This document shows, piece by piece, positions 1 to 64,000 of a DNA stretch of 64,000 nucleotides. This DNA comes from Sandaracinus amylolyticus (GTDB lineage Bacteria; Myxococcota_A; Polyangia; Polyangiales; Sandaracinaceae): the NCBI RefSeq assembly GCF_021631985.1, contig NZ_CP070225.1, forward strand, positions 5,766,001 through 5,830,000, given 5' to 3'. Each line of letters starts with the position of its first letter. The stretch's first letter is position 1. Position numbers and translations under genes: made by a program. The notes under the pieces were generated by a model, which searched no databases, had not been told where the DNA came from, and saw only the letters and a program-made list of their open reading frames with translations.

Positions 1-173
1 GGGAGGCTGCCGATCACGACTCCCGCGGCGGTCGAGGGGTCGAGCCCGGGCAGGCGCAGCATCTCCGCAGCGGGCATCCGCTCCAGGAGCTCGCGCTTGG
101 TCTCGAGCGCTTCCTTCGGCGTCAACGAGTCGGTGGGGGTGGACGGGGTGTCGGTACGGGGCCTGGCGGGCAC
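1..173 (-). CDS. Partial hypothetical protein, cut by window edge
   Basis: An open minus-strand frame enters from the left edge, and a GTG near 173 could start it. The visible part reads as a charged, helix-forming segment (ALETKRELLERM, then LRLPGLDPSTAAG). No family is recognised. The start is uncertain because the frame stays open further upstream and no clear ribosome-binding site is visible. It could be the beginning of a gene whose body lies outside the window, or chance open frame in GC-rich DNA. Confidence 0.3.
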   Translation of the reverse strand, partial: MPARPRTDTPSTPTDSLTPKEALETKRELLERMPAAEMLRLPGLDPSTAAGVVIGSL

Positions 174-307
174 GGTCGCGCTCCTTCGCTTCTTCGCGCT
201 CTCGTGCGCGAGTGCCCGGTCATCGGAAGGAGCGGTGCGCCGTTGCGTCGGAACCGCGCGTGAAATGCGCGAAAGGCGCGATTGGGTCTCCGCGACCCCA
301 AAGCCCG

Positions 308-514
308 ATTTTGAAATCAGAAATCGGGTCAGCGCGACCCCATTGGTCGATTCTGAAATCGGAAACCGGGTCAGCGCGACCCCATGAGTCGATTCTGAAA
401 TCAGAAATCGGGTCGGCGTGACCCCATAGGTCGATTTTGGAATCGATCGCGCCGACTCGCTCACGGCCTGGGCGATTCTGAAATCCCACAGCCGGTCAGC
501 GTCCCCAACAGGTC
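308..514. repeat. Degenerate 42-bp minisatellite with two hairpins per unit
   Basis: Three well conserved 42-bp units lie at 308-349, 350-391 and 392-433. Two decayed units of 41 and 40 bp follow (434-474, 475-514), a partial unit begins at 515, and a half-unit lies upstream near 285-307. Each good unit holds two inverted repeats: TTCTGA-AA-TCAGAA (exact or nearly so) and GGGTC-AGCGC-GACCC. Units share exact lengths and borders, which argues for tandem duplication. Short frames crossing it on both strands are low-complexity and are not taken as genes. Confidence 0.85.
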
Positions 515-620
515 GATTCTGATCGATGAGCGTGCGTCGACGCGCGGCGGTCGAGCCAATCGATCGTCGTACCCGGTGAGCGGCTCCCGACCGAGAGCCC
601 TGCCATCGTCCGACATTCGT

Positions 621-1079
621 CTAGCCCTCGTCGAGCGTGAGCGTGAGCAGCGTGGGATCCTCGGCCAGCTGAACCAGCAGCGTGCGCGCGACCTCGATGC
701 GCACGTCCGGTGGCGCGACTGCGGCAGCCCATTGCACGAGTGACGCGACGTTCGAGCCGGTGCTCGCGAAGTCGAGGCACGCCACGACGCTCGCGAGCTC
801 GTACGGCACTCCGAGCACGCAGGAGGCACCGGCGCGAACGGCCGCTTCCGCGATCGACGGCGGCCCGCTCATCACGACCGGCAAGCCCCACGACCGCTCG
901 CGCGGAGCGGACGCGACGGACGCGAAGTCGACCCACAGCACGTCGTAACGCGTCGCGGCGAGCTTCTCGAGGGTTTCCCCCGCGCTCGTCGCCACGTGCA
1001 CGTCGTACCGGTGCGCGAGCGCGAGCGCGCTCGCCATCGCGCGCTCGCGATCCGTCTCGAACAGGAGAACGCGCCTCAC
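621..1079 (-). CDS. Degenerate receiver-domain (CheY-like) protein
   Basis: About 152 residues with a CheY-like layout. Strand beta-1 ends in an acidic patch (LLFETDRER), beta-3 carries a possible phospho-acceptor Asp (DVLWVDF), and beta-4/beta-5 follow (LPVVMSG, ASCVLGVPYEL). The conserved Lys after beta-5 is absent, since the motif reads GVPYE rather than xKPxx. It may therefore signal atypically or act as a phosphorylation-independent partner. A C-terminal helical tail of about 45 residues follows, with no DNA-binding domain. The GTG start at 1079 lies 5 nt after the stop of the small membrane peptide gene, with GAGAAG upstream, so the two are probably co-transcribed with the antiporter. 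Confidence 0.7.
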   Translation of the reverse strand: MRRVLLFETDRERAMASALALAHRYDVHVATSAGETLEKLAATRYDVLWVDFASVASAPRERSWGLPVVMSGPPSIAEAAVRAGASCVLGVPYELASVVACLDFASTGSNVASLVQWAAAVAPPDVRIEVARTLLVQLAEDPTLLTLTLDEG

Positions 1080-1084
1080 GCTTC

Positions 1085-1213
1085 TCAGCGCGTGAGCATC
1101 CCCAGCACGATCGCGCCCACGAAGAGCGCGCCGATGATGACCAAGAACCAACCGGCGCCACCCGGTGCGGCCGGCGGAGCACCGCTCGAGCCACGCGCAT
1201 CGTTCTTCCTCAT
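1085..1213 (-). CDS. 42-residue single-span membrane peptide
   Basis: A small ORF with ATG at 1213 and stop at 1085. The N-terminus is polar and rich in Gly/Pro/Ala (KNDARGSSGAPPAAPGG), and residues 22-40 form one hydrophobic helix (WFLVIIGALFVGAIVLGML). A strong ribosome-binding site, AAGGGGAG, lies 6 nt before the ATG. It sits between the antiporter stop (1227) and the receiver-like gene start (1079), consistent with a three-gene operon. Its function is unknown. A regulatory or stabilising microprotein for the neighbouring membrane antiporter is possible but is only inference from position. Good RBS, clean spacing and a textbook TM segment support it as a real gene. Confidence 0.7.
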   Translation of the reverse strand: MRKNDARGSSGAPPAAPGGAGWFLVIIGALFVGAIVLGMLTR

Positions 1214-1226
1214 CGCGTTCTCCCCT

Positions 1227-2210
1227 TCATCCGAGTCCCAACCACACGAGGTAAGCCGCGTACGCCGCGACGAGCACCGCGCCTTCGGCGCGGGTGATCG
1301 TTCGTGCCGTCCGCATCATCGCGGCGGCCATCAACGTCGTTCCCACGAGCACCACGACGTCCGAGCGGACCGTTTCGAACGGCGCTCCGACGTGGCCCAC
1401 GAGCGCGGCCGCGCCGAGGCACAGGAGCACGTTGAAGATGTTCGACCCGACCACGTTGCCGACCGCGATGTCCGAGTGCCCCTTGCGCGCCGCCATCAGC
1501 GACGTCGCGAGCTCCGGCAGCGAGGTACCGATCGCGACGATGGTGAGGCCCACCAATCGCTCGCTCATCCCGACCGTACGCGCGAGCCCCGCCGCTCCGT
1601 CGACGAACACACTCCCGCCGATGACGAGCGCGACGAGCCCGAGAACCACCAACCCACCGAGCTTCGCGCGCGCGGCGCCGCTGGTCTCCGCGGCGCCCGC
1701 GGCGTCCGCCGCGTCGGCAGTGACTTCCGCTGTCTCGCGCGCCTCACCCGCGTCGGGGCGCGACGTGCGGATCATCCAGAGCGTGTAGCCCACCGCGACG
1801 ATCAGCAGCGCTGCGCCTTCCCATCGCGACACGTCGCCGTCGATCAACAGGAGCGGAAGCGCGAGCGCGCTCACCACGAGCAGCCGAGCCTCGCGCCGCG
1901 GGATCACGCGATCGACGCGAGGCGGCGATACGAGGGCCGTCGCGCCGAGGATCAGCCCGAGGTTCGCGATGTTCGATCCGATGACGTTGCCGAGCGCGAT
2001 CGCTGGGCGCCCGGAGGCCGCGGCCTGCACGCCGACGACGACCTCGGGTGCGGAGGTCCCGTACGCGACGACGGTGAGGCCGATGAGGATCGTGCTCACG
2101 CCGAGCGAGCGGCCGAGCCGCGCCGCCCCGCCGACCAGCCACTCCGCGCCGAAGTAGAGCAGCGTCAGCCCACCGGCGATGCGGAGCCCATCGAGGAGCA
2201 GGCCCGTCAT
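1227..2210 (-). CDS. Calcium/sodium (cation) antiporter, CaCA family
   Basis: An integral membrane protein of 327 residues with the two inverted Na_Ca_ex halves typical of YrbG-type antiporters. The first alpha-repeat contains GTSAPE and GNVIGSNIANL. The second, separated by an Ala/Glu-rich cytoplasmic loop near residues 160-190, contains GTSLPEL and GNVVGSNIFN. These repeats form the ion-binding centre, with the Glu in each (APE, LPE) as key carboxylates. It is expected to exchange Ca2+ or another cation for Na+/H+ across the inner membrane. ATG 2210 begins the conserved TM1; upstream in-frame codons lack conservation. It heads a minus-strand operon with the small membrane peptide and the receiver-like protein, and is divergent from the mrp operon. 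Confidence 0.9.
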   Translation of the reverse strand: MTGLLLDGLRIAGGLTLLYFGAEWLVGGAARLGRSLGVSTILIGLTVVAYGTSAPEVVVGVQAAASGRPAIALGNVIGSNIANLGLILGATALVSPPRVDRVIPRREARLLVVSALALPLLLIDGDVSRWEGAALLIVAVGYTLWMIRTSRPDAGEARETAEVTADAADAAGAAETSGAARAKLGGLVVLGLVALVIGGSVFVDGAAGLARTVGMSERLVGLTIVAIGTSLPELATSLMAARKGHSDIAVGNVVGSNIFNVLLCLGAAALVGHVGAPFETVRSDVVVLVGTTLMAAAMMRTARTITRAEGAVLVAAYAAYLVWLGLG

Positions 2211-2465
2211 CGAGGCAGGGGCCCGTCGGCAGCAGGAAGGGGTCGGGACATGACGCTCCGCGAGCGCGATGCGCTCGGAGCGGCTGGCGGCCCGACCAGC
2301 CGGGGAGACCTGCGGTGGACGACACCGCACCCGACAGACTGTGGACGAAGGGTGTTGATACCGAGAACGGTCGTCCGCCGCAATCATTTCGCGCGTTCGG
2401 TATGCGCTTCGTGTCCTGGCACTTTGGGCATCCGCCCACCGGACCTACGGACCGAGTAGGCGTGC

Positions 2466-4724
2466 ATGGAGCGCGCGGTCACTCCGATGTCGCGCGCACG
2501 CCTCGCTCGCATTCCGCTGGTGCTCGTGCCCGCAGCGCTCGCGGTCGCGCTCGCGGTCTCCGCGCCGTCGTTGGTGGCGGGTCGTGCATTCGAGCGTGTG
2601 CTGCCATGGGCGCCCTCGGCCGGGCTCGAGACGGCGCTGCGCCTCGACGCGCTCTCCGGGCTGTTCGCGCTGATCGTCTGTGCCATCGGCGCGCTCGTCG
2701 CGGGCTACGCGGGGGCGTACTTCGACGACGACCACGCGCTGCGGCGATTCGATCGGCTCCTCGCGCTGTTCACGTTCGCGATGCTCGCGCTCGTGCTCGC
2801 GGACGACGTGTTCTTCCTCTACTTCGCGTGGGAGCTCACGAGCGTCGCGTCGTTCTTCCTGATCGGGTTCGATCACGAGCGCGCCGAGGCGCGGGACGCC
2901 GCACGGCACGCGCTCCTCGTGACGGTCGCGGGTGGGCTGGCGTTGCTCGCCGGGCTCGTGATGCTCTCGACCGCCGCGGGCACCACGCGGATCTCCGAGA
3001 TCGTCGCGCGCGGCGACATCGTGCGTGCGCACGAGCTCTACCGGCCGGCGTTCTTCACGATCGCCGTCGCGGCATTCACGAAATCCGCGCAGGTGCCGTT
3101 CCACTCGTGGCTGCCTCGCGCGATGGAGGCGCCCACGCCGGCGAGCGCGTACTTGCACGCCGCGACGATGGTGAAGGCCGGCGTGTTCCTGCTCGCGCGG
3201 TTCGCTCCGGCGCTGGCGGGCACACCGGAGTGGACCGCGCTCGTCGCGCCCATCGGGGGGATCACCGCGGTCGTCGGCGCGGCGCGCGCGATCGGCGAGA
3301 CGCGCTTCAAGCCCGCGCTCGCGTACTCGACGGTCGCCGCGCTCGGGCTCGTGACGCTCCTGCTCGGCATCGGGACCACGTACGCGATCGCGGCGGCGAT
3401 GCTCTACGTCGTCGCGCACGCGCTCTACAAGGGCGCGCTCTTCCTCCATGCGGGTGTGGTCCAGCACCAGGCCCACGCGAAGGACGCCGAGACGGTCGGC
3501 GGGATGGCGCGCGCGCTCCCGCACAGCGCGGTCGCCGCGCTGCTCGCGGGCGCGTCGATGGCAGGCGTGCCGGCGACGCTCGGGTTCCTCGCGAAGGACC
3601 TCGCGTATGCGGCGCTGCTCCCCGATGCCGCGTACGCCCCGCTCGCCAGCGCGTTCGTCGCGAGCGCGCTCTTCGTCGCGGTGGCGATGGCAGTCGCGGC
3701 GCGGCCGCTCCTCGGCCCGCGCCGCGGGATCCCCGACGACGTGGGCCGGCCTCCCGCGTGGCTCTGGGGCCCGCCGCTGCTGCTCGCCGCGCTCGGCGTG
3801 GTCGCGGGAGTCGCGCCTGCGCTCGTCACGCCGCTGGTGGCCGCCGCGGCATCGCTCGTCGCCGCGCGCGCGGTTCCCGCATCCGCGCTGGTGTTCCACG
3901 GCGTCGGCGTCGAGCTCGCGCTCAGCGTGGTCACGCTCGTGGTCGGGGTCGCGGTGTTCGCCGCGCGCGCGCACCTGCGCCGCGCAGGCGCCGCGCTGTC
4001 GCGCGCGCTGCACCTCGGCCCGGCCAGCGGCTACGAGGCGACGATGGGCGCGCTCGCACGCGTCGCGAAGGTGCAGACGCGCGTCCTCCAGAACGGGATT
4101 CTCCGCGTCTACACGCTCGTGACCCTCGTCGTCATCGCCGTGGTCGTCGCGATCGCGATCGCGCATGCGCCGCCGCCTGATCTCACGGGCGCGCTCGACG
4201 ATCTACAGCCGCGCCAGGTCGGCCTGGGCGCCTTCATCATCGCTGCGGCGCTGTTCGCGGTGATCGCGGCGGAGCGCTTCGCGGCCGTCGCCGCGCTCGG
4301 CGCGGTCGGCTTCGGAGTCGGCGCGTTGTTCCTCGACCTCGGCGCGCCCGACCTCGCGATGACGCAGTTCGTCGTGGAGGCCCTCAGCGTGGTCGTGTTC
4401 GTGCTCGCGTTCCGCCGGCTGCCGCGACTGCCCTTGCTGTCGAGCAGCGCGACCCGCAGTCGCGACGCCCTGGTCGCCCTGGGCTTCGGCGCGCTCGTCT
4501 CGGCGCTCGCGCTCGCAGCGGCGAGGACGAACCCCGATCCGAGCGTGTCGGCGTGGTTCCTCGAGCAGAGCCTCCCGGCGGCGCACGGGCACAACGTCGT
4601 GAACGTCATCCTCACCGACTTCCGGAGCGTCGACACGCTGGGAGAGACCATCGTCGTCGCGACGGCGGGCTTCGGCGTCTTCGCGCTCCTGCGCCTCCGC
4701 GCGCGCTCGGGAGAGGCACGGTGA
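2466..4724 (+). CDS. mrpA: Na+/H+ antiporter subunit MrpA (with MbhD/E-like C-terminal domain)
   Basis: A protein of 752 residues with about 20 membrane spans. The N-terminal two-thirds is the NuoL/ND5-type proton-conducting fold, with the conserved Glu in FAWELTS (about residue 123) and Lys residues in FTKSAQVPFHSWLP (about 206) and ATMVKAG (about 237). After about residue 560 comes the MrpA-specific region (GALDDLQPRQVGLG, DLGAPDLAMTQFVVE, TDFRSVDTLGE), equivalent to fused MbhD/MbhE. It is the large subunit of the seven-part Mrp complex exporting Na+ in exchange for H+ at the inner membrane. A second in-frame ATG at 2487 is an alternative start. Its stop overlaps the GTG of mrpB by 4 bp. 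Confidence 0.95.
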   Translation: MERAVTPMSRARLARIPLVLVPAALAVALAVSAPSLVAGRAFERVLPWAPSAGLETALRLDALSGLFALIVCAIGALVAGYAGAYFDDDHALRRFDRLLALFTFAMLALVLADDVFFLYFAWELTSVASFFLIGFDHERAEARDAARHALLVTVAGGLALLAGLVMLSTAAGTTRISEIVARGDIVRAHELYRPAFFTIAVAAFTKSAQVPFHSWLPRAMEAPTPASAYLHAATMVKAGVFLLARFAPALAGTPEWTALVAPIGGITAVVGAARAIGETRFKPALAYSTVAALGLVTLLLGIGTTYAIAAAMLYVVAHALYKGALFLHAGVVQHQAHAKDAETVGGMARALPHSAVAALLAGASMAGVPATLGFLAKDLAYAALLPDAAYAPLASAFVASALFVAVAMAVAARPLLGPRRGIPDDVGRPPAWLWGPPLLLAALGVVAGVAPALVTPLVAAAASLVAARAVPASALVFHGVGVELALSVVTLVVGVAVFAARAHLRRAGAALSRALHLGPASGYEATMGALARVAKVQTRVLQNGILRVYTLVTLVVIAVVVAIAIAHAPPPDLTGALDDLQPRQVGLGAFIIAAALFAVIAAERFAAVAALGAVGFGVGALFLDLGAPDLAMTQFVVEALSVVVFVLAFRRLPRLPLLSSSATRSRDALVALGFGALVSALALAAARTNPDPSVSAWFLEQSLPAAHGHNVVNVILTDFRSVDTLGETIVVATAGFGVFALLRLRARSGEAR

Positions 4725-5140
4725 TCACGCGGTCGATCATCTTGCAGGCGTCGGCGCGCGTGCTGCAGCCGGTGATCCTCTTCTTCTCGCTCGTGGTGCT
4801 CGTGCGCGGGCACGACGAGCCGGGCGGCGGGTTCGTCGGAGGCCTCGCGGCCGCGGCGGGCCTCGTCCTCCACGCGATCGCGTACGGATACGACTCGGCC
4901 CGTCGCGCCCTTCGCATCGACACCCGTGCGATCGCCGCGCTGGGGCTCGCCATCGTGATCATCGCGGCCTTCGCGCCGCTCGTGTTCGGCGATCCGCTCC
5001 TGCGCGCCGAATGGGCGACGCTTCCGCTCGGCGAGCTCGGCGAGATCTCGCTCGGCACACCGCTGTTCTTCGACGCCGGGGTCTATCTCGTCGTGTACGG
5101 CAGCGCGCTGACCATCGTGTTCTCACTGGGGCGTGAGTGA
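4721..5140 (+). CDS. mrpB: Na+/H+ antiporter subunit MrpB
   Basis: A protein of 139 residues and four membrane helices with the MnhB signature [15 protein letters not shown] near residues 25-40. The DEPGGGF loop is diagnostic. A helical hairpin and a C-terminal span ([18 protein letters not shown]) follow. It is a structural subunit of the Mrp complex, contacting MrpA and MrpC. The start is GTG 4721 in a GTGA overlap with the mrpA stop, which suggests translational coupling. The frame is open further upstream inside mrpA, but that segment has no similarity to the family. Confidence 0.93.
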
Positions 5141-5487
5141 TGCACGTGGTGCTCTCGGTCGTCGTCGGGGCGCTCTACGCGGCAGGCATCTACATGATGC
5201 TCCGCCGCAGCATGGTGAAGCTCCTGATCGGGCTCTCGCTGCTCGGGCATGCTGCGAACCTCCTGCTGTTCACCGCCGCGAGCCCGCAACACGGACCACC
5301 GCCGATCGTTCCGCACGGCGCGCAGGCGCCGCCCACCGGCGTCGCCGATCCGGTGCCGCAGGCGCTCGTGCTCACGGCGATCGTGATCGGCTTCGGCGTC
5401 GTCGCGTTCGCGATCGCGCTGGTCCACCGCGCGCACCAGACGCTCCGCACCGACGATCCCGATCAGCTGCGGAGCACCGATCGATGA
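5140..5487 (+). CDS. mrpC: Na+/H+ antiporter subunit MrpC
   Basis: A NuoK-like protein of about 115 residues with three membrane helices. It has the conserved segment [21 protein letters not shown] and the third span [18 protein letters not shown]. MrpC corresponds to complex I NuoK and helps form the proton path of the Mrp antiporter. ATG 5140 overlaps the mrpB stop as TGATG; a GTG at 5137 is an equally placed alternative adding one residue. The loop between helices 2 and 3 is Pro/His-rich ([11 protein letters not shown]), slightly longer than usual. Confidence 0.93.
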
Positions 5488-6992
5488 GCGCGATCGTCGC
5501 ACTGCCGCTCGTGTGGCCGCTCTGCGCCGCAGTCGGTGCGTTCCTCGCGTTTCGCACGCCGAGGGCGCAGGCGGTGATCTCGATCGCGTCGTCGGTCGCG
5601 CTCGTCGTCACGGCGTTCGTGCTGCTCGCGCACGTTCGCGCCGAAGGGATCCTCGTCACACAGGTCGGCTCGTGGCCCGCGCCCTACGGCGTGTCGCTCG
5701 TCGCGGATCGGCTCTCCGCGACGATGGTGTGCATCACGTCCGTGCTCGGCCTGGCAGTCGCGATCTACTCGATCGATGGCGTCTCACACCGCCGCCGTGC
5801 GTTCGGGTTCCATCCGCTGCTGCAGCTCGTGATCGCGGGCGTGTGCGGAGCCTTCCTCACCGGCGATCTCTTCAACCTCTTCGTGTGGATCGAGGTCCAG
5901 CTGACGGCGTCGTTCGTCCTCCTCGCGCTCGGAGGGGAGCGCGCGCAGCTCGAGGGCGCGATCAAGTACGTGACCCTCAACCTGGTCTCGTCCGCGCTGA
6001 TGCTCGCGGCGATCGGGCTCCTCTATGGGCTCTGCGGCACGCTGAGCTTCGCAGACATGGCGGTGCGCCTGGAGCGCGCGAGCCCGAGCGGTGCGATCGG
6101 CGCCGCCGCGCTGCTGCTCTTCGCGGCGTTCGGCATCAAGGCCGCGATCTTCCCGTTCTTCTTCTGGTTGCCCGCCAGCTATCACACGCCGCCCGCGGCA
6201 GTGTCCGCGCTCTTCTCCGGGCTGCTGACGAAGGTCGGTGTGTACGCGATGGCTCGCGTGTTCGTCGGCGTCTACGGTGGGCAGCTCGCGGTGCTTCGCG
6301 ACGTTCTCCTGGTCGTCGCCGCGCTGACGATGGTCACCGGCGTGCTCGGCGCGGCGGCGCAGAACGACGTGCGGCGGATCCTGTCGTTCCACGTCGTCAG
6401 TCAGATCGGCTACATGGTCATGGGCATCGCGCTGGGCACCGTGCTCGGCGTGGGCGGTGCCATCTACTTCGTGCTCCACAACATCGCGGCGAAGTCCGCG
6501 CTGTTCCTCGTCGCAGGCGTGATCGAGCGCGAGCAGGGGACCGGCGATCTGTCGCGCCTCGGCGGGCTCGCGCGCACGCGCCCCGGCCTGGCGATGTCGT
6601 TCCTCGTGCCGGCGCTCTCGCTCGCGGGCATCCCGCCGCTCGCCGGATTCGTCGGCAAGCTCCTCCTCGTGCGCGCCGGGCTCGACGCGCGCGCGTGGCT
6701 GCTGGTCGCGACGGCCCTCGTCGTCAGCCTGCTGACGCTGTACTCGATGGCCAAGATCTGGATCGGAGCGTTCTGGTCACCGGCGCCCGAGGCGCCCGTC
6801 CTCGCGAGCCCGCGGCGAGCGCCCGCGACGATGCACCTCGGCCTCGGCGCGATGGTGCTCGTGACGATCTTGCTCAGCGTGCTCGCGGAGCCCGCAGTCG
6901 CGCTCAGCCTCGGCGGGGCCGAGCAGCTCCTCGATCGCGACGCCTTCGTCGACGCAGTGCTCGGAACGCGAGCGGAGGTGCCGTCGCCGTGA
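5484..6992 (+). CDS. mrpD: Na+/H+ antiporter subunit MrpD
   Basis: A protein of 502 residues with about 14 helices and the NuoN/NuoM-type proton-antiporter fold. The conserved Glu lies in [13 protein letters not shown], with the Lys pair in [14 protein letters not shown] and [13 protein letters not shown] and the discontinuous-helix motif [15 protein letters not shown]. Together with MrpA it supplies the proton-translocating modules of the complex. The ATG at 5484 overlaps the mrpC stop (ATGA). A longer open frame upstream runs antiparallel to the family pattern and is discarded. Confidence 0.94.
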
Positions 6993-7462
6993 CGTCGTTC
7001 GTGCAGAACATGCTGTTCGCGATCCTCTGGGCGACGATCGTCGGTGAGGTCACGGGCCTCAACCTGCTCTTCGGGTTCGCGCTGGGGTATCTCGCGCTGC
7101 GCATCCCGCCGGGTCGCGCCGCTCGCGCGCGCTACTTCGAGAAGCTCCGTCAGCTGCTCGAGTTCACCGCCTTCTTCGTGCGCGAGGCCACGCTCTCGGC
7201 GCTGCGCGTCGCCTACGACGTCGTGACCCCGACCCACCACACGCGCCCCGCGGTGCTCGCGGTCCCGCTCGAGGCGCGCACCGACACCGAGGTCGCAGTG
7301 CTCGCGAACCTGATCTCGCTCACGCCGGGCAGCCTCTCGCTCGAGGCCACGCCCGATCGCAGCACGCTCTACGTCCACTTCATGTTCGTCGACGATCCCG
7401 AGGAGACGATCGCGCAGGTGAAGCGCGACTTCGAGCGACGCGTGCTGGAGCTCCTGCGATGA
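6989..7462 (+). CDS. mrpE: Na+/H+ antiporter subunit MrpE
   Basis: A protein of 157 residues with two N-terminal helices and a cytoplasmic alpha/beta domain. Family features are the first span (NMLFAILWATIVGE), the segment VLANLISLTPGSLSLE, which is the MnhE signature, and HFMFVDDPEETIAQVK. MrpE is needed for assembly or activity of the antiporter complex. The start is GTG 6989, overlapping the mrpD stop (GTGA), and the gene overlaps mrpF at its end, continuing the fully coupled operon. Confidence 0.93.
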   Translation: MTSFVQNMLFAILWATIVGEVTGLNLLFGFALGYLALRIPPGRAARARYFEKLRQLLEFTAFFVREATLSALRVAYDVVTPTHHTRPAVLAVPLEARTDTEVAVLANLISLTPGSLSLEATPDRSTLYVHFMFVDDPEETIAQVKRDFERRVLELLR

Positions 7463-7749
7463 CGTTCGACGTCACCGATCCGCTCCCGTTCGTGGTGAAG
7501 GTCGCGACGGCGATGCTCGTCGCGAGCTTCTTCGTGTGCTTGTTCCGACTCGCGCGCGGACCGAGCCTCGCGGACCGCGTGGTCGCGCTCGACCTGACGA
7601 CCTACGTGGCCGTCGCGTACTGCGGCGTGCGCGCGCTCGCCGAGCGGGACGTGCACACGCTTCGCCCGGCGCTCGTCGCGGCGCTGCTGGCGTTCCTCGG
7701 CACCGTCGCGTTCGCGCGCTTCCTCGAGCGAAAGGCGGTCGAAGGATGA
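7459..7749 (+). CDS. mrpF: Na+/H+ antiporter subunit MrpF
   Basis: A protein of 96 residues with three helices. The MnhF signature FRLARGPSLADRVVALDLTT spans about residues 30-49. It is a small membrane subunit of the Mrp complex that has been associated with Na+ (and cholate) efflux in other bacteria. The ATG overlaps the mrpE stop by 4 bp and its own stop overlaps the mrpG ATG, so tight stoichiometric co-expression is likely. Confidence 0.93.
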   Translation: MTFDVTDPLPFVVKVATAMLVASFFVCLFRLARGPSLADRVVALDLTTYVAVAYCGVRALAERDVHTLRPALVAALLAFLGTVAFARFLERKAVEG

Positions 7750-8081
7750 TCGCCAGTTGGATCGCGTCGGTGCTCCTCACCGTCGGCTCGGCGTTCGTGC
7801 TCATCGCGTCGATCGGAGTCGCGCGCCTGCCCGACCTGTACACCCGGATGCAGGCTGCGACGAAGGGCGGCGCGGTCGGGCTCGCGTTCCTGATGGGCGC
7901 GGTCGCTCTTGCGCTCCAGCGCGCGGAGGCGACGGTGCTCGTCGCGCTGCTCATCGCGTTCGTGATGCTGACCGCGCCCGTCGCCGCGCACGCGATCGGC
8001 CGCGCCGGATACCTCAACGGCGTGCCGCTCTGGGAGGGGACCCGGCGCGACGATCTTCGTCGGGCACGCGAGCGCTCGTGA
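7746..8081 (+). CDS. mrpG: Na+/H+ antiporter subunit MrpG
   Basis: A protein of 111 residues with three helices and the MnhG signature IASIGVARLPDLYTRMQAAT, followed by GGAVGLAFLMGAVAL and a Thr/Ala-rich third span (VMLTAPVAAHAIGRAGY). It is the last of the seven mrp genes and completes the subunit set A to G. ATG 7746 overlaps the mrpF stop. No obvious terminator hairpin with a T tract follows; the next recognised gene begins 318 bp downstream on the same strand. Confidence 0.93.
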   Translation: MIASWIASVLLTVGSAFVLIASIGVARLPDLYTRMQAATKGGAVGLAFLMGAVALALQRAEATVLVALLIAFVMLTAPVAAHAIGRAGYLNGVPLWEGTRRDDLRRARERS

Positions 8082-8399
8082 GCGCCGCGTGCTCGCGCAG
8101 GCGGCGCTCGATGAGGTCGCCGCGCGCCCGAGCGAAGGGCTCTCGGACGTGGGGCCTCGGCCTCGCGATCGATCGACGCGGGCCGCAGGTGTGCCGCGTC
8201 GACGAGCCGAGCGCGGCTGCCGTGACCGGTGCCGTGGTGGCGTTGGGCTGGGCGGCTTTGCACGCGCTGCGCCGCGCCCCGCGCCCAGCATCACGCCGGA
8301 TCATCGAATCGCGGCGCGGGGCCTCGGCCCCGCGCCTCGGCGCCTCGCGTCCCTGGCGAGCGTGGACCACGCGGCACGCTCCTCGCTCGCTCGCACGTC
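8082..8399. other. Intergenic stretch, no gene recognised
   Basis: These 318 bp between mrpG and the barrel gene have open frames on both strands, as expected of this base composition, but none shows a family motif, plausible start with RBS, or helix/signal pattern. A GTG at 8078 overlapping the mrpG stop opens a frame containing one hydrophobic stretch (VTGAVVALGWAALHAL). That frame runs through the following gene out of register, so it is not called. Confidence 0.5.
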
Positions 8400-9290
8400 G
8401 TGACCATCCGAGCAGCGTTTCGCATCGCGCTCTGGTTTCCCCGGCGCGTTGCCCCGGCGAGCACGGCGCTCGCATTCACATGGCTGATCGCCGCACATAC
8501 GGACGCGCAGGATGCGGCGCCCCAGTCAGCGGGCGAGCGCGCCTCGGATGGCTCTCCGCAGGACCTCGCGAACCAGCTCGCCAACCCCATCGCCGATCTC
8601 GTGAGCGTCCCACTCCAGAGCAACTTCGAATTCGGGCTCGGCACCGAGGACGAGGGCTTTCGCTATCTGCTCAACGTGCAGCCGGTGATCCCGGTCCCGC
8701 TCGGCTCCGACTGGCTCCTGGTGACGCGTGTGATCATGCCGTTCCTCTACCAAGACGACGTGGTGAGCGCGCAGGACCCCGGCGGCGGCTCGCTCGCCGG
8801 CATGGGCGACACGCTGGCGAGCTTCTTCCTGGTCCCGCCGGCGATCGGTGGGCTGATGATCGGCGTCGGACCCGTGCTCGCGCTTCCGACCTCGACCGAC
8901 GATCGCCTCGGTGCGGGCCACTTCGGAGTCGGCCCGACCGCCGTGGTCCTCTGGCAGTCGCACGGCCTGACGCTCGGCACGCTCGCGAACCACGTGTTCG
9001 CCACCACCGACGAGCCCGACGACTACAGCCAGACGTTCCTGCAGCCCTTCGCCTCCTACGTGCTGCCCACGAGCACCACGCTGACGGTGCAGACCGAGAC
9101 GACGTACGAGTGGCACTCCGACGTGTGGACCGTTCCGCTGATCGCAGGCGTGAGCCAGCTCGTCCACCTCGGCCCGCTGCCCCTGAGCCTCGGTGTGTTC
9201 GGCAAGTGGTACGCCGAGGGACCGGAGAGCGCTCCCGACTGGGGCGTACGCGCCCTCGTCGCCGCGCTGATCCCCACCGGCGGAGGATGA
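8400..9290 (+). CDS. Outer-membrane beta-barrel protein, transporter/meta-pathway-type
   Basis: A secreted protein of about 296 residues. The N-terminus has basic residues, a hydrophobic segment (TALAFTWLIAAHT) and a likely signal-peptidase site before DAQDAAP. The mature part alternates short polar/aromatic strands: NFEFGLG, YLLNVQPVIPVPLG, WLLVTRVIMPFLY, a glycine-rich DTLASFFLVPP strand and a C-terminal ALVAALIP. This matches the large family of putative outer-membrane porins annotated as transporter or MetA-pathway phenol degradation protein. Substrate is unknown. GTG 8400 gives the best signal peptide; an ATG at 8229 is possible but adds a non-conserved leader. The next gene follows after 1 bp. 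Confidence 0.75.
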   Translation: MTIRAAFRIALWFPRRVAPASTALAFTWLIAAHTDAQDAAPQSAGERASDGSPQDLANQLANPIADLVSVPLQSNFEFGLGTEDEGFRYLLNVQPVIPVPLGSDWLLVTRVIMPFLYQDDVVSAQDPGGGSLAGMGDTLASFFLVPPAIGGLMIGVGPVLALPTSTDDRLGAGHFGVGPTAVVLWQSHGLTLGTLANHVFATTDEPDDYSQTFLQPFASYVLPTSTTLTVQTETTYEWHSDVWTVPLIAGVSQLVHLGPLPLSLGVFGKWYAEGPESAPDWGVRALVAALIPTGGG

Positions 9291-9291
9291 T

Positions 9292-10122
9292 GTGACCGAG
9301 GGATGGTCGGACGGCGCCCCGAGCTGGTGGATCCTGCTCCTCATCGCGAGCGCGGCGCTCTTCCTCGTGACGGAAGTCGGCTTCCGCATCGCCCGCCGAT
9401 ACTCGCTCGGTGAGTCGAAGAGCGCGCTCGCCGGACAGGCCGCCGCCGTGCTCGCCGCGCTGTTGGGGCTGCTCGGGCTCCTGCTCGCGTTCAGCTTCAA
9501 CATCGTCGAGGCGCGCTACGCCGAGCGGAAGCGCCTGGTGCTCGACGAGGCGAACGCGATCGGCACGGCGTATCTCCGCGCAGCGCTGCTCCCTGCGCCT
9601 CACGACGAGCGTGCGAGGGAGCTCCTCCGGCGCTACGTCGAAACGCGAACCCCCGCGACGGTCGACGAGCTCGACGCGGCGCTCGCGCGCTCGCAGGATC
9701 TCCACGACGACCTCTGGACCGAAGCGGTCGCCGCTGCACGCCTCGATCCGCGCTCCGAGAGCACGGCGCTCTTCGTCGACGCGCTGAACGCGGTCATCGA
9801 CCGGCACGAGGACCGCGTCACCGTCGCGCTGCACCAACACCTGCCGCCGCCGATCATCGCGACGCTGATCGGCGTGGCCGTGCTCGGAATGGGCGTGCTG
9901 GGATACGGCGCCGGCATGACCGGGGTACGCGCGGCGGCGCCGGCCCTCGCGCTCGCGCTCGCGGTCTCGACGGTGATGGTCGTCATCGTCGAGCTCGACC
10001 GACCCGGCGGCGTGTTCCGGGTGAGCCAATCCGCGATCCTCGACACGCGCGATGCGATGCATCGCGACGCGGACGTCGCGCGCGAGCGCGTGACGAGTGG
10101 CACCGGCCCGCCTGCGAAGTGA
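9292..10122 (+). CDS. DUF4239 (bestrophin-like) membrane protein
   Basis: A protein of 276 residues with two N-terminal helices (WILLLIASAALFLVTE; AAAVLAALLGLLGLLLAFSF), a soluble helical middle (residues 80-180) rich in Arg/Glu, and two C-terminal helices (IIATLIGVAVLGMGVLGYG; ALALALAVSTVMVVIVELDRP). The LLAFSFNIVEARYAERKRLVLDEANAIGT region and the terminal ELDRP motif are typical of DUF4239/bestrophin-like proteins, whose role is not established. An anion channel is sometimes suggested. The start is GTG 9292 with CGGAGG 5 nt upstream. It immediately follows the barrel gene and is likely co-transcribed. Confidence 0.8.
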   Translation: MTEGWSDGAPSWWILLLIASAALFLVTEVGFRIARRYSLGESKSALAGQAAAVLAALLGLLGLLLAFSFNIVEARYAERKRLVLDEANAIGTAYLRAALLPAPHDERARELLRRYVETRTPATVDELDAALARSQDLHDDLWTEAVAAARLDPRSESTALFVDALNAVIDRHEDRVTVALHQHLPPPIIATLIGVAVLGMGVLGYGAGMTGVRAAAPALALALAVSTVMVVIVELDRPGGVFRVSQSAILDTRDAMHRDADVARERVTSGTGPPAK

Positions 10123-10149
10123 CGTGCCTCCTCTGCGGCGAGCGCCGCG

Positions 10150-10662
10150 TCACTGGCGCGGCGCGTCGAGCACCTTCTCCATCACGATCTGCTTCTCGCG
10201 AGCCACGATGCGCGAGCCGTCGTGCGCGCGGTGCTCGATCTCCGCGACGCGCTCACCGACCCTGCGGTAGCCGAGCGCGCGATACAACCGCGCCGCGCGC
10301 TCGTTGTCGATCGCGACGGAGAGCTGCGCGATCGGACGTCCTGCGCGCGCGGCGACGCGCTCACCGGCGCGTAGCAGCGCGCGGCCGATGCCGGCGCCGC
10401 GCAGCCCCGGCAGCACGCGCAGCGCCCAGAGCAGCCCGTGTCGCTGGTCCGCGAGATCGACCCACAGCTGCCCCACCGGGAACGCGTCGGCTTCGGCGAC
10501 CAACATCGACGCGGTCCCGCGCTGATGATCGCGCCAGACGCGACGGAAGGTGTCGCGATGTGCGGTGTAGGTCCCCATCCACTCGAGAGGCTCGAGATCG
10601 GCCTCGCGGCAGGGACGAATCTGGAAGCGAACCGTCGCTAGGAAGTCGTGGGGTCCGTTCAT
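10150..10662 (-). CDS. GNAT-family N-acetyltransferase
   Basis: A protein of 170 residues with the GNAT fold. Motif A, which binds the acetyl-CoA pyrophosphate, is RVLPGLRGAGIGRALL near residues 82-97. Motif B follows as NERAARLYRALGYRRVGE. The N-terminal strand IRPCREADLEPLEWMG is also typical. The acceptor substrate cannot be predicted. It converges with the DUF4239 gene 27 bp away and sits downstream of the ABC1 kinase gene on the same strand. Confidence 0.88.
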   Translation of the reverse strand: MNGPHDFLATVRFQIRPCREADLEPLEWMGTYTAHRDTFRRVWRDHQRGTASMLVAEADAFPVGQLWVDLADQRHGLLWALRVLPGLRGAGIGRALLRAGERVAARAGRPIAQLSVAIDNERAARLYRALGYRRVGERVAEIEHRAHDGSRIVAREKQIVMEKVLDAPRQ

Positions 10663-10758
10663 CGGTCGCAGACTCTAGCGACCGCGACCGCGTCCAGAGC
10701 ACGATTCGTGACGGGACGCGAGCCACGCGACAGCGGTGCCGCGCGAAGCCGTATCCGA

Positions 10759-12048
10759 TCACGAAGCCAGCAGCGGAGCCTCGAGCGAAGCGTAGTCGAC
10801 CTCGCAGTCGAGCCGCGCGAGCACCGAGTAGAACCCGAACTGCAATCGGTTCACGAAGAGCATCCCCGCCGGCAGCGGCACCGTGCTGCCGTCCTTCGCG
10901 AAGAAGATCTCTTGTTTCATCTCCTGCGTCCGGCGCACGACCTCTGCCGCGTACGCGCGGGTGATGCGGAACGGCGACGCGAAGAGCGGCTCGTAACAGA
11001 GCCGCGTGTAGCCGACCATGACGCGCTCGTACGAGCCGCCCCGCGCACCCAAGAGCGCCGCGCACGCTCGCGCGAAGCCCGACTCGTCTCGCGCGACCGC
11101 GGCGCGATGCATGTCGCGCATCGTCGTGGCGTGCGCGGGCTCGAGCGGTTGCACGCAGCCGAAGTCGAGGAACCCGACGCGGCCGTCGGGTTGGAGCAGG
11201 AAGTTGCCGGGATGGGGGTCCGCGTTGAAGCGCGCGTCGCGGAGGATCGACGTGAACGTGAAGGACCAGAGCGTGCGCGCCCAAGCGGTTCGCTCGGGCT
11301 CGGCGGCAGACGCGCCTTCCTCGAGCCGCGCACCACGCACGTACTCCGACGTCAGCACGCGCCGCGACGATCGAACGTCGACGATCGAGGGGATCACGAC
11401 GTGCGGGTCGGAGGCGAACGCCCGCGCGAACGCGCGCTGACTCGCCGCCTCGCGCGTGTAGTCGAGCTCCTCCTCGAACCGCTCGCGAACCTCGCGGAAG
11501 ATACGGGCGGAGTCGACCTTCTCGCCGCCCATCGCGCGCACGAGCGGCTCGATCACGGAGGCGTTGTCGAGGTCGGAGGCGATCGCGCGTTCGATCCCCG
11601 GATGCTGCACCTTCACTGCGACCTCGCGGCCGTCGTGAAGCGTCGCGCGGTGCACCTGACCGATCGACGCGCTCGCGAACGGGCGCTCATCGAACGAACC
11701 GTAGAGGTCGCGGAGCGGAGCGCCGAGCTCGCCCTCGACGAGCTCGCGGACCGCCGGGAAAGGCGTCGTCGCGGTGGCATCGCGCAGCGTCGCGAGCGCT
11801 TCCTCGAACGCCGCGTGATGCGCGTCGGGGACGAAGCCGTCCACGTAGCTCGCCATCTGGCCCATCTTCGCGGCGAGCCCGCGCATCGTACCGAGCACCT
11901 CGGCCGCGCGCGCGGCGACGGCGCGGCCGCGGTCACGCGAGACGACGAGGCCCGCGCCGGTGCGAGCGCCGAGGGCGGCGAGCCGCGCGAAGCGCGCCAG
12001 ACGGCCGGTCGGCAAGGCGCGGTGATCGTCATCTCGGGAGTCGCTCAT
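10759..12048 (-). CDS. ABC1/UbiB/AarF-family atypical kinase
   Basis: A protein of 429 residues with the full set of ABC1 motifs: the KxGQ signature (AKMGQMASYVD) near residue 52, an Ala-rich nucleotide loop (FASASIGQVHRA), the invariant Lys (EVAVKVQHPG), catalytic NADPHPGNFLL and the metal-binding DFG (GFLDFGCVQ). This family supports ubiquinone biosynthesis or lipid homeostasis and has ATPase rather than classical protein-kinase activity. No TM helix is evident at the C-terminus, unlike E. coli UbiB. The start at 12048 is favoured over 12081 by GAGGCGG 7 nt upstream. Confidence 0.9.
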   Translation of the reverse strand: MSDSRDDDHRALPTGRLARFARLAALGARTGAGLVVSRDRGRAVAARAAEVLGTMRGLAAKMGQMASYVDGFVPDAHHAAFEEALATLRDATATTPFPAVRELVEGELGAPLRDLYGSFDERPFASASIGQVHRATLHDGREVAVKVQHPGIERAIASDLDNASVIEPLVRAMGGEKVDSARIFREVRERFEEELDYTREAASQRAFARAFASDPHVVIPSIVDVRSSRRVLTSEYVRGARLEEGASAAEPERTAWARTLWSFTFTSILRDARFNADPHPGNFLLQPDGRVGFLDFGCVQPLEPAHATTMRDMHRAAVARDESGFARACAALLGARGGSYERVMVGYTRLCYEPLFASPFRITRAYAAEVVRRTQEMKQEIFFAKDGSTVPLPAGMLFVNRLQFGFYSVLARLDCEVDYASLEAPLLAS

Positions 12049-12189
12049 CGCATGCCGCCTCGCTGCGAGTATGGCCTGCATCAGGGCCCGCGCGGGCGCG
12101 GCCCGTGACGTGCGGGTAAGGGACGTGAGCGCCGCGCGCGAGCGCGCGTCACGGGCACGTTCATCGCACGAATCGCGAGCGCGAATTTA

Positions 12190-12203
12190 GTTTGAGCTCA
12201 AAC
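12190..12203. promoter_or_regulatory. Perfect 14-bp palindrome GTTTGAGCTCAAAC
   Basis: An exact palindrome lies in the roughly 296-bp gap between the divergent ABC1 kinase and trehalose genes. The surrounding sequence (aatttag before it) is the most AT-rich in this gap, so it may be an operator or overlap a promoter. A near-copy (16 of 17 matching positions, GTTTGAGCTCCAACGAT) occurs at the 5' end of the ClC gene inside codons. Confidence 0.45.
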
Positions 12204-12344
12204 GATCTGGTGCTACCTCTTGGCGCGAGAACCGGCCTGCCTCGTGTCGATCGGCACGGCGGCCGACGGATAGCCGCTCCCGGGGACGGGCGCTCGGGGA
12301 GCGCCAGTGCTGGTGCGTCGCGTTCCGGACACTCGGCGAAGACC

Positions 12345-14561
12345 ATGGACGCACATGACTCGCACATCCTCGAGATCATCGCGCGCGCGCCGCACGTCGC
12401 ACTGGTGCTCGATCTCGATGGGACGCTGATCCCGTTCGCCGCGTCGCCCGCCGAGGCGACGGTCGACGCCGACACGCGGCAACTGGTTGCAGCGCTCGCA
12501 CGCTCGCCGGGCGTCCACCTCGCCGTGGTCAGCGGCCGCAAGCGCGACGAGCTCGATGCGCGGCTCGGCGGTGTTGCCGGAGCGCTGCTCGTCGGCGAGC
12601 ACGGAGTGTGGAGGCGCGACGAGCAAGGATGGGAACAGGTTCCGCTGCGTGGCGCAGATCCCGGACCGATCGAGCGCGCATTTCGCGAGCTCGCAGGCTC
12701 ACGCCCCGGTGCGCTGGTCGAGCGGAAGACGTGGTCGGTCTCGCTGCACTATCGCAGGGTGCCCCTTCCGGACCGCGAAGCGGTGATCGTCGAGGGGTTC
12801 GACGCCGTCGAGCCCTGGCTGCACGAGCACCCCGAGTACGAGCTGCTCGAGGGTGAGTTGGTGCTCGAGGTGCGGCATCGCGACGCGCACAAGGGCAGCG
12901 CCGTTGCGTGGCTTCGCGAGCGCGTTCCTCCGGGCACTCTCTTCGTCGCGCTGGGTGATGATCGCACCGACGAGGACACGTTTGCGGCGCTCGGCGACGC
13001 CGATCTGTCGGTCGTCGTCGGCCATCCTGATCGACCGACGCGCGCCAAGGCGCGCCTCGACGACGTGCGTGCGGTGCACTCGTTCCTGCGCGCGCTGCAC
13101 CGTGCTCGCCAGGCCCGTGAGCCGAGCGGACCGGTCGCACTCCCTCGATTGATTCCGCGGGCTCGGACGAAAGGCGGCGCGCCCCTCGTCGTGATCTCGA
13201 ACCGCTTGCCCGATGCGCCGGCGTGCTCGGCGGGCGAGAGCGAGCGTGCGCGCAATGTCGGTGGGCTGGTTTCCGGCCTCGGGCCCGCGTTGAGCGCCCG
13301 CAACGGAGTGTGGCTCGGCTGGAGCGGAGGGCGCCACGCCGACGCTCTCGAGCTCGCAATCGATGCCACGTCGAGCCCGGTACGCGCATCGTTCGACTTG
13401 CGGCCGGAATGGCACGCGCGCTTCTACAACGGATTCGCGAACGGCAGCCTATGGCCGATCTTCCACGGTTTTCCGGGTCGCGCGCGCTACGACGAGCGCG
13501 ACTGGAATGCGTACGTCGAGGTGAACGACTTCTTCGCTCAGCAGGCGTCGAGGCTCGCGTCACGGGGCGGCACGGTGTGGGCGCACGACTATCACCTGCT
13601 CTTGGTCGGAGCAGCGCTACGACGTCTCGGCCATCACGGCCCGATTGGCCTGTTCGTGCACATCCCGTTTCCGCCGCTCGATCTCTTCGAGACGATCCCC
13701 TGGGCACGCGAGCTGATCGAAGGGATGCTCGCGTTCGACCTCGTCGGGTTCCACGTGCGCCGGTACGCGAGCAACTTCGTGCACTGCGCGCAGCGGCTCG
13801 CGTCCAGCGCGGTGCGCACCGACCGAGGAGTGCGCACTGCCTCTCGTGAGGTGCGCGTGGGCGTGTTCCCGATGGGAATCGATGCGGAGATCTTCGAAGA
13901 GACCGATGACGCGCGCTTCGACGACATGACCGAGCTGCACGCCGTGCTGCGCGGGAGAAAGCTCGTGCTCGGCGTCGATCGACTCGACTACTCGAAAGGC
14001 ATCGTCGAGAGACTCGAGGCGTTCGGCCGGATGCTCGAGATCTTTCCCGAGTGGCGCGCACGCGTTTCGATGCTCCAGGTTGCAGTGCCGTCGCGCGCCG
14101 ACGTGCCGGAGTACGCCGAGCAGCGCCGGGCGATCGAGACGCTCGTCGGACGCATCAACGGCCTCTACGGCGAGGCGCACTGGGTGCCCGTTCGGTACGT
14201 GTACCGATCGTACGGGCGTGCCGAGCTCGCCGCGCTCTATCGCGCGGCGGACGTCGGTTTCGTCACGCCGCTGCGCGACGGGATGAACCTCGTCGCGAAG
14301 GAGTACGTCGCCTCGCAGGCCGTGGCGAACCCGGGCGTGCTCGTGCTCTCGCGCTTCGCGGGCGCGGCCGACGAGCTCGATGGTGCGGTGCTCACGAACC
14401 CGCACCACCGCGACGGCATGGCGCGCGATCTGGCGCGCGCGCTCGAGATGCCGCACGAGGAGCGCGCGCAACGCCATGCGTCGATGATGGCGCGCGTGAG
14501 AGGGAGCACGCCCGAGGGGTGGGCGTCCGACTTCCTCCGCACGCTCGAGGCAGCCCGATGA
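12345..14561 (+). CDS. Trehalose-6-phosphate phosphatase-synthase fusion (OtsB-OtsA order)
   Basis: A protein of 738 residues joining two enzymes of trehalose synthesis. Residues 1-250 form a HAD-type trehalose-6-phosphate phosphatase, with catalytic DLDGTL at 23-28, VVSGR near 63 and GDDRTDEDTF near 206. Residues from about 280 (VVISNRLP) form a GT20 trehalose-6-phosphate synthase, with HDYHLLLVG, FVHIPFPP, GVDRLDYSKGI near 545 and DGMNLVAKEYV near 644, binding UDP-glucose and glucose-6-phosphate. Both active sites look intact, so the protein should make trehalose alone. Phosphatase first is the reverse of the usual TPS-TPP order. ATG 12345 fits the domain start; the frame is open upstream to a TTG at 12192. 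Confidence 0.9.
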   Translation: MDAHDSHILEIIARAPHVALVLDLDGTLIPFAASPAEATVDADTRQLVAALARSPGVHLAVVSGRKRDELDARLGGVAGALLVGEHGVWRRDEQGWEQVPLRGADPGPIERAFRELAGSRPGALVERKTWSVSLHYRRVPLPDREAVIVEGFDAVEPWLHEHPEYELLEGELVLEVRHRDAHKGSAVAWLRERVPPGTLFVALGDDRTDEDTFAALGDADLSVVVGHPDRPTRAKARLDDVRAVHSFLRALHRARQAREPSGPVALPRLIPRARTKGGAPLVVISNRLPDAPACSAGESERARNVGGLVSGLGPALSARNGVWLGWSGGRHADALELAIDATSSPVRASFDLRPEWHARFYNGFANGSLWPIFHGFPGRARYDERDWNAYVEVNDFFAQQASRLASRGGTVWAHDYHLLLVGAALRRLGHHGPIGLFVHIPFPPLDLFETIPWARELIEGMLAFDLVGFHVRRYASNFVHCAQRLASSAVRTDRGVRTASREVRVGVFPMGIDAEIFEETDDARFDDMTELHAVLRGRKLVLGVDRLDYSKGIVERLEAFGRMLEIFPEWRARVSMLQVAVPSRADVPEYAEQRRAIETLVGRINGLYGEAHWVPVRYVYRSYGRAELAALYRAADVGFVTPLRDGMNLVAKEYVASQAVANPGVLVLSRFAGAADELDGAVLTNPHHRDGMARDLARALEMPHEERAQRHASMMARVRGSTPEGWASDFLRTLEAAR

Positions 14562-14622
14562 GCGCTCGGCTGCCTGCGCGCCGATTTCCTCCACCTCACA
14601 GCCGCCGAATCGGCCCGACAAA

Positions 14623-15006
14623 GTGTCCGCACCTCCCGGAATTCCGGAGACTGTCTACCGCTTCCTGCTCGATCACATCGGATCGGTGGAACAGCTCGAG
14701 ATCCTTCTCCTCTTGCGGTCGTGGCGCGACCGCGACTGGAGCCCGGACGAGGTCGCGAAGGAGCTACGCACCGCTACGATCTCCGCAGGGCACCGCCTCG
14801 TCGATCTCGCGGCGCGCGGCCTGCTCACCGCCGATCAGAATCGTTATCGGTTTGCTCCGAATGGCGACGCGCTCGAGGTCGCGATCGCGGACCTCGCGAG
14901 GGTCTACCGCGAGCGCCCGGTGACCGTCATCGAGATCATCTTCTCGAAACCGAGTGACGTGATCCGGACGTTCGCTGACGCCTTCAAGTTGCGGCGGGAC
15001 AAGTGA
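14623..15006 (+). CDS. Winged-helix-like hypothetical protein
   Basis: A soluble protein of 127 residues. The N-terminal half reads as a winged helix: SVEQLEILLLLRSWRDRDWS (helix 1), SPDEVAKELRTATISAGHRLVDLAARGLL (helix-turn-helix) and a short strand pair NRYRFAPN. A C-terminal helix follows (DALEVAIADLARVYRERPVTVIEIIF). It probably binds DNA or modulates a regulator, but the target is unknown. GTG 14623 is the only reasonable start; no strong RBS is visible. It lies 61 bp after the trehalose fusion gene, and a common transcript is possible. Confidence 0.7.
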   Translation: MSAPPGIPETVYRFLLDHIGSVEQLEILLLLRSWRDRDWSPDEVAKELRTATISAGHRLVDLAARGLLTADQNRYRFAPNGDALEVAIADLARVYRERPVTVIEIIFSKPSDVIRTFADAFKLRRDK

Positions 15007-15071
15007 TCACCGGCGCCGAGAGCGCCTCGAACATCGCGCGACGACTACGCACGTCTCCGGTGGTGCGCGCC

Positions 15072-16940
15072 CTAGCTGTGGGGAGCGCCGTGATCGCGCG
15101 GACTCATCGGCGGGAGCGCCTCGAGCGTCAGTCGATCCGTCGAGCTCGCCTCGCCGCCGTCGTCCTCCGCACGCATCTGGGCGCGCATCACGTCGCTCAT
15201 GGCGAGCATGCCCACGAGCCGGTGGGACCCACGCTCCAGCACCGGCAGCTGCCGCACGCCGAGGCGCGTCATGCGCGTCACCGCGCGCAGCAGCGTCTCG
15301 TCGGGCACGCAATAGTCGCGGTGCTTCGCGATCTCGCGCACCGGTCGCGCGTCCTCCTTCTCCGCGAGCGAGCGCTGCAGGCGCGCCTCGCTGAGCAGCC
15401 CGACGAAGCGTCCGTCGTCGTCGAGGACCGGATAGGTCCCGTGTCCGTGGCTCGCGGTGATCCGTGCGGCGTCGCGCGCGCCCGTCGCGGCGGGGATCGT
15501 CACGATGTCGCGGGTCATCGCGCCGGAGACCACGAGCGACGCGAGGGACCCGCGCGACGTCGTCCCGTGGGGCAGCTTGATGCCGTCCTGCGCGAGGAGC
15601 GCCTCGTAGATCGGCGTCGGACGGAACCGGCGCGCGATCAGGTACGCGACGCTGTTCGCGATCATCAGCGGTAGCACCAGGCCGTAGCCGTGCGTCATCT
15701 CGAAGATGATGAGCACCGACGTGATCGGCGCGCGGATGAGCCCCGCGAAGAGTGCGCCCATTCCCACGAGCGCGAAGGACGTGAGCTCTTGTGACGGCAC
15801 GTGGTCGAGCGCGAGCACGTCGAGGCTCCCGACGAGGCCCCCGAGCATTGCGCCGACGAAGAGCGAGGGCGCGAAGATGCCTCCTGCGCCGCCGCTCGAG
15901 TACGAAGAGACCGTCCCTGCGATCTTGAGCACCACGAGGATCGCGAGCGCGTGCAGCGGGAGCGCGCCCGCGAGCGCGCGCGAGAGCGTCGCGTAGCCGC
16001 CACCCGCGACGCCGCTCTCGGACACCGCGACCATCGCGAGCACGACGAGCGCGCCCGTCAGCAGCCCGCCGATCGCCGGCTTGAGCGGCGCGGGCAGTCG
16101 CGAGCGCTTCGCTCGCTCACGCTCGAGCAGCAGTAGATCGCCGAACGCGATCGCGACCACGCCCGCGCCCACTCCGAGCAGCGCGTAGAACGGGAGCGAC
16201 GACGCGTGGTGCAGACCTGCGCCGACGGGTGCGTGCAGCACCGGACTCTCTCCGAGGATCGAGTGCTCGACGACCGCGGCGAGGGCTGCTGCAACGACCA
16301 CACCCGAGAGCACGGTCTGATCGAGCGTACCGACGACCTCCTCGATGGTGAACGTCACGGCCGCGATCGGCGCGTTGAACGCCGCCGCGATCCCCGCCGC
16401 CGAGCCCACCGGGATCAGCTTGCGCAGGTTCGCGGGAGAGAGTGCCAGCCATCGGCCCAGGCTCGTCGCGATCCCCGCGCAGATCTGCACGGTCGGCCCT
16501 TCGCGACCGAGCGATGCACCGGTGCCGATCTGGATCGTGCACACGACGAGCTTGCCGAGCGCATCGCGCAGCCGCACGCCCTTGCCCGAATCGATCGAGT
16601 ACGCCGCCTTGACCTGCGGCACGCCGCTGCCCGCCGCGCTCGGCACGACGTAGTGCAGGAGCAGCCCCGCGATCAGCCCGCCGACCGCCGGCGTGATCGC
16701 GACCGCCATCCACCACCACCGCGTCGTCGCGCCACTACGCACCACGCGCTCGATGAGGAGCTCCTGCGCGAGCTGGATCGCCTCGTGGAACGCGACCGCG
16801 ACGAGCCCACATATCGCCCCGATCGCGATCGTCAGGCCGAAGAGACGCTGGGGCTCGCTCGGCGCGAACCGTAGCGTGATCGCGACCACTCGCTCACGGG
16901 CGCGATCCAACAATCGTTGGAGCTCAAACGAATCGACCAT
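15072..16940 (-). CDS. ClC-family chloride channel/antiporter with tandem CBS domains
   Basis: A protein of 622 residues. The ClC membrane domain (about residues 30-450) has all three selectivity motifs: GSGVPQVK, GREGPTVQ with the gating Glu, and GGIFAPSLF. The C-terminal 150 residues contain two CBS motifs (MTRDIVTIPAATGARDAARI; LLRAVTRMTRLGVRQLPVLE), which usually bind adenine nucleotides and regulate gating. It moves Cl- across the inner membrane, either as channel or H+ exchanger; the sequence alone does not settle which. ATG 16940 gives a short cytosolic lead. It converges with the winged-helix gene. Confidence 0.93.
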   Translation of the reverse strand: MVDSFELQRLLDRARERVVAITLRFAPSEPQRLFGLTIAIGAICGLVAVAFHEAIQLAQELLIERVVRSGATTRWWWMAVAITPAVGGLIAGLLLHYVVPSAAGSGVPQVKAAYSIDSGKGVRLRDALGKLVVCTIQIGTGASLGREGPTVQICAGIATSLGRWLALSPANLRKLIPVGSAAGIAAAFNAPIAAVTFTIEEVVGTLDQTVLSGVVVAAALAAVVEHSILGESPVLHAPVGAGLHHASSLPFYALLGVGAGVVAIAFGDLLLLERERAKRSRLPAPLKPAIGGLLTGALVVLAMVAVSESGVAGGGYATLSRALAGALPLHALAILVVLKIAGTVSSYSSGGAGGIFAPSLFVGAMLGGLVGSLDVLALDHVPSQELTSFALVGMGALFAGLIRAPITSVLIIFEMTHGYGLVLPLMIANSVAYLIARRFRPTPIYEALLAQDGIKLPHGTTSRGSLASLVVSGAMTRDIVTIPAATGARDAARITASHGHGTYPVLDDDGRFVGLLSEARLQRSLAEKEDARPVREIAKHRDYCVPDETLLRAVTRMTRLGVRQLPVLERGSHRLVGMLAMSDVMRAQMRAEDDGGEASSTDRLTLEALPPMSPRDHGAPHS

Positions 16941-17173
16941 CGACGAGACCGTGCAGCGTGAGCGAATGCGAGCGCTCGTGCACGCCCTTGCTCGACGTCA
17001 GCGTGCAGGCGGCTCGGGCGCGATCCACGGGAACCAGCGCCCTGCGAGCCGCCGTGTGACCATGAAGATCGAGCGAGAGGTCGATCGACCCACCGCGACG
17101 AGAGCGACACCTGCGCGACGCCGCGGCGATGGTCGACGACGTTGTCGGCTCCCGACGACGAGCTTGCTCCGAG

Positions 17174-17731
17174 TCAGCGCCCGCGCCGGTAGTGCATGGC
17201 GACCACGCCGCTGCGGAGCGGCTTCGCCGAGACCAGCTCGAGGCGTCGCGTGCTGGGCAGCCCGCTCTGGTACAGGGTCGGGCCGTGGCCGGCGATCCTG
17301 GGGTGGACGAGGAACTTGTACTCGTCGATCAGATCCAGCCGGTCCAGCTCGGTCGCGAGCTTGCCGCTGCCGAGGAGCACACCGGCCGGGGTCGCGTCCT
17401 TGAGCTTCTGCACGCCCGAGCGCAGGTCGCCGGCGATGTGGTGGCTGTTGGTCCACGGGAAGTCCTTTCGCGTCGACGACACCACGTACTTCGGCTTGGT
17501 CTCCAGCTTGACCGCCCAGTCGCGCATCGCCGGCGGCGCCTCCACGTCGCCGCGGGCGACCGACGGCCAGTAGCTCTCCATCATCTCGTAGGTGACGCGG
17601 CCCCACAGCATCGCCCCGCCCTCGTCCATGAGGCGGGTGAAGAAGGCGTGTGTCTCGTCGTCGACGATTCCCTCCTGGTGGTCGACGCAGCCGTCCAGGG
17701 TGACGTTCATGCTGAAGGTCAAGAGTCCCAT
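17174..17731 (-). CDS. Dihydrofolate reductase/RibD-like family protein
   Basis: A protein of 185 residues with the RibD C-terminal/DHFR-like fold: N-terminal LLTFSMNVTLDGCVDH, the central GRVTYEMMESYWPS motif, and VLLGSGKLATELDRLDLIDEYKFLVHPRIAGHGPTLY, which forms the NADPH-binding and C-terminal strands. Proteins of this group are NADPH-dependent reductases of uncertain substrate, often called YyaP/YwjB-like. Codon use matches the neighbours. It is divergent from the lipoprotein gene, with about 155 bp between starts. Confidence 0.88.
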   Translation of the reverse strand: MGLLTFSMNVTLDGCVDHQEGIVDDETHAFFTRLMDEGGAMLWGRVTYEMMESYWPSVARGDVEAPPAMRDWAVKLETKPKYVVSSTRKDFPWTNSHHIAGDLRSGVQKLKDATPAGVLLGSGKLATELDRLDLIDEYKFLVHPRIAGHGPTLYQSGLPSTRRLELVSAKPLRSGVVAMHYRRGR

Positions 17732-17885
17732 GCGGCGAGTCTAAGCCATACGCGCCGGCGATCGTGACGCCGTGCGGAGCGCGCTGGAGTCGTGCCTTCG
17801 CAGCTCTTCTGATCGACGCGCTGATCGCGATGCGGCGAGCCGTCGCGAGTTGACCTTGCTCTGCCGCGCGCTCGAACATCGTGCG

Positions 17886-18794
17886 ATGCGGAGCTCGATC
17901 GGGAGTCGCGGCATCGGAGTCGTGGCGTGGTTCGTGATGGCGAGCTGTGCTTGCGATCACGATCCACCTGCTCCCGTGCCTCCTCCGCCACTCACGTCCA
18001 CGCCGGTTCCGAGGGGCCCTTCGTGCGTGCGCGACGCCGATGGCACGTGCACCGAGTACCCGCCCGATCGCTACGTACCGTCGGCGAGCGAAGACACACC
18101 GCGCGACTGCGCGTCGAGCGGTGGGACGTGGTCCAGCGGGCCATGCCCGCGCGAGCGCAGCCTCGGTGACTGCGCGGCGGAGTGGGGCCAGGTGATCGTG
18201 TACTACCCCACGTTCCCGGCGGAGCCGCGAGCCCAGTGCGAGGCCTTCGGGTGGCGCTTCTTCGCGTCGCCGTCGTACGTGGCGCCCCCGCCGGAGGTGG
18301 TCGCCGCGCCTGCGGCGCCCGAAACCCCTCCGGCCGCGCCTCCGCACGAGCCGTCGTACACGATCGAGCGACCGAGCGGCTTCGTCGAGTGGGACGCGCC
18401 GCACCGGCCGGGCATCCGCAACCTCGAAGCGCATCGCTCCGCGCGCGGCTACGGACCGACCGACGCGCACGTCGTGCTCATCGTACGCTCGCAGGTGTTC
18501 GCGCCGGAGGCGGTCGCCGGTGGGCTCCAGATCGACTGGGCCGCGTTCGAGCGAGAAGGCGTCCAGGTGCGCTCGCATCGCGATACCGACTCCGCGGGCG
18601 CGCCGGGCGTCCGCTACGACACGCTCAGCACGACGGATCGCGGCGAGGTGCAGCACACGTACACGCTGCAGGTCCTCGACGGTACGGTCCTCTACACGAC
18701 CACCTGCGGGAGCCTGCAGACGACTTCGACGCGCTGGCGCCGCGACTGCGAGCGCGCGCTCGACTCGTTCCGCATCGTGCAACGGGACGAGTGA
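17886..18794 (+). CDS. Cys-rich lipoprotein of unknown function
   Basis: A protein of 302 residues. ATG 17886 begins a signal peptide (RSSIGSRGIGVVAWFVMAS) ending in a lipobox-like MASC, so lipid anchoring is expected. A Pro/Thr-rich linker follows (PPAPVPPPPLTSTPVP), then a Cys-containing region (SCVRDADGTCTEY, DCASSGGTWSSGPC, LGDCAAEW) likely to hold disulfides, a second Pro/Ala linker and a C-terminal domain with QHTYTLQVLDGTVLYTTTCGS and a final Cys pair. No family is recognised. A periplasmic or surface role is inferred from the signal and cysteines. Confidence 0.72.
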   Translation: MRSSIGSRGIGVVAWFVMASCACDHDPPAPVPPPPLTSTPVPRGPSCVRDADGTCTEYPPDRYVPSASEDTPRDCASSGGTWSSGPCPRERSLGDCAAEWGQVIVYYPTFPAEPRAQCEAFGWRFFASPSYVAPPPEVVAAPAAPETPPAAPPHEPSYTIERPSGFVEWDAPHRPGIRNLEAHRSARGYGPTDAHVVLIVRSQVFAPEAVAGGLQIDWAAFEREGVQVRSHRDTDSAGAPGVRYDTLSTTDRGEVQHTYTLQVLDGTVLYTTTCGSLQTTSTRWRRDCERALDSFRIVQRDE

Positions 18795-18876
18795 CCGAGC
18801 GCGAGCCGACTCGCGTCGATCCTGTGAGACCGGGGATGTTGCCGCGTCGCCCGACTCCGGTGTGCGCGAGCGGGGA

Positions 18877-18900
18877 GTGAGCGCGTTTCGCCGCGCTCAC
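18877..18900. terminator. Hairpin between convergent genes
   Basis: A perfect 9-bp stem, GTGAGCGCG and CGCGCTCAC, with a 6-nt loop (TTTCGC). It sits between the converging lipoprotein gene and glyoxalase-fold gene. There is no U tract, so if it terminates transcription it would be factor-assisted or bidirectional. Confidence 0.5.
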
Positions 18901-18913
18901 CCGACGTCTCTCG

Positions 18914-19372
18914 CTACCTCCCCTTCGGGTTCAAGTCCGCATAGACGCCGTGGAGCATCCCAGTGGCCTGGCCCACCTCGATCAGATAGCCGTCGGGGTC
19001 GCGCATGTAGCAGCGCAGCTCGGCTTTGCGATCGATGGGAGGAGTCAGGAACTCGGCGCCCTTGGCGCGCCAGGCCTCGTAACAGGCGTGGATGTCCGCC
19101 ACGCGGAGGTTCATGAAGCTCGACACGTGGTCGGGATCATCCGGAGCCCGGAGCACCACCTGCGGCTTGTCCGGAGTGGGACCTCCGCCGGGATTCATGA
19201 TGATCCAGCCATTTGCGAGCTTGACGATGCAGGGGTTCTCGTCGAGCACCACCTTTCCCCCGAGGACCTCGCTGTAGAACCTCCTCGACCGCGCCACGTC
19301 GCGCACGGTCAGGAAGTGGGTGAGAACGAACCCCTCGGCGGGAGCGGGCAGGTCTCCTCGATCGTCGTCCAT
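18914..19372 (-). CDS. Glyoxalase/bleomycin-resistance (VOC) family protein
   Basis: A protein of 152 residues with paired beta-alpha-beta-beta-beta VOC modules: LTHFLTVRDVARSRRFYSEVLGGKVV in the first and SSFMNLRVADIHACYEAWRAKGAEF then YMRDPDGYLIEVGQ in the second. Candidate metal ligands are His19 in the first strand and Glu in LIEVGQ. Possible roles include a lyase, dioxygenase or resistance protein; the substrate cannot be told. ATG 19372 starts with an acidic leader (DDDRGDLPAPAEG). Confidence 0.88.
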   Translation of the reverse strand: MDDDRGDLPAPAEGFVLTHFLTVRDVARSRRFYSEVLGGKVVLDENPCIVKLANGWIIMNPGGGPTPDKPQVVLRAPDDPDHVSSFMNLRVADIHACYEAWRAKGAEFLTPPIDRKAELRCYMRDPDGYLIEVGQATGMLHGVYADLNPKGR

Positions 19373-19637
19373 CCCCGCTACCTACGCGCCGCCGCCGCTC
19401 GGAAAGCTTCCCATTCGGGCCGTCGGGCGAGAGATTGGCAATGGCGGCCCCGGTGGTCCGAGCGCGAGGTCGGTGAAGCGACTCCGGCAATCGAGTCGCG
19501 ATCACGACCCACCGAGCTCACTGCTCGACAGCCGACGGGCTCCATGGCCCTGAGACCGCTCTCTCGTGATGACGTTCGAGGTCGAAGAGCGCGTCGCGTT
19601 CTGCATCGCACGCTGCGACGAGGCGCTCGCCTGGACG

Positions 19638-19745
19638 TTACCCCCACTCGTTCTCGATCGTCTGCAACAGGAAGTCGCGGAACGCCGAGACCTCGAGCGG
19701 GAGCGGGCGCGTCGACGGATAGACGAGGTTCAGTGCGCCGGCCGA
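19638..19745 (-). pseudogene. C-terminal remnant of a LysR-type regulator
   Basis: The last 35 residues or so of this frame (ALNLVYPSTRPLPLEV, then SAFRDFLLQTIENEWG and stop) match the extreme C-terminus of LysR substrate-binding domains, where xLVYPSxRxLxPxVRAFxDFL is common. Nothing recognisable as the rest of a LysR protein is present upstream in this frame. It therefore looks like a relic left by deletion. It abuts the receiver-domain relic in another frame. Confidence 0.5.
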
Positions 19746-19876
19746 AGGATCGCGTCGAGATCCGCAAACATGACGGGCTTCGGCAGGAAGAGATCGAAGT
19801 ACCGGAGCATTGTCGCGCTCGGGACGACCGTGCCACTCATCCCGACGATCGCGACGCCGCGCGTCGCCGGATCGAC
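19730..19876 (-). pseudogene. Remnant of a receiver (CheY-like) domain
   Basis: About 48 residues, VDPATRGVAIVGMSG then MLRYFDLFLPKPVMFADLDAIL and stop, look like strands beta-4/beta-5 of a receiver domain with the conserved Lys-Pro (LPKPV) and the last helix. The upstream part with the acidic pocket and phospho-acceptor Asp is missing. It overlaps the start of the LysR remnant, so the two relics were joined by a rearrangement. The rest of 19373-19986 shows no recognisable gene. Confidence 0.45.
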
Positions 19877-19986
19877 GCGCCCGTTTCGCCAGCATTCCGG
19901 GCTCGCGTGCAACTGCAACGCTGAGGAACGGGGAGGTCCTGGGCCGAAGCACGGCTCTTGCTCAGCGCCCGATTCACGTAGTCGAG

Positions 19987-20379
19987 TCAGCCGCGTGAAG
20001 GGCTGTCGCGCGAGCTGCCGTCGGCGTGAAAGCGTCGGTGCGCGACGTAGGCGATGCCGGTCAGCAGCAGGAGCACGCCCGCCGGTGCGCTCTCGGCGAG
20101 GGCGTCCCCCGAGGCGGCGTGCGCGACGAGCGCGCCGCTCAAATTGAAGAACACACCCGCGAAGGCCCACTCCTTCAGGCGTGGCCATCGCGCGCCGAAG
20201 ACGAACGTGACGGCGGCGAGGAGCTTCCAGATGCCCAGCTCGGTCGCGATGTACGCGGGGTAACCGAGGTGCGCTGCTGCCTGCATCGGGATCGGCTGAT
20301 GGGTGACGTTGGCGAGGCCCGAGATGAAGATCATCGCGGCGAGCAGGCCCGTCGGAATCCAGTATCGGAGTTTCTTCAT
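19987..20379 (-). CDS. DoxX-like integral membrane protein
   Basis: A protein of 130 residues with four helices: YWIPTGLLAAMIFISGLANV, the GIWKLLAAVTFVFGARWP segment (the DoxX-like core), WAFAGVFFNLSGALVAHAA and APAGVLLLLTGIAYVAH. The pattern LGYPAYIATELGIWKLL is characteristic of the DoxX_2 family. Function is unclear; some relatives associate with redox or thiosulfate metabolism. It is divergent from the AraC-type gene 34 bp away, so that regulator may control it. Confidence 0.85.
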   Translation of the reverse strand: MKKLRYWIPTGLLAAMIFISGLANVTHQPIPMQAAAHLGYPAYIATELGIWKLLAAVTFVFGARWPRLKEWAFAGVFFNLSGALVAHAASGDALAESAPAGVLLLLTGIAYVAHRRFHADGSSRDSPSRG

Positions 20380-20402
20380 GGGCTATTGGTAGGAGGTGCG
20401 CT

Positions 20403-20415
20403 ATGGACTGTCCAT
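20403..20415. promoter_or_regulatory. Palindrome ATGGAC-T-GTCCAT at the AraC gene start
   Basis: An exact 6-bp inverted repeat with a 1-nt centre overlaps the ATG of the AraC gene and lies between the divergent DoxX and AraC genes. It could be an operator for the regulator itself. Confidence 0.35.
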
Positions 20416-21406
20416 GTCTCGAAAGCCAAAGAAGTTAGCCGAAGCTCCATCTCCGATGGAGCTCCAGGACCCGCGCGGCGACGTCGTCGCGGACGTGCTC
20501 GGCGCTTCGCTCCTCCGCCACGCGCTCTACAAGCCGCTCGAGGCGCACGCGCCGTGGGGCATTCGCTTGCCGACGCGATCTCGCGCGAGCTTCTATCTCG
20601 TCACGTGTGGCAGCGCGCGCATCGAGGTCGAGGGCGAGCGCGCTCATGTGCTCTCGCCGGGGGAGGTCGCATTCGTTCCGCACGGCACGCCCCACCTGCT
20701 GCGCGACTCGGCCGACACGGTCGCCGGGGCCGTGTGCGATGGTCCGCCGACTTCGAACCTCACGCCTCGGCGCATCGGTGGGAGCGGTGCAATCACGAAC
20801 CTCGTCGCGGGCTTCTTCGAGATTCGCAGCGGGCATGAACCGCCGCTCCTTCAGAAGATGCCGAACCTCGTCGTGCTGTCGTCGAGCGATCCGACGTCGG
20901 GCCCGTCGATCGCGGCGCTGGTGCAGCTCGTCCTCGCCGAGAGTGTCGCACCGAAGCCCGCGAGCAGTGTCGTGCTCCAGCGCCTAGCCGACGTGCTCTT
21001 CGTCCTCGCGCTTCGATCGGTGCGCGCCTCGGGCCAGTGCAAGGCCCCCGGCATTCCTGCGCTCACCGATCCGCGCATCTACGAGGCATTGAACCTGATG
21101 CACGCTCAGATCGCCGAGCCGTGGACCGTGGTGGCGCTCGCGAAGCGGGTGAACATGTCTCGCTCGGGCTTCGCGGCGCGCTTCACCGAGCTCGTCGGCG
21201 AGTCGCCCCTCCAATATCTCGCGCGCTGGCGCGTCACACGCGCGGCCGAGCTGCTTCGCGACGGCGACGACGGGATCGAGGCGGTCGCAAACCTCGTCGG
21301 CTACGAGAGCCTCCCCGCGTTCAGTCGCGCCTTCAAACGTTGGCAGGGCGAGAGCCCCGCGACCTTCCGCCGCGCGCTCGAACAGCAGGGCCTGCGTCGG
21401 AAGTGA
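20414..21406 (+). CDS. AraC-family regulator with cupin sensor domain
   Basis: About 330 residues. The N-terminal cupin_6-type domain (residues 15-190) includes the beta-strand SFYLVTCGSARIEVEGE and the metal-type loop LSPGEVAFVPHGTPHLL. The C-terminal 100 residues are an AraC double helix-turn-helix: WTVVALAKRVNMSRSGFAARF and GIEAVANLVGYESLPAFSRAF, ending with the RWQGESPATFRR signature. Relatives commonly control a neighbouring oxidoreductase or DoxX-type gene. ATG 20414 is used; AGGAGG lies 17 nt upstream, so an upstream start (GTG 20396 or CTG 20408) cannot be excluded. Confidence 0.88.
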   Translation: MSRKPKKLAEAPSPMELQDPRGDVVADVLGASLLRHALYKPLEAHAPWGIRLPTRSRASFYLVTCGSARIEVEGERAHVLSPGEVAFVPHGTPHLLRDSADTVAGAVCDGPPTSNLTPRRIGGSGAITNLVAGFFEIRSGHEPPLLQKMPNLVVLSSSDPTSGPSIAALVQLVLAESVAPKPASSVVLQRLADVLFVLALRSVRASGQCKAPGIPALTDPRIYEALNLMHAQIAEPWTVVALAKRVNMSRSGFAARFTELVGESPLQYLARWRVTRAAELLRDGDDGIEAVANLVGYESLPAFSRAFKRWQGESPATFRRALEQQGLRRK

Positions 21407-21428
21407 CGGCGGCCGGCCTTGAAAGGAG

Positions 21429-21450
21429 AAAACCCCGAAAGGGGCTTTCT
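21429..21450 (+). terminator. Rho-independent-type hairpin after AraC gene
   Basis: A CCCC-GAAA-GGGG stem with a stable GNRA-type loop, preceded by an A run and followed by CTTTCT, 23 bp after the AraC stop. The A/T flanks extend the stem, giving a short but convincing terminator. Confidence 0.65.
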
Positions 21451-21565
21451 CGAAATCTCCGCGGTGAGCGCGACGCTTCGTTCGTTGGGTCTCGCGAAAG
21501 CGCCAGCGCCTCTCGGCAACGCGGAGGGCGCGGCCAACCTCGTCGATCGCTGCGATCGCGCGCGT

Positions 21566-21908
21566 AAGTCGCCGTCGGAGCGACCGGAGCGAGCTGCGCG
21601 CACTGCTCCTGCCAAGCGGCCGTCTTCTGCTCATGAAGCGTGACGAGCGCGTTCTCGTGCGCTTGCTCCGCGGCGAGCGCCTCGCGAAGCTCCGCTTCGA
21701 GACGCTCGCGGCGTTTCGTCAGGGCGAAGAGCCGCTCGAAGAAGCCTGGCGCGTACGCCTCAAGCTCTGCGCGAGGGTTGGCAGACCTCGACCGATCCAC
21801 GACGGGCGCAGCCGGCCCGGCAGGATCGACGCGTCTCGCGAGAGCGTTCCAGTCGATGGGATCGAACGCTCTCGCGATGGATCGAAGTCGCAGGACGTGA
21901 CGCACCAC
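21566..21908 (-). pseudogene. Probable truncated gene, helical N-terminal fragment
   Basis: From ATG 21908 about 115 residues look protein-like: FDPIDWNALARRVDPAG, then a long Glu/Arg/Ala coiled-coil (FFERLFALTKRRERLEAEL, ALAAEQAHENALVTLHEQK). Beyond that the frame becomes Arg/Pro-rich and runs through the AraC terminator into the antisense of AraC, stopping at 21333. No nuclease or other catalytic motif remains. It is likely the 5' part of a gene whose end was lost, close to a tRNA gene. The function of the intact protein is not known. Confidence 0.4.
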
Positions 21909-22173
21909 CGTCGCACTACGGAGGCGCCGGGGGACCCCCCCGGCGGGGTGACCGCACCGAGCGACGCGGCTCGATCCGGTCGTCGATCGCTGCGCGGAAG
22001 GTCCCGTTGGCGCGATCGCCGCGCAAAAGAACGTTGCCCACCCGGTGGGAAGTCAGTGGGCAAAACACCCGTCAGCGGCCCGATTTCGACCGTGAGCGAC
22101 TGGCGTTCTGTTCAGTCTCGCGTGGTCACCCGAACGCGCGCTTTCCCGCGCTTTTCTCTGGGTTCCGTCGCGA

Positions 22174-22257
<84 letters not shown>

Positions 22258-22446
22258 GTGGTCTTCGCTAACTATCAGGAATCTAAGCTCGGTCGCGCAC
22301 CATCACGCGAGCCGGATGCTGGCTCGCCCGCGCTCCCCGCGAGCTGTTACCACGCGGCTACCAGGAGCGCATCCGCCACGACGCGAGGCGCCCGACCATC
22401 TCGACGAGATCGGAAGCGGCCGCTCGACGCGCCAAGCCGTTGCGCC

Positions 22447-22472
22447 GACGCGCCAACCACGACTGGCGCGTC
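22447..22472. promoter_or_regulatory. Inverted repeat GACGCGCCA-N8-TGGCGCGTC with an extra half-site
   Basis: A perfect 9-bp inverted repeat with an 8-bp spacer lies 23 bp before the lipoprotein ATG. A further direct copy of GACGCGCCA lies about 24 bp upstream. It could be an operator, or a leader hairpin affecting translation. The remaining 22258-22446 shows no gene. Confidence 0.45.
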
Positions 22473-22494
22473 GAGGCGCGGAGTATCGTGCGGC

Positions 22495-23034
22495 ATGCCG
22501 CCGATCATGCGCCGGACGATCACGAGCTCGCTCCCGTGGGTCCTCTTGCTCAGCGCGTGCGGCAACGCCGCGCCATCGTCGAACGACGCGGGCTCCGGCT
22601 GCGAGAGCGCGGGCTATCCCGAGATGACCGGGCCGATCACCGGCCTCGCGGAGAGCTACCAGGCGGGCGATCCGATCGACATCCAGGTGCCGGTCGACGA
22701 GGACACCCGGCGGGTCGTGGTCGGCATCTACGAGGTCGGCACCACGCTCTATCTCGGCGGCACCGCGGAGGACGTGTCCTCGAGCACCGCGCAGCTGAGC
22801 TTCTTCGCGGGCGTGGCCGACGGCGCGACCGGCACCTTCTATCTCTCGATCGAGCTCTGCTCGACGGAGGTCTGCACCCCGCCGCACGTCCGGAACACCT
22901 ACCAGCGCGGCGACCGCACGATCCCGCTGGCGAGCGGCGAGGTGTACACCCAGACCCGCGAGCACGTCGGCGGCGAGGCGATGACCGAGGTCTGCCCGAC
23001 CGCGATCCCGATCCAGAGCTTCGCGATCCACTGA
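22495..23034 (+). CDS. Small lipoprotein of unknown function
   Basis: A protein of 179 residues with a signal peptide (MRRTITSSLPWVLLLSAC) ending in a good lipobox LSAC at about residue 21. The mature part is acidic and strand-rich, with an Ig-like rhythm (DIQVPVDEDTRRVVVGIYEVGTTLY..., TGTFYLSIELCSTEVC) and four Cys. An export role or surface decoration is inferred. A later ATG at 22507 also fits the signal peptide. No family is recognised; Myxococcota encode many such single-domain lipoproteins. Confidence 0.75.
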   Translation: MPPIMRRTITSSLPWVLLLSACGNAAPSSNDAGSGCESAGYPEMTGPITGLAESYQAGDPIDIQVPVDEDTRRVVVGIYEVGTTLYLGGTAEDVSSSTAQLSFFAGVADGATGTFYLSIELCSTEVCTPPHVRNTYQRGDRTIPLASGEVYTQTREHVGGEAMTEVCPTAIPIQSFAIH

Positions 23035-23065
23035 TCACATCGCCAGCGCGTGACGCGGGCGTGCC

Positions 23066-23101
23066 CGGGTGGACAGCCTTTGGGCAGGCGGTGTCCACCC
23101 G
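23066..23101. promoter_or_regulatory. Long inverted repeat CGGGTGGACA-N16-TGTCCACCCG
   Basis: Two perfect 10-bp arms (23066-23075 and 23092-23101) are separated by 16 bp. They lie about 47 bp upstream of a sigma-54-like promoter that precedes the hydrolase gene, a typical distance for activator binding. The arms contain TGGACA/TGTCCA, the same half-sites as the palindromes at 30985 and 39901 but in outward order. It could also be a terminator stem for the upstream lipoprotein gene, although no T run follows. Confidence 0.5.
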
Positions 23102-23147
23102 CCGTCACGTCGCGCGCGGTCTCGTTCGAAACGCAGGGCTTCACGCA

Positions 23148-23162
23148 CGGCACGGGGTCTGC
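23148..23162 (+). promoter_or_regulatory. Candidate sigma-54 promoter CGGCACG-GGGT-CTGC
   Basis: It matches the -24/-12 consensus (TGGCAC-N5-TTGC) with the invariant GG and GC at correct spacing. It lies 40 bp before the ATG of the alpha/beta hydrolase gene and downstream of the long inverted repeat. Confidence 0.6.
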
Positions 23163-23202
23163 TGAGGTGCGGGCCGTCACCTCGAACAAGGGAGACCCGA
23201 CG

Positions 23203-24033
23203 ATGAAGGAAGAGACGATCGCGAGCGCAGACGGCACCGAGATCTTCGTGCGGTCGTGGCAGCCGCCGGGCGCGCCGCGCGCGGTGCTGGCGGTGGTGCA
23301 CGGGTTCAAGTCGCACAGCGGGCTCTACGACTGGGCCGGTCCACGGCTCGCCGAGACCGGGCTCGCGGTGTACGCGCTCGATCTGCGCGGGCACGGCAAG
23401 TCGGGCGGCGAGCGGCTCTACGCCGAGAAGATGTCGGAGCTCACCGACGACGTGGACGCGCTCGTGAAGCTCGCGCGCTCGCGCCACCCGGGGCTCGCGG
23501 TGTTCGTGCTCGGACACAGCGCGGGCGGCGTCATCTCGTGCATGTACGTGCTCGAGCACCAGAAGGAGCTCGCCGGGTTCATCTGCGAGAGCTTCGCGCA
23601 CGAGGTGCCCGCGCCCGACTTCGTGCTCGCGGTGCTCAAGGGGCTCAGCCACATCACGCCCCACGCGCACGTGCTGAAGCTCGAGGACGAGGGCTACTCG
23701 CGCGATGCGAAGTTCGTGGAGCGGATCAAGAACGACCCGCTGATCCCGAAGATCGCGTACCCCGCGCTCACCGTGGCCGAGATGGTGCGCGCCGACGAGC
23801 GCCTCAAGCAGGGCGACTTCGCGAACATCACGCTGCCGGTGCTCATCCTCCACGGCACCGCGGATCGCGTGACGCTGCCCCGCGGGAGCGAGCGCTTCCA
23901 GGAGATGGGCGGCTCGGCGGACAAGACGCTGAAGCTCTATCCCGATCACTTCCACGACCTGCTCAACGACTTCGGCCGCGAGGGCGTCCTCACCGACATC
24001 ACGCAGTGGATCGGAGCGCGCATCCCGCGCTGA
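23203..24033 (+). CDS. Alpha/beta hydrolase, monoacylglycerol-lipase-like
   Basis: A protein of 276 residues. The oxyanion region is VVHGFKSHSGLYD, the nucleophile elbow is VLGHSAGG (Ser), the acid is in LHGTADRVT (Asp) and the His is in YPDHFHDLLND. The HGxxxHSxxY pattern and the cap segment FAHEVPAPDFVLAVL are typical of lysophospholipase/monoglyceride lipases. It probably hydrolyses acyl esters in the cytoplasm. ATG 23203 follows AAGGGAG. It is the first gene of a run with the MBL-fold enzyme and thiolase, under a sigma-54-like promoter. Confidence 0.88.
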   Translation: MKEETIASADGTEIFVRSWQPPGAPRAVLAVVHGFKSHSGLYDWAGPRLAETGLAVYALDLRGHGKSGGERLYAEKMSELTDDVDALVKLARSRHPGLAVFVLGHSAGGVISCMYVLEHQKELAGFICESFAHEVPAPDFVLAVLKGLSHITPHAHVLKLEDEGYSRDAKFVERIKNDPLIPKIAYPALTVAEMVRADERLKQGDFANITLPVLILHGTADRVTLPRGSERFQEMGGSADKTLKLYPDHFHDLLNDFGREGVLTDITQWIGARIPR

Positions 24034-24076
24034 CGACGGACCGGAGCCCACGCGCTCGGCCACTCGAGGAGGCTCG

Positions 24077-24913
24077 ATGGACCTCACGTACCTCGGCACC
24101 GCGACGCTCGCGCTGCGCGCGGGCAGCACGACGCTGCTCACCGATCCCGTGTTCGATCCCGTGGGATCGAAGTACGACTTCGGGCTCTGGTTCACGCCGC
24201 GCTCGTGGTTCTCGTCGGAGAAGCTCTACGCGTCGCCGGTGCCGCCGCGCGGGCCCTTCGACGCGGTGCTGCTCAGCCACGATCACCACGCCGACAACCT
24301 CGATCAGGCGGGGCGCGATCTCGTGGCCGACGAGGCGAAGGTCTCCCGAGTGCTCACGACGGTGCCGAGCGCGCGGCGGCTCGCGCGACCGCGCGGAACG
24401 GACGACGCGCCGGGCAAGGGCCTCGGCCTCGGAGGACGCGCGCAGGGGCTGCGTCCCGGCGTCAGCACGCGCGTCGGTGAGGTGACGATCACCGCGACTC
24501 CGGCGCGACACGGGCCCTCGTACGCGCCGCAGGCGCATCAGGTGACGGGCTTCTTGATCGACGTCGATCACGGGCCGCGCATCTGGATCTCCGGAGACAC
24601 CGTGATGTTCCCGGCGCTCGAGAGCGAGCTGCGGCGCATCGGGCGCGAGCGACCGGTCGACGTCGCGGTGGTGCACTGCGGCGCGGTCGGGTTCCCGCGT
24701 GCGCTCGGGTTCTCGCACGCGCGCTTCACCTTCGACGCCGCCGAGGCGATCACGGCGTGCGAGCTCGTCGGCGCGCGCACGGTGGTGCCGGTGCATCGCG
24801 CGGGCTGGGCGCACTTCCGCGAGCCCGAGCCCACACTGCGCGCGGCGTTCGACACGACCCCACTGGCGGATCGGACGCGCTGGCTCGAAGTCGGCGGCAC
24901 CCTCCCCTTCTGA
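24077..24913 (+). CDS. MBL-fold (UPF0173/ulaG-like) metal-dependent hydrolase
   Basis: A protein of 278 residues with the metallo-beta-lactamase fold: LTYLGTATLAL, the metal-binding HxHxDN as LLSHDHHADNLDQ near residue 75, the ARHGPSY His, the strand FLIDVDHGPRIWISGDTVMF carrying the bridging Asp, and a late His in TVVPVHRAGWAHF. It belongs with lactonase-like hydrolases that handle phosphorylated or acylated substrates; the real substrate is unknown. It lies 43 bp after the lipase-like gene and 23 bp before the thiolase gene. A fatty-acid-related role is inferred from the neighbours. Confidence 0.85.
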   Translation: MDLTYLGTATLALRAGSTTLLTDPVFDPVGSKYDFGLWFTPRSWFSSEKLYASPVPPRGPFDAVLLSHDHHADNLDQAGRDLVADEAKVSRVLTTVPSARRLARPRGTDDAPGKGLGLGGRAQGLRPGVSTRVGEVTITATPARHGPSYAPQAHQVTGFLIDVDHGPRIWISGDTVMFPALESELRRIGRERPVDVAVVHCGAVGFPRALGFSHARFTFDAAEAITACELVGARTVVPVHRAGWAHFREPEPTLRAAFDTTPLADRTRWLEVGGTLPF

Positions 24914-24936
24914 CCTCCGACCGGAACACTCGTCCC

Positions 24937-26199
24937 ATGAAGAACAAGACCATCTTCCTCGCCGCGGGGCTCCGCACACCTTTCACGCGCGTCGACGGCG
25001 GCCTCGCCGGTCGCGACGCGATCACGATGAGCGCGCCGGTGATGCAGGCGATGGCCGCGAAGGTCAGTGGTCGCATCGACGTCGCGGCGTGGGGCACGGT
25101 CATCCCGAACCTCGGCTGGAGCAACCTCGCGCGCGAGGCGTGGCTCGAGGCGAAGCTCGATCCCACGGTGCCGACGTTCTCGGTGGTGATGCAGTGCTCG
25201 ACCAGCATGGTCGCGGCGTTCAACGTCGCGGGCGTGGTCGCGCACGGCGGCGCCGAGCTCGGGATGGCGGGCGGCGTGGAGAGCATGAGCCACGTGCAGA
25301 TGGGCCTGACGCCGCGGCTCTCCGACTCGTTCCGCAAGATCGCGCGGGCGCGCAATTGGAAGGTGCGCTCGGCGGCGATCGGCGAGGTGAAGCCGCGCGA
25401 CGTGCGCATCCAGGTGCAGGCGATCGCGAACCGCGCGACCGGCAAGAGCATGGGGCAGCACTCGGACGAGACCGCGTACGAGTGGAAGATCGCGCGCGCC
25501 GATCAGGATGCGCTCGCGCTCGAGGGACATCGCCGCGCGGTCGCCGCGCAGAAGCGCGGGTTCTTCGACGATCTGATCGTGGGCGTCGACGGAGTGACGA
25601 AGGACGCGTTCCCGCGCGCCGAGACGTCGCTCGAGGCGCTGGCGAAGCTGCCGCCGGCGTTCGATCGCGAGCGCGGCACCGCGACCGCGGGCAACTCGTC
25701 GCCGCTCACCGACGGCGCGGCGGGCGTGTGGGTCGCGAGCGAAGAAGGGCTCGCGCGACTGCCCGCGTCGACGCCGCGCGCGCGCCTCGTCGACTACGAG
25801 CTCGCGGCGATCGACCTCTACCACGAGGGGCTGCTGATGGCGCCCGCATATGCGATCCCGCGCCTGCTCGCGCGCAACGGGCTGCGCTACGACGACATCG
25901 CGCTCTGGGAGATCCACGAGGCGTTCTCGGCGCAGATCCTCTACCAGCTCGCGGCGCTCGACTCGCCCGCGTTCCTGAAGGAGAAGGCGCACGTCGAGGC
26001 AAACCTCGGCAAGGTGCCGCGCGATCGACTCAACCCGAACGGCGGCAGCGTCGCGCTCGGTCATCCGTTCGGCGCGACCGGCGCGCGCATCCTGAGCCAG
26101 GCGCTCAAGGAGCTCTCGACGATGCCGCGCGGCTCGAAGGCGATCGTGAGCATCTGCGCCGACGGTGGCGTCGGCAGCGTCGCGCTCCTCGAGGTCTAG
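24937..26199 (+). CDS. Thiolase (acetyl-CoA acyltransferase)
   Basis: A protein of 420 residues with the complete thiolase fold. The acylated Cys is in VVMQCSTSMVAAFN near residue 88, and the conserved GGVESMS follows. NPNGGSVALGHPFGATGAR carries the catalytic His, and the second Cys is in SICADGGVGS, a slightly unusual version of the C-x-G-G site. It joins or cleaves acyl-CoA and acetyl-CoA in fatty-acid beta-oxidation or short-chain biosynthesis. It ends in a shared CTAG with the convergent kinase gene (4-bp overlap). The lipase-like and MBL-fold genes upstream suggest lipid turnover. Confidence 0.92.
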   Translation: MKNKTIFLAAGLRTPFTRVDGGLAGRDAITMSAPVMQAMAAKVSGRIDVAAWGTVIPNLGWSNLAREAWLEAKLDPTVPTFSVVMQCSTSMVAAFNVAGVVAHGGAELGMAGGVESMSHVQMGLTPRLSDSFRKIARARNWKVRSAAIGEVKPRDVRIQVQAIANRATGKSMGQHSDETAYEWKIARADQDALALEGHRRAVAAQKRGFFDDLIVGVDGVTKDAFPRAETSLEALAKLPPAFDRERGTATAGNSSPLTDGAAGVWVASEEGLARLPASTPRARLVDYELAAIDLYHEGLLMAPAYAIPRLLARNGLRYDDIALWEIHEAFSAQILYQLAALDSPAFLKEKAHVEANLGKVPRDRLNPNGGSVALGHPFGATGARILSQALKELSTMPRGSKAIVSICADGGVGSVALLEV

Positions 26200-28229
26200 A
26201 GCGGAGCGCGCGGGAGGGTCACCGCCATCGACGCGCCACCCGAGGCGCGGTTGGTGGCGGTGATCTTTCCGTCGAAGAGCTCGAGGATCGATCGGCAGAT
26301 CGACAGGCCCATGCCCATCCCCTGGGCCTTGGTCGTGAAGAACGCGTCGAAGATGCGATCGAGATCGGCCTCGGGGATGCCCGGGCCCTCGTCGTCGATC
26401 GTCATGCGCGCACGGGTGTCGTCGAGCTCGGTGCGCACGGTGATGCGGCGCGAGCCCTCGGGGCGCGACGCCATCGCGTGCACCGCGTTCGCGATCAGGT
26501 TCACGACGACTTGCTGGAGGAGCACGCGATCGGCGAGCACACGCGCGCCGGTGGGCTCGCGATGCACGGCCACGTGCTGCGCGCGCAGCTCGTGGCCGAG
26601 GAAGAGCAGCGCGTCGTCGACGATCGCGTCGAGCGCGATCTCCGCGCGCACCGGCGCGCGCAGCGCGACCATCTCGCGGATGCGCGTGATGACCGCGCCG
26701 GCGCGCTTCGCGTCGGCGTGCACGCGCGTCAGCAGCGCGCGGACCTCGGTGAGATCGGGGTCCGGCCGGCCCAGCCAGCGCATCGCGGCGCCGGCGTTCA
26801 GCGCGATCGCGGCGAGCGGCTGGTTCACCTCGTGGGCGATCGACGCGGTGAGCTCGCCGACCATCGAGACGCGCGCAGCGTGCGCCGCCTCGGCCTGCAG
26901 GCGCGCGAGCTGCTGGCGCGCGCGCACGAGCTCCGAGATGTCGACGATGCCCACGAGGCTCACCGTGGGATCGCTCGCGGGCCCGGGTCGCGCGACCGCG
27001 AACAGCACGTCGATCACGCGACCGTCGAGCGTGTCGATCTGGGTCTCTTCCTGGAACGTCGGCTCGCCACGATAACGAGCCTCCATCGCGCGGCGGAACG
27101 TGTCGGGGCGCGCCTTCCAGAACCGCGCGACCGAGCCCGCGAAGTCCTGGGGCTCGCGCCCGCCGAGCATCGCCATCGTCGGCTGGTTCACCTCGCGCAC
27201 CACCATGCCCTCGAGACACTGGCGCAGCAGATCGGGATCGCGATCGAAGCTCTCGGCGAGGTCCTTCACGCCCGCGGCGCGCGCCCCCTTGAAGACTCCG
27301 ACGGTGCCGCGCGCATCGAGCTGCCAGAGCGCGAGCGGCATGTGATGGAAGAGATGGCGGTAGCGCTGCTCGCTCCGCTCGAGCGCGTCGTGCGCGCGCT
27401 TGCGCGCGGTGATGTCGACGACGCCGACGACGACCTTGCCGCGCGCGACGGTCTCCGCGGGGAAGCACGCGGTGAAGAGCACATCGAGCTCGCGCCCGTC
27501 GATCGCGCGGAGCTTGGTCTCCTGGGAGTAGCTCGAGCGACCGCCGATCGCGGCGAGCAGGCTCTCGAGGAACACCCAGTTGCTCTCGTCCGGCCAGAAC
27601 GGCTCGACCGATGCGAGCAGCTCGTCCTTGTCGCCGCGACCGAAGAGCACGAGGGTCTGATCGTTCACGTCGAGGACGCGCGTGGCGCGCATCATCGCGC
27701 GCAGCGTCTCGGGGTGCGCGGTCAGGTGCTCGCGCAGATCGCGCACGCCGCTCGCGGTGAGCTCGCGGAGCATCGCGCCGACCTTGGAGAAGTCGAGCTC
27801 CCAGAACGACGCGGCCATCGCGCCGAAGAGGTTCCGATAGCGACGCTCGCTGCGCTCGAGCGCGGTGCGCTGGCGATGGTGCTCGGTGACGTCCTGCGCG
27901 ATCTCGAGGATCTCGCCGCGCCGCGCGATCGCACGCACCAGGAGCACGCGCGCCTCGGCCCGCACGCTGCGCCGCGTGACCTGGCCCTCCCAGCGTCCGC
28001 CCGACGCGAGCGCGGCCTCGATCGCCGCGATCCCGCCCTCGACGTCGGTCTCGACGAGCTCGGCGAACACGCGCCCGATCGCCTCCGACGCGGGCCATCC
28101 GTAGAGCGCGTGCGCGGCTGGATTCCATGCGAGCACGCGACCGTCGAGCGAGCGGGCGACGACGGCGTCCCGGGAGAGCTCGACTGCATCGCTCGCGCGC
28201 GCGAGATCGATCGGCTCGATCGACGACAC
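26196..28229 (-). CDS. PAS-rich sensor histidine kinase (HEVNQP type)
   Basis: A soluble protein of 677 residues. PAS-like domains occupy roughly residues 10-125, 130-275 and 280-430; the last two are of the same subtype (LREHLTAHPETLR, LAESFDRDPDLLR, each followed by a conserved Asn-Gln-Pro/Thr segment). The HisKA box is SIAHEVNQPLAAIALNAGAA near 450, and the HATPase_c has VVNLIANAVHAMA, DEGPGIP and GMGMGLSICRSILE. No TM helix is present, so it senses a cytoplasmic signal. GTG 28229 is preferred to a long upstream Arg-rich frame. The cognate regulator is probably among the FixJ/NtrC genes at 37.4-39.8 kb. Confidence 0.88.
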   Translation of the reverse strand: MSSIEPIDLARASDAVELSRDAVVARSLDGRVLAWNPAAHALYGWPASEAIGRVFAELVETDVEGGIAAIEAALASGGRWEGQVTRRSVRAEARVLLVRAIARRGEILEIAQDVTEHHRQRTALERSERRYRNLFGAMAASFWELDFSKVGAMLRELTASGVRDLREHLTAHPETLRAMMRATRVLDVNDQTLVLFGRGDKDELLASVEPFWPDESNWVFLESLLAAIGGRSSYSQETKLRAIDGRELDVLFTACFPAETVARGKVVVGVVDITARKRAHDALERSEQRYRHLFHHMPLALWQLDARGTVGVFKGARAAGVKDLAESFDRDPDLLRQCLEGMVVREVNQPTMAMLGGREPQDFAGSVARFWKARPDTFRRAMEARYRGEPTFQEETQIDTLDGRVIDVLFAVARPGPASDPTVSLVGIVDISELVRARQQLARLQAEAAHAARVSMVGELTASIAHEVNQPLAAIALNAGAAMRWLGRPDPDLTEVRALLTRVHADAKRAGAVITRIREMVALRAPVRAEIALDAIVDDALLFLGHELRAQHVAVHREPTGARVLADRVLLQQVVVNLIANAVHAMASRPEGSRRITVRTELDDTRARMTIDDEGPGIPEADLDRIFDAFFTTKAQGMGMGLSICRSILELFDGKITATNRASGGASMAVTLPRAPL

Positions 28230-28296
28230 GCGCCGACCTTGGATGGGAGCGCGCGCGAGATCAACTCCGATCGTCGTGACCGAGGACCGTCGCCGG

Positions 28297-28312
28297 TGTC
28301 GATCGGCTGACA
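28297..28312. promoter_or_regulatory. Inverted repeat TGTC-N8-GACA upstream of sigma-54 promoter
   Basis: The core TGTC-GATCGGCT-GACA sits inside GTGTC...GACAC, 41 bp before the sigma-54-like promoter of the protoglobin gene. It has the same TGTC-N8-GACA frame as the stronger palindromes at 30985 and 39901, but its centre differs. Confidence 0.4.
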
Positions 28313-28353
28313 CTCGACGAACGCGGATCGCCGCACGGCGTGGGCGCGCGGCG

Positions 28354-28368
28354 TGGCACGCGCGCTGC
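28354..28368 (+). promoter_or_regulatory. Candidate sigma-54 promoter TGGCACG-CGCG-CTGC
   Basis: A full -24 element (TGGCACG) and a -12 element CTGC at exact spacing, 48 bp before the protoglobin ATG. It is nearly identical to the element at 39971 (TGGCACG-CACG-CTGC). Confidence 0.65.
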
Positions 28369-28416
28369 TCGGAGAGCGCACGCGACGCGCTCGGGCGCGC
28401 ACCACACGGAGCCTCG

Positions 28417-29046
28417 ATGACCACGATCGGAACGACCCCGAACACTCCTGCGGCGAAGGCGACGACACCGCCCGGCTATCGCCTCGGCGATCCCACGCTG
28501 CCGCGCTCACCGGTCACGCTCGCCGAGCTCGACGAGCTGCGGAGCACGCTGCTCATGAGCGACGACGATCTCACGCACCTCCGCCTCGCGGGCGAGGTCG
28601 TGCGCGATCAGATCGAGGACATCCTCGACGTCTGGTACGGGTTCGTCGGCGCGAATCCGCACCTCGTCCGCTACTTCTCGAACCTCTCGGACGGCAAGCC
28701 CAACGCGGAGTACCTCGCGCGTGTGCGCGCGCGCTTCGCGCAGTGGATCCGCGACACGACCGCGGCTCGTTACGACCAGGCGTGGCTCGACTACCAGCAC
28801 GAGGTCGGGCTCCGACACCGCAAGCCGGGGAAGAACGCGACCGACGGTGTCGCGTCGGTTCCGCACATCCCGCTGCGCTACGTCCTCGCGTTCGTGATGC
28901 CGCTCTCGGCGACGATGACGCCCTTCCTCGCGAAGAAGGGCCATCCGCCCGAGACCGTCGCGAAGATGCGCGACGCGTGGACGAAGGCGGTGCAGCTCAC
29001 CGCGATCCTGTGGTCCGAGCCGTACGTGAAGGACGGCGAGTTCTGA
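28417..29046 (+). CDS. Protoglobin-type heme protein
   Basis: A protein of 209 residues. The family signature is the pre-A/A helix region ([21 protein letters not shown]), [17 protein letters not shown] and the proximal-His helix [13 protein letters not shown], with the later [16 protein letters not shown]. Single-domain protoglobins bind heme and small gases (O2, CO, NO); no output domain is fused here. It may detoxify or sense reactive oxygen or nitrogen species. A sigma-54-like promoter precedes it and an alpha/beta hydrolase of the peroxidase-like group follows 36 bp downstream, so they are likely co-expressed. ATG 28417 has CGGAG upstream. Confidence 0.87.
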
Positions 29047-29081
29047 TCCCCGAGCCCCCGACGACGAAGGAGCGAATCACC

Positions 29082-29903
29082 ATGGCGACCATCACGACCC
29101 GCGACGGAACGACGATCTACTACCGCGACTGGGGCAAGGGACAGCCCGTGCTCTTCAGCCACGGCTGGCCGCTCACCGGCGACGCCTGGGAGGACCAGAT
29201 GATGCTCTTCGCGTCGAACGGCTTCCGCGCGATCGCCCACGATCGACGCGGCCACGGCCGCTCGAGCCAGCCCTCCGAGGGCAACCACATGGATCAGTAC
29301 GCGGACGATCTGCAGGAGCTGATCGAGGCGCTCGATCTCCAGAAGCTGATCCTGATCGGCCACTCGACGGGAGGCGGCGAGGTGACGCGCTACATCGGGC
29401 GCCACGGCACGAAGCGCGTCGCGAAGCTCGTGCTCGTCGGCGCGGTGCCGCCGATCATGCTGAAGACCGCGGCGGCGCCCGGTGGGCTCCCGATCGAGGC
29501 GTTCGACGCGATCCGCAAGGGCGTCGCCGAGGATCGCTCGCAGTTCTACCAGGACCTCACGACGCCGTTCTTCGGTGCGAACCGCCCGGGCGCGAAGGTC
29601 TCGCAGGGCACGCGCGACAGCTTCTGGCTCCAGGGGATGATGGGCGGCCTGAAGAACCAGTACGAGTGCATCGCGGCGTTCTCGGCGACCGACTTCACGC
29701 AGGACCTCGCGCGGGTCGACGTGCCGACGCTCGTCATCCACGGCGACGACGATCAGATCGTGCCCTTCGCGAACTCGGCGAAGCGCACGGTCGAGCTGGT
29801 GAAGGGCGCGAAGCTGAAGGTCTATCCGGGCGGCGATCACGGCCTCGCGCAGACGCGCAAGGTCGAGCTCGGCGACGACCTGCTCGCGTTCGCTCGAGCG
29901 TGA
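29082..29903 (+). CDS. Alpha/beta hydrolase, non-heme chloroperoxidase-like
   Basis: A protein of 273 residues closely matching bacterial arylesterase/perhydrolases: [44 protein letters not shown], the nucleophile elbow [11 protein letters not shown] (Ser), the acid in [10 protein letters not shown] and the catalytic His in [11 protein letters not shown]. Such enzymes hydrolyse aryl esters and can make peracids with H2O2. A strong RBS, GAAGGAG, precedes ATG 29082. It lies downstream of the protoglobin gene on the same strand. Confidence 0.92.
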
Positions 29904-30025
29904 TCCCCGCGGGGCGCGGCATCTTCGTTCGTCATTCGACGATTGCGATCGCAACGGATCTGGTCTTCGTTACGATCCGGAGCTTGCCGCGCCCCCTCGC
30001 AACACCCCGGGACATCCTCGACTCG

Positions 30026-30919
30026 ATGCGCGAGACGATCGCGCAACCCGACGACCTCGTGGCCGAGGGCCGCGAGTGGCCGGAGGTGTCGGTGGTCGCG
30101 ATGGACTACCGGGCCTCGGGCTCGTTCGTCGCTCCGCCGCTCGCGAGCTACGTCGTGTGCACGATCGCGGGGACGACCGCGTACATGGCGCGCGAGGAGT
30201 GCCGCGACGGAGTGCCGCCGCACCTTCCCGACCGCAGCATCATCGTGAACGCGGTCGGTCGCGGCGGGCACTACGTGTGGACCGGGCCGCACCACGCGAA
30301 CATGGTGAGCATCTCGCCGTCGGTCGTGGAGCGCGCGGCGGTCGAGGGCGGGCTGGTGCGCCCGGCGCGGCTCTCGATCGTGCAGTCGTTCGGCGTGCAC
30401 GATCCGGTGTGCGAGCACGTGGTGTACGCGCTCGCCGCGGAGCGACGGCTCGCGCCGCACGCGATGCAGACGCTGATGATCGAGACGCTCACCAGCGCGC
30501 TCGCCATCCGGCTGGTCGCGCGGTTCAACGCGTCGAGCACGACGGACGAGCGCGAGCTCGGCGGGCTCGGCGTGCGGACGCTCGCGAAGATCGATGCGTA
30601 CCTCCGCGACTCGACCGGTCCGATCAGCCTCGAAGAGCTGGCGCGGCTCGCGGGGGTGAGCCGGTTCCACTTCACGCGGCAGTTCAAGCGCGCGACCGGC
30701 GAGACGCCGATGGCGTACGTGCGTCGGCTGCGCGTGGAGCGCGCGAAGGAGCTCCTGCTCGCGACCGACATGAGCCTCGCGGACATCGCGGCCCACGTCG
30801 GGTTCGCCGATCAGAGCCACTTCACGCGCGTGTTCCGATCGATCGTGGGCACGACGCCGGCGCGGTTCGGCGAGCGACGACATCGCCGCCGCGATCCCTC
30901 GGGCTCTCGCTCGACCTGA
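30026..30919 (+). CDS. AraC-family transcriptional regulator
   Basis: About 297 residues. The C-terminal 100 residues hold both helix-turn-helix motifs: ISLEELARLAGVSRFHFTRQF and MSLADIAAHVGFADQSHFTRVF, with the linker ETPMAYVRRLRVERAKELL and the GTTPARF ending. The N-terminal domain (about 170 residues) resembles the AraC_binding class that senses a small ligand, with no clear motif. ATG 30026 is chosen; an earlier GTG near 29902 cannot be excluded. It lies downstream of the hydrolase gene on the same strand. Confidence 0.86.
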   Translation: MRETIAQPDDLVAEGREWPEVSVVAMDYRASGSFVAPPLASYVVCTIAGTTAYMAREECRDGVPPHLPDRSIIVNAVGRGGHYVWTGPHHANMVSISPSVVERAAVEGGLVRPARLSIVQSFGVHDPVCEHVVYALAAERRLAPHAMQTLMIETLTSALAIRLVARFNASSTTDERELGGLGVRTLAKIDAYLRDSTGPISLEELARLAGVSRFHFTRQFKRATGETPMAYVRRLRVERAKELLLATDMSLADIAAHVGFADQSHFTRVFRSIVGTTPARFGERRHRRRDPSGSRST

Positions 30920-30923
30920 GCGG

Positions 30924-30958
30924 GAGCACGGACGTACCGAGCGAGAGCACGCACGTAC
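30924..30958. repeat. Tandem 14-bp near-repeat, 21-bp period
   Basis: GAGCACGGACGTAC (30924-30937) and GAGCACGCACGTAC (30945-30958) differ at one base and are offset by 21 bp, two DNA turns. They lie in the 75-bp gap before the trifunctional kinase gene, as expected for side-by-side binding of a regulator. Confidence 0.5.
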
Positions 30959-30984
30959 AATCGTCGGGCGCGCGTGTCGCGCGA

Positions 30985-31002
30985 ATGTCCACGGATGGAC
31001 AT
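30985..31002. promoter_or_regulatory. Palindromic operator ATGTCCA-N4-TGGACAT
   Basis: An inverted repeat of 7-bp arms with a CGGA centre, covering the start region of the trifunctional kinase gene. Its 16-bp core differs at one position from the palindrome at 39901-39916, between the response-regulator operon and the AraC gene. Such a pair is likely bound by one regulator. Confidence 0.6.
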
Positions 31003-34000
31003 GTCGCAGCACTCTGGGTCCGGAGCACCGGAGCGGAGCGCAGGAGATCTGGGCGAGTACGGCGCCGGCCCATGGGCACCCGACGGTCCCTTCGCAACCC
31101 GTCGCGGCGTGCGCGCCGACGGCACGCGCGTGTTCCTCACCACCGTGACCTCGGGCGGGTCGGCGCTGGAGATGGATCAGCTGGAGCGCGTGATCGCGCT
31201 GCGCGACGTGCTCGATCCCGCGTGGGCCACGCAGCCGCTCGATCTCCTGGTCGTCGACGGACGACCGGTGCTCGTGCTCGCCGATCCCGCGGCCGCGTCG
31301 CTCGACGCGCGATCGGCGGGACCGATCGACGTGGGGGCGTTCCTCCGGATCGCGATCGGATGCGCACGATCCCTCGCGGCGCTGCACGCACGCGCGCTGG
31401 TCCACGGCGACGTGCGGCCCGCGAGCCTGCTCTTCGATCCCGAGTCCGATCGGGTGTGGCTCGCGCGGCTGCACCGCTGCGGGCCGCCGAGCGATGCGCC
31501 GCAGAGCGGCCAGGATCTGCCGGCGTCGATGCTTCCCTACGTGTCGCCGGAGCGCACCGGGCGCGTGCCGAGCGGCATCGACGAGCGCAGCGATCTCTAC
31601 TCGCTCGGGGTGACGCTCTACGAGCTCCTCGCCGGCACGGTCCCGTTCGCCGCCGAGGATCGTATGGAGCTGGTGCACGCCCACGTCGCGCGGCGCCCGC
31701 CGCCGCTCGAGGAGCGATGCGAGGGCGTGCCCGCGATCGTCTGCACGATCGTGACGACGCTGCTCGCGAAGCACCCCGACGATCGCTATCGCACGGCCGC
31801 GGGGCTCGAGGCGGATCTGGTGCGCTGCGCCGAGGCGTGGGCGCGCGGCGCGCTCGAGCCGTTCCCGCTGCGCTCGACCGAGAGCGTGGAGCGGCTGCGA
31901 TCCGCCGACGGGCTGATCGGGCGCGCCCGCGAGGTGGGCGCGCTGCGCGCCGGGCTCGATCGCGTGACCGCCACCCACGGCACCGAGCTCGTGCTGCTCC
32001 ACGGCGAGGCGGGGGTCGGCAAGTCGGCGATCGTCGATGCGCTCTTCCGATCGCTCGACGGCGCGGGCGCGCTGATCGGCGCCGGCAAGTTCGACTCGCA
32101 CCGGCGCGACGTGCCCTACGCGACGCTCGCACGCGCGCTCGAGAGCCTCGTGCGCTCGGTCCTCGCGCGGCCCGAGGCCGACGTCGCGCGATGGCGCGCC
32201 GAGCTCGCGCGGGCGCTGGGACCGGCGGGCGGCGTGCTCGTCGATCTGATCCCCGGCGTCGCGCGTCTCCTCGAGATCGACGGCACGATCACCGAGCTCC
32301 CTCCGCAGGCCGCGAAGCAGCGGGTGCAGGCCGCGCTGCTGCGCTTCGTCGGCGTGCTCGCGCGCCCGGAGCACCCGCTGGTGCTCTTCCTCGACGACCT
32401 CCAGTGGCTCGACGCCGACACGCTCGCGCTGCTCGAGCCGATCGCCACCGCGGGCATCGGGCCGCTGCTGCTGGTGGGCGCGTACCGCGACGACGAGCTC
32501 CCCGACGACCACGCGCTCCACCGCGTCCTCGCGTCGATCGGGGAGCACGGCGGGCGCGTCGCGTCGGTGCGCATCGAGCCGCTCGATCGCGAGGCGGTGC
32601 GCGAGCTCGTCGCGACGATGCTCGGCGAATCGGGCTCGGACGACATCGCGTCGCGGATCCACGAGGAGGCGGGCGGAAACCCGTTCTTCGCGATCCAGCT
32701 CCTCGTCGCGCTCGCCGAGCAGCGGCTCCTCGCGTTCGATCGCGCGCGCAGCGCGTGGACGCTCGATGACGCGCGGATCGGCGATCGCCGCGTCGGGGAC
32801 AACGTGGTCGACCTGCTGCTCCGCAAGATCGCGAGGCTGCCCGAGGACGCGCAGGCCGCGCTCGGACAGCTCGCGTGCTTCGGCAGCGAGGTGAGCTCGA
32901 GGGTCGCCGCGATCGCGCGCGGTGAGAGCGAGGCCGAGCTGCACCTCGCGATCGCGCCCGCGATGCGCGCCGGTCTCGTCGCGCGGCGCGGCGATGGGTA
33001 CGTGTTCCTCCACGATCGCATCCAGGAAGCGGCCTATGCGCGCATCGATCCCGGCGACCGCGCGGGGGTGCACGTCGCGCTCGGCCGCCGTCTCGCCGAG
33101 GAAGCGCCGGAGCTCACGCACGGCGAGCTGGTGTTCGAGATCGTCGATCAGCTGGGGCGCGGCGCGGCGCTGATCGAGAGCCGCGAGGAGCGGGAGCGCC
33201 TCGCCTCGCTCGCCCTGGTCGCGGGGCGTCGCGCGCGCGCCGCGACCGCGTACGCGTCGGCGAAGCGGCACCTCACGCTGGGCGACGAGCTGCTCGACGA
33301 CGAGCGATGGAGCCGCGACTACTCGCTCGCGTTCGACCTCGCGCTGCTCCGCGCGGAGTGCGAGCTCCTCACCGGCGAGCGGGACGCGGCCGGCGATCGC
33401 CTGTCGACGCTCGCGGGGCACGCTCGCGGGATCGTCGACCGCTCGCGCGTCGCGTGCCTCCGCATCGCGTTCCACGCGGCGTCGGGGATGCACCCGCTCG
33501 CGATCGCGGTGGGCCTCGAGTACCTCGCGGAGACCGGCGTCGAGTGGAACGCGAGCCCGACCCCGGCGGACGTCGCGCATGAGATGCGCCGCTTCTGGGA
33601 GACGCTCGGTCCGCGCAAGCCACGCGATCTGCTGCAGCTCCCGCGTCTCGTCGACGCCGAGTGGCTCGCGACGCTCGACGTGCTGCTCGAGCTCTCCGCG
33701 CCCGCGCTCTTCACCAACCCGATGCTCTACGGGCTCGTGGTGGGGCGACAGGCGAACATCGGGCTCGAGCACGGAAACTCGGACGCGACCGCGCTCGCGT
33801 ACGCGCACCTCGCGGTCGCGCTGGGCACGCAGGGCCAGCTCGAGGCCGCGTTCGCGCTCGGCCGTCTCGCGTTCGATCTCGTCGAGGAGCGTGGCTTCGA
33901 TCGCTTCCGGCCCCGCGTGTTCATGCTCTTCGGGGGTTACGTCGCTTCGTTTCACACGAACCTCCGGTGGTGTCGCGAGATCGTCGAGCGCGCGGTCGAC

Positions 34001-36457
34001 GCCGCCGCGCGCACCGGTGACTTGCTCTTCGGCGGCTACGCCGCGTTCCACCTCGGCACCAACCTCCTGGTGAGCGCCGAGCCGCTCGGTCGCGCCGACG
34101 CGCGCATCCTCGCCTCGCTCGAGCAGACGATCCGCGCGCGCCTGCCGGGGCTGAGCCACGTGATCGCGTCGCAGCTCGAGCTGGTGCGTCGGCTCCGCGG
34201 GCTGCCGTTCGACGAGCGTTTCCCCACCGGCGACGAGCTGCTGCAGGTCTTCGAGGCCGATCGCGAGAAGGGCGCGATCGGCCACCGCGTGTTCCAACAC
34301 TGGATGTTCGTGATGGAGGAGCGCGCGATCGCCGGCGACTTCGCCGCCGCGGTCGACGCGACGATCCGATGCGAGCAACAGATCGCCGGGATCTCGGGGC
34401 TCGAGCAGGGAGAGTTCCGGTTCTGGGCCGCGCTCTGCCACCTCGCGGTGTGCGACGGCGTCGAGGGCGCGGCGGCCGCGCACGTCGCGGCGGCGCGTCG
34501 TTATCACTCGATGCTCGAGACGTGCGCGCGCCACGGCGTCGAGACGTGGGGCTGCCGGAGCGCGCTCGTCGCCGCCGAGCTCGCGCGCGTCGAGCGGCGC
34601 GAGTGGGACGCCGCGCGCGCGTACGACGAGTCGATCCGGCTCGCGCGGCAGCACGCGATGTTCCACGTCGCCGGGATCGCGTCGGAGCGCGCGTCGGCGT
34701 TCTACGCGGCGCGCGGGCTCGAGACCTCGTCGCTCGCCCACCTCCGCCGCGCGCGCGAGAGCTACGCCCGATGGGGCGCGACGGTGAAGGTGCGTGAGCT
34801 CGAGCGCGCGATCTCGTCGCGCGCCGCGCCCGACGACGCGCCGATCGCGCGCGGTGCCGACGAGGCCCACCTCGACATCGCCGCCGTGGTGAAGCTCTTC
34901 CGCGCGGTCTCGGGCGAGCTCGTGCTTCCGGAGCTCGTGAAGAAGCTCGTCGCGCTCGCGCTCGAGCACGCAGGGGCGGAGCGCGCGCTCCTGCTCGTGG
35001 TCGACGAGCGGGGCGTGCTGCGGATCGCGGCGAGCGCGTCGACCGAGCTCGAAGGAGCGATCGCGCGCAACGAGAGCGCACCGGCGCGCGCCGACGACGT
35101 GCCGATGACGATCGTCGACTACGTGCTGCGCACCTACGAGATGGTCGTCATCGACGACGCGCGATCCGCGCATCCGTTCGCCGGCGATGCGTATCTCGAG
35201 CGCCGCGCGTGCCGATCGGTGCTGTGCCTGCCGATGATGGTGCAGGGCCGCCCGAGCGGCGTGCTCTACCTCGAGAACAACCTCGCGCCGCAGGCGTACT
35301 CGTCGTCGCGCACCGCGGTGCTCGGGCTCCTGGTCTCGCAGGCAGCGGTCGCGCTCGAGAACGCGCGGCTCTACGCCGATCTCCAGCGCGCGCAGCTCTA
35401 CATGGGCCACGCCGAGCGGCTCGGGCGGACCGGCAGCTTCAGCCTCACGCCGTCGACCGGCGAGACGTACTGGTCCGAGGAGCTCTTCCGGCTGCTCGAG
35501 GTCGAGCCGCCCGCCGACGTCGCCAAGGTGCGTGTGCACCCCGAGGACCTCCCGATGCTGAGCGCGATCTTCGGCAACACGCGGCTGCCCGAGGAGCTCT
35601 CGTTCGAGTACCGCTCGGTCCTTCCGAGCGGCGAGGTCCGGCATCTCGCGGTGGTCGCGAGGGACGTGAGCGAGCCCGGCGCGCCGCAGCTCTTCGCGGG
35701 CGCGGCGCGCGACGTGACGGAGATGCGGCACGCGGAGGAGAAGCTGCAGCAGACCCAGGCCGCGCTCACCGACGCCACGCGCATCGCGAGCCTCGGCGAG
35801 CTCGCGGCGGCGATCGCGCACGAGGTGAACCAGCCGATCGCGGCGATCCGGCTCGACGCGGCGACCTGCAACCGTTGGCTGCAGGCCGAGGTGCCGAACC
35901 TCGACGAGGCGCGCGGTGCGGCGGGTCGCATCGCACGGGCGGCGGATCGTGCGAGCGAGGTGGTGAAGCGATTGCGGGTCCTCTTCACGCAGTCGAGCGG
36001 CGCGCACGCGCCCTTCGATCTCGCCGACGCGCTCTCCGAGGTGCTCGCGCTCACCCGCGGTCACACCCGCCGCGCCGGCGTGACGGTCGCGGTGCACCTC
36101 GACGACGATCTCCCGAAGGTCGCGGGCGATCGCGTGCAGGTGCAGCAGGTGCTGATCAACCTCGTGACCAACGCCGCCGACGCGACCGGCGCGCGCGCTC
36201 CGGGCTCGCGCGACGTGAGCGTCACGCTGCGGCGAGAAGGCGAGCGGGTGGCGGTCCGGGTGCGCGACAACGGGAGCGGCATCGCGCCCGCGGACGTCCG
36301 GCAGATCTTCGACGCGTTCTTCACGACGAAGTCGGCCGGCATGGGCATGGGGCTCTCGATCAGCCGCACCATCGTGGAGAGCCACGGCGGGCGGCTCGTC
36401 GCCGAGGCGAACGACGACGTGGGCACGACGTTCTCGTTCTCGCTCCCGACGAGCTAA
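30995..36457 (+). CDS. Trifunctional (pseudo)Ser/Thr kinase-ATPase-sensor histidine kinase
   Basis: About 1820 residues. The N-terminal kinase-like domain (residues 50-280) keeps the SPERTG...DLYSLGVTLYELLAG lobe but reads VHGDVRPASLLF instead of HxDxKPxN, and the DFG triplet is replaced, so it is probably inactive as a kinase. A large AAA/STAND ATPase follows (Walker A GEAGVGKSAI, Walker B LFLDDLQWLD), then a TPR-like helical region, a GAF domain (about 1290-1450), PAS, HisKA (AAAIAHEVNQPIAAIRL) and HATPase_c (DNGSGIAP, GMGMGLSISR). It is soluble. Candidate starts are GTG 30974, ATG 30995 and ATG 31001. A partner in the adjacent FixJ/NtrC operon is expected. Confidence 0.9.
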   Translation: MDMSQHSGSGAPERSAGDLGEYGAGPWAPDGPFATRRGVRADGTRVFLTTVTSGGSALEMDQLERVIALRDVLDPAWATQPLDLLVVDGRPVLVLADPAAASLDARSAGPIDVGAFLRIAIGCARSLAALHARALVHGDVRPASLLFDPESDRVWLARLHRCGPPSDAPQSGQDLPASMLPYVSPERTGRVPSGIDERSDLYSLGVTLYELLAGTVPFAAEDRMELVHAHVARRPPPLEERCEGVPAIVCTIVTTLLAKHPDDRYRTAAGLEADLVRCAEAWARGALEPFPLRSTESVERLRSADGLIGRAREVGALRAGLDRVTATHGTELVLLHGEAGVGKSAIVDALFRSLDGAGALIGAGKFDSHRRDVPYATLARALESLVRSVLARPEADVARWRAELARALGPAGGVLVDLIPGVARLLEIDGTITELPPQAAKQRVQAALLRFVGVLARPEHPLVLFLDDLQWLDADTLALLEPIATAGIGPLLLVGAYRDDELPDDHALHRVLASIGEHGGRVASVRIEPLDREAVRELVATMLGESGSDDIASRIHEEAGGNPFFAIQLLVALAEQRLLAFDRARSAWTLDDARIGDRRVGDNVVDLLLRKIARLPEDAQAALGQLACFGSEVSSRVAAIARGESEAELHLAIAPAMRAGLVARRGDGYVFLHDRIQEAAYARIDPGDRAGVHVALGRRLAEEAPELTHGELVFEIVDQLGRGAALIESREERERLASLALVAGRRARAATAYASAKRHLTLGDELLDDERWSRDYSLAFDLALLRAECELLTGERDAAGDRLSTLAGHARGIVDRSRVACLRIAFHAASGMHPLAIAVGLEYLAETGVEWNASPTPADVAHEMRRFWETLGPRKPRDLLQLPRLVDAEWLATLDVLLELSAPALFTNPMLYGLVVGRQANIGLEHGNSDATALAYAHLAVALGTQGQLEAAFALGRLAFDLVEERGFDRFRPRVFMLFGGYVASFHTNLRWCREIVERAVDAAARTGDLLFGGYAAFHLGTNLLVSAEPLGRADARILASLEQTIRARLPGLSHVIASQLELVRRLRGLPFDERFPTGDELLQVFEADREKGAIGHRVFQHWMFVMEERAIAGDFAAAVDATIRCEQQIAGISGLEQGEFRFWAALCHLAVCDGVEGAAAAHVAAARRYHSMLETCARHGVETWGCRSALVAAELARVERREWDAARAYDESIRLARQHAMFHVAGIASERASAFYAARGLETSSLAHLRRARESYARWGATVKVRELERAISSRAAPDDAPIARGADEAHLDIAAVVKLFRAVSGELVLPELVKKLVALALEHAGAERALLLVVDERGVLRIAASASTELEGAIARNESAPARADDVPMTIVDYVLRTYEMVVIDDARSAHPFAGDAYLERRACRSVLCLPMMVQGRPSGVLYLENNLAPQAYSSSRTAVLGLLVSQAAVALENARLYADLQRAQLYMGHAERLGRTGSFSLTPSTGETYWSEELFRLLEVEPPADVAKVRVHPEDLPMLSAIFGNTRLPEELSFEYRSVLPSGEVRHLAVVARDVSEPGAPQLFAGAARDVTEMRHAEEKLQQTQAALTDATRIASLGELAAAIAHEVNQPIAAIRLDAATCNRWLQAEVPNLDEARGAAGRIARAADRASEVVKRLRVLFTQSSGAHAPFDLADALSEVLALTRGHTRRAGVTVAVHLDDDLPKVAGDRVQVQQVLINLVTNAADATGARAPGSRDVSVTLRREGERVAVRVRDNGSGIAPADVRQIFDAFFTTKSAGMGMGLSISRTIVESHGGRLVAEANDDVGTTFSFSLPTS

Positions 36458-36470
36458 CCCGGTCCAACCG
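36454..36470 (+). promoter_or_regulatory. Leader motif CTAACCCGGTCCAACCG
   Basis: A plus-strand relative of the CAA-N3/4-CGTCCAA motif, overlapping the stop of the trifunctional kinase gene and 51 nt upstream of the alpha/beta hydrolase ATG. Confidence 0.3.
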
Positions 36471-36521
36471 GCGCGCGGTGCAGACGCTCATCCTCGGCAT
36501 CGCACACGAGAGGAGACAGGG

Positions 36522-37376
36522 ATGAGCACGCTCGAGATCGCCACCCACGCACCCAATCGCTCCGTCGAGATCGGCGGTCGCTCGCTCGCGTATCGCACCA
36601 TCGGCGAGGGCAAGCCGATCGTCCTCTGCAACCGCTTCCGCGGGGTGATGGACGACTGGGATCCGCTCTTCCTCGCGTCGCTCGCCGACCGCGGCTTCCG
36701 CGTGGTGTGGTTCGACTACTCGGGCCTCGGCCTCTCGACCGGCGAGCGCACCTACGATCCCTCGAAGATGGCGCGCGATCCGCGCGATCTGATCGAGGCG
36801 CTCGATCTGCGCGACGTCGTGATCGCGGGCTGGTCGCTCGGCGGGATGGTCGCGCAGGTCTTCTTCGCGATGCACCCCGAGCGGCTGAGCCACGTCGTGC
36901 TGCTCGGGACCACGCCGCCCGGGCCGCTGGTGAAGCTCGCGGAGCAGCTCTTCTTCGACACCGCGGCGATCGACACCTACGGCATCGAGGCGGAGACGAT
37001 CCTCTTCTTCGAGCCGCGCGATCCCAAGAGCCGCGAGGCCGCGAAGCGCTCGGCCGCGCGCATCGCGGCGCGCACCGAGGCGCGGAGCCCGCGGGTCCCG
37101 ACCGCGTGGGCCGCGTCCACGCTCTCCGGCCCGCGCAGCCCGATCTTCCCGGCGCCCGCGGTGCTCGCCGCGCTGCAGAGCACGACGATCCCCGTGCTCC
37201 ACGTGGCCGGGGACCACGACATCATCTTCCCGGTCGAGAACTGGTACGCGCTCAATGCGCAGCTCCCGACGACGCAGCTCCTCACCTACCCGCGCGCCGG
37301 CCACGGCCCGCACCACGAGCACCCCGAGGCGACCGCGGACCACGTCGCCGCGTTCGTGCGCAGCACCGCGCGCTGA
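36522..37376 (+). CDS. Alpha/beta hydrolase
   Basis: A protein of 284 residues with the alpha/beta hydrolase fold. The oxyanion segment is modified (CNRFRGVMDDWDP rather than HG), the nucleophile elbow is GWSLGG (Ser), the acid lies in VAGDHDIIFP and the His in GHGPHHEHPEA. It most resembles putative esterases/peroxidases of this superfamily; substrate unknown. An AGGAGACAGGG RBS precedes ATG 36522. It lies 64 bp downstream of the large kinase gene on the same strand and may share its transcript. Confidence 0.88.
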   Translation: MSTLEIATHAPNRSVEIGGRSLAYRTIGEGKPIVLCNRFRGVMDDWDPLFLASLADRGFRVVWFDYSGLGLSTGERTYDPSKMARDPRDLIEALDLRDVVIAGWSLGGMVAQVFFAMHPERLSHVVLLGTTPPGPLVKLAEQLFFDTAAIDTYGIEAETILFFEPRDPKSREAAKRSAARIAARTEARSPRVPTAWAASTLSGPRSPIFPAPAVLAALQSTTIPVLHVAGDHDIIFPVENWYALNAQLPTTQLLTYPRAGHGPHHEHPEATADHVAAFVRSTAR

Positions 37377-37386
37377 CTCGCGATCG

Positions 37387-37409
37387 GGGCGCGTCCTCGC
37401 GGCGCGCCC
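37387..37409. terminator. GC hairpin between convergent hydrolase and FixJ genes
   Basis: GGGCGCG and CGCGCCC form a 7-bp stem around a 9-nt loop. It lies exactly in the 32-bp gap between convergent stops. There is no T tract, so efficient intrinsic termination is uncertain. Confidence 0.45.
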
Positions 37410-38044
37410 TACCCGCTCTTGCGTCCGAGCTTCTCCGCCATCCGGACGAGATCCGCGAGCGACGCAGCGGCCATCTTCCGCATCACCTGGCCGCGCTGCA
37501 TCTTCACGGTCACCTCGGAGGTCCCGAGCTCGGCCGCGATCTGCTTGTTCAGCAGGCCGGCGACGACACGATCCATCACCTGTCGCTCGCGCGGGGTGAG
37601 CGACGCGTGACGCTCGGCGAGCTCGCGCATCGCGACGTCGTCGCGGCGCGCCCGCGAGCTGCGCTCGATCGCCTGCGCGACGCCGTCCAGCAGCGCGTCG
37701 TCGCCGAAGGGCTTCATCAGGAACTCGACGGCGCCCGCCTTCATCGCGCGCACCGACATCGGCACGTCGGCATGGCCCGTGACGAACACGATCGGCACGC
37801 CCTGCCCGAGTCGATCCTGGAGATCGAGACCACTGAGCCCGGGCAGCTCCACGTCGAGGATCAGACAGTCGGGCGGGTCGCCCGCCGGGCGCGCGAGGAA
37901 GTCGCGCGGCGATGCGAACGCCTCGACGCGATAGCCCTCCGAGCGCAACAGGCTGTCGAGCGCATCGCGGATCGACGCGTCGTCGTCGACGACGACCACC
38001 AGCGGTGTCGGGCTCGATCGCTCGTCCTTCCGCTGCGTGGGCAT
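37409..38044 (-). CDS. FixJ/NodW-type response regulator
   Basis: A protein of 211 residues. The receiver domain has the acidic pair (VVVVDDDAS), the phospho-acceptor Asp in LILDVELPG, Thr in FVTGHAD and Lys in MKPFGDD. The C-terminal LuxR-type helix-turn-helix is the FixJ version ([40 protein letters not shown]). It is the third gene of the minus-strand response-regulator operon, 7 bp behind the NtrC-type gene. FixJ-like regulators pair with HEVNQP-type kinases, two of which lie at 26.2 and 31.0 kb. DNA target and signal are not known. Confidence 0.93.
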
Positions 38045-38051
38045 CGAACGG

Positions 38052-39425
<1,374 letters not shown>

Positions 39426-39436
39426 CGGGGCCTCCT

Positions 39437-39808
39437 TCACGAAGGGGGGACCAGCGCCTGATCGAGGGCACCGAGCAGGGCCTCGTCGTCGAACGGCTTC
39501 ACGAGGAGCGCGACGGCGCCGGCATCACGGGCGCGCGCGCGGATCTCGTCGGTGGGCTGACCGGTGATGAACACGACCGGCAGCGTCTCTCCGCGGCGGA
39601 CGATCTCGGCGAAGAGATCGGGGCCGCTCATGCGCGGCATGCGGACGTCGGCGATCAGGCAGTCGGCACCGCGACGGGCGTCCGACTCGAGGCATGCCTC
39701 GGGCGACGAGAAGGCGATCACGCGATAGCCGGCCGAGACCAGCAGCGCCCGCAGGGACTCGCGGACCGACTCGTCGTCGTCGACGACGCACACCAGGTTG
39801 GAGAACAT
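39437..39808 (-). CDS. Single-domain response regulator
   Basis: A receiver-only protein of 123 residues: VVDDDES, phospho-acceptor in LIADVRMPRMSG, Thr in FITGQ and Lys in VKPFDDE. With no output domain it may act by protein contact or phosphate transfer, or as a phosphate sink for the neighbouring kinases. It is the first gene of the regulator operon; the next gene starts 11 bp downstream. ATG 39808 begins the receiver fold directly. An ATG at 39850 would add a short tail and overlaps an inverted repeat. Confidence 0.9.
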   Translation of the reverse strand: MFSNLVCVVDDDESVRESLRALLVSAGYRVIAFSSPEACLESDARRGADCLIADVRMPRMSGPDLFAEIVRRGETLPVVFITGQPTDEIRARARDAGAVALLVKPFDDEALLGALDQALVPPS

Positions 39809-39850
39809 CCGAGTGACGCGAGCGTGCGCGGGGACGCGCGGGGTGGCCAT

Positions 39851-39864
39851 CATACCTTGGTATG
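39851..39864. promoter_or_regulatory. Inverted repeat CATACC-TT-GGTATG
   Basis: Perfect 6-bp arms around a 2-bp centre, about 43 bp before the single-receiver gene ATG and in the gap to the AraC gene. It is probably an operator for a dimeric regulator, or it overlaps the regulator-operon promoter. Confidence 0.5.
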
Positions 39865-39900
39865 GGTGCCGTCCCGGCCGCGCCGACGCGCCGACACCGG

Positions 39901-39916
39901 TGTCCACGGTTGGACA
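39901..39916. promoter_or_regulatory. Palindrome TGTCCACGGTTGGACA (candidate UAS)
   Basis: A 6-bp-arm inverted repeat (TGTCCA/TGGACA) with 4-bp centre. It matches the element at 30985 in 15 of 16 positions. It lies 54 bp upstream of the sigma-54-like promoter for the AraC gene and about 95 bp from the regulator operon start, so it could serve either gene. Confidence 0.65.
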
Positions 39917-39970
39917 GCGACGCGCGACGGGGCCGTCGAGACCGCGCGCGTCACACGGGGATCACGCGTC

Positions 39971-39985
39971 TGGCACGCACGCTGC
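39971..39985 (+). promoter_or_regulatory. Candidate sigma-54 promoter TGGCACG-CACG-CTGC
   Basis: A perfect TGGCACG -24 element and CTGC -12 element at the right spacing, 28 bp before the AraC gene ATG, with an NtrC-type activator gene nearby. Confidence 0.7.
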
Positions 39986-40013
39986 TCGATGGCGGTGCGG
40001 AGGACGCATCACG

Positions 40014-40820
40014 ATGGCACGAACCGCTCGCGCTCCACGCCCCACTTCGTCGTGCGAGGCGCTCTCGGTCCGATGGTCTCGCCACGGCGAAGGGTACGCC
40101 GCGCTCGAGGTGCTCGAGGTGGACGAGGCCCCGTCGCGCGCGTGGTCCTTCGTGTGGCCCGCGCGCGTGATGGTGCAGGCGCGCAGCGCGGGCGTCCGGT
40201 TCCGCGCCGGTCGCCAGCGCGGCGAGCTCGCGCTCGGCTCGGTGCTGGTGATCGACGGGCCGAGCGCGCACGTGGTGCTGCACACCGATCGCGGCGCGTC
40301 GTTCCGCGTGGTGTTCGGCCGGCCCGAGGGCACGGCGCCCGGTGCTGCGCTCGAGGTGCGCACCGCGCGTGTCGTCGACCTCGACGTCGATCTCGATCCG
40401 GTGCGCATCGACGAGCGCGCGCGCGACGCGCTGCGGACCGTGGGCCCGGCGCCGAGGCGGCTCGACGCGCGGCTCGCGCGCGCCTGCCAGCACATCGCGC
40501 AGACCCTCACCGAGGAGCTGCGGCTCGAGGATCTCGCGGCGATCGCGGGGGTCCACCGTTGTCATCTCTGCCGGGTGTTCGCGCAGCACCTCGGGCTCTC
40601 TCCGCTGCGCTTCCGCGCGCACGTGCGCGTCGCGCGGGCGCGGGCGCTGCTCGCGGCGGGCGCGGACTGCATCTCGGTCGCGCACGAGGTGGGCTACTGC
40701 GATCAGAGCCACTTCAACCGGAGCTTCCGCGAGATCACCGGCACCACGCCGGGCGCGTACGCGCGGGTCGTGCGGATCGCGTGCGAGACCGGCAGCGCTC
40801 GCTGGCTCTCGGCGGCGTGA
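40014..40820 (+). CDS. AraC-family regulator under a sigma-54-like promoter
   Basis: A protein of 268 residues. The C-terminal domain has two helix-turn-helix units (LRLEDLAAIAGVHRCHLCRVF and CISVAHEVGYCDQSHFNRSF) and the typical ITGTTPGAYAR end. The N-terminal half is a cupin-like sensor with GVRFRAGRQRGELALGSVLV and no clear ligand site. GGAGG lies 10 nt upstream of ATG 40014. AraC genes behind sigma-54 promoters are uncommon, and this one could form a second tier of the circuit. Confidence 0.88.
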   Translation: MARTARAPRPTSSCEALSVRWSRHGEGYAALEVLEVDEAPSRAWSFVWPARVMVQARSAGVRFRAGRQRGELALGSVLVIDGPSAHVVLHTDRGASFRVVFGRPEGTAPGAALEVRTARVVDLDVDLDPVRIDERARDALRTVGPAPRRLDARLARACQHIAQTLTEELRLEDLAAIAGVHRCHLCRVFAQHLGLSPLRFRAHVRVARARALLAAGADCISVAHEVGYCDQSHFNRSFREITGTTPGAYARVVRIACETGSARWLSAA

Positions 40821-40852
40821 TCGGAGTGTCCGAATCGCCTCGCTGGCGCCGA

Positions 40853-41518
40853 TCACCGCAGATCCGACGACGACACCAGCGCGCCGAACGCGAGGCCGCT
40901 CGCGATGCCGAGGAGCGCGCCGACGACGACGTCGGTCGTGTGGTGCATGTCGCCGATGATCCGCAGCAGCGCGACCGCCGCGGCCGAGCCGATCGATCCG
41001 ATGCAGAGGCCGGTGTCCCACGCATCGCCGAGCGCGCTGCGACGCGCGCACACGAGCGCGGCGCTGGTGGCCGCCAGCGCGGCGTGCAGCGAGTAGAAGC
41101 TGAGCGTCGCGGCCCGCGCATCACACGCGAACGGCGTCTCGGCGCACGCGAGCGTGTAGGGGCGAGCGCGCACCGTCGCGTGCTTCACCAGCTCGCCGAG
41201 CGTCCAAGTGAGCGCGAGCGCACCGATGCCGAAGAACAACGAGGGCGCGAGCGCGTCGGGGTCGTCGTGGGAGAGCGGATCGACGATCGCGTCGCCGATC
41301 GCGACCCCGACCGTCGCGAGGAGCAGCACGTCGCTCACCGTGCGAGCGCGCCCTCGGACGTCCTCGGTGCCGCCGCGGAGCGCGGCGCGGAGCGTGGTGT
41401 CGATCGCCGGCGCGCCGGGCGTCTCCGGCTCCCACTCGAGCTGCGCGTGCGCGGTCGAGGAGAGCACCGAGATCGCGATCACCCACACTGCCGTGCGCAT
41501 TTTCACGTTCGCGATCAC
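40853..41518 (-). CDS. PAP2-superfamily membrane phosphatase
   Basis: A protein of 221 residues. A signal-like N-terminus (RTAVWVIAISVLSSTAHAQ) precedes helices carrying the three phosphatase motifs: KHATVRARPYT (motif 1), SFYSLHAA (motif 2, with the catalytic His but PSGH changed to YSLH) and RIIGDMHHTTDVVVGALLG (motif 3). It probably dephosphorylates lipid phosphates at the periplasmic side. GTG 41518 overlaps the stop of the FadL-type gene (GTGA), so the two are coupled. ATG 41500 is an alternative. Confidence 0.85.
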   Translation of the reverse strand: MIANVKMRTAVWVIAISVLSSTAHAQLEWEPETPGAPAIDTTLRAALRGGTEDVRGRARTVSDVLLLATVGVAIGDAIVDPLSHDDPDALAPSLFFGIGALALTWTLGELVKHATVRARPYTLACAETPFACDARAATLSFYSLHAALAATSAALVCARRSALGDAWDTGLCIGSIGSAAAVALLRIIGDMHHTTDVVVGALLGIASGLAFGALVSSSDLR

Positions 41519-42996
41519 CGTAGTACGGAGTTGATTTCACCGTCGGACTCGGGCGGACAGTGCTCGGGGAGCTCGTCGGGTGTCGCGACGATCCCGCCGG
41601 GATCGACGCCACAGGCCTCGAGGAATTCGCGGTACACGTCGCGCGCGAAGCGCCCGATCGCGCCCGCGCCGCCGGTCACGAACAGATAGACCGTCTGCCA
41701 CTCGACCGTGGTCGGCGCGTATTGCATCTCGGCCGCGCCGATCGCGCCGAGCGGACGCAGGCCCATGCCCCATCCGAGCATCGCCATCACACCGACCTGG
41801 ATGCGATAGTCGTCGCCGCGATATCCCACGCTCCCACTCAGACCGAATGCGTCGATGCGATCGGGACGATAGGAATCCACGGTCTCGCGCGACAGCGGTG
41901 GTGACGCCGAGAGATTCGTGAACACGCCGAACGCGACTGGCACGATCCCGGCAATCGTCATCTCGCCGCCGAGCGCCGCTTGGAACACCGCATCGGCGTC
42001 GTACTCGCGTGCGATCCACACGCCCGGTCGGGGCGCCGACTCGCTCGATGGAAACGGGCGCACTCGACCCGCCGCGCCGACGACGCCGAGATCCAGCGCG
42101 ACGAGGATCTCGGGATCGAGCGCGAGCGCGAGGCCCGATCGGATCGACCACGGGATCGGCGAGTCGCCCGCGAGATCGTCGCGGCGCTCGAACGTCGCGG
42201 CGGGCGCGCCCCCGACGACCATGCTCGCGTGATCGACCACCGACGCGGTCTCGCTGAGCGCGATCCCGGGAAGGCGCAGCGTGACGCCCCAGCGCCAGCG
42301 ACCGTCGATCTGCCAGTGGAAGCCGAGCATCGCGACGAGGTGCCAGGCCTCCAGCGAGGTCGTGGTCTGTCGCGCCGCGAGCAGCTCGCGCGGCCCGATC
42401 ACCGTCGCGACCTCTTCCTCGCGATGCGTCATCGAGCGGCGCGCGGCGTAGAGCGAGACGCCGAGGCCCCACGCGCGATCGGGCCGGAGCCCGTAGCCGA
42501 TGCCGAACCAGCGCGTGCCGTCGCGGTGCTCGACGCGCAGGCTCGTGGCGCTCGCGCCGTCGGCGTCGTGGAACGAGAAGGCGCGCGTCTCCTGGTGCGG
42601 GTTGAGCGTCGCGATCGCGAGCCCGTGCCGCGGCGCCTCGTCGTCTCCGAAGTGCACGACGCCGCCGAGGAACACCGGCAGCGGCGCGTCCCCGTCGAGC
42701 CTCAGATCCTCGGCGCCGCCGATCGACGCGTAGCCGTCGCGCACCGTGAGGCGATCGGACACGTTCAGCGAGAGGCTGGTCGCGACCGCGCCCGAGTCGC
42801 CGAACGCGAGCGCGCCCGGGTTGTGGTAGACGGCCGAGGCGTCGTCGGCGACGCCGGTGAACGCGCCGCCCAGGCCGAGCGCGTGGCTCCCCACCGGGAA
42901 GCCGGAGTAGTTGAGGGCCTGCGCGCCCGCGATCGGTGCGTGCGCCAGCAGCGCGAGCACGAGCCAGACGCCGCGCGCCGCGAGACGATCGCGCAT
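41515..42996 (-). CDS. OmpP1/FadL-family outer-membrane protein
   Basis: A protein of 493 residues. The signal peptide ends AGAQ; the mature N-terminus has the FadL-type hatch/strand sequence NYSGFPVGSHALGLGGAF, GVADDASAVYHNPGAL, the classic OmpP1 signature. Many aromatic beta-strands follow, and a Cys/Pro-rich tail (ACGVDPGGI, ELPEHCPPE) closes the protein. Family members import hydrophobic molecules such as long-chain fatty acids. Coupling with a PAP2 phosphatase suggests lipid uptake or processing, which is inference. Confidence 0.88.
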   Translation of the reverse strand: MRDRLAARGVWLVLALLAHAPIAGAQALNYSGFPVGSHALGLGGAFTGVADDASAVYHNPGALAFGDSGAVATSLSLNVSDRLTVRDGYASIGGAEDLRLDGDAPLPVFLGGVVHFGDDEAPRHGLAIATLNPHQETRAFSFHDADGASATSLRVEHRDGTRWFGIGYGLRPDRAWGLGVSLYAARRSMTHREEEVATVIGPRELLAARQTTTSLEAWHLVAMLGFHWQIDGRWRWGVTLRLPGIALSETASVVDHASMVVGGAPAATFERRDDLAGDSPIPWSIRSGLALALDPEILVALDLGVVGAAGRVRPFPSSESAPRPGVWIAREYDADAVFQAALGGEMTIAGIVPVAFGVFTNLSASPPLSRETVDSYRPDRIDAFGLSGSVGYRGDDYRIQVGVMAMLGWGMGLRPLGAIGAAEMQYAPTTVEWQTVYLFVTGGAGAIGRFARDVYREFLEACGVDPGGIVATPDELPEHCPPESDGEINSVLR

Positions 42997-43003
42997 GTGC
43001 GGA

Positions 43004-43438
43004 TCAGGCGGTCTTCAGCGAGGCGCGCAGCGTGATCTTCGGCACGCCTGCGAGCGCCTTCGACACCGGGCACGTCGCCTTCGCGGTCTCGGCGTGGCGA
43101 ACGAACGTCGCCTCGTCGATGCCCGGGACGACGCCCTCGAGCTCGAGCGCGATCTCGGGGATCGAGAACTGCCCGCCGTCGTTCGCGAGCGTGACGCTCG
43201 CGTGGGTGCGGAGCTCGGTCGGCGTGAGCCCCGCGCTGCTGAGGATCGCGCTGACCGCCATCGTGAAGCACGCGGCGTGGGCCGCGCCGAGCAGCTCCTC
43301 GGGGTTCGAGCCCGGACCGTCCTCCATGCGCGAGCGCACCGAGTAGCTCGCCTTCACGGCGGTGCTCTGGGTCGCGATGCTGCCGCGTCCCTCGCGCAGG
43401 TTGCCGTTCCACACCACGTCTGCAGTTCGCTTGGCCAT
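43004..43438 (-). CDS. OsmC-family peroxiredoxin
   Basis: A protein of 144 residues. The OsmC fold includes the two redox Cys in GAAHAACFTMAV and ETAKATCPVSKAL and the conserved Arg in SVRSRMEDGPGSNPEELL. OsmC/Ohr proteins reduce organic hydroperoxides using lipoyl or dithiol partners. ATG 43438 is chosen because AGGA lies 9 nt upstream; an ATG at 43447 is close by. It follows the catalase gene (50 bp) in the same direction, and the leader holds the GCAACACCGTCCAAGG motif. Confidence 0.92.
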   Translation of the reverse strand: MAKRTADVVWNGNLREGRGSIATQSTAVKASYSVRSRMEDGPGSNPEELLGAAHAACFTMAVSAILSSAGLTPTELRTHASVTLANDGGQFSIPEIALELEGVVPGIDEATFVRHAETAKATCPVSKALAGVPKITLRASLKTA

Positions 43439-43470
43439 GATCGTCATCCTGCGCGGCGCCTGCGGGGATG

Positions 43471-43486
43471 CCTTGGACGGTGTTGC
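43471..43486 (-). promoter_or_regulatory. Leader motif GCAACACCGTCCAAGG
   Basis: Lies 32 nt before the OsmC start, between catalase and OsmC genes. It shares CAA-N4-CGTCCAA with five other leaders in this window. Confidence 0.5.
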
Positions 43487-43487
43487 G

Positions 43488-44921
43488 TCAGCGATCGAGC
43501 CCGAGCGCGCGCGCCACGCCGGCGCCGTACTCGGGATCCGCCTTCGTGCAGTTCGCGACGTGGCGCTCGCACACCTCGCGGCTCACGCCGCGCATCGCGC
43601 GCGCGGTGTTGTCGAAGAGGCGCTGCTTCTCCTCGGGCGAGAAGAGCCGGAAGAGCGCGCCGGGCTGCGAGTGATCGTCGCCGTCGAGACGGTGATCGAA
43701 GTGGGTCGCCGCGCCCTCGAGCGCGAGCGGCGGCTCCATGCGCTCGGGGCTGTCGGTCCACTCGCCGTGCGAGTTCGGGACGTACGCGAGGCGACGGCCC
43801 TGGTTGCCGTCGACGCGGCCCTGACCGTCACGGTGATAGCTGTGCACCGGGCACTTCGGCGCGTTCACCGGGATCTGGTGGTGGTTCACGCCGAGCCGAT
43901 ATCGCTGCGCATCGCCGTACGAGAAGAGGCGCGCCTGCAGCATGCGATCGGGCGAGAACCCGATCCCCGGCACGACGTTCGCGGGAGAGAACGCGGCCTG
44001 CTCGACCTCGGCGAACACGTTCTCCGGGTTGCGGTTCAGCTCGAGCACGCCGACCTCGATCAGCGGGAAGTCGGCGTGCGGCCACACCTTCGTCAGATCG
44101 AACGGGTTCTGGCGCCACGTGCGCGCCTGCTCCTCGCTCATGATCTGCACGAAGAGCGTCCAGCGCGGGAAGTCGCCGCGCTCGATCGCCTCGAAGAGAT
44201 CGCGCTGCGAGCTCTCGCGATCGCGACCGACGAGCTCCTGCGCCTCCGCGTCGGTGAGGTTCTGGATCCCCTGCTGGGTCTTCAGCGCGAATTTCACCCA
44301 GCAGCGCTCGTTCTTCGCGTTCACGAAGCTGAACGTGTGGCTGCCGAACCCGTGCATGTGGCGGTAGCCGCGAGGCAGGCCGCGATCGCTCATCACGATC
44401 GTCACCTGGTGCAGCGCCTCGGGCATGAGCGTCCAGAAGTCCCAGTTGCTCTCGGCGCTGCGCATGCCGGTGTGCGGGTCGCGCTTCACCGCATGGTTGA
44501 GATCGGGGAAGCGCAGCGGGTCGCGCAGGAAGAACACCGGCGTGTTGTTGCCGACGAGATCCCAGATGCCCTCTTCGGTGTAGAGCTTCACCGCGAAGCC
44601 GCGGATGTCGCGCTCGGCGTCGGCCGCGCCGCGCTCGCCCGCGACCGTCGAGAACCGCACGAACGCCTCGGTGCGCTTGCCGATCTCGGAGAAGAGCGCG
44701 GCCTTCGTGTGGCGCGTGATGTCGTGCGTGACCGTGAAGTGGCCGTACGCGCCCGAGCCCTTCGCGTGCATGCGCCGCTCGGGGATCACCTCGCGATCGA
44801 AGTGCGCGAGCTTCTCGAGGAGCCAGACGTCCTCGAGCAACGTCGGACCTCGGGGCCCGGCGGTGAGCGTGTTCTGGTTGTCGACGACCGGGGCGCCCGA
44901 GGCATGCGTCAGCTTGCTCAT
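43488..44921 (-). CDS. Monofunctional heme catalase (small-subunit type)
   Basis: A protein of 477 residues, usual for small-subunit catalases. The distal heme His is in [14 protein letters not shown], Asn in [13 protein letters not shown], and the proximal heme-binding Tyr is in [14 protein letters not shown]. The [10 protein letters not shown] and [12 protein letters not shown] motifs are also intact. It converts H2O2 to water and O2 in the cytoplasm. The gene is flanked by OsmC and an iron/redox fusion gene, so this is a peroxide-defence locus. The leader holds the GCAAAGGGCGTCCAACGG motif. Confidence 0.96.
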
Positions 44922-44951
44922 GCGCACGGTGTGGAGCGCACCGCGCGCATG

Positions 44952-44969
44952 CCGTTGGACGCCCTTTGC
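44952..44969 (-). promoter_or_regulatory. Leader motif GCAAAGGGCGTCCAACGG
   Basis: Lies 30 nt before the catalase ATG, in the 52-bp gap after the ferritin/CDGSH gene. Confidence 0.5.
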
Positions 44970-44973
44970 ACGA

Positions 44974-46935
44974 TCAGGACGAGCGGAAGCCGATGCGCGC
45001 GTGGGTGCCGTCGCACACCGGCTTGGTCGACGAGCCGCCGCACCGGCAGAGCCGCACGCCGCTCGTGCGCAGCACGATGCGCCCGGTGCCCGCGCAGATC
45101 TCGACGTTGCCGCGGACGTCGAGCGGTCCGTCCTCGATGGGCACGACCGCGAGCGTTCCGTCCCGCACCGGCAGCGCGGTGGTCTCGATCGACGCGGGCT
45201 CGCCGCTCGCCGCGAATCCCTCGGTGTGCGAGCCGTCGCAGAACGGCTTCTTGCGGCTGCGGCCACAGCGACAGAGCGTGGCGCGATGGCGCGGGTCCTC
45301 GCCTTCGATCGCGAGCGCCGCGTGGATCGCGAGCGGGCCGTTCTCGCGGATGCGGATCGTGTTCACCGCGGGCGCTTCTTCCTGCGGTCCGCCGTCGAAG
45401 CGCTGGTAGGTGATCGCGCCGCTCGGGCACGCCTGCGCGACGCGCACCAGCGCTTCGACCGAGACGGTCTCGGGGTGCAGCCACGGTCCCTGCACGTTGG
45501 CGAGGAACACCGTCGGCTCGCCGAGCACGCAGTGCCGCGCGTGGATGCAGCGCCGGCCCTCGAACCGGAGCGCGACCTCCTCGGTGCGCGCCTCTTCGAC
45601 GAACGCGCCGGGCTGCGGCGGCACGACGGTCAGCGTGCGACGCGGTGAAGGCTGCGGAGGCGCGGAGGGCGTGCTCGTCGCCCGCTGGTCCTCCAGCGCG
45701 CGCTGCTCCTCGAGGGCCCCCGCGAGGCGCTCCATCACCCGCACCGTGTGCGCGATCGGCGATGCGATCCGCGCGATCGATCCACACGCACCGGCGAGCT
45801 CGCGCGCGCGCTCGGCGAGGAACGTCCACTCGCTCCGTCCGTGCGGGATCGTGTCGACCGAGCGCAGGAGCGCGAAGCTCACGCCCGCGTTCACGCCGGG
45901 ATGCTCGGGGCTCGCGGGCAGGCGCGTCAGCTCGGTGCCGAGGATCGCGAACGCGCGCATCGCGTCGACCGCCGACGCGAGCAGCGTGCGCTTCGCGTCG
46001 CGATCGCCGCTGCGCACGAAGCCCTGACAGAGGAGCCGCAGCGAGAGCGTGTAGATCGAGTTGGCGACGTCGAGCAGCGCGGCCGCGTCGGGCTCGACGA
46101 TCCACACGCGACCGCGGGGATCGAGCGGGCTGCGCATCACCGGGTTCCGGGCCGCCGGGCGCGCCGCGCGGAAGTCGGGGCGCGCCGCCGAGAGCTCCGC
46201 GTGCTCGTCGCGCACCTGCGAGAACATCGCGAAGTGCGATCCCTCCGAGTGCCCCGGCGCGCCTTCGCCCTGGAGCACGATCGTGTCGAGCGCGGCGTGC
46301 GCCGACGCGAGGTCGGTCACCGCACGGATGGCGGGCAGCGACATGAGATCAGGGCCGACCTGCGCCGAAGGATCGCCGATGAAGAGCCCCTTCTCGCCGA
46401 GCTCGTCGGAGAGGTGGTCGAAGCCGATCCGGATCGCCGCGTAGAGCTCGCCGACCGTGTCGTAGTCCTGTGCCGACGGCATGTAGCGAGTGGGGCGCGC
46501 GTCGCGCGAGTAGCTGCGCGTCACGTCGAAGCCGGCGCCGTCGGGGAGCTCGATGCCCACCGGCCGCTCGAGGAACACGAAGTGCTCGAGGGTCGCGCGA
46601 TCGCAGGGCGCGAGCTCGAGCACCAGGCGCGACGGATGCGCGCCCGCGCTGATCGGGAAGTTCGATCGATCGAAGTGGGGCGGCGCCCCGATCGCCGTCA
46701 TCAGGTTCGCGACCAGCGAGAGGTGCGTCATCTCCTCGAGCGCGACCCGCAGGATGGTCGCGCGCCAGCGCTCGATCGCGGGCAGCTCGTGCTCGAGCAG
46801 ATCTCCGTCGCGCGCGTCCTTCAGCGAGAACGCGGCGTAGAGATAACAGCACATGAGGTCGTGCTCGACCTCGGCGGCCTCGGCGAGGAGCGCCTGCAGT
46901 TGCTCGCGGTTGTGGACCGGCACGAAGCGCTTCAT
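44974..46935 (-). CDS. Ferritin-like/VioB-type domain fused to Fer4-like and two CDGSH domains
   Basis: A protein of 653 residues. The N-terminal part (1-320) is a ferritin-like diiron fold of the iminophenyl-pyruvate dimer synthase/VioB type: [20 protein letters not shown] and [16 protein letters not shown] supply the Glu and His ligands of a non-heme diiron site. A Pro-rich linker ends near residue 440. Then comes a Fer4_19-type region with C-x5-C (RCIHARHC, later AQACPSGAI), then two CDGSH [2Fe-2S] units ([16 protein letters not shown] near 555; [16 protein letters not shown] near 630) with Cys3-His1 ligands. All ligands look present, so it could relay electrons to the diiron site. Its reaction is unknown. 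Confidence 0.87.
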
Positions 46936-46966
46936 CGAGACAGCCTGCTCGCCGGAACGCGCCGGC

Positions 46967-46984
46967 GTATTGGACGGGGTTGAC
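46967..46984 (-). promoter_or_regulatory. Leader motif GTCAACCCCGTCCAATAC
   Basis: Lies 31 nt upstream of the ferritin/CDGSH gene start, between Dps and that gene. Confidence 0.45.
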
Positions 46985-47026
46985 GGTCGGGCGCCGCGAG
47001 CACGAGCCGCGGCGCCCGGCGCGCGA

Positions 47027-47509
47027 TCACGTGTAGCGGGGGTGGTGCGCCTCGACCATCCAGAGATCCTTGTCGGCCTCGCGCGAGATCTCGGTGAAGA
47101 GATCGGCGGTGTCGGCGTCGCCGGCCTCGGTCGCGATCTGGATCGCCTTGCGCGCGAGCGCGGCGTACGCGGCGAGCACCTTGGAGAACGCCTCGACGTG
47201 GGCCGAGCCCGCCTGCAGGTCGAGCGAGTACGCGGGGAGCGACGTGCGCTCGGCCACGCGCTGCGTGGTCCCTTCGGCGTTGCCGCCGAGCGCGACCGCG
47301 CGCTCCGCGATCGTGTCGCTCCACTCCTCGACGTGCTCGGCGACGTCGTCGAAGAGCTCGTGCAGGGCGCGGAACGTGGGGCCTTTCACGTTCCAGTGCG
47401 CCTGCTTGGCTTGGTTGAAGAGGTCGATGGTGGCGGCGAGACGGTCGTTCAGGAGCTCGACCATCTGGGTCCGCACGCGCACGTCGAGATCGTTCAGGGT
47501 GGGGTACAT
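47027..47509 (-). CDS. dps: Dps-like DNA-protecting ferritin
   Basis: A protein of 160 residues. The dinuclear ferroxidase-centre motifs are intact: FNQAKQAHWNVKGPTFRALH and FDDVAEHVEEWSDTIAERA (His, Asp and Glu). The GNAEGTTQRVAE loop and the long helix IQIATEAGDADTADLFTEI are standard. Dps dodecamers oxidise and store iron, consuming H2O2. It is divergent from an AraC gene, and downstream of the catalase group on the same strand. No distinct SD was found. Confidence 0.94.
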   Translation of the reverse strand: MYPTLNDLDVRVRTQMVELLNDRLAATIDLFNQAKQAHWNVKGPTFRALHELFDDVAEHVEEWSDTIAERAVALGGNAEGTTQRVAERTSLPAYSLDLQAGSAHVEAFSKVLAAYAALARKAIQIATEAGDADTADLFTEISREADKDLWMVEAHHPRYT

Positions 47510-47556
47510 GGCGCAGAGGATATGCCGCGCCCGCGCGCCCGTGCCGCATCGTGAGC

Positions 47557-47573
47557 GCAAGAGCGTTCCATCG
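47557..47573 (+). promoter_or_regulatory. Leader motif GCAAGAGCGTTCCATCG
   Basis: A plus-strand copy of the CAA-N3/4-CGTYCAA-type motif between divergent Dps and AraC genes, 71 nt before the AraC ATG. Confidence 0.35.
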
Positions 47574-47644
47574 AGGCGCCGGAAAGCGCCGATGCGCCAA
47601 CCCGATCCAAGTGCCGGAGCCCTGCGACGGACGAGGCTGGGTGC

Positions 47645-48508
47645 ATGTCCAGCCTGCACCTCCTCCCCTCCGAGCTTCCCTCGCCGGGCGTCGCGGCGCG
47701 CCCGGGTGCGGGCGATCTCGAGCCCGCGGGCACGTTCCTCGGCGCGATGAGCGCGACCGACTGGCGGCGCGCCCCGCACCCGCTGGTCGTCGAGGTGCGC
47801 GCCGGCGATCGCACGCTGCAGCTGAAGCACGCGTCGATCGCGATCGCGTCGGGATCGATCGTGCTGCTCCCGCCCCACGAGGTGCACGCGTGGAGCGCGC
47901 CCGCACCCGGCGCCCCGAACGACGTCCTCCAGGTCCACCTCGCGCCGCCGCCGCCGGTGATCGTCGGAGCGGCACCGATGCCCTTCGCGCCGGTGCGCGT
48001 GCTGTCGCGGCCCGAGCGCAGCGCGCTCGGAGAGGTGCTCCTCGAGATCGAGAGCGACGCCGCGACGCTGCACGGCTCGGGTCGCTGCCGCGAGCGCCGC
48101 TACGTGCGGAAGGTGCGCGAGCACCTCGAGCGGGAGTGGCAGCGCAACGTGCCCCTCGACGAGCTCGGAGAGCTCGCGGGCGTCTCGGTGTTCCACCTGG
48201 TGCGCGTGTTCACGCGCGAGGTCGGGCTGCCGCCGCACCTCTTCCAGGTGCAGTGCCGGCTCGAGCACGCACGCTCGCTGCTCGGACGGGGGACCGTGTG
48301 CCGCGAGGTCGCGCTCCACTGCGGCTTCGCGGATCAGAGCCACTTCAACCGGCACTTCAAGCGCGTGATGGGCTTCACGCCCGGCGCGTACGCGGCGCTC
48401 CGGCCGCATCCGCGCGATCGACGCGTCGTGGCGGCCTTCCGCAGGGCCGCGGGGGAGCGCGCGTGGTGCGACGGTGAGCTCGCGGGCCCGGAGCGATCGG
48501 CGGTCTGA
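47645..48508 (+). CDS. AraC-family transcriptional regulator
   Basis: A protein of 287 residues. The N-terminal AraC_binding-type cupin (SIVLLPPHEVHAWSAPAPG) binds an unknown effector. The C-terminal domain has VPLDELGELAGVSVFHLVRVF and CREVALHCGFADQSHFNRHF with GFTPGAYAAL. It is divergent from dps, 135 bp away, so control of that gene is possible. ATG 47645 is well placed but has no strong SD. Confidence 0.88.
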   Translation: MSSLHLLPSELPSPGVAARPGAGDLEPAGTFLGAMSATDWRRAPHPLVVEVRAGDRTLQLKHASIAIASGSIVLLPPHEVHAWSAPAPGAPNDVLQVHLAPPPPVIVGAAPMPFAPVRVLSRPERSALGEVLLEIESDAATLHGSGRCRERRYVRKVREHLEREWQRNVPLDELGELAGVSVFHLVRVFTREVGLPPHLFQVQCRLEHARSLLGRGTVCREVALHCGFADQSHFNRHFKRVMGFTPGAYAALRPHPRDRRVVAAFRRAAGERAWCDGELAGPERSAV

Positions 48509-48518
48509 TCGCGACGTG

Positions 48519-49202
48519 TCAGTCGGGTCGCTTCGCGGGCTGCGCGAGCGCGATCGTCGTCGCCGCGGTGCTCACGCGCTCGAGCGCCACGATCGCGACG
48601 GCCTCGACGATCGCGGCCGCGCCGATCACCCACGCGAGACCGAGGCGCAGGAGGAGCGCGCCTGCGAGCGCGCCGACGAGCATCGTGACCGCGGCGGCCA
48701 CGCGACGCGCCCAGCGCGGGCTCGTCCCGCCGGCGAGCGACGAGTCCGCGGCGAGGCCGGTGAGCGTGAGCGTGAGGACGGTCGTGGTCATGTCGGGGAT
48801 CGCCATGCTGCGCACGACCGCGTTGCGGATCCCCATCGCGAGGCCGAGCAACACGATCAGCACGAGCGTGACCGACGGGCCCTCGAGCGTGGCGACCGCG
48901 GTCGCGATCGCGAGGCACGCGAGCTCGATCGCGAACGCGCGGGTCACACCCCGACGCACGTGGGCGTGCGACAGGCGGCCACCGATCAGCGCGCCGCCGA
49001 GGAACGCCGCGATCGCGACGAGCGACGCGACGATCGAGACGTTCTCCGCCCCTGCGAGCGCGAAGCCGAGGAACACCACGTTCCCCGTCATGTTCGCGAC
49101 GAAGACCCGGCCCATGCCGAGCACGCTCGCCGCGTCGACGAGCCCGGTGACGAAGGTGAGCGCGAGGAGCGCGGGGACCTTGGGAGCGCCCGGCTCGCTC
49201 AT
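48519..49202 (-). CDS. DUF1275 (YoaK-like) membrane protein
   Basis: A protein of 227 residues with about six helices. The DUF1275 signature is LALTFVTGLVDAASVLGMGRVFVANMTGNVV and LLGLAMGIRNAVVRSMAIPDMTTTVLTLTLTGLA. Family members are uncharacterised; transport of small organic ions has been suggested. ATG 49202 overlaps the DoxX stop (ATGA), making it the last gene of the XapX-amidohydrolase-DoxX-DUF1275 operon. Confidence 0.86.
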   Translation of the reverse strand: MSEPGAPKVPALLALTFVTGLVDAASVLGMGRVFVANMTGNVVFLGFALAGAENVSIVASLVAIAAFLGGALIGGRLSHAHVRRGVTRAFAIELACLAIATAVATLEGPSVTLVLIVLLGLAMGIRNAVVRSMAIPDMTTTVLTLTLTGLAADSSLAGGTSPRWARRVAAAVTMLVGALAGALLLRLGLAWVIGAAAIVEAVAIVALERVSTAATTIALAQPAKRPD

Positions 49203-49678
49203 GCTGCCTCGCTCGCGATCCACGCGAGGATGCGTCGCTCGACGCGACGGCGGATCGCGCCGTAGCGATGGCGGAGCCGGTGATCCAGCGAGAGGTGCCC
49301 CGGGCCCGCGACGATCGGCAGCAGATAGAGCAGCGCGTAGAGGAGCGCTGCTTGGACATCGGCGCCCTCGAGCCCGCGCGCCGCGAGCATCAGCACGGTG
49401 CCCATCGTGAGCACGATCGCCGCGGCGGAGACGCGTGTCACGAGCCCGATCGCGACCGCGACGCTGCAGAGGCCCTCGGAGAGCAGCGCGAGCACGAAGC
49501 TCGCGGGATGACCGATCCCGAACGGATCGGGGAACGTCGAGAGCTCCTCCTCGAAGCGCTCGAGCTTGGGGCGCATGTGGAACGCCCAGAGGAGCGCGGC
49601 CGACCCGACGCGGTGGAGGAGCAGCGCCACGTCGATCGCACGATCACGGGGCGGTGTCTCGATGGGAGCGCGGCTCAT
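49199..49678 (-). CDS. DoxX-family membrane protein
   Basis: A protein of 159 residues and four helices (IDVALLLHRVGSAALLWAFHM, FVLALLSEGLCSVAVAIGL, AAIVLTMGTVLMLAA, QAALLYALLYLLPIVAGPG). The FHMRPKLERFEEELSTFPDPFGIGH loop fits DoxX. DoxX proteins may couple quinone and thiol redox reactions in the inner membrane. The start is ATG 49678, 2 bp after the amidohydrolase stop, so the genes are translationally close. Confidence 0.85.
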   Translation of the reverse strand: MSRAPIETPPRDRAIDVALLLHRVGSAALLWAFHMRPKLERFEEELSTFPDPFGIGHPASFVLALLSEGLCSVAVAIGLVTRVSAAAIVLTMGTVLMLAARGLEGADVQAALLYALLYLLPIVAGPGHLSLDHRLRHRYGAIRRRVERRILAWIASEAA

Positions 49679-49680
49679 GA

Positions 49681-51489
49681 TCAGAACGCCCAGCACGAGC
49701 AGCCGAGGGCACCCCAGAACGCGCTCGCGTCGTCGATCGGGGGAGGCGCCACGCGGCGCGGCGTCGGATGCGCGACGCAGCGCGCTCGCGCCGTCGTGGC
49801 AGGCGCAGCACCGGATCGCGTGCGCACCGGCGACCAGTCCGGCGCCGCGGGAGGAAGCGGCGGCGCGAGCGCTCCGTAGGGCCCCGAGCCGTGCACGACG
49901 CGGCCGCCGAGCACGGTGAGCACCGACTCGAGCTCGGCGATGCGATCGTCGGCGACCGCGAAGTAGTCGCCTGCGAGGATCGCGAAGTCCGCGAGCTGAC
50001 CGGCCTCGACGCGGCCCTTCTTGCCTTCCTCCGACGAGAACCACGCGTTGCGCTCGGTGAGCAGGCGGAGCGCGGTCTCGCGATCGACGAGGTTCGACTC
50101 GCGATAGAGCGAGAGGCCGCCGAGGGTGCGGCCGGTGACGAGCCACGAGAGCACGACCCACGGGTTGTACGACGCGACCCGGGTCGCGTCGGTGCCCGCG
50201 CCGACCGGCACGCCGGCCGCGAGCATCGCGCGGATCGGCGGCGTGCGCTCCGCGGCCTCGGCGCCGTAGCGGCGCACGAACTCTTCGCCCTGGAACATCA
50301 TGCGGTGCTGCACCGCGATGCCGCCGCCGAGCGCCGCGATGCGATCGATGTTGCGATCCGAGATCGTCTCGGCGTGATCGATCATCCAGTGCAGACCGTC
50401 GAAGGGCACGTCGCGGCTCACGCGCTCGAACACGTCGAGCGCACGCGTGATCGTCTCGTCGTAGGTCGCGTGGAGGCGCCACGGCCAGCGGTGCTCGGCG
50501 AGCAGGCGCACGACCCGCTCGAGCTGCGGCTCCATCGACGGCGAGAGCTCGGGGCGCGGCTCGCGGAAGTCCTCGAAGTCCGCCGCGGAGAACACCAACA
50601 TCTCGCCGGCGCCGTTGTGGCGGAACGTGTCGTCGCCATCGCCCGGGCGCACCATCTTCGTCCACCGCTCGAAGTCGGCGAGCTCCTCGCCGCTCCGCTG
50701 CGTGAACAGGTTGTAGGCGATGCGAAGCGTGAGCTCGTCGCGCGCCGCGAGCTCGCGCACGATCGCGTAGTCGTCGGGATAGCTCTGGAAGCCGCCGCCC
50801 GCGTCGATCACCGAGGTCACGCCGAGCCGGTTGAGCTCGCGCATGAAGTGCCGCGTCGAGCCGATCTGCTGCTCGGGCGGGAGCACCGGACCTTTGGCGA
50901 GCGTCGCGTAGAGGATGTACGCGTTGGGCCGCGCGAGGAGGAGGCCGGTGGGCTCACCGCGCGCGTCGCGCTCGATCTGACCGCCCGGAGGATCGGGCGT
51001 GTCCTTGGTGTAGCCGCACGCGCGCAGCGCGGCTCGGTTCAGGAGCGCGCGATCGTAGAGGTGGAGGATGAAGACCGGCGTCTCGGGCGCGACGCGGTTG
51101 AGCTCGTCGAGCGTGGGCAGGCGTCGCTCGACGAACTGGTGCTCGGTGAATCCGCCGACGACGCGCACCCACTGCGGCGCGGGCGTCACCTCGACCTGGC
51201 GCGCGAGCATCTCCATCGCGTCGGCGAGCGAGCGCACTCCGTCCCAGCGGAGCTCGAGGTTGTAGTGGAGGCCACCACGGATGACGTGGATGTGGCTGTC
51301 GACGAGGCCTGGGATCAGCCGGCGCTTGCGGCCGTCGATCACGCGGGTATGCGGCTCGCGGAGCGCCATGATCTCCGCGTCGTCGCCCACGGCGAAGAAG
51401 CGCCCGTTGCGCACCGCGAGCGCGGTGGCGGTGGGCCTCCGGGGATCGAGGGTGGTGATCGCGGCACCGTGGACGATGAGATCGGTCAT
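49681..51489 (-). CDS. Amidohydrolase (YtcJ-like metal-dependent hydrolase)
   Basis: A protein of 602 residues with the amidohydrolase-3 fold: N-terminal beta domain (ITTLDPRRPTATALAVRNG), metal-binding HxH in VDSHIHVIRGG, His in WMIDHAETISD and Asp in GVPVGAGTDATRVASYNP. The C-terminal beta domain (ADFAILAGDYFAVAD, LGGRVVHG) re-closes the sandwich. Reaction unknown; amide, ester or imide substrates are typical. A Pro/Ala and Cys-bearing tail extends beyond the family. ATG 51489 overlaps the XapX gene stop. Confidence 0.88.
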   Translation of the reverse strand: MTDLIVHGAAITTLDPRRPTATALAVRNGRFFAVGDDAEIMALREPHTRVIDGRKRRLIPGLVDSHIHVIRGGLHYNLELRWDGVRSLADAMEMLARQVEVTPAPQWVRVVGGFTEHQFVERRLPTLDELNRVAPETPVFILHLYDRALLNRAALRACGYTKDTPDPPGGQIERDARGEPTGLLLARPNAYILYATLAKGPVLPPEQQIGSTRHFMRELNRLGVTSVIDAGGGFQSYPDDYAIVRELAARDELTLRIAYNLFTQRSGEELADFERWTKMVRPGDGDDTFRHNGAGEMLVFSAADFEDFREPRPELSPSMEPQLERVVRLLAEHRWPWRLHATYDETITRALDVFERVSRDVPFDGLHWMIDHAETISDRNIDRIAALGGGIAVQHRMMFQGEEFVRRYGAEAAERTPPIRAMLAAGVPVGAGTDATRVASYNPWVVLSWLVTGRTLGGLSLYRESNLVDRETALRLLTERNAWFSSEEGKKGRVEAGQLADFAILAGDYFAVADDRIAELESVLTVLGGRVVHGSGPYGALAPPLPPAAPDWSPVRTRSGAAPATTARARCVAHPTPRRVAPPPIDDASAFWGALGCSCWAF

Positions 51490-51749
51490 CGCGCGTGCTC
51501 CTCGCGATCGGGCTGGGTCGGCGGGGGCGCGCCGGTGATGCGGGGCACGCACTCCGAGACGATCCACGCCGCGGTGATCGGCTCTCCGCGCGACATCCGC
51601 CGCGCGACCGGCACGACCTGCTCGCCGAGCAGCATGCCGAGCAGGCCCACGAGCGCGACGAGCGGGGGCGCGGGCGAGCGCACGTCGATCACGGCGTAGA
51701 CGATCCCGACCAGCGCGCCGGCCAGGAGGGACACGACGTAGAGCTTCAC
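51486..51749 (-). CDS. XapX-domain small membrane protein
   Basis: A protein of 87 residues. XapX-type sequence VKLYVVSLLAGALVGIVYAV, then VRSPAPPLVALVGLLGMLLGE and a cationic helix before a soluble tail. The AGALVG and RSPAPP elements are diagnostic of XapX, a domain found next to xanthosine-type enzymes and amidohydrolases but not functionally assigned. GTG 51749 follows GGGAGG. It is the first gene of its operon and its stop overlaps the amidohydrolase start (ATGA). Confidence 0.82.
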   Translation of the reverse strand: MKLYVVSLLAGALVGIVYAVIDVRSPAPPLVALVGLLGMLLGEQVVPVARRMSRGEPITAAWIVSECVPRITGAPPPTQPDREEHAR

Positions 51750-51785
51750 GGCGACCTCCCTTCGCACCCGCTCGGACGCGTCACC

Positions 51786-52442
51786 TCAGCGACCGCCTTC
51801 CGAAGCGCCGAACATCGTCTTCGCGTACTGGATGCCGAGGCCGTAGCCGCCGCCGTGATCCTTCGCGACGTCGACCACCGCGTCGTAGGTGCGGGCACGT
51901 GCCCAGTCGCGCTGCAGCTCGAGCAGGTACGCGAGCGCGGTGATCGGGCGGGCGCCGGCCTGCACCATGCGGCTCACCGCGCGCTCGTGCGCCTCGGCCG
52001 AGACGTCGCCGCACGCGTCGGTCACGACGAACACCTCGAAGCCCTGCTCGATCGCCGAGAGCACCGGGCCCGCGACGCACACCGACGTCCAGAGCCCCGC
52101 GATCACGAGGCGGTCCTTGCCGAGCGCGTTGATGCGATCGACGACCTGCGCGTCCTCGAAGGGGTTCATGGTCGTGCGATCGATCGCGGTGTGCTCGGGG
52201 AGCGCCTTCGGGATCTCGGGGAAGAGAGGCCCGGAGAAGCTCTTCTCGGCGACCGTGGTGACGATCGTCGCGACGTCGAACACGCGCGCCGAGCGCGCCA
52301 CCAGCGCCGTGTTGTTGCGCAGTGTGACGCCGTCGATCGACAGCGCCGCGAACACCATCTGCGATTGATGATCGACGAGGAGCAGCGTGTGATCGGAGGG
52401 CGAGAGGAGCGACTTCGGAACGGTGGTCGTGGCCTTCGGCAT
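51786..52442 (-). CDS. Isochorismatase-family cysteine hydrolase
   Basis: A protein of 218 residues with the catalytic triad of the cysteine hydrolase family: Asp in TLLLVDHQSQM, Lys in a mid segment and Cys in GLWTSVCVAGPVLSAIEQG. Closest in style to YcaC-type hydrolases rather than nicotinamidases. The substrate is not known. ATG 52442 follows GAGAGAGATC. The leader carries GCAAGGGCGTTCAACG, here 54 nt upstream. Confidence 0.9.
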   Translation of the reverse strand: MPKATTTVPKSLLSPSDHTLLLVDHQSQMVFAALSIDGVTLRNNTALVARSARVFDVATIVTTVAEKSFSGPLFPEIPKALPEHTAIDRTTMNPFEDAQVVDRINALGKDRLVIAGLWTSVCVAGPVLSAIEQGFEVFVVTDACGDVSAEAHERAVSRMVQAGARPITALAYLLELQRDWARARTYDAVVDVAKDHGGGYGLGIQYAKTMFGASEGGR

Positions 52443-52496
52443 GATCTCTCTCCTGAGCGGGGTCCTCGGGGAGACTGCGTCGAGCGACGTGCCCGG

Positions 52497-52512
52497 CGTT
52501 GAACGCCCTTGC
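52497..52512 (-). promoter_or_regulatory. Leader motif GCAAGGGCGTTCAACG
   Basis: Lies between the nucleotide-transporter stop and the isochorismatase-fold gene, 54 nt upstream of its ATG. Confidence 0.45.
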
Positions 52513-52521
52513 CCGACGCGC

Positions 52522-53826
52522 TCACCGCGCACGAGAGAGCGCGTCGTGCTTCTTCGCGAGAGAGGCGACGAGCACGAGCCACGCGACGCAGAGCACGACG
52601 TTGAGCGCCGCGAACCCCTCGACGCCGAGCTCGATCACCTCGGCCCCCACGAACACCACCGCGGCGGCGAGAACGTCGCCGGCCCGCACGAAGAACGCGT
52701 CGATCGCCTGCTTCGCGCTGTACTTCTCGATCGGCGTCGTCGGCAGCCAGAGGAGCGCGCGGCCGGTGTTCATGATCGAGTAGTCGGTCGCGTTCTCCGC
52801 GACCTTCGCGGCGCGCACGATCGCGAGCGTCGCGCCCGCCGCGATCATCGCGTACGAGCCGAGCGCGACGATCGGGAGCGCCGCGATCGCGCCTCGCGTG
52901 CCGAGGAAGCGCACCAGCGACGACGCGACGAGGAGCTGGAGCGCGATCGCGACGACGTTCACCTGGAAGAAGAACTCGCCGTAGAACGCGCCCACGCGCG
53001 CCTCCACGAACGCGCGCGGATCGCCGATGCCCTCGGCGAGGGCGAGCGCGGCCTCGGCGGACTCGACCGCGGTGCGGCCGAGCACGTACTCGCCGACGGT
53101 GTTCACCAGGTTCGCGATCAACATCATCAGCGCGATCGCGCGCAGGTACGGGCTCTTCCACACCAGGAGGAAGCCGTTGGTCTCCTCGTGGTGCTCGGCG
53201 TGCGGCGTCGGCGAATGGAGCCGCATCGCGACCACGGTGCACACGAGGTGCAGCGCGAGCAGCGCGGCCGCGACGCCGAAGAGCGCGATCACACCGAGCC
53301 CCGCGTCGAAGAGCCACGACGCGATCCGCGCGCCCGACGCCGCACCGATCGTCGCGCCCGAGGCGACCACCGGGAAGATGCGCTTGCCCTGCTCCTCCGT
53401 GAGCACGTCGTTCGCGACCGACCAGAACTGCGCGACCACCGCGAGGCTGAAGATGCCGACCCACACGTAGAACGCGATGCCGATCCCCGGCGTGCGCAGA
53501 CCGGCCGCGATCGCGAAGAGACCGATGCACGCGATGAACACCGCGATCACCGCCGGCACGAAGCGCTCGCGTCGGACCCGCGCGACGAGCCGCCCGTACA
53601 TCGGCACGAGCGGCACGAGCACCAGCGCCTGCACCGCGGCGGCGTAGGACTTCATCTCGGCGCCGCCGGTCGCGAGCACCAGCGGCTCGCGCGCGGTCTT
53701 GAGCACGTAGTACGCGACGAGCACCACGAAGAGATCGACCGCGAGGAGGATCGCGATCGGCCACTCGCCGGGGTGGAGGTCGACGATGCGGTGCCGGCGG
53801 CGCGGCGCGGGAGTGGGATCGGCCAC
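52522..53826 (-). CDS. NTP/NDP exchanger-like (MFS) transporter
   Basis: A protein of 434 residues with about 12 helices and the ATP/ADP translocase/MFS arrangement: AYYVLKTAREPLVLATGG, QALVLVPLVPMYGRLVARVRR, VWVGIFSLAVVAQFWSVAND then GKRIFPVVASGATIGA, and IEKYSAKQAIDAFFVRAGD. Chlamydial/rickettsial and many free-living homologues exchange nucleotides or related anions. GTG 53826 has CAGGATC upstream; the frame upstream to 54285 is antisense noise. A related, larger transporter is two genes upstream. Confidence 0.86.
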   Translation of the reverse strand: MADPTPAPRRRHRIVDLHPGEWPIAILLAVDLFVVLVAYYVLKTAREPLVLATGGAEMKSYAAAVQALVLVPLVPMYGRLVARVRRERFVPAVIAVFIACIGLFAIAAGLRTPGIGIAFYVWVGIFSLAVVAQFWSVANDVLTEEQGKRIFPVVASGATIGAASGARIASWLFDAGLGVIALFGVAAALLALHLVCTVVAMRLHSPTPHAEHHEETNGFLLVWKSPYLRAIALMMLIANLVNTVGEYVLGRTAVESAEAALALAEGIGDPRAFVEARVGAFYGEFFFQVNVVAIALQLLVASSLVRFLGTRGAIAALPIVALGSYAMIAAGATLAIVRAAKVAENATDYSIMNTGRALLWLPTTPIEKYSAKQAIDAFFVRAGDVLAAAVVFVGAEVIELGVEGFAALNVVLCVAWLVLVASLAKKHDALSRAR

Positions 53827-53857
53827 CGATCCTGCGTGCGGCCGATCGCGATCGGCG

Positions 53858-53875
53858 CGTTGGATGCGCTTGTGG
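53858..53875 (-). promoter_or_regulatory. Leader motif CCACAAGCGCATCCAACG
   Basis: Lies 31 nt upstream of the transporter GTG, in the 50-bp gap after the cyclic-nucleotide-binding gene. Confidence 0.4.
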
Positions 53876-53876
53876 T

Positions 53877-54779
53877 TCAGCGATCGAGCGCGCGCAGCGC
53901 GGCGCCGCCCATCCGCTGGAACACTTCGTCCTGGAGCTCCGGGTGATCGCCGACGATCTCGAGGAGATCGTCGATCTCGATGCGGAGCGCCGACGCGGCG
54001 CGCTGCACGGTCGCGCCGTACCACCGCGGGGCCGCGGCGAACGCGTCGAGCAGGCCGACCGCGTCGCCGCGCCGGTACACGAACGACTGATCGGGCTCGC
54101 GCGCGTGGCCGATCACCTCGCCCGACGCGAGGAGCAGGCACCACCCGCTGCGCACGTCGCCGGCGCGCCACAGCGTCTGTCCCGCCGGCAGCTCGACCGG
54201 GAGCGCGACCGACGCGAGATCCGCGACCGCCTCGATGCGCGTGTTGCGCACACCGCCGGTCGCCTCGCGCACGAGCAGCATGCAATCGACGGGGTCGAGC
54301 AGATCGAACGCGCGCTCCGCGTGGTCCGCGGGCACGTACCCCGCGCTCGCGCCGAGCCGCCTCCGGATCGCGATCGCGTCGCGCGCGACGCTGCGCAGCG
54401 AGGGCTCGAAGAGCGGCGAGCGTCCCTCGAGCAACGTCGAGAGGCGATCGGCGGGGAACGAGAGCGTGTGGGTCGTCGTGGTGGCGATCGCTGCGACCCC
54501 GACCGGGTCACGCGCCCACGCGACCATCGCCGCGACCGCATCGCCCGCGCCCGCGCGGCCGTAGCTGCGACCGAGCCGCGTCACCTCGACCGATCCGTCG
54601 AGCACCCAGTGGAGCTCGTCGAGCGGACGGCCGAGGGTCGCGATCGCGTCGTGCGGCGCGAAGCGGCGGAGGCGACCGCGCTGCACCAGCGGTCCCGCGC
54701 TGGCGAGCGGGACCCCGAAGAGCTGCGCGAGCCGCAGTCCCCAGAGCTCGCGCTCCGCGCTCGTCGGCGTGTCGCTCAT
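53877..54779 (-). CDS. Double cyclic-nucleotide-binding-like regulator
   Basis: A protein of 300 residues with two cNMP-type beta-barrel domains: first FAPHDAIATLGRPLDELHWVLDGSVEVTRLGRSYGR and GAGDAVAAMVAW; second LPAGQTLWRAGDVRSGWCLLLASGEV and FVYRRGDAVGLLDAFAAAP. Both have the barrel shape, but the phosphate-binding FGExAL-type cassette is poorly conserved, so ligand binding is doubtful. No DNA-binding domain is present. It starts in the stop of the upstream transporter (ATGA), so it may regulate that transporter. Confidence 0.78.
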   Translation of the reverse strand: MSDTPTSAERELWGLRLAQLFGVPLASAGPLVQRGRLRRFAPHDAIATLGRPLDELHWVLDGSVEVTRLGRSYGRAGAGDAVAAMVAWARDPVGVAAIATTTTHTLSFPADRLSTLLEGRSPLFEPSLRSVARDAIAIRRRLGASAGYVPADHAERAFDLLDPVDCMLLVREATGGVRNTRIEAVADLASVALPVELPAGQTLWRAGDVRSGWCLLLASGEVIGHAREPDQSFVYRRGDAVGLLDAFAAAPRWYGATVQRAASALRIEIDDLLEIVGDHPELQDEVFQRMGGAALRALDR

Positions 54780-57355
54780 CGCGCTCCTGCCGCGCGGGCG
54801 GCGACCCGCCGCACCATCTCGCTCCCGTCGGCCGCGAGCTCGCGCTCGATCGCGTCCGGGTCGAGCGCGAGCGTCACGCCGAGCGCGGCCGCCGCGCGCG
54901 AGGCCTGCGACGCTGCCGGCTCGTCGTCGGTGAGCGCGAGGAGCGCGTCGTGCACCCGCCCGTCGAGCGCGTGATCGAGGAGCTCGCGCGCGCTCTCGCG
55001 CGACGTCCGATCGCCGGCGCGCAGCCCGCGGAAGAGCACCTCGGGATCTTCGCCGCGCAGGCCGCGGAGGCCGATCACGCGGAACGCGCGCTCCATCGTG
55101 GCGCGCTGCTTGTCGAGGAGGAGCGCGTCGAGGAGCGCGACGTGGGCGTCGGTGCGCGCGAGGTCGCCATAACGCGCGTGCACGTGAGCGCGCCACGACG
55201 CGAGCTTCACGAGGCGGCGCAGCGTGCGGTCGAGGAGGCGATCCATCGTGCGCGCGACGTCGTGCGGCAGCGGCCCGCCCTCGCGCGCGAAGCGGCCCAT
55301 CGCGCGCAGGATCCGGTAGCGCACCGCGCCGTCGGCCTCCGACTCCAGCCAGTCGCGGAGCGCCGCGCCGGCGCGCGGGGTGAGATGCGCCGCGATCGCG
55401 TCGGGCAGGAGCAGGCGCGTCGCGCGCGGCGCGTCCTGGCCGATCCGGGCGACGAGCGCGTCGAGGCCCGCGTCGCCGATCGCGACGAGCGCCGCGTGCA
55501 CGGCGGCGCGTGTCGCGCGCGCGGGGAGCCGATCGACGAGCACGCCCGCCAGCGCCGGGTGCGGCCGGGAGATCGCGAGCGTCGCGAGCTCGTCGGCGAT
55601 CTCGGGCCCGCCGCGCGCGGCGAGCCGCGCGACGAGCACGTCGAGCTCGGGCCGCGCGGGCGCGTGCGAGAGCGCGCGGAGGACCGCGATCCGCGTCTCG
55701 AGGTCGGCGCTCTCGGCGGCATCGACGAGCTCGGCGAGCCGCGCGGCCGCGTCCTCTCCGGCGCGCGTCGCGAGCACCACGCGCGCCACCGCGCGCACCG
55801 CGGCGGAGCGATCGGAGAGCAGCGCCTCGACGTCGAGCGTGCTCGCGCCGAGCTCGAGCAGCGCCGCGGCCGCATGCCCCCGCACCGCGTCGTCGGCGCT
55901 CGCGAGGAGGCGCACGAGGTGCGCGGACGCATCGGTGCGGCTCGCGCGCACGAGGAGATCGATCGTCGCGACCACGACCGCGGTCGACGGATGCGCGAGC
56001 AGCGACGTCGGCACGAGCTCGGGGCGCCCGTGTCGCTCGAGCAGGCGCAGCGCGGAGAGGCACTTGGTCGCGTCGAGCGAGAGCGCGCGCAGCACGGTCT
56101 CCAGCGCCTGCGCGCCGAGCGCGGGGCTCGGGAGCGGGATGCGCGGATCGGGCTCGAAGCCGTCGAGGCGCGAGCGGAAGATCGTGAGGTACCGGCGGTG
56201 GGTCCCCATCGCGATCGCGATCCACGAGAGCGCGAGCCCGAGGACGATCGAGAGGACCGCGGGCGACGACGCGCTGCCGCCGAGCACGAGCGCCAGCGCG
56301 ACGGTCAGTGCACCGAGGGCCTGCCCGGCGCGGTGACCGACGGTCTGGAACGTGAGCTTGAGCCGGCGCCGCAGGTCGAGCTCGAAGGGCATGAAGAGGA
56401 GCTCGATCGCGGTGCCGTGGAGCGAGTGCTGGAGCGCGCCCGCGCTCGCGCGCAGGCCCACCGCGGCGAGCGTCGGTGCACCGCCGATCCCGAGCGCGAG
56501 GAACGCGCTCAGCGTCGCGGGCAGGACGATCATCGCGGTCTGGAGCCCGAAGCGGCGCAGGAGGAACGGCGTGAGCGCGAGCTGCACGACCAGCGCCGCA
56601 CCCGACGTCGAGGCGGAGAGCACCCCGAAGACGGCGGCGAGATCGCCGCGTGCGGTGTGCTCGGCGATCGTCGCCTTGAACACGACGTCGCCGGCCGTGA
56701 GCACCGCGGCGCCGAGCGACACGAACACGAAGAGCAGCACCGCGTAGCGCGCCTGCGCGCGAACGCCGGCTGCCTTCGCCGGAAGGCTCTCCGCGATCAC
56801 CGCGGGCTCGCCTCGACCGGTCCACGCGACGCCGATCGCCGCGATGACGAGCGCGCATGCCGCGGCGACCAGCGACCACGCGCTCGAGGCGAGGTGCCCG
56901 ATCACCGCCGCCGCGAGCGAGCCCACGATCGCGCCGAGCAGGCCGCCGACGCCGATGCGCGCGAAGTCGCGCCGGGCGTGGCCCACGTCGGATCGCGCGG
57001 ACATCCACGCCCACATCGAGCTCGTCGAGATCATCCCGAAGACGCCCGACCACACGTAGAGCGCGGTGCTCCAGCCCGAGTCCGTGCGCTGCGCGGCGAT
57101 CGCGAACGCGGTCGACACGAGCGCACCGACCGCGAGGATCACGACGAGGCGCCGCGCCGGTCGCGCGCCATCGGGGATGCGCTGCACGACCCACGACACC
57201 CCGCCGGCGACCAGCGCGAGCGCCACGTAGACGACCGGCAACGACGCAGGCGGATGGCGCGCGAGGTAGAGCGCATCGCGCGCCGTCTCGTTGAGCGCAT
57301 GCCCCGCGAGCAGCGTGCCGTAGAGCAGCGCGAGCCTCGTGGTGCGGGTCGGCAT
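54776..57355 (-). CDS. NTP/NDP-exchanger-like transporter with HEAT-repeat tail
   Basis: A protein of 859 residues. Residues 1-400 form a 12-helix NTT/MFS-like domain (AGHALNETARDALYLARH, LYVWSGVFGMISTSSMWAWM, FARIGVGGLLGAIVGS, ELLFMPFELDLRRRLKLTF). From about 430 onward there are HEAT/armadillo-type helical repeats (LVRLLASADDAVRGHAAAALLELGA, DLETRIAVLRALSHAP, and similar), likely a protein-interaction scaffold. Coupling of such an exchanger to a HEAT tail and a double cNMP-like protein gives a distinct module. The substrate is unknown. Confidence 0.84.
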   Translation of the reverse strand: MPTRTTRLALLYGTLLAGHALNETARDALYLARHPPASLPVVYVALALVAGGVSWVVQRIPDGARPARRLVVILAVGALVSTAFAIAAQRTDSGWSTALYVWSGVFGMISTSSMWAWMSARSDVGHARRDFARIGVGGLLGAIVGSLAAAVIGHLASSAWSLVAAACALVIAAIGVAWTGRGEPAVIAESLPAKAAGVRAQARYAVLLFVFVSLGAAVLTAGDVVFKATIAEHTARGDLAAVFGVLSASTSGAALVVQLALTPFLLRRFGLQTAMIVLPATLSAFLALGIGGAPTLAAVGLRASAGALQHSLHGTAIELLFMPFELDLRRRLKLTFQTVGHRAGQALGALTVALALVLGGSASSPAVLSIVLGLALSWIAIAMGTHRRYLTIFRSRLDGFEPDPRIPLPSPALGAQALETVLRALSLDATKCLSALRLLERHGRPELVPTSLLAHPSTAVVVATIDLLVRASRTDASAHLVRLLASADDAVRGHAAAALLELGASTLDVEALLSDRSAAVRAVARVVLATRAGEDAAARLAELVDAAESADLETRIAVLRALSHAPARPELDVLVARLAARGGPEIADELATLAISRPHPALAGVLVDRLPARATRAAVHAALVAIGDAGLDALVARIGQDAPRATRLLLPDAIAAHLTPRAGAALRDWLESEADGAVRYRILRAMGRFAREGGPLPHDVARTMDRLLDRTLRRLVKLASWRAHVHARYGDLARTDAHVALLDALLLDKQRATMERAFRVIGLRGLRGEDPEVLFRGLRAGDRTSRESARELLDHALDGRVHDALLALTDDEPAASQASRAAAALGVTLALDPDAIERELAADGSEMVRRVAARAAGAR

Positions 57356-57371
57356 GCGCGCGCGAACGAGG

Positions 57372-58955
57372 TCAGGCCTCCGCGGTGCGGATGCCGAGCT
57401 CGAGGCCGATCCGCTGGATGTGCGAGGCGTGCTCCGCGAGCTCCGCGGCGACGAGCGCGCGCGACGCGGTCCACTCGGGCGGCACCGTGAGCTCCACCTT
57501 GCGGCGGGCCGCGCGCGCCGACGGGATCACCGCGACCTTCGCGCGATCGGCGTGCAGGGCCACCGCGATCCGCAGCAGCACCGAGAGGCGCTTCAGCGCG
57601 CGCCGCGACCCGCGCCGCCTCGGCTCGAACATGTCGCGGCGGAGGCGGCCGCGGTGGGTGCGCACGAGCGTCGCGATGGCCTCGAGCTCGTCGCGCGAGA
57701 ACCCCGGCGCGTCGGCGTTCGCGATGAGGTACGCGCCGTGCCGCGCGACGCCGCTCCGCGACACCGAGAGCCCCAGCTCGTGCAGCTCCGCGGCCCAACC
57801 GAGCCATCGCCGCAGCTCGACGTCGCCGAGCTCCCAGTCGCTGGCGACCGCGTCGAAGAGCGTCTCCGCGGTCTCGCGCACCCGGCGCGCGTGCGCCGCG
57901 TCGATGCCGTGGCGCGCGCGGAACGCCGCGATCGTGTCGTCGCGCACGTCGTCGCTCTCGAGCCGGCCCACGAGCTCCATCAGGAGCCCCTCGCGCAGGG
58001 CCCCGTCGGCGACGTCGATCCTGCCGAGCTCGAAGGTGCGCATCACCGCGTCGACGATCGCGAGGCCGCCCGGCAGCACCGGCCGCCGCTCGTCGGCGAG
58101 CCCCTCGACGTCGACGTCCGCGAGGGTGTCGGCGTCACACACCTTCTCGATCAGCGCGTCGACGCCGCGCCGCGTGATCGCGCCGCGGCCCGCCTCCACG
58201 ATCTCTCCGATCGCGCGCATCGTGCCCGACGATCCGAGCACACGATCGATCCCCGCCGCGCGCATCCGCGCCGCGAACGGACGCAGCTCGAGCATCGCCG
58301 CGTCACGCGCGCGCTCGTAGCGCTTCCTCGAGATCCGCGCGTCGGGGAAGAAGCGCTCGGTGAACCGGATGCACCCCATCGGCGTGCTGTGCGCCTCGCG
58401 CGGCGTCCACCCGGTGCCCACCACGACCTCGGTGCTGCCGCCGCCGATGTCGACCACCAGCCGACGCTCGCGCGCCGAGGGCGGGTGCATCGCGGACACG
58501 CCGCGCCACACCAGCCGAGCCTCTTCGGGCCCGGGCACGATCTCGACGCGGTGTCCGAGCAGCTTCTCGGCGCGCGCCACGAGCTCGGGCCCGTCCGACG
58601 CACGACGCAGCGAGTCGGTCCCGACGATCCGCACGCGTCCCGCGGGCAGTGGGCGCACCAGCTCGGAGAACCGCTCGAGGCACGCGATCGCGCGCGCTCG
58701 CGCAGCGCGGTCGAGCGGCCGGCCATCACGCAGACCGGAGCCGAGCGCGACGCGCTCGCGACGGCGATCGTAGACGTGCGGCGTCCCGCGCTCGATCGAC
58801 GCGAGCACGAGGTGGAAGCTGTTCGATCCGAGGTCGAGCGCTGCGACGCGCGGATGATCCGCGTCCTCGGCGGGCGCGCTCGCGAGCGCGATCGTTCGCT
58901 CCGCGCAGGGGATCGGCGCTGCGCCGGTGCGCGCGCTCGCGGGGGTCCTCGCCAT
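57372..58955 (-). CDS. ppx: Exopolyphosphatase/pppGpp phosphatase (Ppx/GppA)
   Basis: A protein of 527 residues with the ASKHA fold: ALDLGSNSFHLVLA at residues 38-51, GTDSLRRASDG, LVVDIGGGSTEVVVG (phosphate-2 loop) and GSSGTMRAIGEI. The C-terminal HD-type helical region (RHGIDAAHARRVRETAETLF, AAELHELGLSVSRSG) is present. It releases phosphate from polyphosphate and/or converts pppGpp to ppGpp. An N-terminal extension of about 35 residues is non-conserved. It precedes the transporter gene by 16 bp. Confidence 0.92.
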   Translation of the reverse strand: MARTPASARTGAAPIPCAERTIALASAPAEDADHPRVAALDLGSNSFHLVLASIERGTPHVYDRRRERVALGSGLRDGRPLDRAARARAIACLERFSELVRPLPAGRVRIVGTDSLRRASDGPELVARAEKLLGHRVEIVPGPEEARLVWRGVSAMHPPSARERRLVVDIGGGSTEVVVGTGWTPREAHSTPMGCIRFTERFFPDARISRKRYERARDAAMLELRPFAARMRAAGIDRVLGSSGTMRAIGEIVEAGRGAITRRGVDALIEKVCDADTLADVDVEGLADERRPVLPGGLAIVDAVMRTFELGRIDVADGALREGLLMELVGRLESDDVRDDTIAAFRARHGIDAAHARRVRETAETLFDAVASDWELGDVELRRWLGWAAELHELGLSVSRSGVARHGAYLIANADAPGFSRDELEAIATLVRTHRGRLRRDMFEPRRRGSRRALKRLSVLLRIAVALHADRAKVAVIPSARAARRKVELTVPPEWTASRALVAAELAEHASHIQRIGLELGIRTAEA

Positions 58956-58997
58956 GATCTCGGCTCCGTCGGGAGAGAACGCGCGGCGGGCCGCGCA

Positions 58998-59444
58998 TCA
59001 CGCCGTTCTGCGCTCGACCGCGGGCGGATCGTTGGACGCGATTGCCACGTGCGCGTGCCGCGTCGGCGCGCAGAGCACGAGCTCGTCGATCCCGTGCTCG
59101 ATCACCATCGCGGCGGCGCGCTCGAGCTCGCCCTGCGCGAGCTCGAGATCCCAGGGCTCGATCAGCGGGCGTGGCCGCGCCGGCGACGCGAGCCCACGCC
59201 GCCTCGGCACCACGACGACGACGTGCAAGCGAGCGCCGATCTCGTCGCGCAGATCGCTGAGCGCGGCCTGGATCGCGCACACGTCCTCGTCGCTCACCGA
59301 TCGCACCGGCACCGCGAGCACCACGTGTGCGCGATGGATCGCGAGCCGGCTCACGAGCTCGCTCGCGCGCGCTCGCCACTCGCGCGTCGGTGCCGCTCGA
59401 AGCGCAGGGAGCCGCACGAGGATCGCGGCGCCCCGCTCGCTCAC
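58998..59444 (-). CDS. Small alpha/beta hypothetical protein
   Basis: A protein of 148 residues with alternating strands and helices (RGAAILVRLPALRAAPTREW, HVVLAVPVRSVSDEDVCAIQ, RLHVVVVVPRRRG) and a C-terminal half with WDLELAQGELERAAAMVIEHG. It probably has a Rossmann-like fold. No catalytic motif is evident. The start is GTG 59444 in a GTGA overlap with the lipoprotein gene, so it is translationally coupled. Function unknown; conserved co-transcription with the lipoprotein is inferred. Confidence 0.65.
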   Translation of the reverse strand: MSERGAAILVRLPALRAAPTREWRARASELVSRLAIHRAHVVLAVPVRSVSDEDVCAIQAALSDLRDEIGARLHVVVVVPRRRGLASPARPRPLIEPWDLELAQGELERAAAMVIEHGIDELVLCAPTRHAHVAIASNDPPAVERRTA

Positions 59445-61120
59445 GGAGCGCTCTCCGAGTCGGGCCGCTCGAGGCCGACCACACGGACCTCTCCGCCCGG
59501 CAGCGAGTAGAGGTGCACCCGCGCCGGCGCGGTGCGCTCCGCGCCCACGCTCGACGCGATCACGTCGACCACGACGTACTCCTCGGCGGCGCCGGGCGGC
59601 AGCGCGATCCGCGCGCACACGCGCGCGCTCGAGGCCGACACCCGCACCTCCGCATCGCTCGGGCGCGGAGGAAGACCGCGGTACACACGCGCCTCGTAGC
59701 GTCGCCCGTCGGCATCGCGGAGCCCGCTGCTCACCGCGAGATCGTCGAGGCAGATCTCGACGTCTCGCCCGTCGCGCGACGCGGCCGGCCACGTCAGCGG
59801 CGACAGGCGCGTGAGCCACCGCTCGAGAATCCGCGCGCGACGCGCGAGGAGGATGCGCATCAGCTGCGCGCCCAGCGCAGGATCCGACCACGCGCCCTGC
59901 GCCACCAGCACCGCGAGCTCGGACTCGCCGAGGCGCGCGACGATCCGCGTCATCCACGCGAGATCGCGCTCGGTCCTCCGCTCGAACCCGGGGTTCGGAT
60001 ATCCGTTGCGCCACTGATCGGGCACGAAGTCGCGCTCGGTGTAGAAGCCGAACGTCGGATGCTCGGGACGATCGGGCGACTCGGTGTAGGCACGCGGTGC
60101 GAGGCCGAGGCTCAGGAAGTCCTCGCCGAGGTGCTGGATGTCGAGGTAGTGCGAGTGACCGAAGCGGCGCGACAGCGCGTCGTCGACCGGCCAGACGATC
60201 CCGAACGAGTCGCCGGTGTCGAGCACGTAGTGGCGGACGTAGCCACGGCCCGGCTCGGTCTCGATCCAGCTGTCCATGTTGTTCTCGGCGCGCGAGTCGA
60301 TGTGGTTCAGCCACGCCGAGAGCACGTACATCCCGCGCACCTCGCGACGGTGCTCGTGGGGCACGACGTCGTTCGGATCGTCGTCGCGCAGCCCCGCGAA
60401 CCGCCATCCACCGAGCGGCGTTCCGTCGATGTACGCGCTCAGGCTGCCGCGCCTCCGTCCGTTCGGAGCGGCTCCTGCGCGCGCGAGGATCGCATCGACG
60501 TCGGCGCGCACCAGCGGCCGCGGCGAAGGGCCCGAGGCTCGGGCGTCGGGCGCGAGCGTGAAGTCCTCGGGCGTGAAGTGGATCACGCGGTTGCAGGGCA
60601 CGAAGTACCCCGCCGCGTGGAAGATCCGCGACGCGATCGCGTCGGCCGCGGTGGCGCGCTCGGGCTGCGAGAGATCGACCTTGAAGAGGTAAGTGCGCCC
60701 GTCGGACGCGCGCACCACGAGGCCGGGGCCCGATCCGTCGGGCTTGCTGCGGATGACGACCCACGGAGGCGGCGGCGCGTCGACCTCGGAGCACGCGCCG
60801 CGCGCGAGGTCCTCGTCGCTCATGGCGTCGCGACCGATCCGGTTCGTGAACCACGTCGAGTCCGGGACCTCGTCGAGCGCGTTGACGTTCATCGCCTCGC
60901 GATCGCGCTCGTAGGTCCAGAGCTCGGAGAGCTGGCGGAACGTGGTGTTGTCCACCGCGTCCCATGCCCACGGGTTGTAGTGGACCTGCGGCCGGGTCGC
61001 GATCGGACGCGCGTCGTCGTCGCGCCACATCGGATCGGCCATCGGGAACGCGCGGAACGAAGCGCCGCAGCCCGTGACGAGCCACAGCGCGGCGATGGAG
61101 GTGAGGAGTCGCCAGTGCAT
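59441..61120 (-). CDS. Lipoprotein with protein-kinase-like (HipA/FAM20-type) motifs
   Basis: A lipoprotein of 559 residues: signal peptide and lipobox LVTGC at residues 14-18. The middle resembles an atypical kinase: RTYLFKVDLSQPE with a candidate ATP Lys147, AADAIASRIFHAAGYFVP, MYVLSAWLNHIDSRAENNMD with candidate catalytic Asp275 and Asn280/281, and YVLDTGDSFG with metal-type Asp301. The pattern H-x-D-x4-N plus a later Asp is shared with HipA, FAM20 and PI3K-like kinases. It may phosphorylate a surface or periplasmic target, or be inactive. This is inference; no domain was found by search. Confidence 0.72.
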   Translation of the reverse strand: MHWRLLTSIAALWLVTGCGASFRAFPMADPMWRDDDARPIATRPQVHYNPWAWDAVDNTTFRQLSELWTYERDREAMNVNALDEVPDSTWFTNRIGRDAMSDEDLARGACSEVDAPPPPWVVIRSKPDGSGPGLVVRASDGRTYLFKVDLSQPERATAADAIASRIFHAAGYFVPCNRVIHFTPEDFTLAPDARASGPSPRPLVRADVDAILARAGAAPNGRRRGSLSAYIDGTPLGGWRFAGLRDDDPNDVVPHEHRREVRGMYVLSAWLNHIDSRAENNMDSWIETEPGRGYVRHYVLDTGDSFGIVWPVDDALSRRFGHSHYLDIQHLGEDFLSLGLAPRAYTESPDRPEHPTFGFYTERDFVPDQWRNGYPNPGFERRTERDLAWMTRIVARLGESELAVLVAQGAWSDPALGAQLMRILLARRARILERWLTRLSPLTWPAASRDGRDVEICLDDLAVSSGLRDADGRRYEARVYRGLPPRPSDAEVRVSASSARVCARIALPPGAAEEYVVVDVIASSVGAERTAPARVHLYSLPGGEVRVVGLERPDSESAP

Positions 61121-61127
61121 GTTCCTC

Positions 61128-62450
61128 TCACAGTCCGTTGCGCGCGCCGACCACGAAGCGCACCGACTCGACGCTCGTCCCGTTCTCGAACGTGCTGGTG
61201 CCGAGCGCGATCTGCAGATCGAACGGGTGCTCGCCGGCGATCCGCGGCTCGAGCCCGAGGCCGAACGAGAGCCGCAGTCGCTCGACCGCGAAGTCCGCGA
61301 AGTGCCGCTCGAACGCGTTGCCGCAGGTGACGTGCAGGCGCCCGTTCAGGAACACCCAGACCGGCCACGCGTACTCGAGGGTCATCGCGGCGACGCTCTC
61401 GCCGCGGAGCGTGCCCGCGAGGAACCCGCGCATGGGCCCGGTGCCGCCGGGATCGAGCAGCTCGTAGAACGGGATCGCAACGTCGTCGTGGCCGGTGAGC
61501 GCCGCGACCTCGCCGCGCACCGAGATCACGTGGTGGCTCTCGATGTCGGCCGCGAGCTCGAGCTCGCCGCCCACCACGAGCCACGCATTGCGCTGCGGGC
61601 CGTCGATCGTCCCGGTCTCGCCGACGAGCACGCCGATGCGCGCGCCGCCCTCGGGCGCTGCGCCCCGAGCACGGCTGTCGAGCGCGGCCGTGATCCGCCC
61701 TCCGAGCGACTGGTATCCGTCGGGATATCCATGCGGAAGAGGCTGGGATCGTTGTCCGAACCACTCGGACATGCTCGGACTACCGTTCCAATTCGACTCT
61801 CCGAATCCGATGCTCCGGTGTTGCAGCGCGGCATGCATCGAGAACGGACCGATGCCCACGGCGTCGATTCCCACTCGGGTCTCGACCAGGCTCACCGCGA
61901 AGCGCGCCCGCCCGTTCGCGCTCGCGGAGTGCCCGATCCCGCCGAAGATCGCGTCGGGGCGCCGCAGCAAGCGATTGGAGACGAACACCTCGATTCCGTC
62001 GGCGAGGGTCACGCGGTCGGCGACCGCCAGAGAGAGCCAGTCTTCTCCCCACGTGGCGCCGTGGACCGAGATTCGATTCTCGCTGAAGAGGAACCGATTC
62101 CAGAACGCATATACACCGACGCTCGGGACGAGACCGAAATCGAAGAACGCAGTCGGGAAGACTCCGATGTTGCGCTCGGCGCCGAACGTCAGGACTCCGG
62201 CGATCGTCTGGAGCACGTTGGCGCGCTCGATCTCGGTGAGCAGCCATCCGATCGGACGCCGCAGGACGAACTCCGAGATCGCGTAGAGCGGCGCGGTGAC
62301 GACGCGTGGGATCCACAGGAGCGCGTCGACCGCGTCGTCCCCGGGCTCGACCCGTCCGTCGTAGTCGGGGAGCGGCCGGCGTTCCTGCGCGACGGCGGGA
62401 GACGCGAGCGCGAGCGACGCCGCGAACAGACACACGACGCACGTTCTCAT
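61128..62450 (-). CDS. Omp85/surface-antigen-like outer-membrane barrel
   Basis: A protein of 440 residues. Signal peptide RTCVVCLFAASLALASPAVAQ. The mature part starts with an amphipathic membrane segment (RVVTAPLYAISEFVLRR), then many beta-strands; the C-terminus has the Omp85 signature region PMRGFLAGTLRGESVAAMTLEYAWPV, where RGF and G-x-EYxxP are typical. No POTRA domain is seen, so it is a short BamA/TamA-like or patatin-less D15 barrel. It overlaps the upstream small gene (ATGA) and lies 7 bp from the kinase-like lipoprotein, so they form one operon. Confidence 0.78.
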   Translation of the reverse strand: MRTCVVCLFAASLALASPAVAQERRPLPDYDGRVEPGDDAVDALLWIPRVVTAPLYAISEFVLRRPIGWLLTEIERANVLQTIAGVLTFGAERNIGVFPTAFFDFGLVPSVGVYAFWNRFLFSENRISVHGATWGEDWLSLAVADRVTLADGIEVFVSNRLLRRPDAIFGGIGHSASANGRARFAVSLVETRVGIDAVGIGPFSMHAALQHRSIGFGESNWNGSPSMSEWFGQRSQPLPHGYPDGYQSLGGRITAALDSRARGAAPEGGARIGVLVGETGTIDGPQRNAWLVVGGELELAADIESHHVISVRGEVAALTGHDDVAIPFYELLDPGGTGPMRGFLAGTLRGESVAAMTLEYAWPVWVFLNGRLHVTCGNAFERHFADFAVERLRLSFGLGLEPRIAGEHPFDLQIALGTSTFENGTSVESVRFVVGARNGL

Positions 62451-62920
62451 CGCGAGCCTCGCACGGTGATCTCCTCGAGCTGCGCGGTGCTGAGCAGGAC
62501 GATCAGTCGTCCGATCCGCTCGGTGATCGCGGCGTCGATGCGCTCCACGGATCCCGCGGTCAGCAGCACGAGCGTGTGCACCGACACCCGCACCGCGCGC
62601 AGCGTGGCGCGCAAGGTCGCGGCCCGCGCGCGCACCGCCGCGAGCGCGCGCGGGGGAACCTCGAGCACCAGCACGAGCCGTCCGCCGCCTCGCTGCTGGA
62701 TCCCCGCGATCCACGCCGGAGCGCGAGCGAGGAGCGCGTCTGCGGCAGCCTCGTCGCGCAGCTCGATCGGCGCGAGCGCGACGTCGGCGGGGAGCCGCGG
62801 GAGGACGTCGCGATCGTCGTCGCGCACGCGCACCACGTCCCAACCCGACCGCAGGTCCGCGATCGCCCGAGCACAGACCTCGGCGAGCGAGCTCGCGCCG
62901 AGCACCACCACACGCAGCAT
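62447..62920 (-). CDS. Small Rossmann-like hypothetical protein
   Basis: A protein of 157 residues: MLRVVVLGASSLAEVCARAIADLRSG at the N-terminus looks like a nucleotide-binding Rossmann strand-loop-helix (VLGASS), then alternating strands and helices. It has no catalytic residues that identify an enzyme. It is the first gene of the barrel-lipoprotein operon; its ATG at 62920 follows the leader motif CGACAAGAGCGTGCAACG at 32 nt. It is broadly similar in size and layout to the last small gene in the operon. Confidence 0.65.
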   Translation of the reverse strand: MLRVVVLGASSLAEVCARAIADLRSGWDVVRVRDDDRDVLPRLPADVALAPIELRDEAAADALLARAPAWIAGIQQRGGGRLVLVLEVPPRALAAVRARAATLRATLRAVRVSVHTLVLLTAGSVERIDAAITERIGRLIVLLSTAQLEEITVRGSR

Positions 62921-62952
62921 GACGAGGACGATGCGGCGCCGCCGCGGGGCGG

Positions 62953-62970
62953 CGTTGCACGCTCTTGTCG
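62953..62970 (-). promoter_or_regulatory. Leader motif CGACAAGAGCGTGCAACG
   Basis: Lies 32 nt before the first gene of the barrel/lipoprotein operon. Confidence 0.4.
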
Positions 62971-63072
62971 CGCCTCGAGGGCTCTCGAAGAATCGGCTCG
63001 CCCGCCGGCCCCTAGCGTCCACGCGCTTCGCGCGCTCTCCGGAACCTGCGGGACGAGCACTCCGGCGAGGAC

Positions 63073-64000
63073 TCAGCCCGCGCTCGGCTCCGGTGCCGCT
63101 CGCTTACCGCGCGTGACCACCTTGCGCACTGCCACGTAGAAAGCCGGGACCAGCACCACCGCGAGCACGGTCGCGCTGATCATCCCGCCGAGGACGCCAG
63201 TGCCGATCGCGCGCTGGGTCTCCGCGCTCGCGCCCGTCGCGATCGCGAGCGGGACCACGCCGAGGGTGAACGCGAGCGACGTCATCAGGATCGGTCGCAG
63301 GCGCAGCCGCGCCGCCTCCACTGCGGCCTCGGTGATCGAGCGGCCCTCGTCCTCGAGCTGCTTCGCGAACTCGACGATGAGGATCGCGTTCTTCGCGGAC
63401 AGGCCGATCAACGTGATGAGCCCGACCTTGAAGAACACGTCGTTGGGCATGCCACGCATCGTCACCGCGAGCAGCGCGCCCACGACGCCGAGCGGGACGA
63501 CGAGGATGACCGAGAGCGGGATCGACCAGCTCTCGTAGAGCGCCGCGAGCACGAGGAACACGACGAGCAGCGAGAGCGCGAGCAGCGCGGGCGCTTCGTC
63601 GCCGCTGAGGCGCTCCTGGTACGAGAGGCCCGTCCACTCGACGCCGAAGCCCGGCGGCAGCTGCGCGGCGATGCGCTCCATCTCCGCCATCGCCTCGCCG
63701 CTGCTGAAGCCCTCGGCCGCGCTGCCCGCGATGCGCACCGCGGGATAGCCGTTGTACCGGACGAGCTGCAGCGGGCTCCGCTCCCAGCGCGCCGTCGCGA
63801 CCGCGGAGAGCGGCACCATGCGGCCCTCCTGGTTGCGCACCGGGAGCGCGAGCACGTCGTCGAGCTGCATGCGCGCCTCGGGCTCGGCCTGGAGGATCAC
63901 CTGCTGCAATCGACCCGCGTTCGGGAAGTCGTTCACGTACATCGAGCCGAGCGCGGCGGAGAGCGTCGCGTTGAGCGATGCGAACGACACGCCGAGCGCC
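63073..64000 (-). CDS. RND-family efflux pump inner-membrane subunit, partial C-terminal part
   Basis: The last 309 residues or so of an AcrB/HAE1 protein, running off the right edge. It has the porter-domain pieces [21 protein letters not shown] and [10 protein letters not shown], the TM region with [20 protein letters not shown] and [15 protein letters not shown] (the relay TM10-11 site with Lys and Asn) and [21 protein letters not shown]. The family exports drugs, detergents or toxic compounds with MFP and OMF partners; those would be to the right. Stop at 63073. Confidence 0.93.

Follow-up and report, generated by a model that had tools for sequence, protein, structure and literature searches.

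A conserved bacterial protein combining a ferritin-like domain, a Fer4_19 ferredoxin-like module and two CDGSH motifs, encoded among peroxide-defence genes in Sandaracinus amylolyticus

Rubrerythrin is a peroxidase that combines a ferritin-like dimetal domain with its own iron-containing electron carrier in a single chain. CDGSH (NEET) proteins are important for the biology of iron and peroxide in organisms ranging from bacteria to humans, and their direct redox partners are debated. Surveys published in 2017 and 2018 include, in their accessible text, CDGSH proteins that also bear ferritin-like or Fer4_19 domains, and they term the combination of Fer4_19 with two CDGSH motifs a common bacterial form (PMC5311916, PMC5859297). 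As far as this text goes, the architecture described here is already known at the level of domain lists and belongs to an uncharacterised kind. An initial annotation of the locus had named, as a point that would count against it, an architecture that is common and already assigned, of which the first half holds, the architecture being widespread in Myxococcota and the domain combination being in print, whereas literature searches of an open library returned no function for the ferritin-like/Fer4_19/CDGSH2 architecture.

We analysed a stretch of 64,000 nucleotides of the S. amylolyticus genome (the window), in which the fusion gene and its neighbours are located (Table 1). The minus-strand reading frame runs from an ATG start at 46935 to 44974 and encodes 653 aa without internal stop. 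PF12902, zf-CDGSH and Fer4_19 all score above their curated Pfam cut-offs (PF12902 with 144 bits versus a gathering cut-off of 22.3, Fer4_19 with 50.8 bits versus 24, and zf-CDGSH with 4.2e-25 in two stretches of the chain) and, together with near-full-length relatives, these matches confirm the four-module architecture in one chain that had been proposed initially. With two CDGSH motifs of three Cys and one His each, the protein falls into class II of the CDGSH (NEET) proteins. The gene is present as a single copy in the 10.96-Mb genome, and the sole PF12902 and PF09360 (CDGSH) matches of this genome fall within it. All domains of the fusion are under purifying selection, dN/dS compared to the sister species being ~0.19 overall, low in every domain and highest in the 421-446 linker (~0.47). 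Since the same chain recurs in 28 other aligned genomes, at 44-91% identity, the fusion is not a product of chance but a real, conserved bacterial protein. Chance read-through of two genes was ruled out, as the frame is continuous in 31 loci and both halves are under selection.

Table 1. Location of the fusion gene, its modules and its neighbours (positions in the window)
Feature	Position	Strand	Basis and remarks
Divergent AraC-type regulator	47645..48508	+	135 nt from dps; PF12833
dps	47027..47509	-	91 nt upstream of fusion, first gene of the run; NF006975 Dps 185 bits versus cut-off 114
Ferritin-like / Fer4_19 / CDGSH2 fusion, 653 aa	44974..46935	-	single open frame, Pfam, full-length relatives
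PF12902 ferritin-like domain, residues 17-242	46210..46887	-	Pfam 8e-42, 3hl1 fold match
Helical remainder of ferritin-like region, residues 243-421	45673..46209	-	AF2 helices, pLDDT mostly 84-97
Disordered linker, ~residues 422-446	45598..45672	-	low pLDDT, no invariant column, highest dN/dS
Fer4_19 ferredoxin-like module, residues 452-511	45403..45582	-	Pfam 1.7e-13; C463, H465, C469, C503
CDGSH motif 1, residues 555-570	45226..45273	-	zf-CDGSH; ligands 47/47
CDGSH motif 2, residues 630-645	45001..45048	-	zf-CDGSH; 3tbm structural match
Heme catalase katA	43488..44921	-	52 nt downstream of fusion; PF00199 630 bits
OsmC peroxiredoxin osmC	43004..43447	-	40 nt past catalase; TIGR03562 169 bits versus cut-off 85.8
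Predicted outer-membrane protein	41515..42996	-	7 nt past osmC; weak PorV-family match
PAP2 phosphatase	40853..41518	-	4-nt overlap with outer-membrane protein gene; PF01569

Thirty near-full-length relatives, mostly from Myxococcota, keep the architecture. A near-full-length fusion was found in 27 of the 318 genomes of the class (the S. amylolyticus genome counted in), in two more genomes of the phylum and in one of 398 genomes sampled from the phylum to which a Mesorhizobium genome belongs. An Asticcacaulis plasmid moreover carries a full fusion (L132, 7394-9935), whose annotation reads merely "ferritin-like domain-containing protein" and which adjoins YciI-family and DUF6596 genes; this occurrence outside Myxococcota suggests horizontal transfer. 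The standalone Fer4_19-CDGSH2 protein is far commoner than the fusion. A tree of Fer4_19-CDGSH2 regions, built by a quick method with SH-aLRT as sole support, groups 32 fused rows with one standalone row among them, and in it the fused or standalone state requires 2 changes compared to 24 in shuffles. The simplest reading of this tree is that essentially a single event would have produced the fusion, starting from a standalone Fer4_19-CDGSH2 protein, the one standalone row probably reflecting one later loss of the ferritin-like part. Repeated independent fusions were set aside, as two state changes fit a single gain plus a single loss. The fusion gene of a 16-Mb one-contig genome (L120, 6471-8446) shifts frame close to where the CDGSH part begins, and stops are also present in a second PF12902 copy of that genome (L121), due to either decay or sequencing error. 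Another locus (L012, 169-2850) contains an 868-aa frame which opens with a CDGSH-type region and represents a different large CDGSH architecture.

The chain was modelled with AlphaFold2 using the full alignment, resulting in a mean pLDDT of 84.9 and a pTM of 0.65; with this pTM and a pLDDT below 50 in the linker (423-444), the inter-domain placement in the model is uncertain. The best structure match of the ferritin-like part is Caulobacter CC_0557 (3hl1; Z 26.2, rmsd 2.7, 265 residues), with an alignment that reaches residue 355 and thus extends into the helical remainder. Bacterioferritins and Dps-like proteins (Z ~10-11.6) follow, as does Mn catalase 1jku, with Z 10.4 and an rmsd of 2.2 over 140, but for helical bundles Z values below ~13 may lack specificity and only 3hl1 clears this level. 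E24, E68, H71, E224 and H234, which include the ExxH motif of the PF12902 domain (E68xxH71), are invariant throughout the 29 fused proteins as well as in four divergent PF12902 proteins, VioB-like ones included, and these candidate ligands are located in or at the ends of four model helices (10-37, 50-81, 209-223 and 234-251). Based on the range ends of the structural alignments and the general layout of these sites, H234 presumably lies close to H130 of bacterioferritin and H181 of Mn catalase, and E24 close to E18 of bacterioferritin. A six-ligand site of the bacterioferritin type, with ExxH in helices 2 and 4, was not found, as E231, the helix-4 Glu that would complete the second ExxH, is present in 13/29 only. 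The candidate five-ligand site of three Glu and two His, as read from the alignment, resembles that of Mn catalase rather than the six-ligand site of bacterioferritin. For Mn catalase 1JKU, the catalytic residues are given as EEEEHH, with His69 and His181 (PMC11796326). The further invariant residues E22, H25, H118 and E123 could also participate in the metal site.

All 12 proposed Fe-S ligands (C463, H465, C469, C503, C555, C557, C566, H570, C630, C632, C641 and H645) are identical in every one of the 29 aligned full-length sequences (P ~1.6e-9 for 12/12 if invariant columns are placed at random), so that the lack of ligand conservation among relatives which the initial annotation had named as a point against itself is clearly not observed. 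Also in 47 Fer4_19-CDGSH2 regions, with identity down to 32%, every ligand is kept except H465, which is Arg once (Fer4_19 Cys 47/47 and His 46/47; CDGSH ligands 47/47). Nearly all fused proteins have the Fer4_19 motif C-x-H-[AS]-x-x-C...C-P. The Cys-rich Fer4_19-like region noted before is hence a genuine Fer4_19 match in Pfam terms, yet with three Cys and a His instead of a four-Cys ferredoxin motif. The second classical ferredoxin Cys position is Ala or Ser, which argues for binding of a [3Fe-4S] cluster or of a cluster with a non-Cys ligand; from motif and model, the cluster could be [3Fe-4S], or [4Fe-4S] with a His ligand, possibly H465. Predicted alone, from an alignment in which one annotated-plasmid row was left out, the C-terminal part reaches a pLDDT of 95.2. 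Its first 75 residues resemble mono-cluster ferredoxins, [3Fe-4S] ones included (best Z 7.2), and its end resembles the type 4 CDGSH protein 3tbm, with an rmsd of 1.0 across 59 residues. The full class II pseudo-dimer matches CISD3 or 3tbn weakly (Z 2.3-2.6), so that the pairing geometry of the two CDGSH units is tentative.

The gene had been assigned to an operon with catalase and OsmC, and both are indeed encoded immediately downstream on the same strand; dps, directly upstream, had been missed. The whole dps-to-PAP2 block is present in the sister species, with identities of 94% for dps, 97% for the catalase, 79% for the divergent AraC-type regulator and 91% for the fusion protein, and with the osmC, outer-membrane protein and PAP2 genes in synteny. 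Judging from the layout in these two species, dps, the fusion gene, katA and osmC probably are co-transcribed as one operon. The outer-membrane protein and PAP2 genes (40853-42996) possibly belong to the same transcript as osmC and might add a role in the envelope or in lipids to the stress operon. A sigma-70 promoter scan around the operon gave nothing over chance, and terminator-like sites near it fall within genes. A second AraC-type regulator (39798-40820, plus strand) brackets, together with the one at 47645-48508, the minus-strand run from dps to PAP2, and both regulators are conserved in the sister species. Outside the genus, tblastn at the other loci detected no Dps, catalase or OsmC near the fusion gene. 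Neither did neighbour clustering and Pfam analysis of 20 neighbours reveal a shared neighbour there, bar one large cluster which sits at assorted positions and whose only scanned member is a protein kinase. Conservation of the operon beyond the genus was rejected, the immediate neighbours elsewhere being unrelated to one another. Standalone PF12902 genes lie directly 3' of GMC oxidoreductase genes in two alphaproteobacterial plasmids, of Methylobacterium and Pararhizobium (L148, 3239-6167; L151, 49-5044), a possible peroxide-linked pairing; GMC-type and lodA-like oxidases commonly make H2O2. Fungal standalone PF12902 genes adjoin lodA-like oxidase genes (PMC4417212).

By analogy with rubrerythrin, we tentatively favour the fusion being a self-contained dimetal redox enzyme, in which H2O2 or another hydroperoxide would be reduced at the dimetal site with electrons supplied by the protein's own Fe-S modules. 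The N-terminal ferritin-like bundle would hold the two-metal site (E24, E68, H71, E224 and H234), and electrons would enter via the three-Cys ferredoxin-like domain and the class II CDGSH pair, which a flexible linker would tether to the bundle. The hydroperoxide would then be converted to water in a rubrerythrin-like manner but by means of different electron carriers and, within the genus, the partners encoded by dps, katA and osmC serve to sequester iron and to eliminate both H2O2 and organic hydroperoxides. We favour peroxide reduction because of the rubrerythrin plan and because of an operon that removes hydroperoxides and stores iron. A built-in electron carrier fits the absence of a conserved neighbour gene across the fused loci. 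The self-contained electron path suggested initially thus agrees with the lack of a conserved partner gene elsewhere, although the direction of electron flow is presumed. Likewise, the suggested peroxide role finds support in the peroxide-defence operon but rests on one genus, because this operon is shared solely with the sister species and the other members lie beside unrelated genes. Besides this restriction of the dps-katA-osmC operon to two closely related species, it counts against this reading that RebD and StaD, the characterised PF12902 enzymes, are called heme-containing synthases (PMC10851217) and couple imines. That the fusion would represent a new kind of peroxide reductase, with a Mn-catalase-like five-ligand site and an in-chain three-Cys ferredoxin and CDGSH pair, is a proposal about which we are doubtful.

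A role in iron or Fe-S cluster handling is conceivable but rather unlikely. The ferritin-like domain would then oxidise or bind Fe2+ and the CDGSH units would be cargo instead of an electron path, holding, donating or repairing clusters during peroxide stress. Such a role would suit the ferritin-superfamily fold, the presence of dps upstream within the same run and the ability of CDGSH proteins to transfer electrons or whole clusters, as stated in one survey (PMC5859297). It accords poorly with the retention of the bacterioferritin-type second ExxH Glu, E231, in only 13/29 proteins, with the lack of support for a storage cage and with the fusion of a ferredoxin-like module beside the CDGSH pair. 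We also regard it as unlikely that the protein oxidises a small molecule with its own Fe-S donors, like VioB, RebD and StaD do in pigment pathways. E24, E68, H71, E224 and H234 are common to VioB-like proteins and the PF12902 domain aligns with the C-terminal part of the VioB model TIGR04492, but its score is 60.6 bits, compared to an equivalog cut-off of 1250, and the match spans no more than model positions 600-971 of 1003, so that the label "VioB/IPD-type" given in the initial annotation had to be abandoned; PF12902 is a broad family. Moreover, the VioB N-terminal part is absent, these Fe-S modules are missing from VioB-like proteins, and biosynthetic neighbours are absent at the locus, with none shared elsewhere. 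Finally, a heme oxidase or peroxidase, with heme instead of two metal ions in the ferritin-like domain, is very unlikely in spite of the description of the CPA synthases of the PF12902 family (RebD, StaD) as heme-containing (PMC10851217), given that the invariant E/ExxH/E/H set, kept across PF12902, fits a dimetal site and that the fold matches ferritins and Mn catalase.

If peroxide reduction by the fusion is true, CDGSH proteins would gain a defined catalytic redox partner, for which the natural fusion points to a ferritin-like metal site. The fusion, which recurs in many Myxococcota, offers a way to ask, with a single gene, whether a peroxide-handling dimetal centre receives electrons from CDGSH clusters. 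Compared to known systems, the surveyed proteins with ferritin-like and CDGSH domains share the Pfam domains of the fusion, and the accessible text of these surveys is confined to domain content, leaving aside ligands, a single origin of the fusion, operon and fold (PMC5311916, PMC5859297). CC_0557 (3hl1), the best fold match, shows QGEG and ExxH-type motifs in the alignment, but it stands alone as a 317-residue protein that lacks Fe-S modules, and its entry says just "ferritin like protein". VioB, RebD and StaD share the PF12902 domain and the five candidate ligands, whereas the fusion has extra Fe-S modules and lacks the VioB N-terminal part. Mn catalase (PF05067; 1jku) shares the ferritin-superfamily fold and a Glu/His site with two His; the fusion differs from it by the attached Fe-S modules, and neither the fusion protein nor the rest of the genome matches PF05067. 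Up to E = 1, the fusion protein has no Pfam match to a rubrerythrin or rubredoxin domain either. By analogy, rubrerythrin would share with the fusion a dimetal ferritin-like domain and an in-chain iron-containing electron carrier, this carrier being in the fusion a three-Cys ferredoxin module and two CDGSH motifs, combined with fewer metal ligands.
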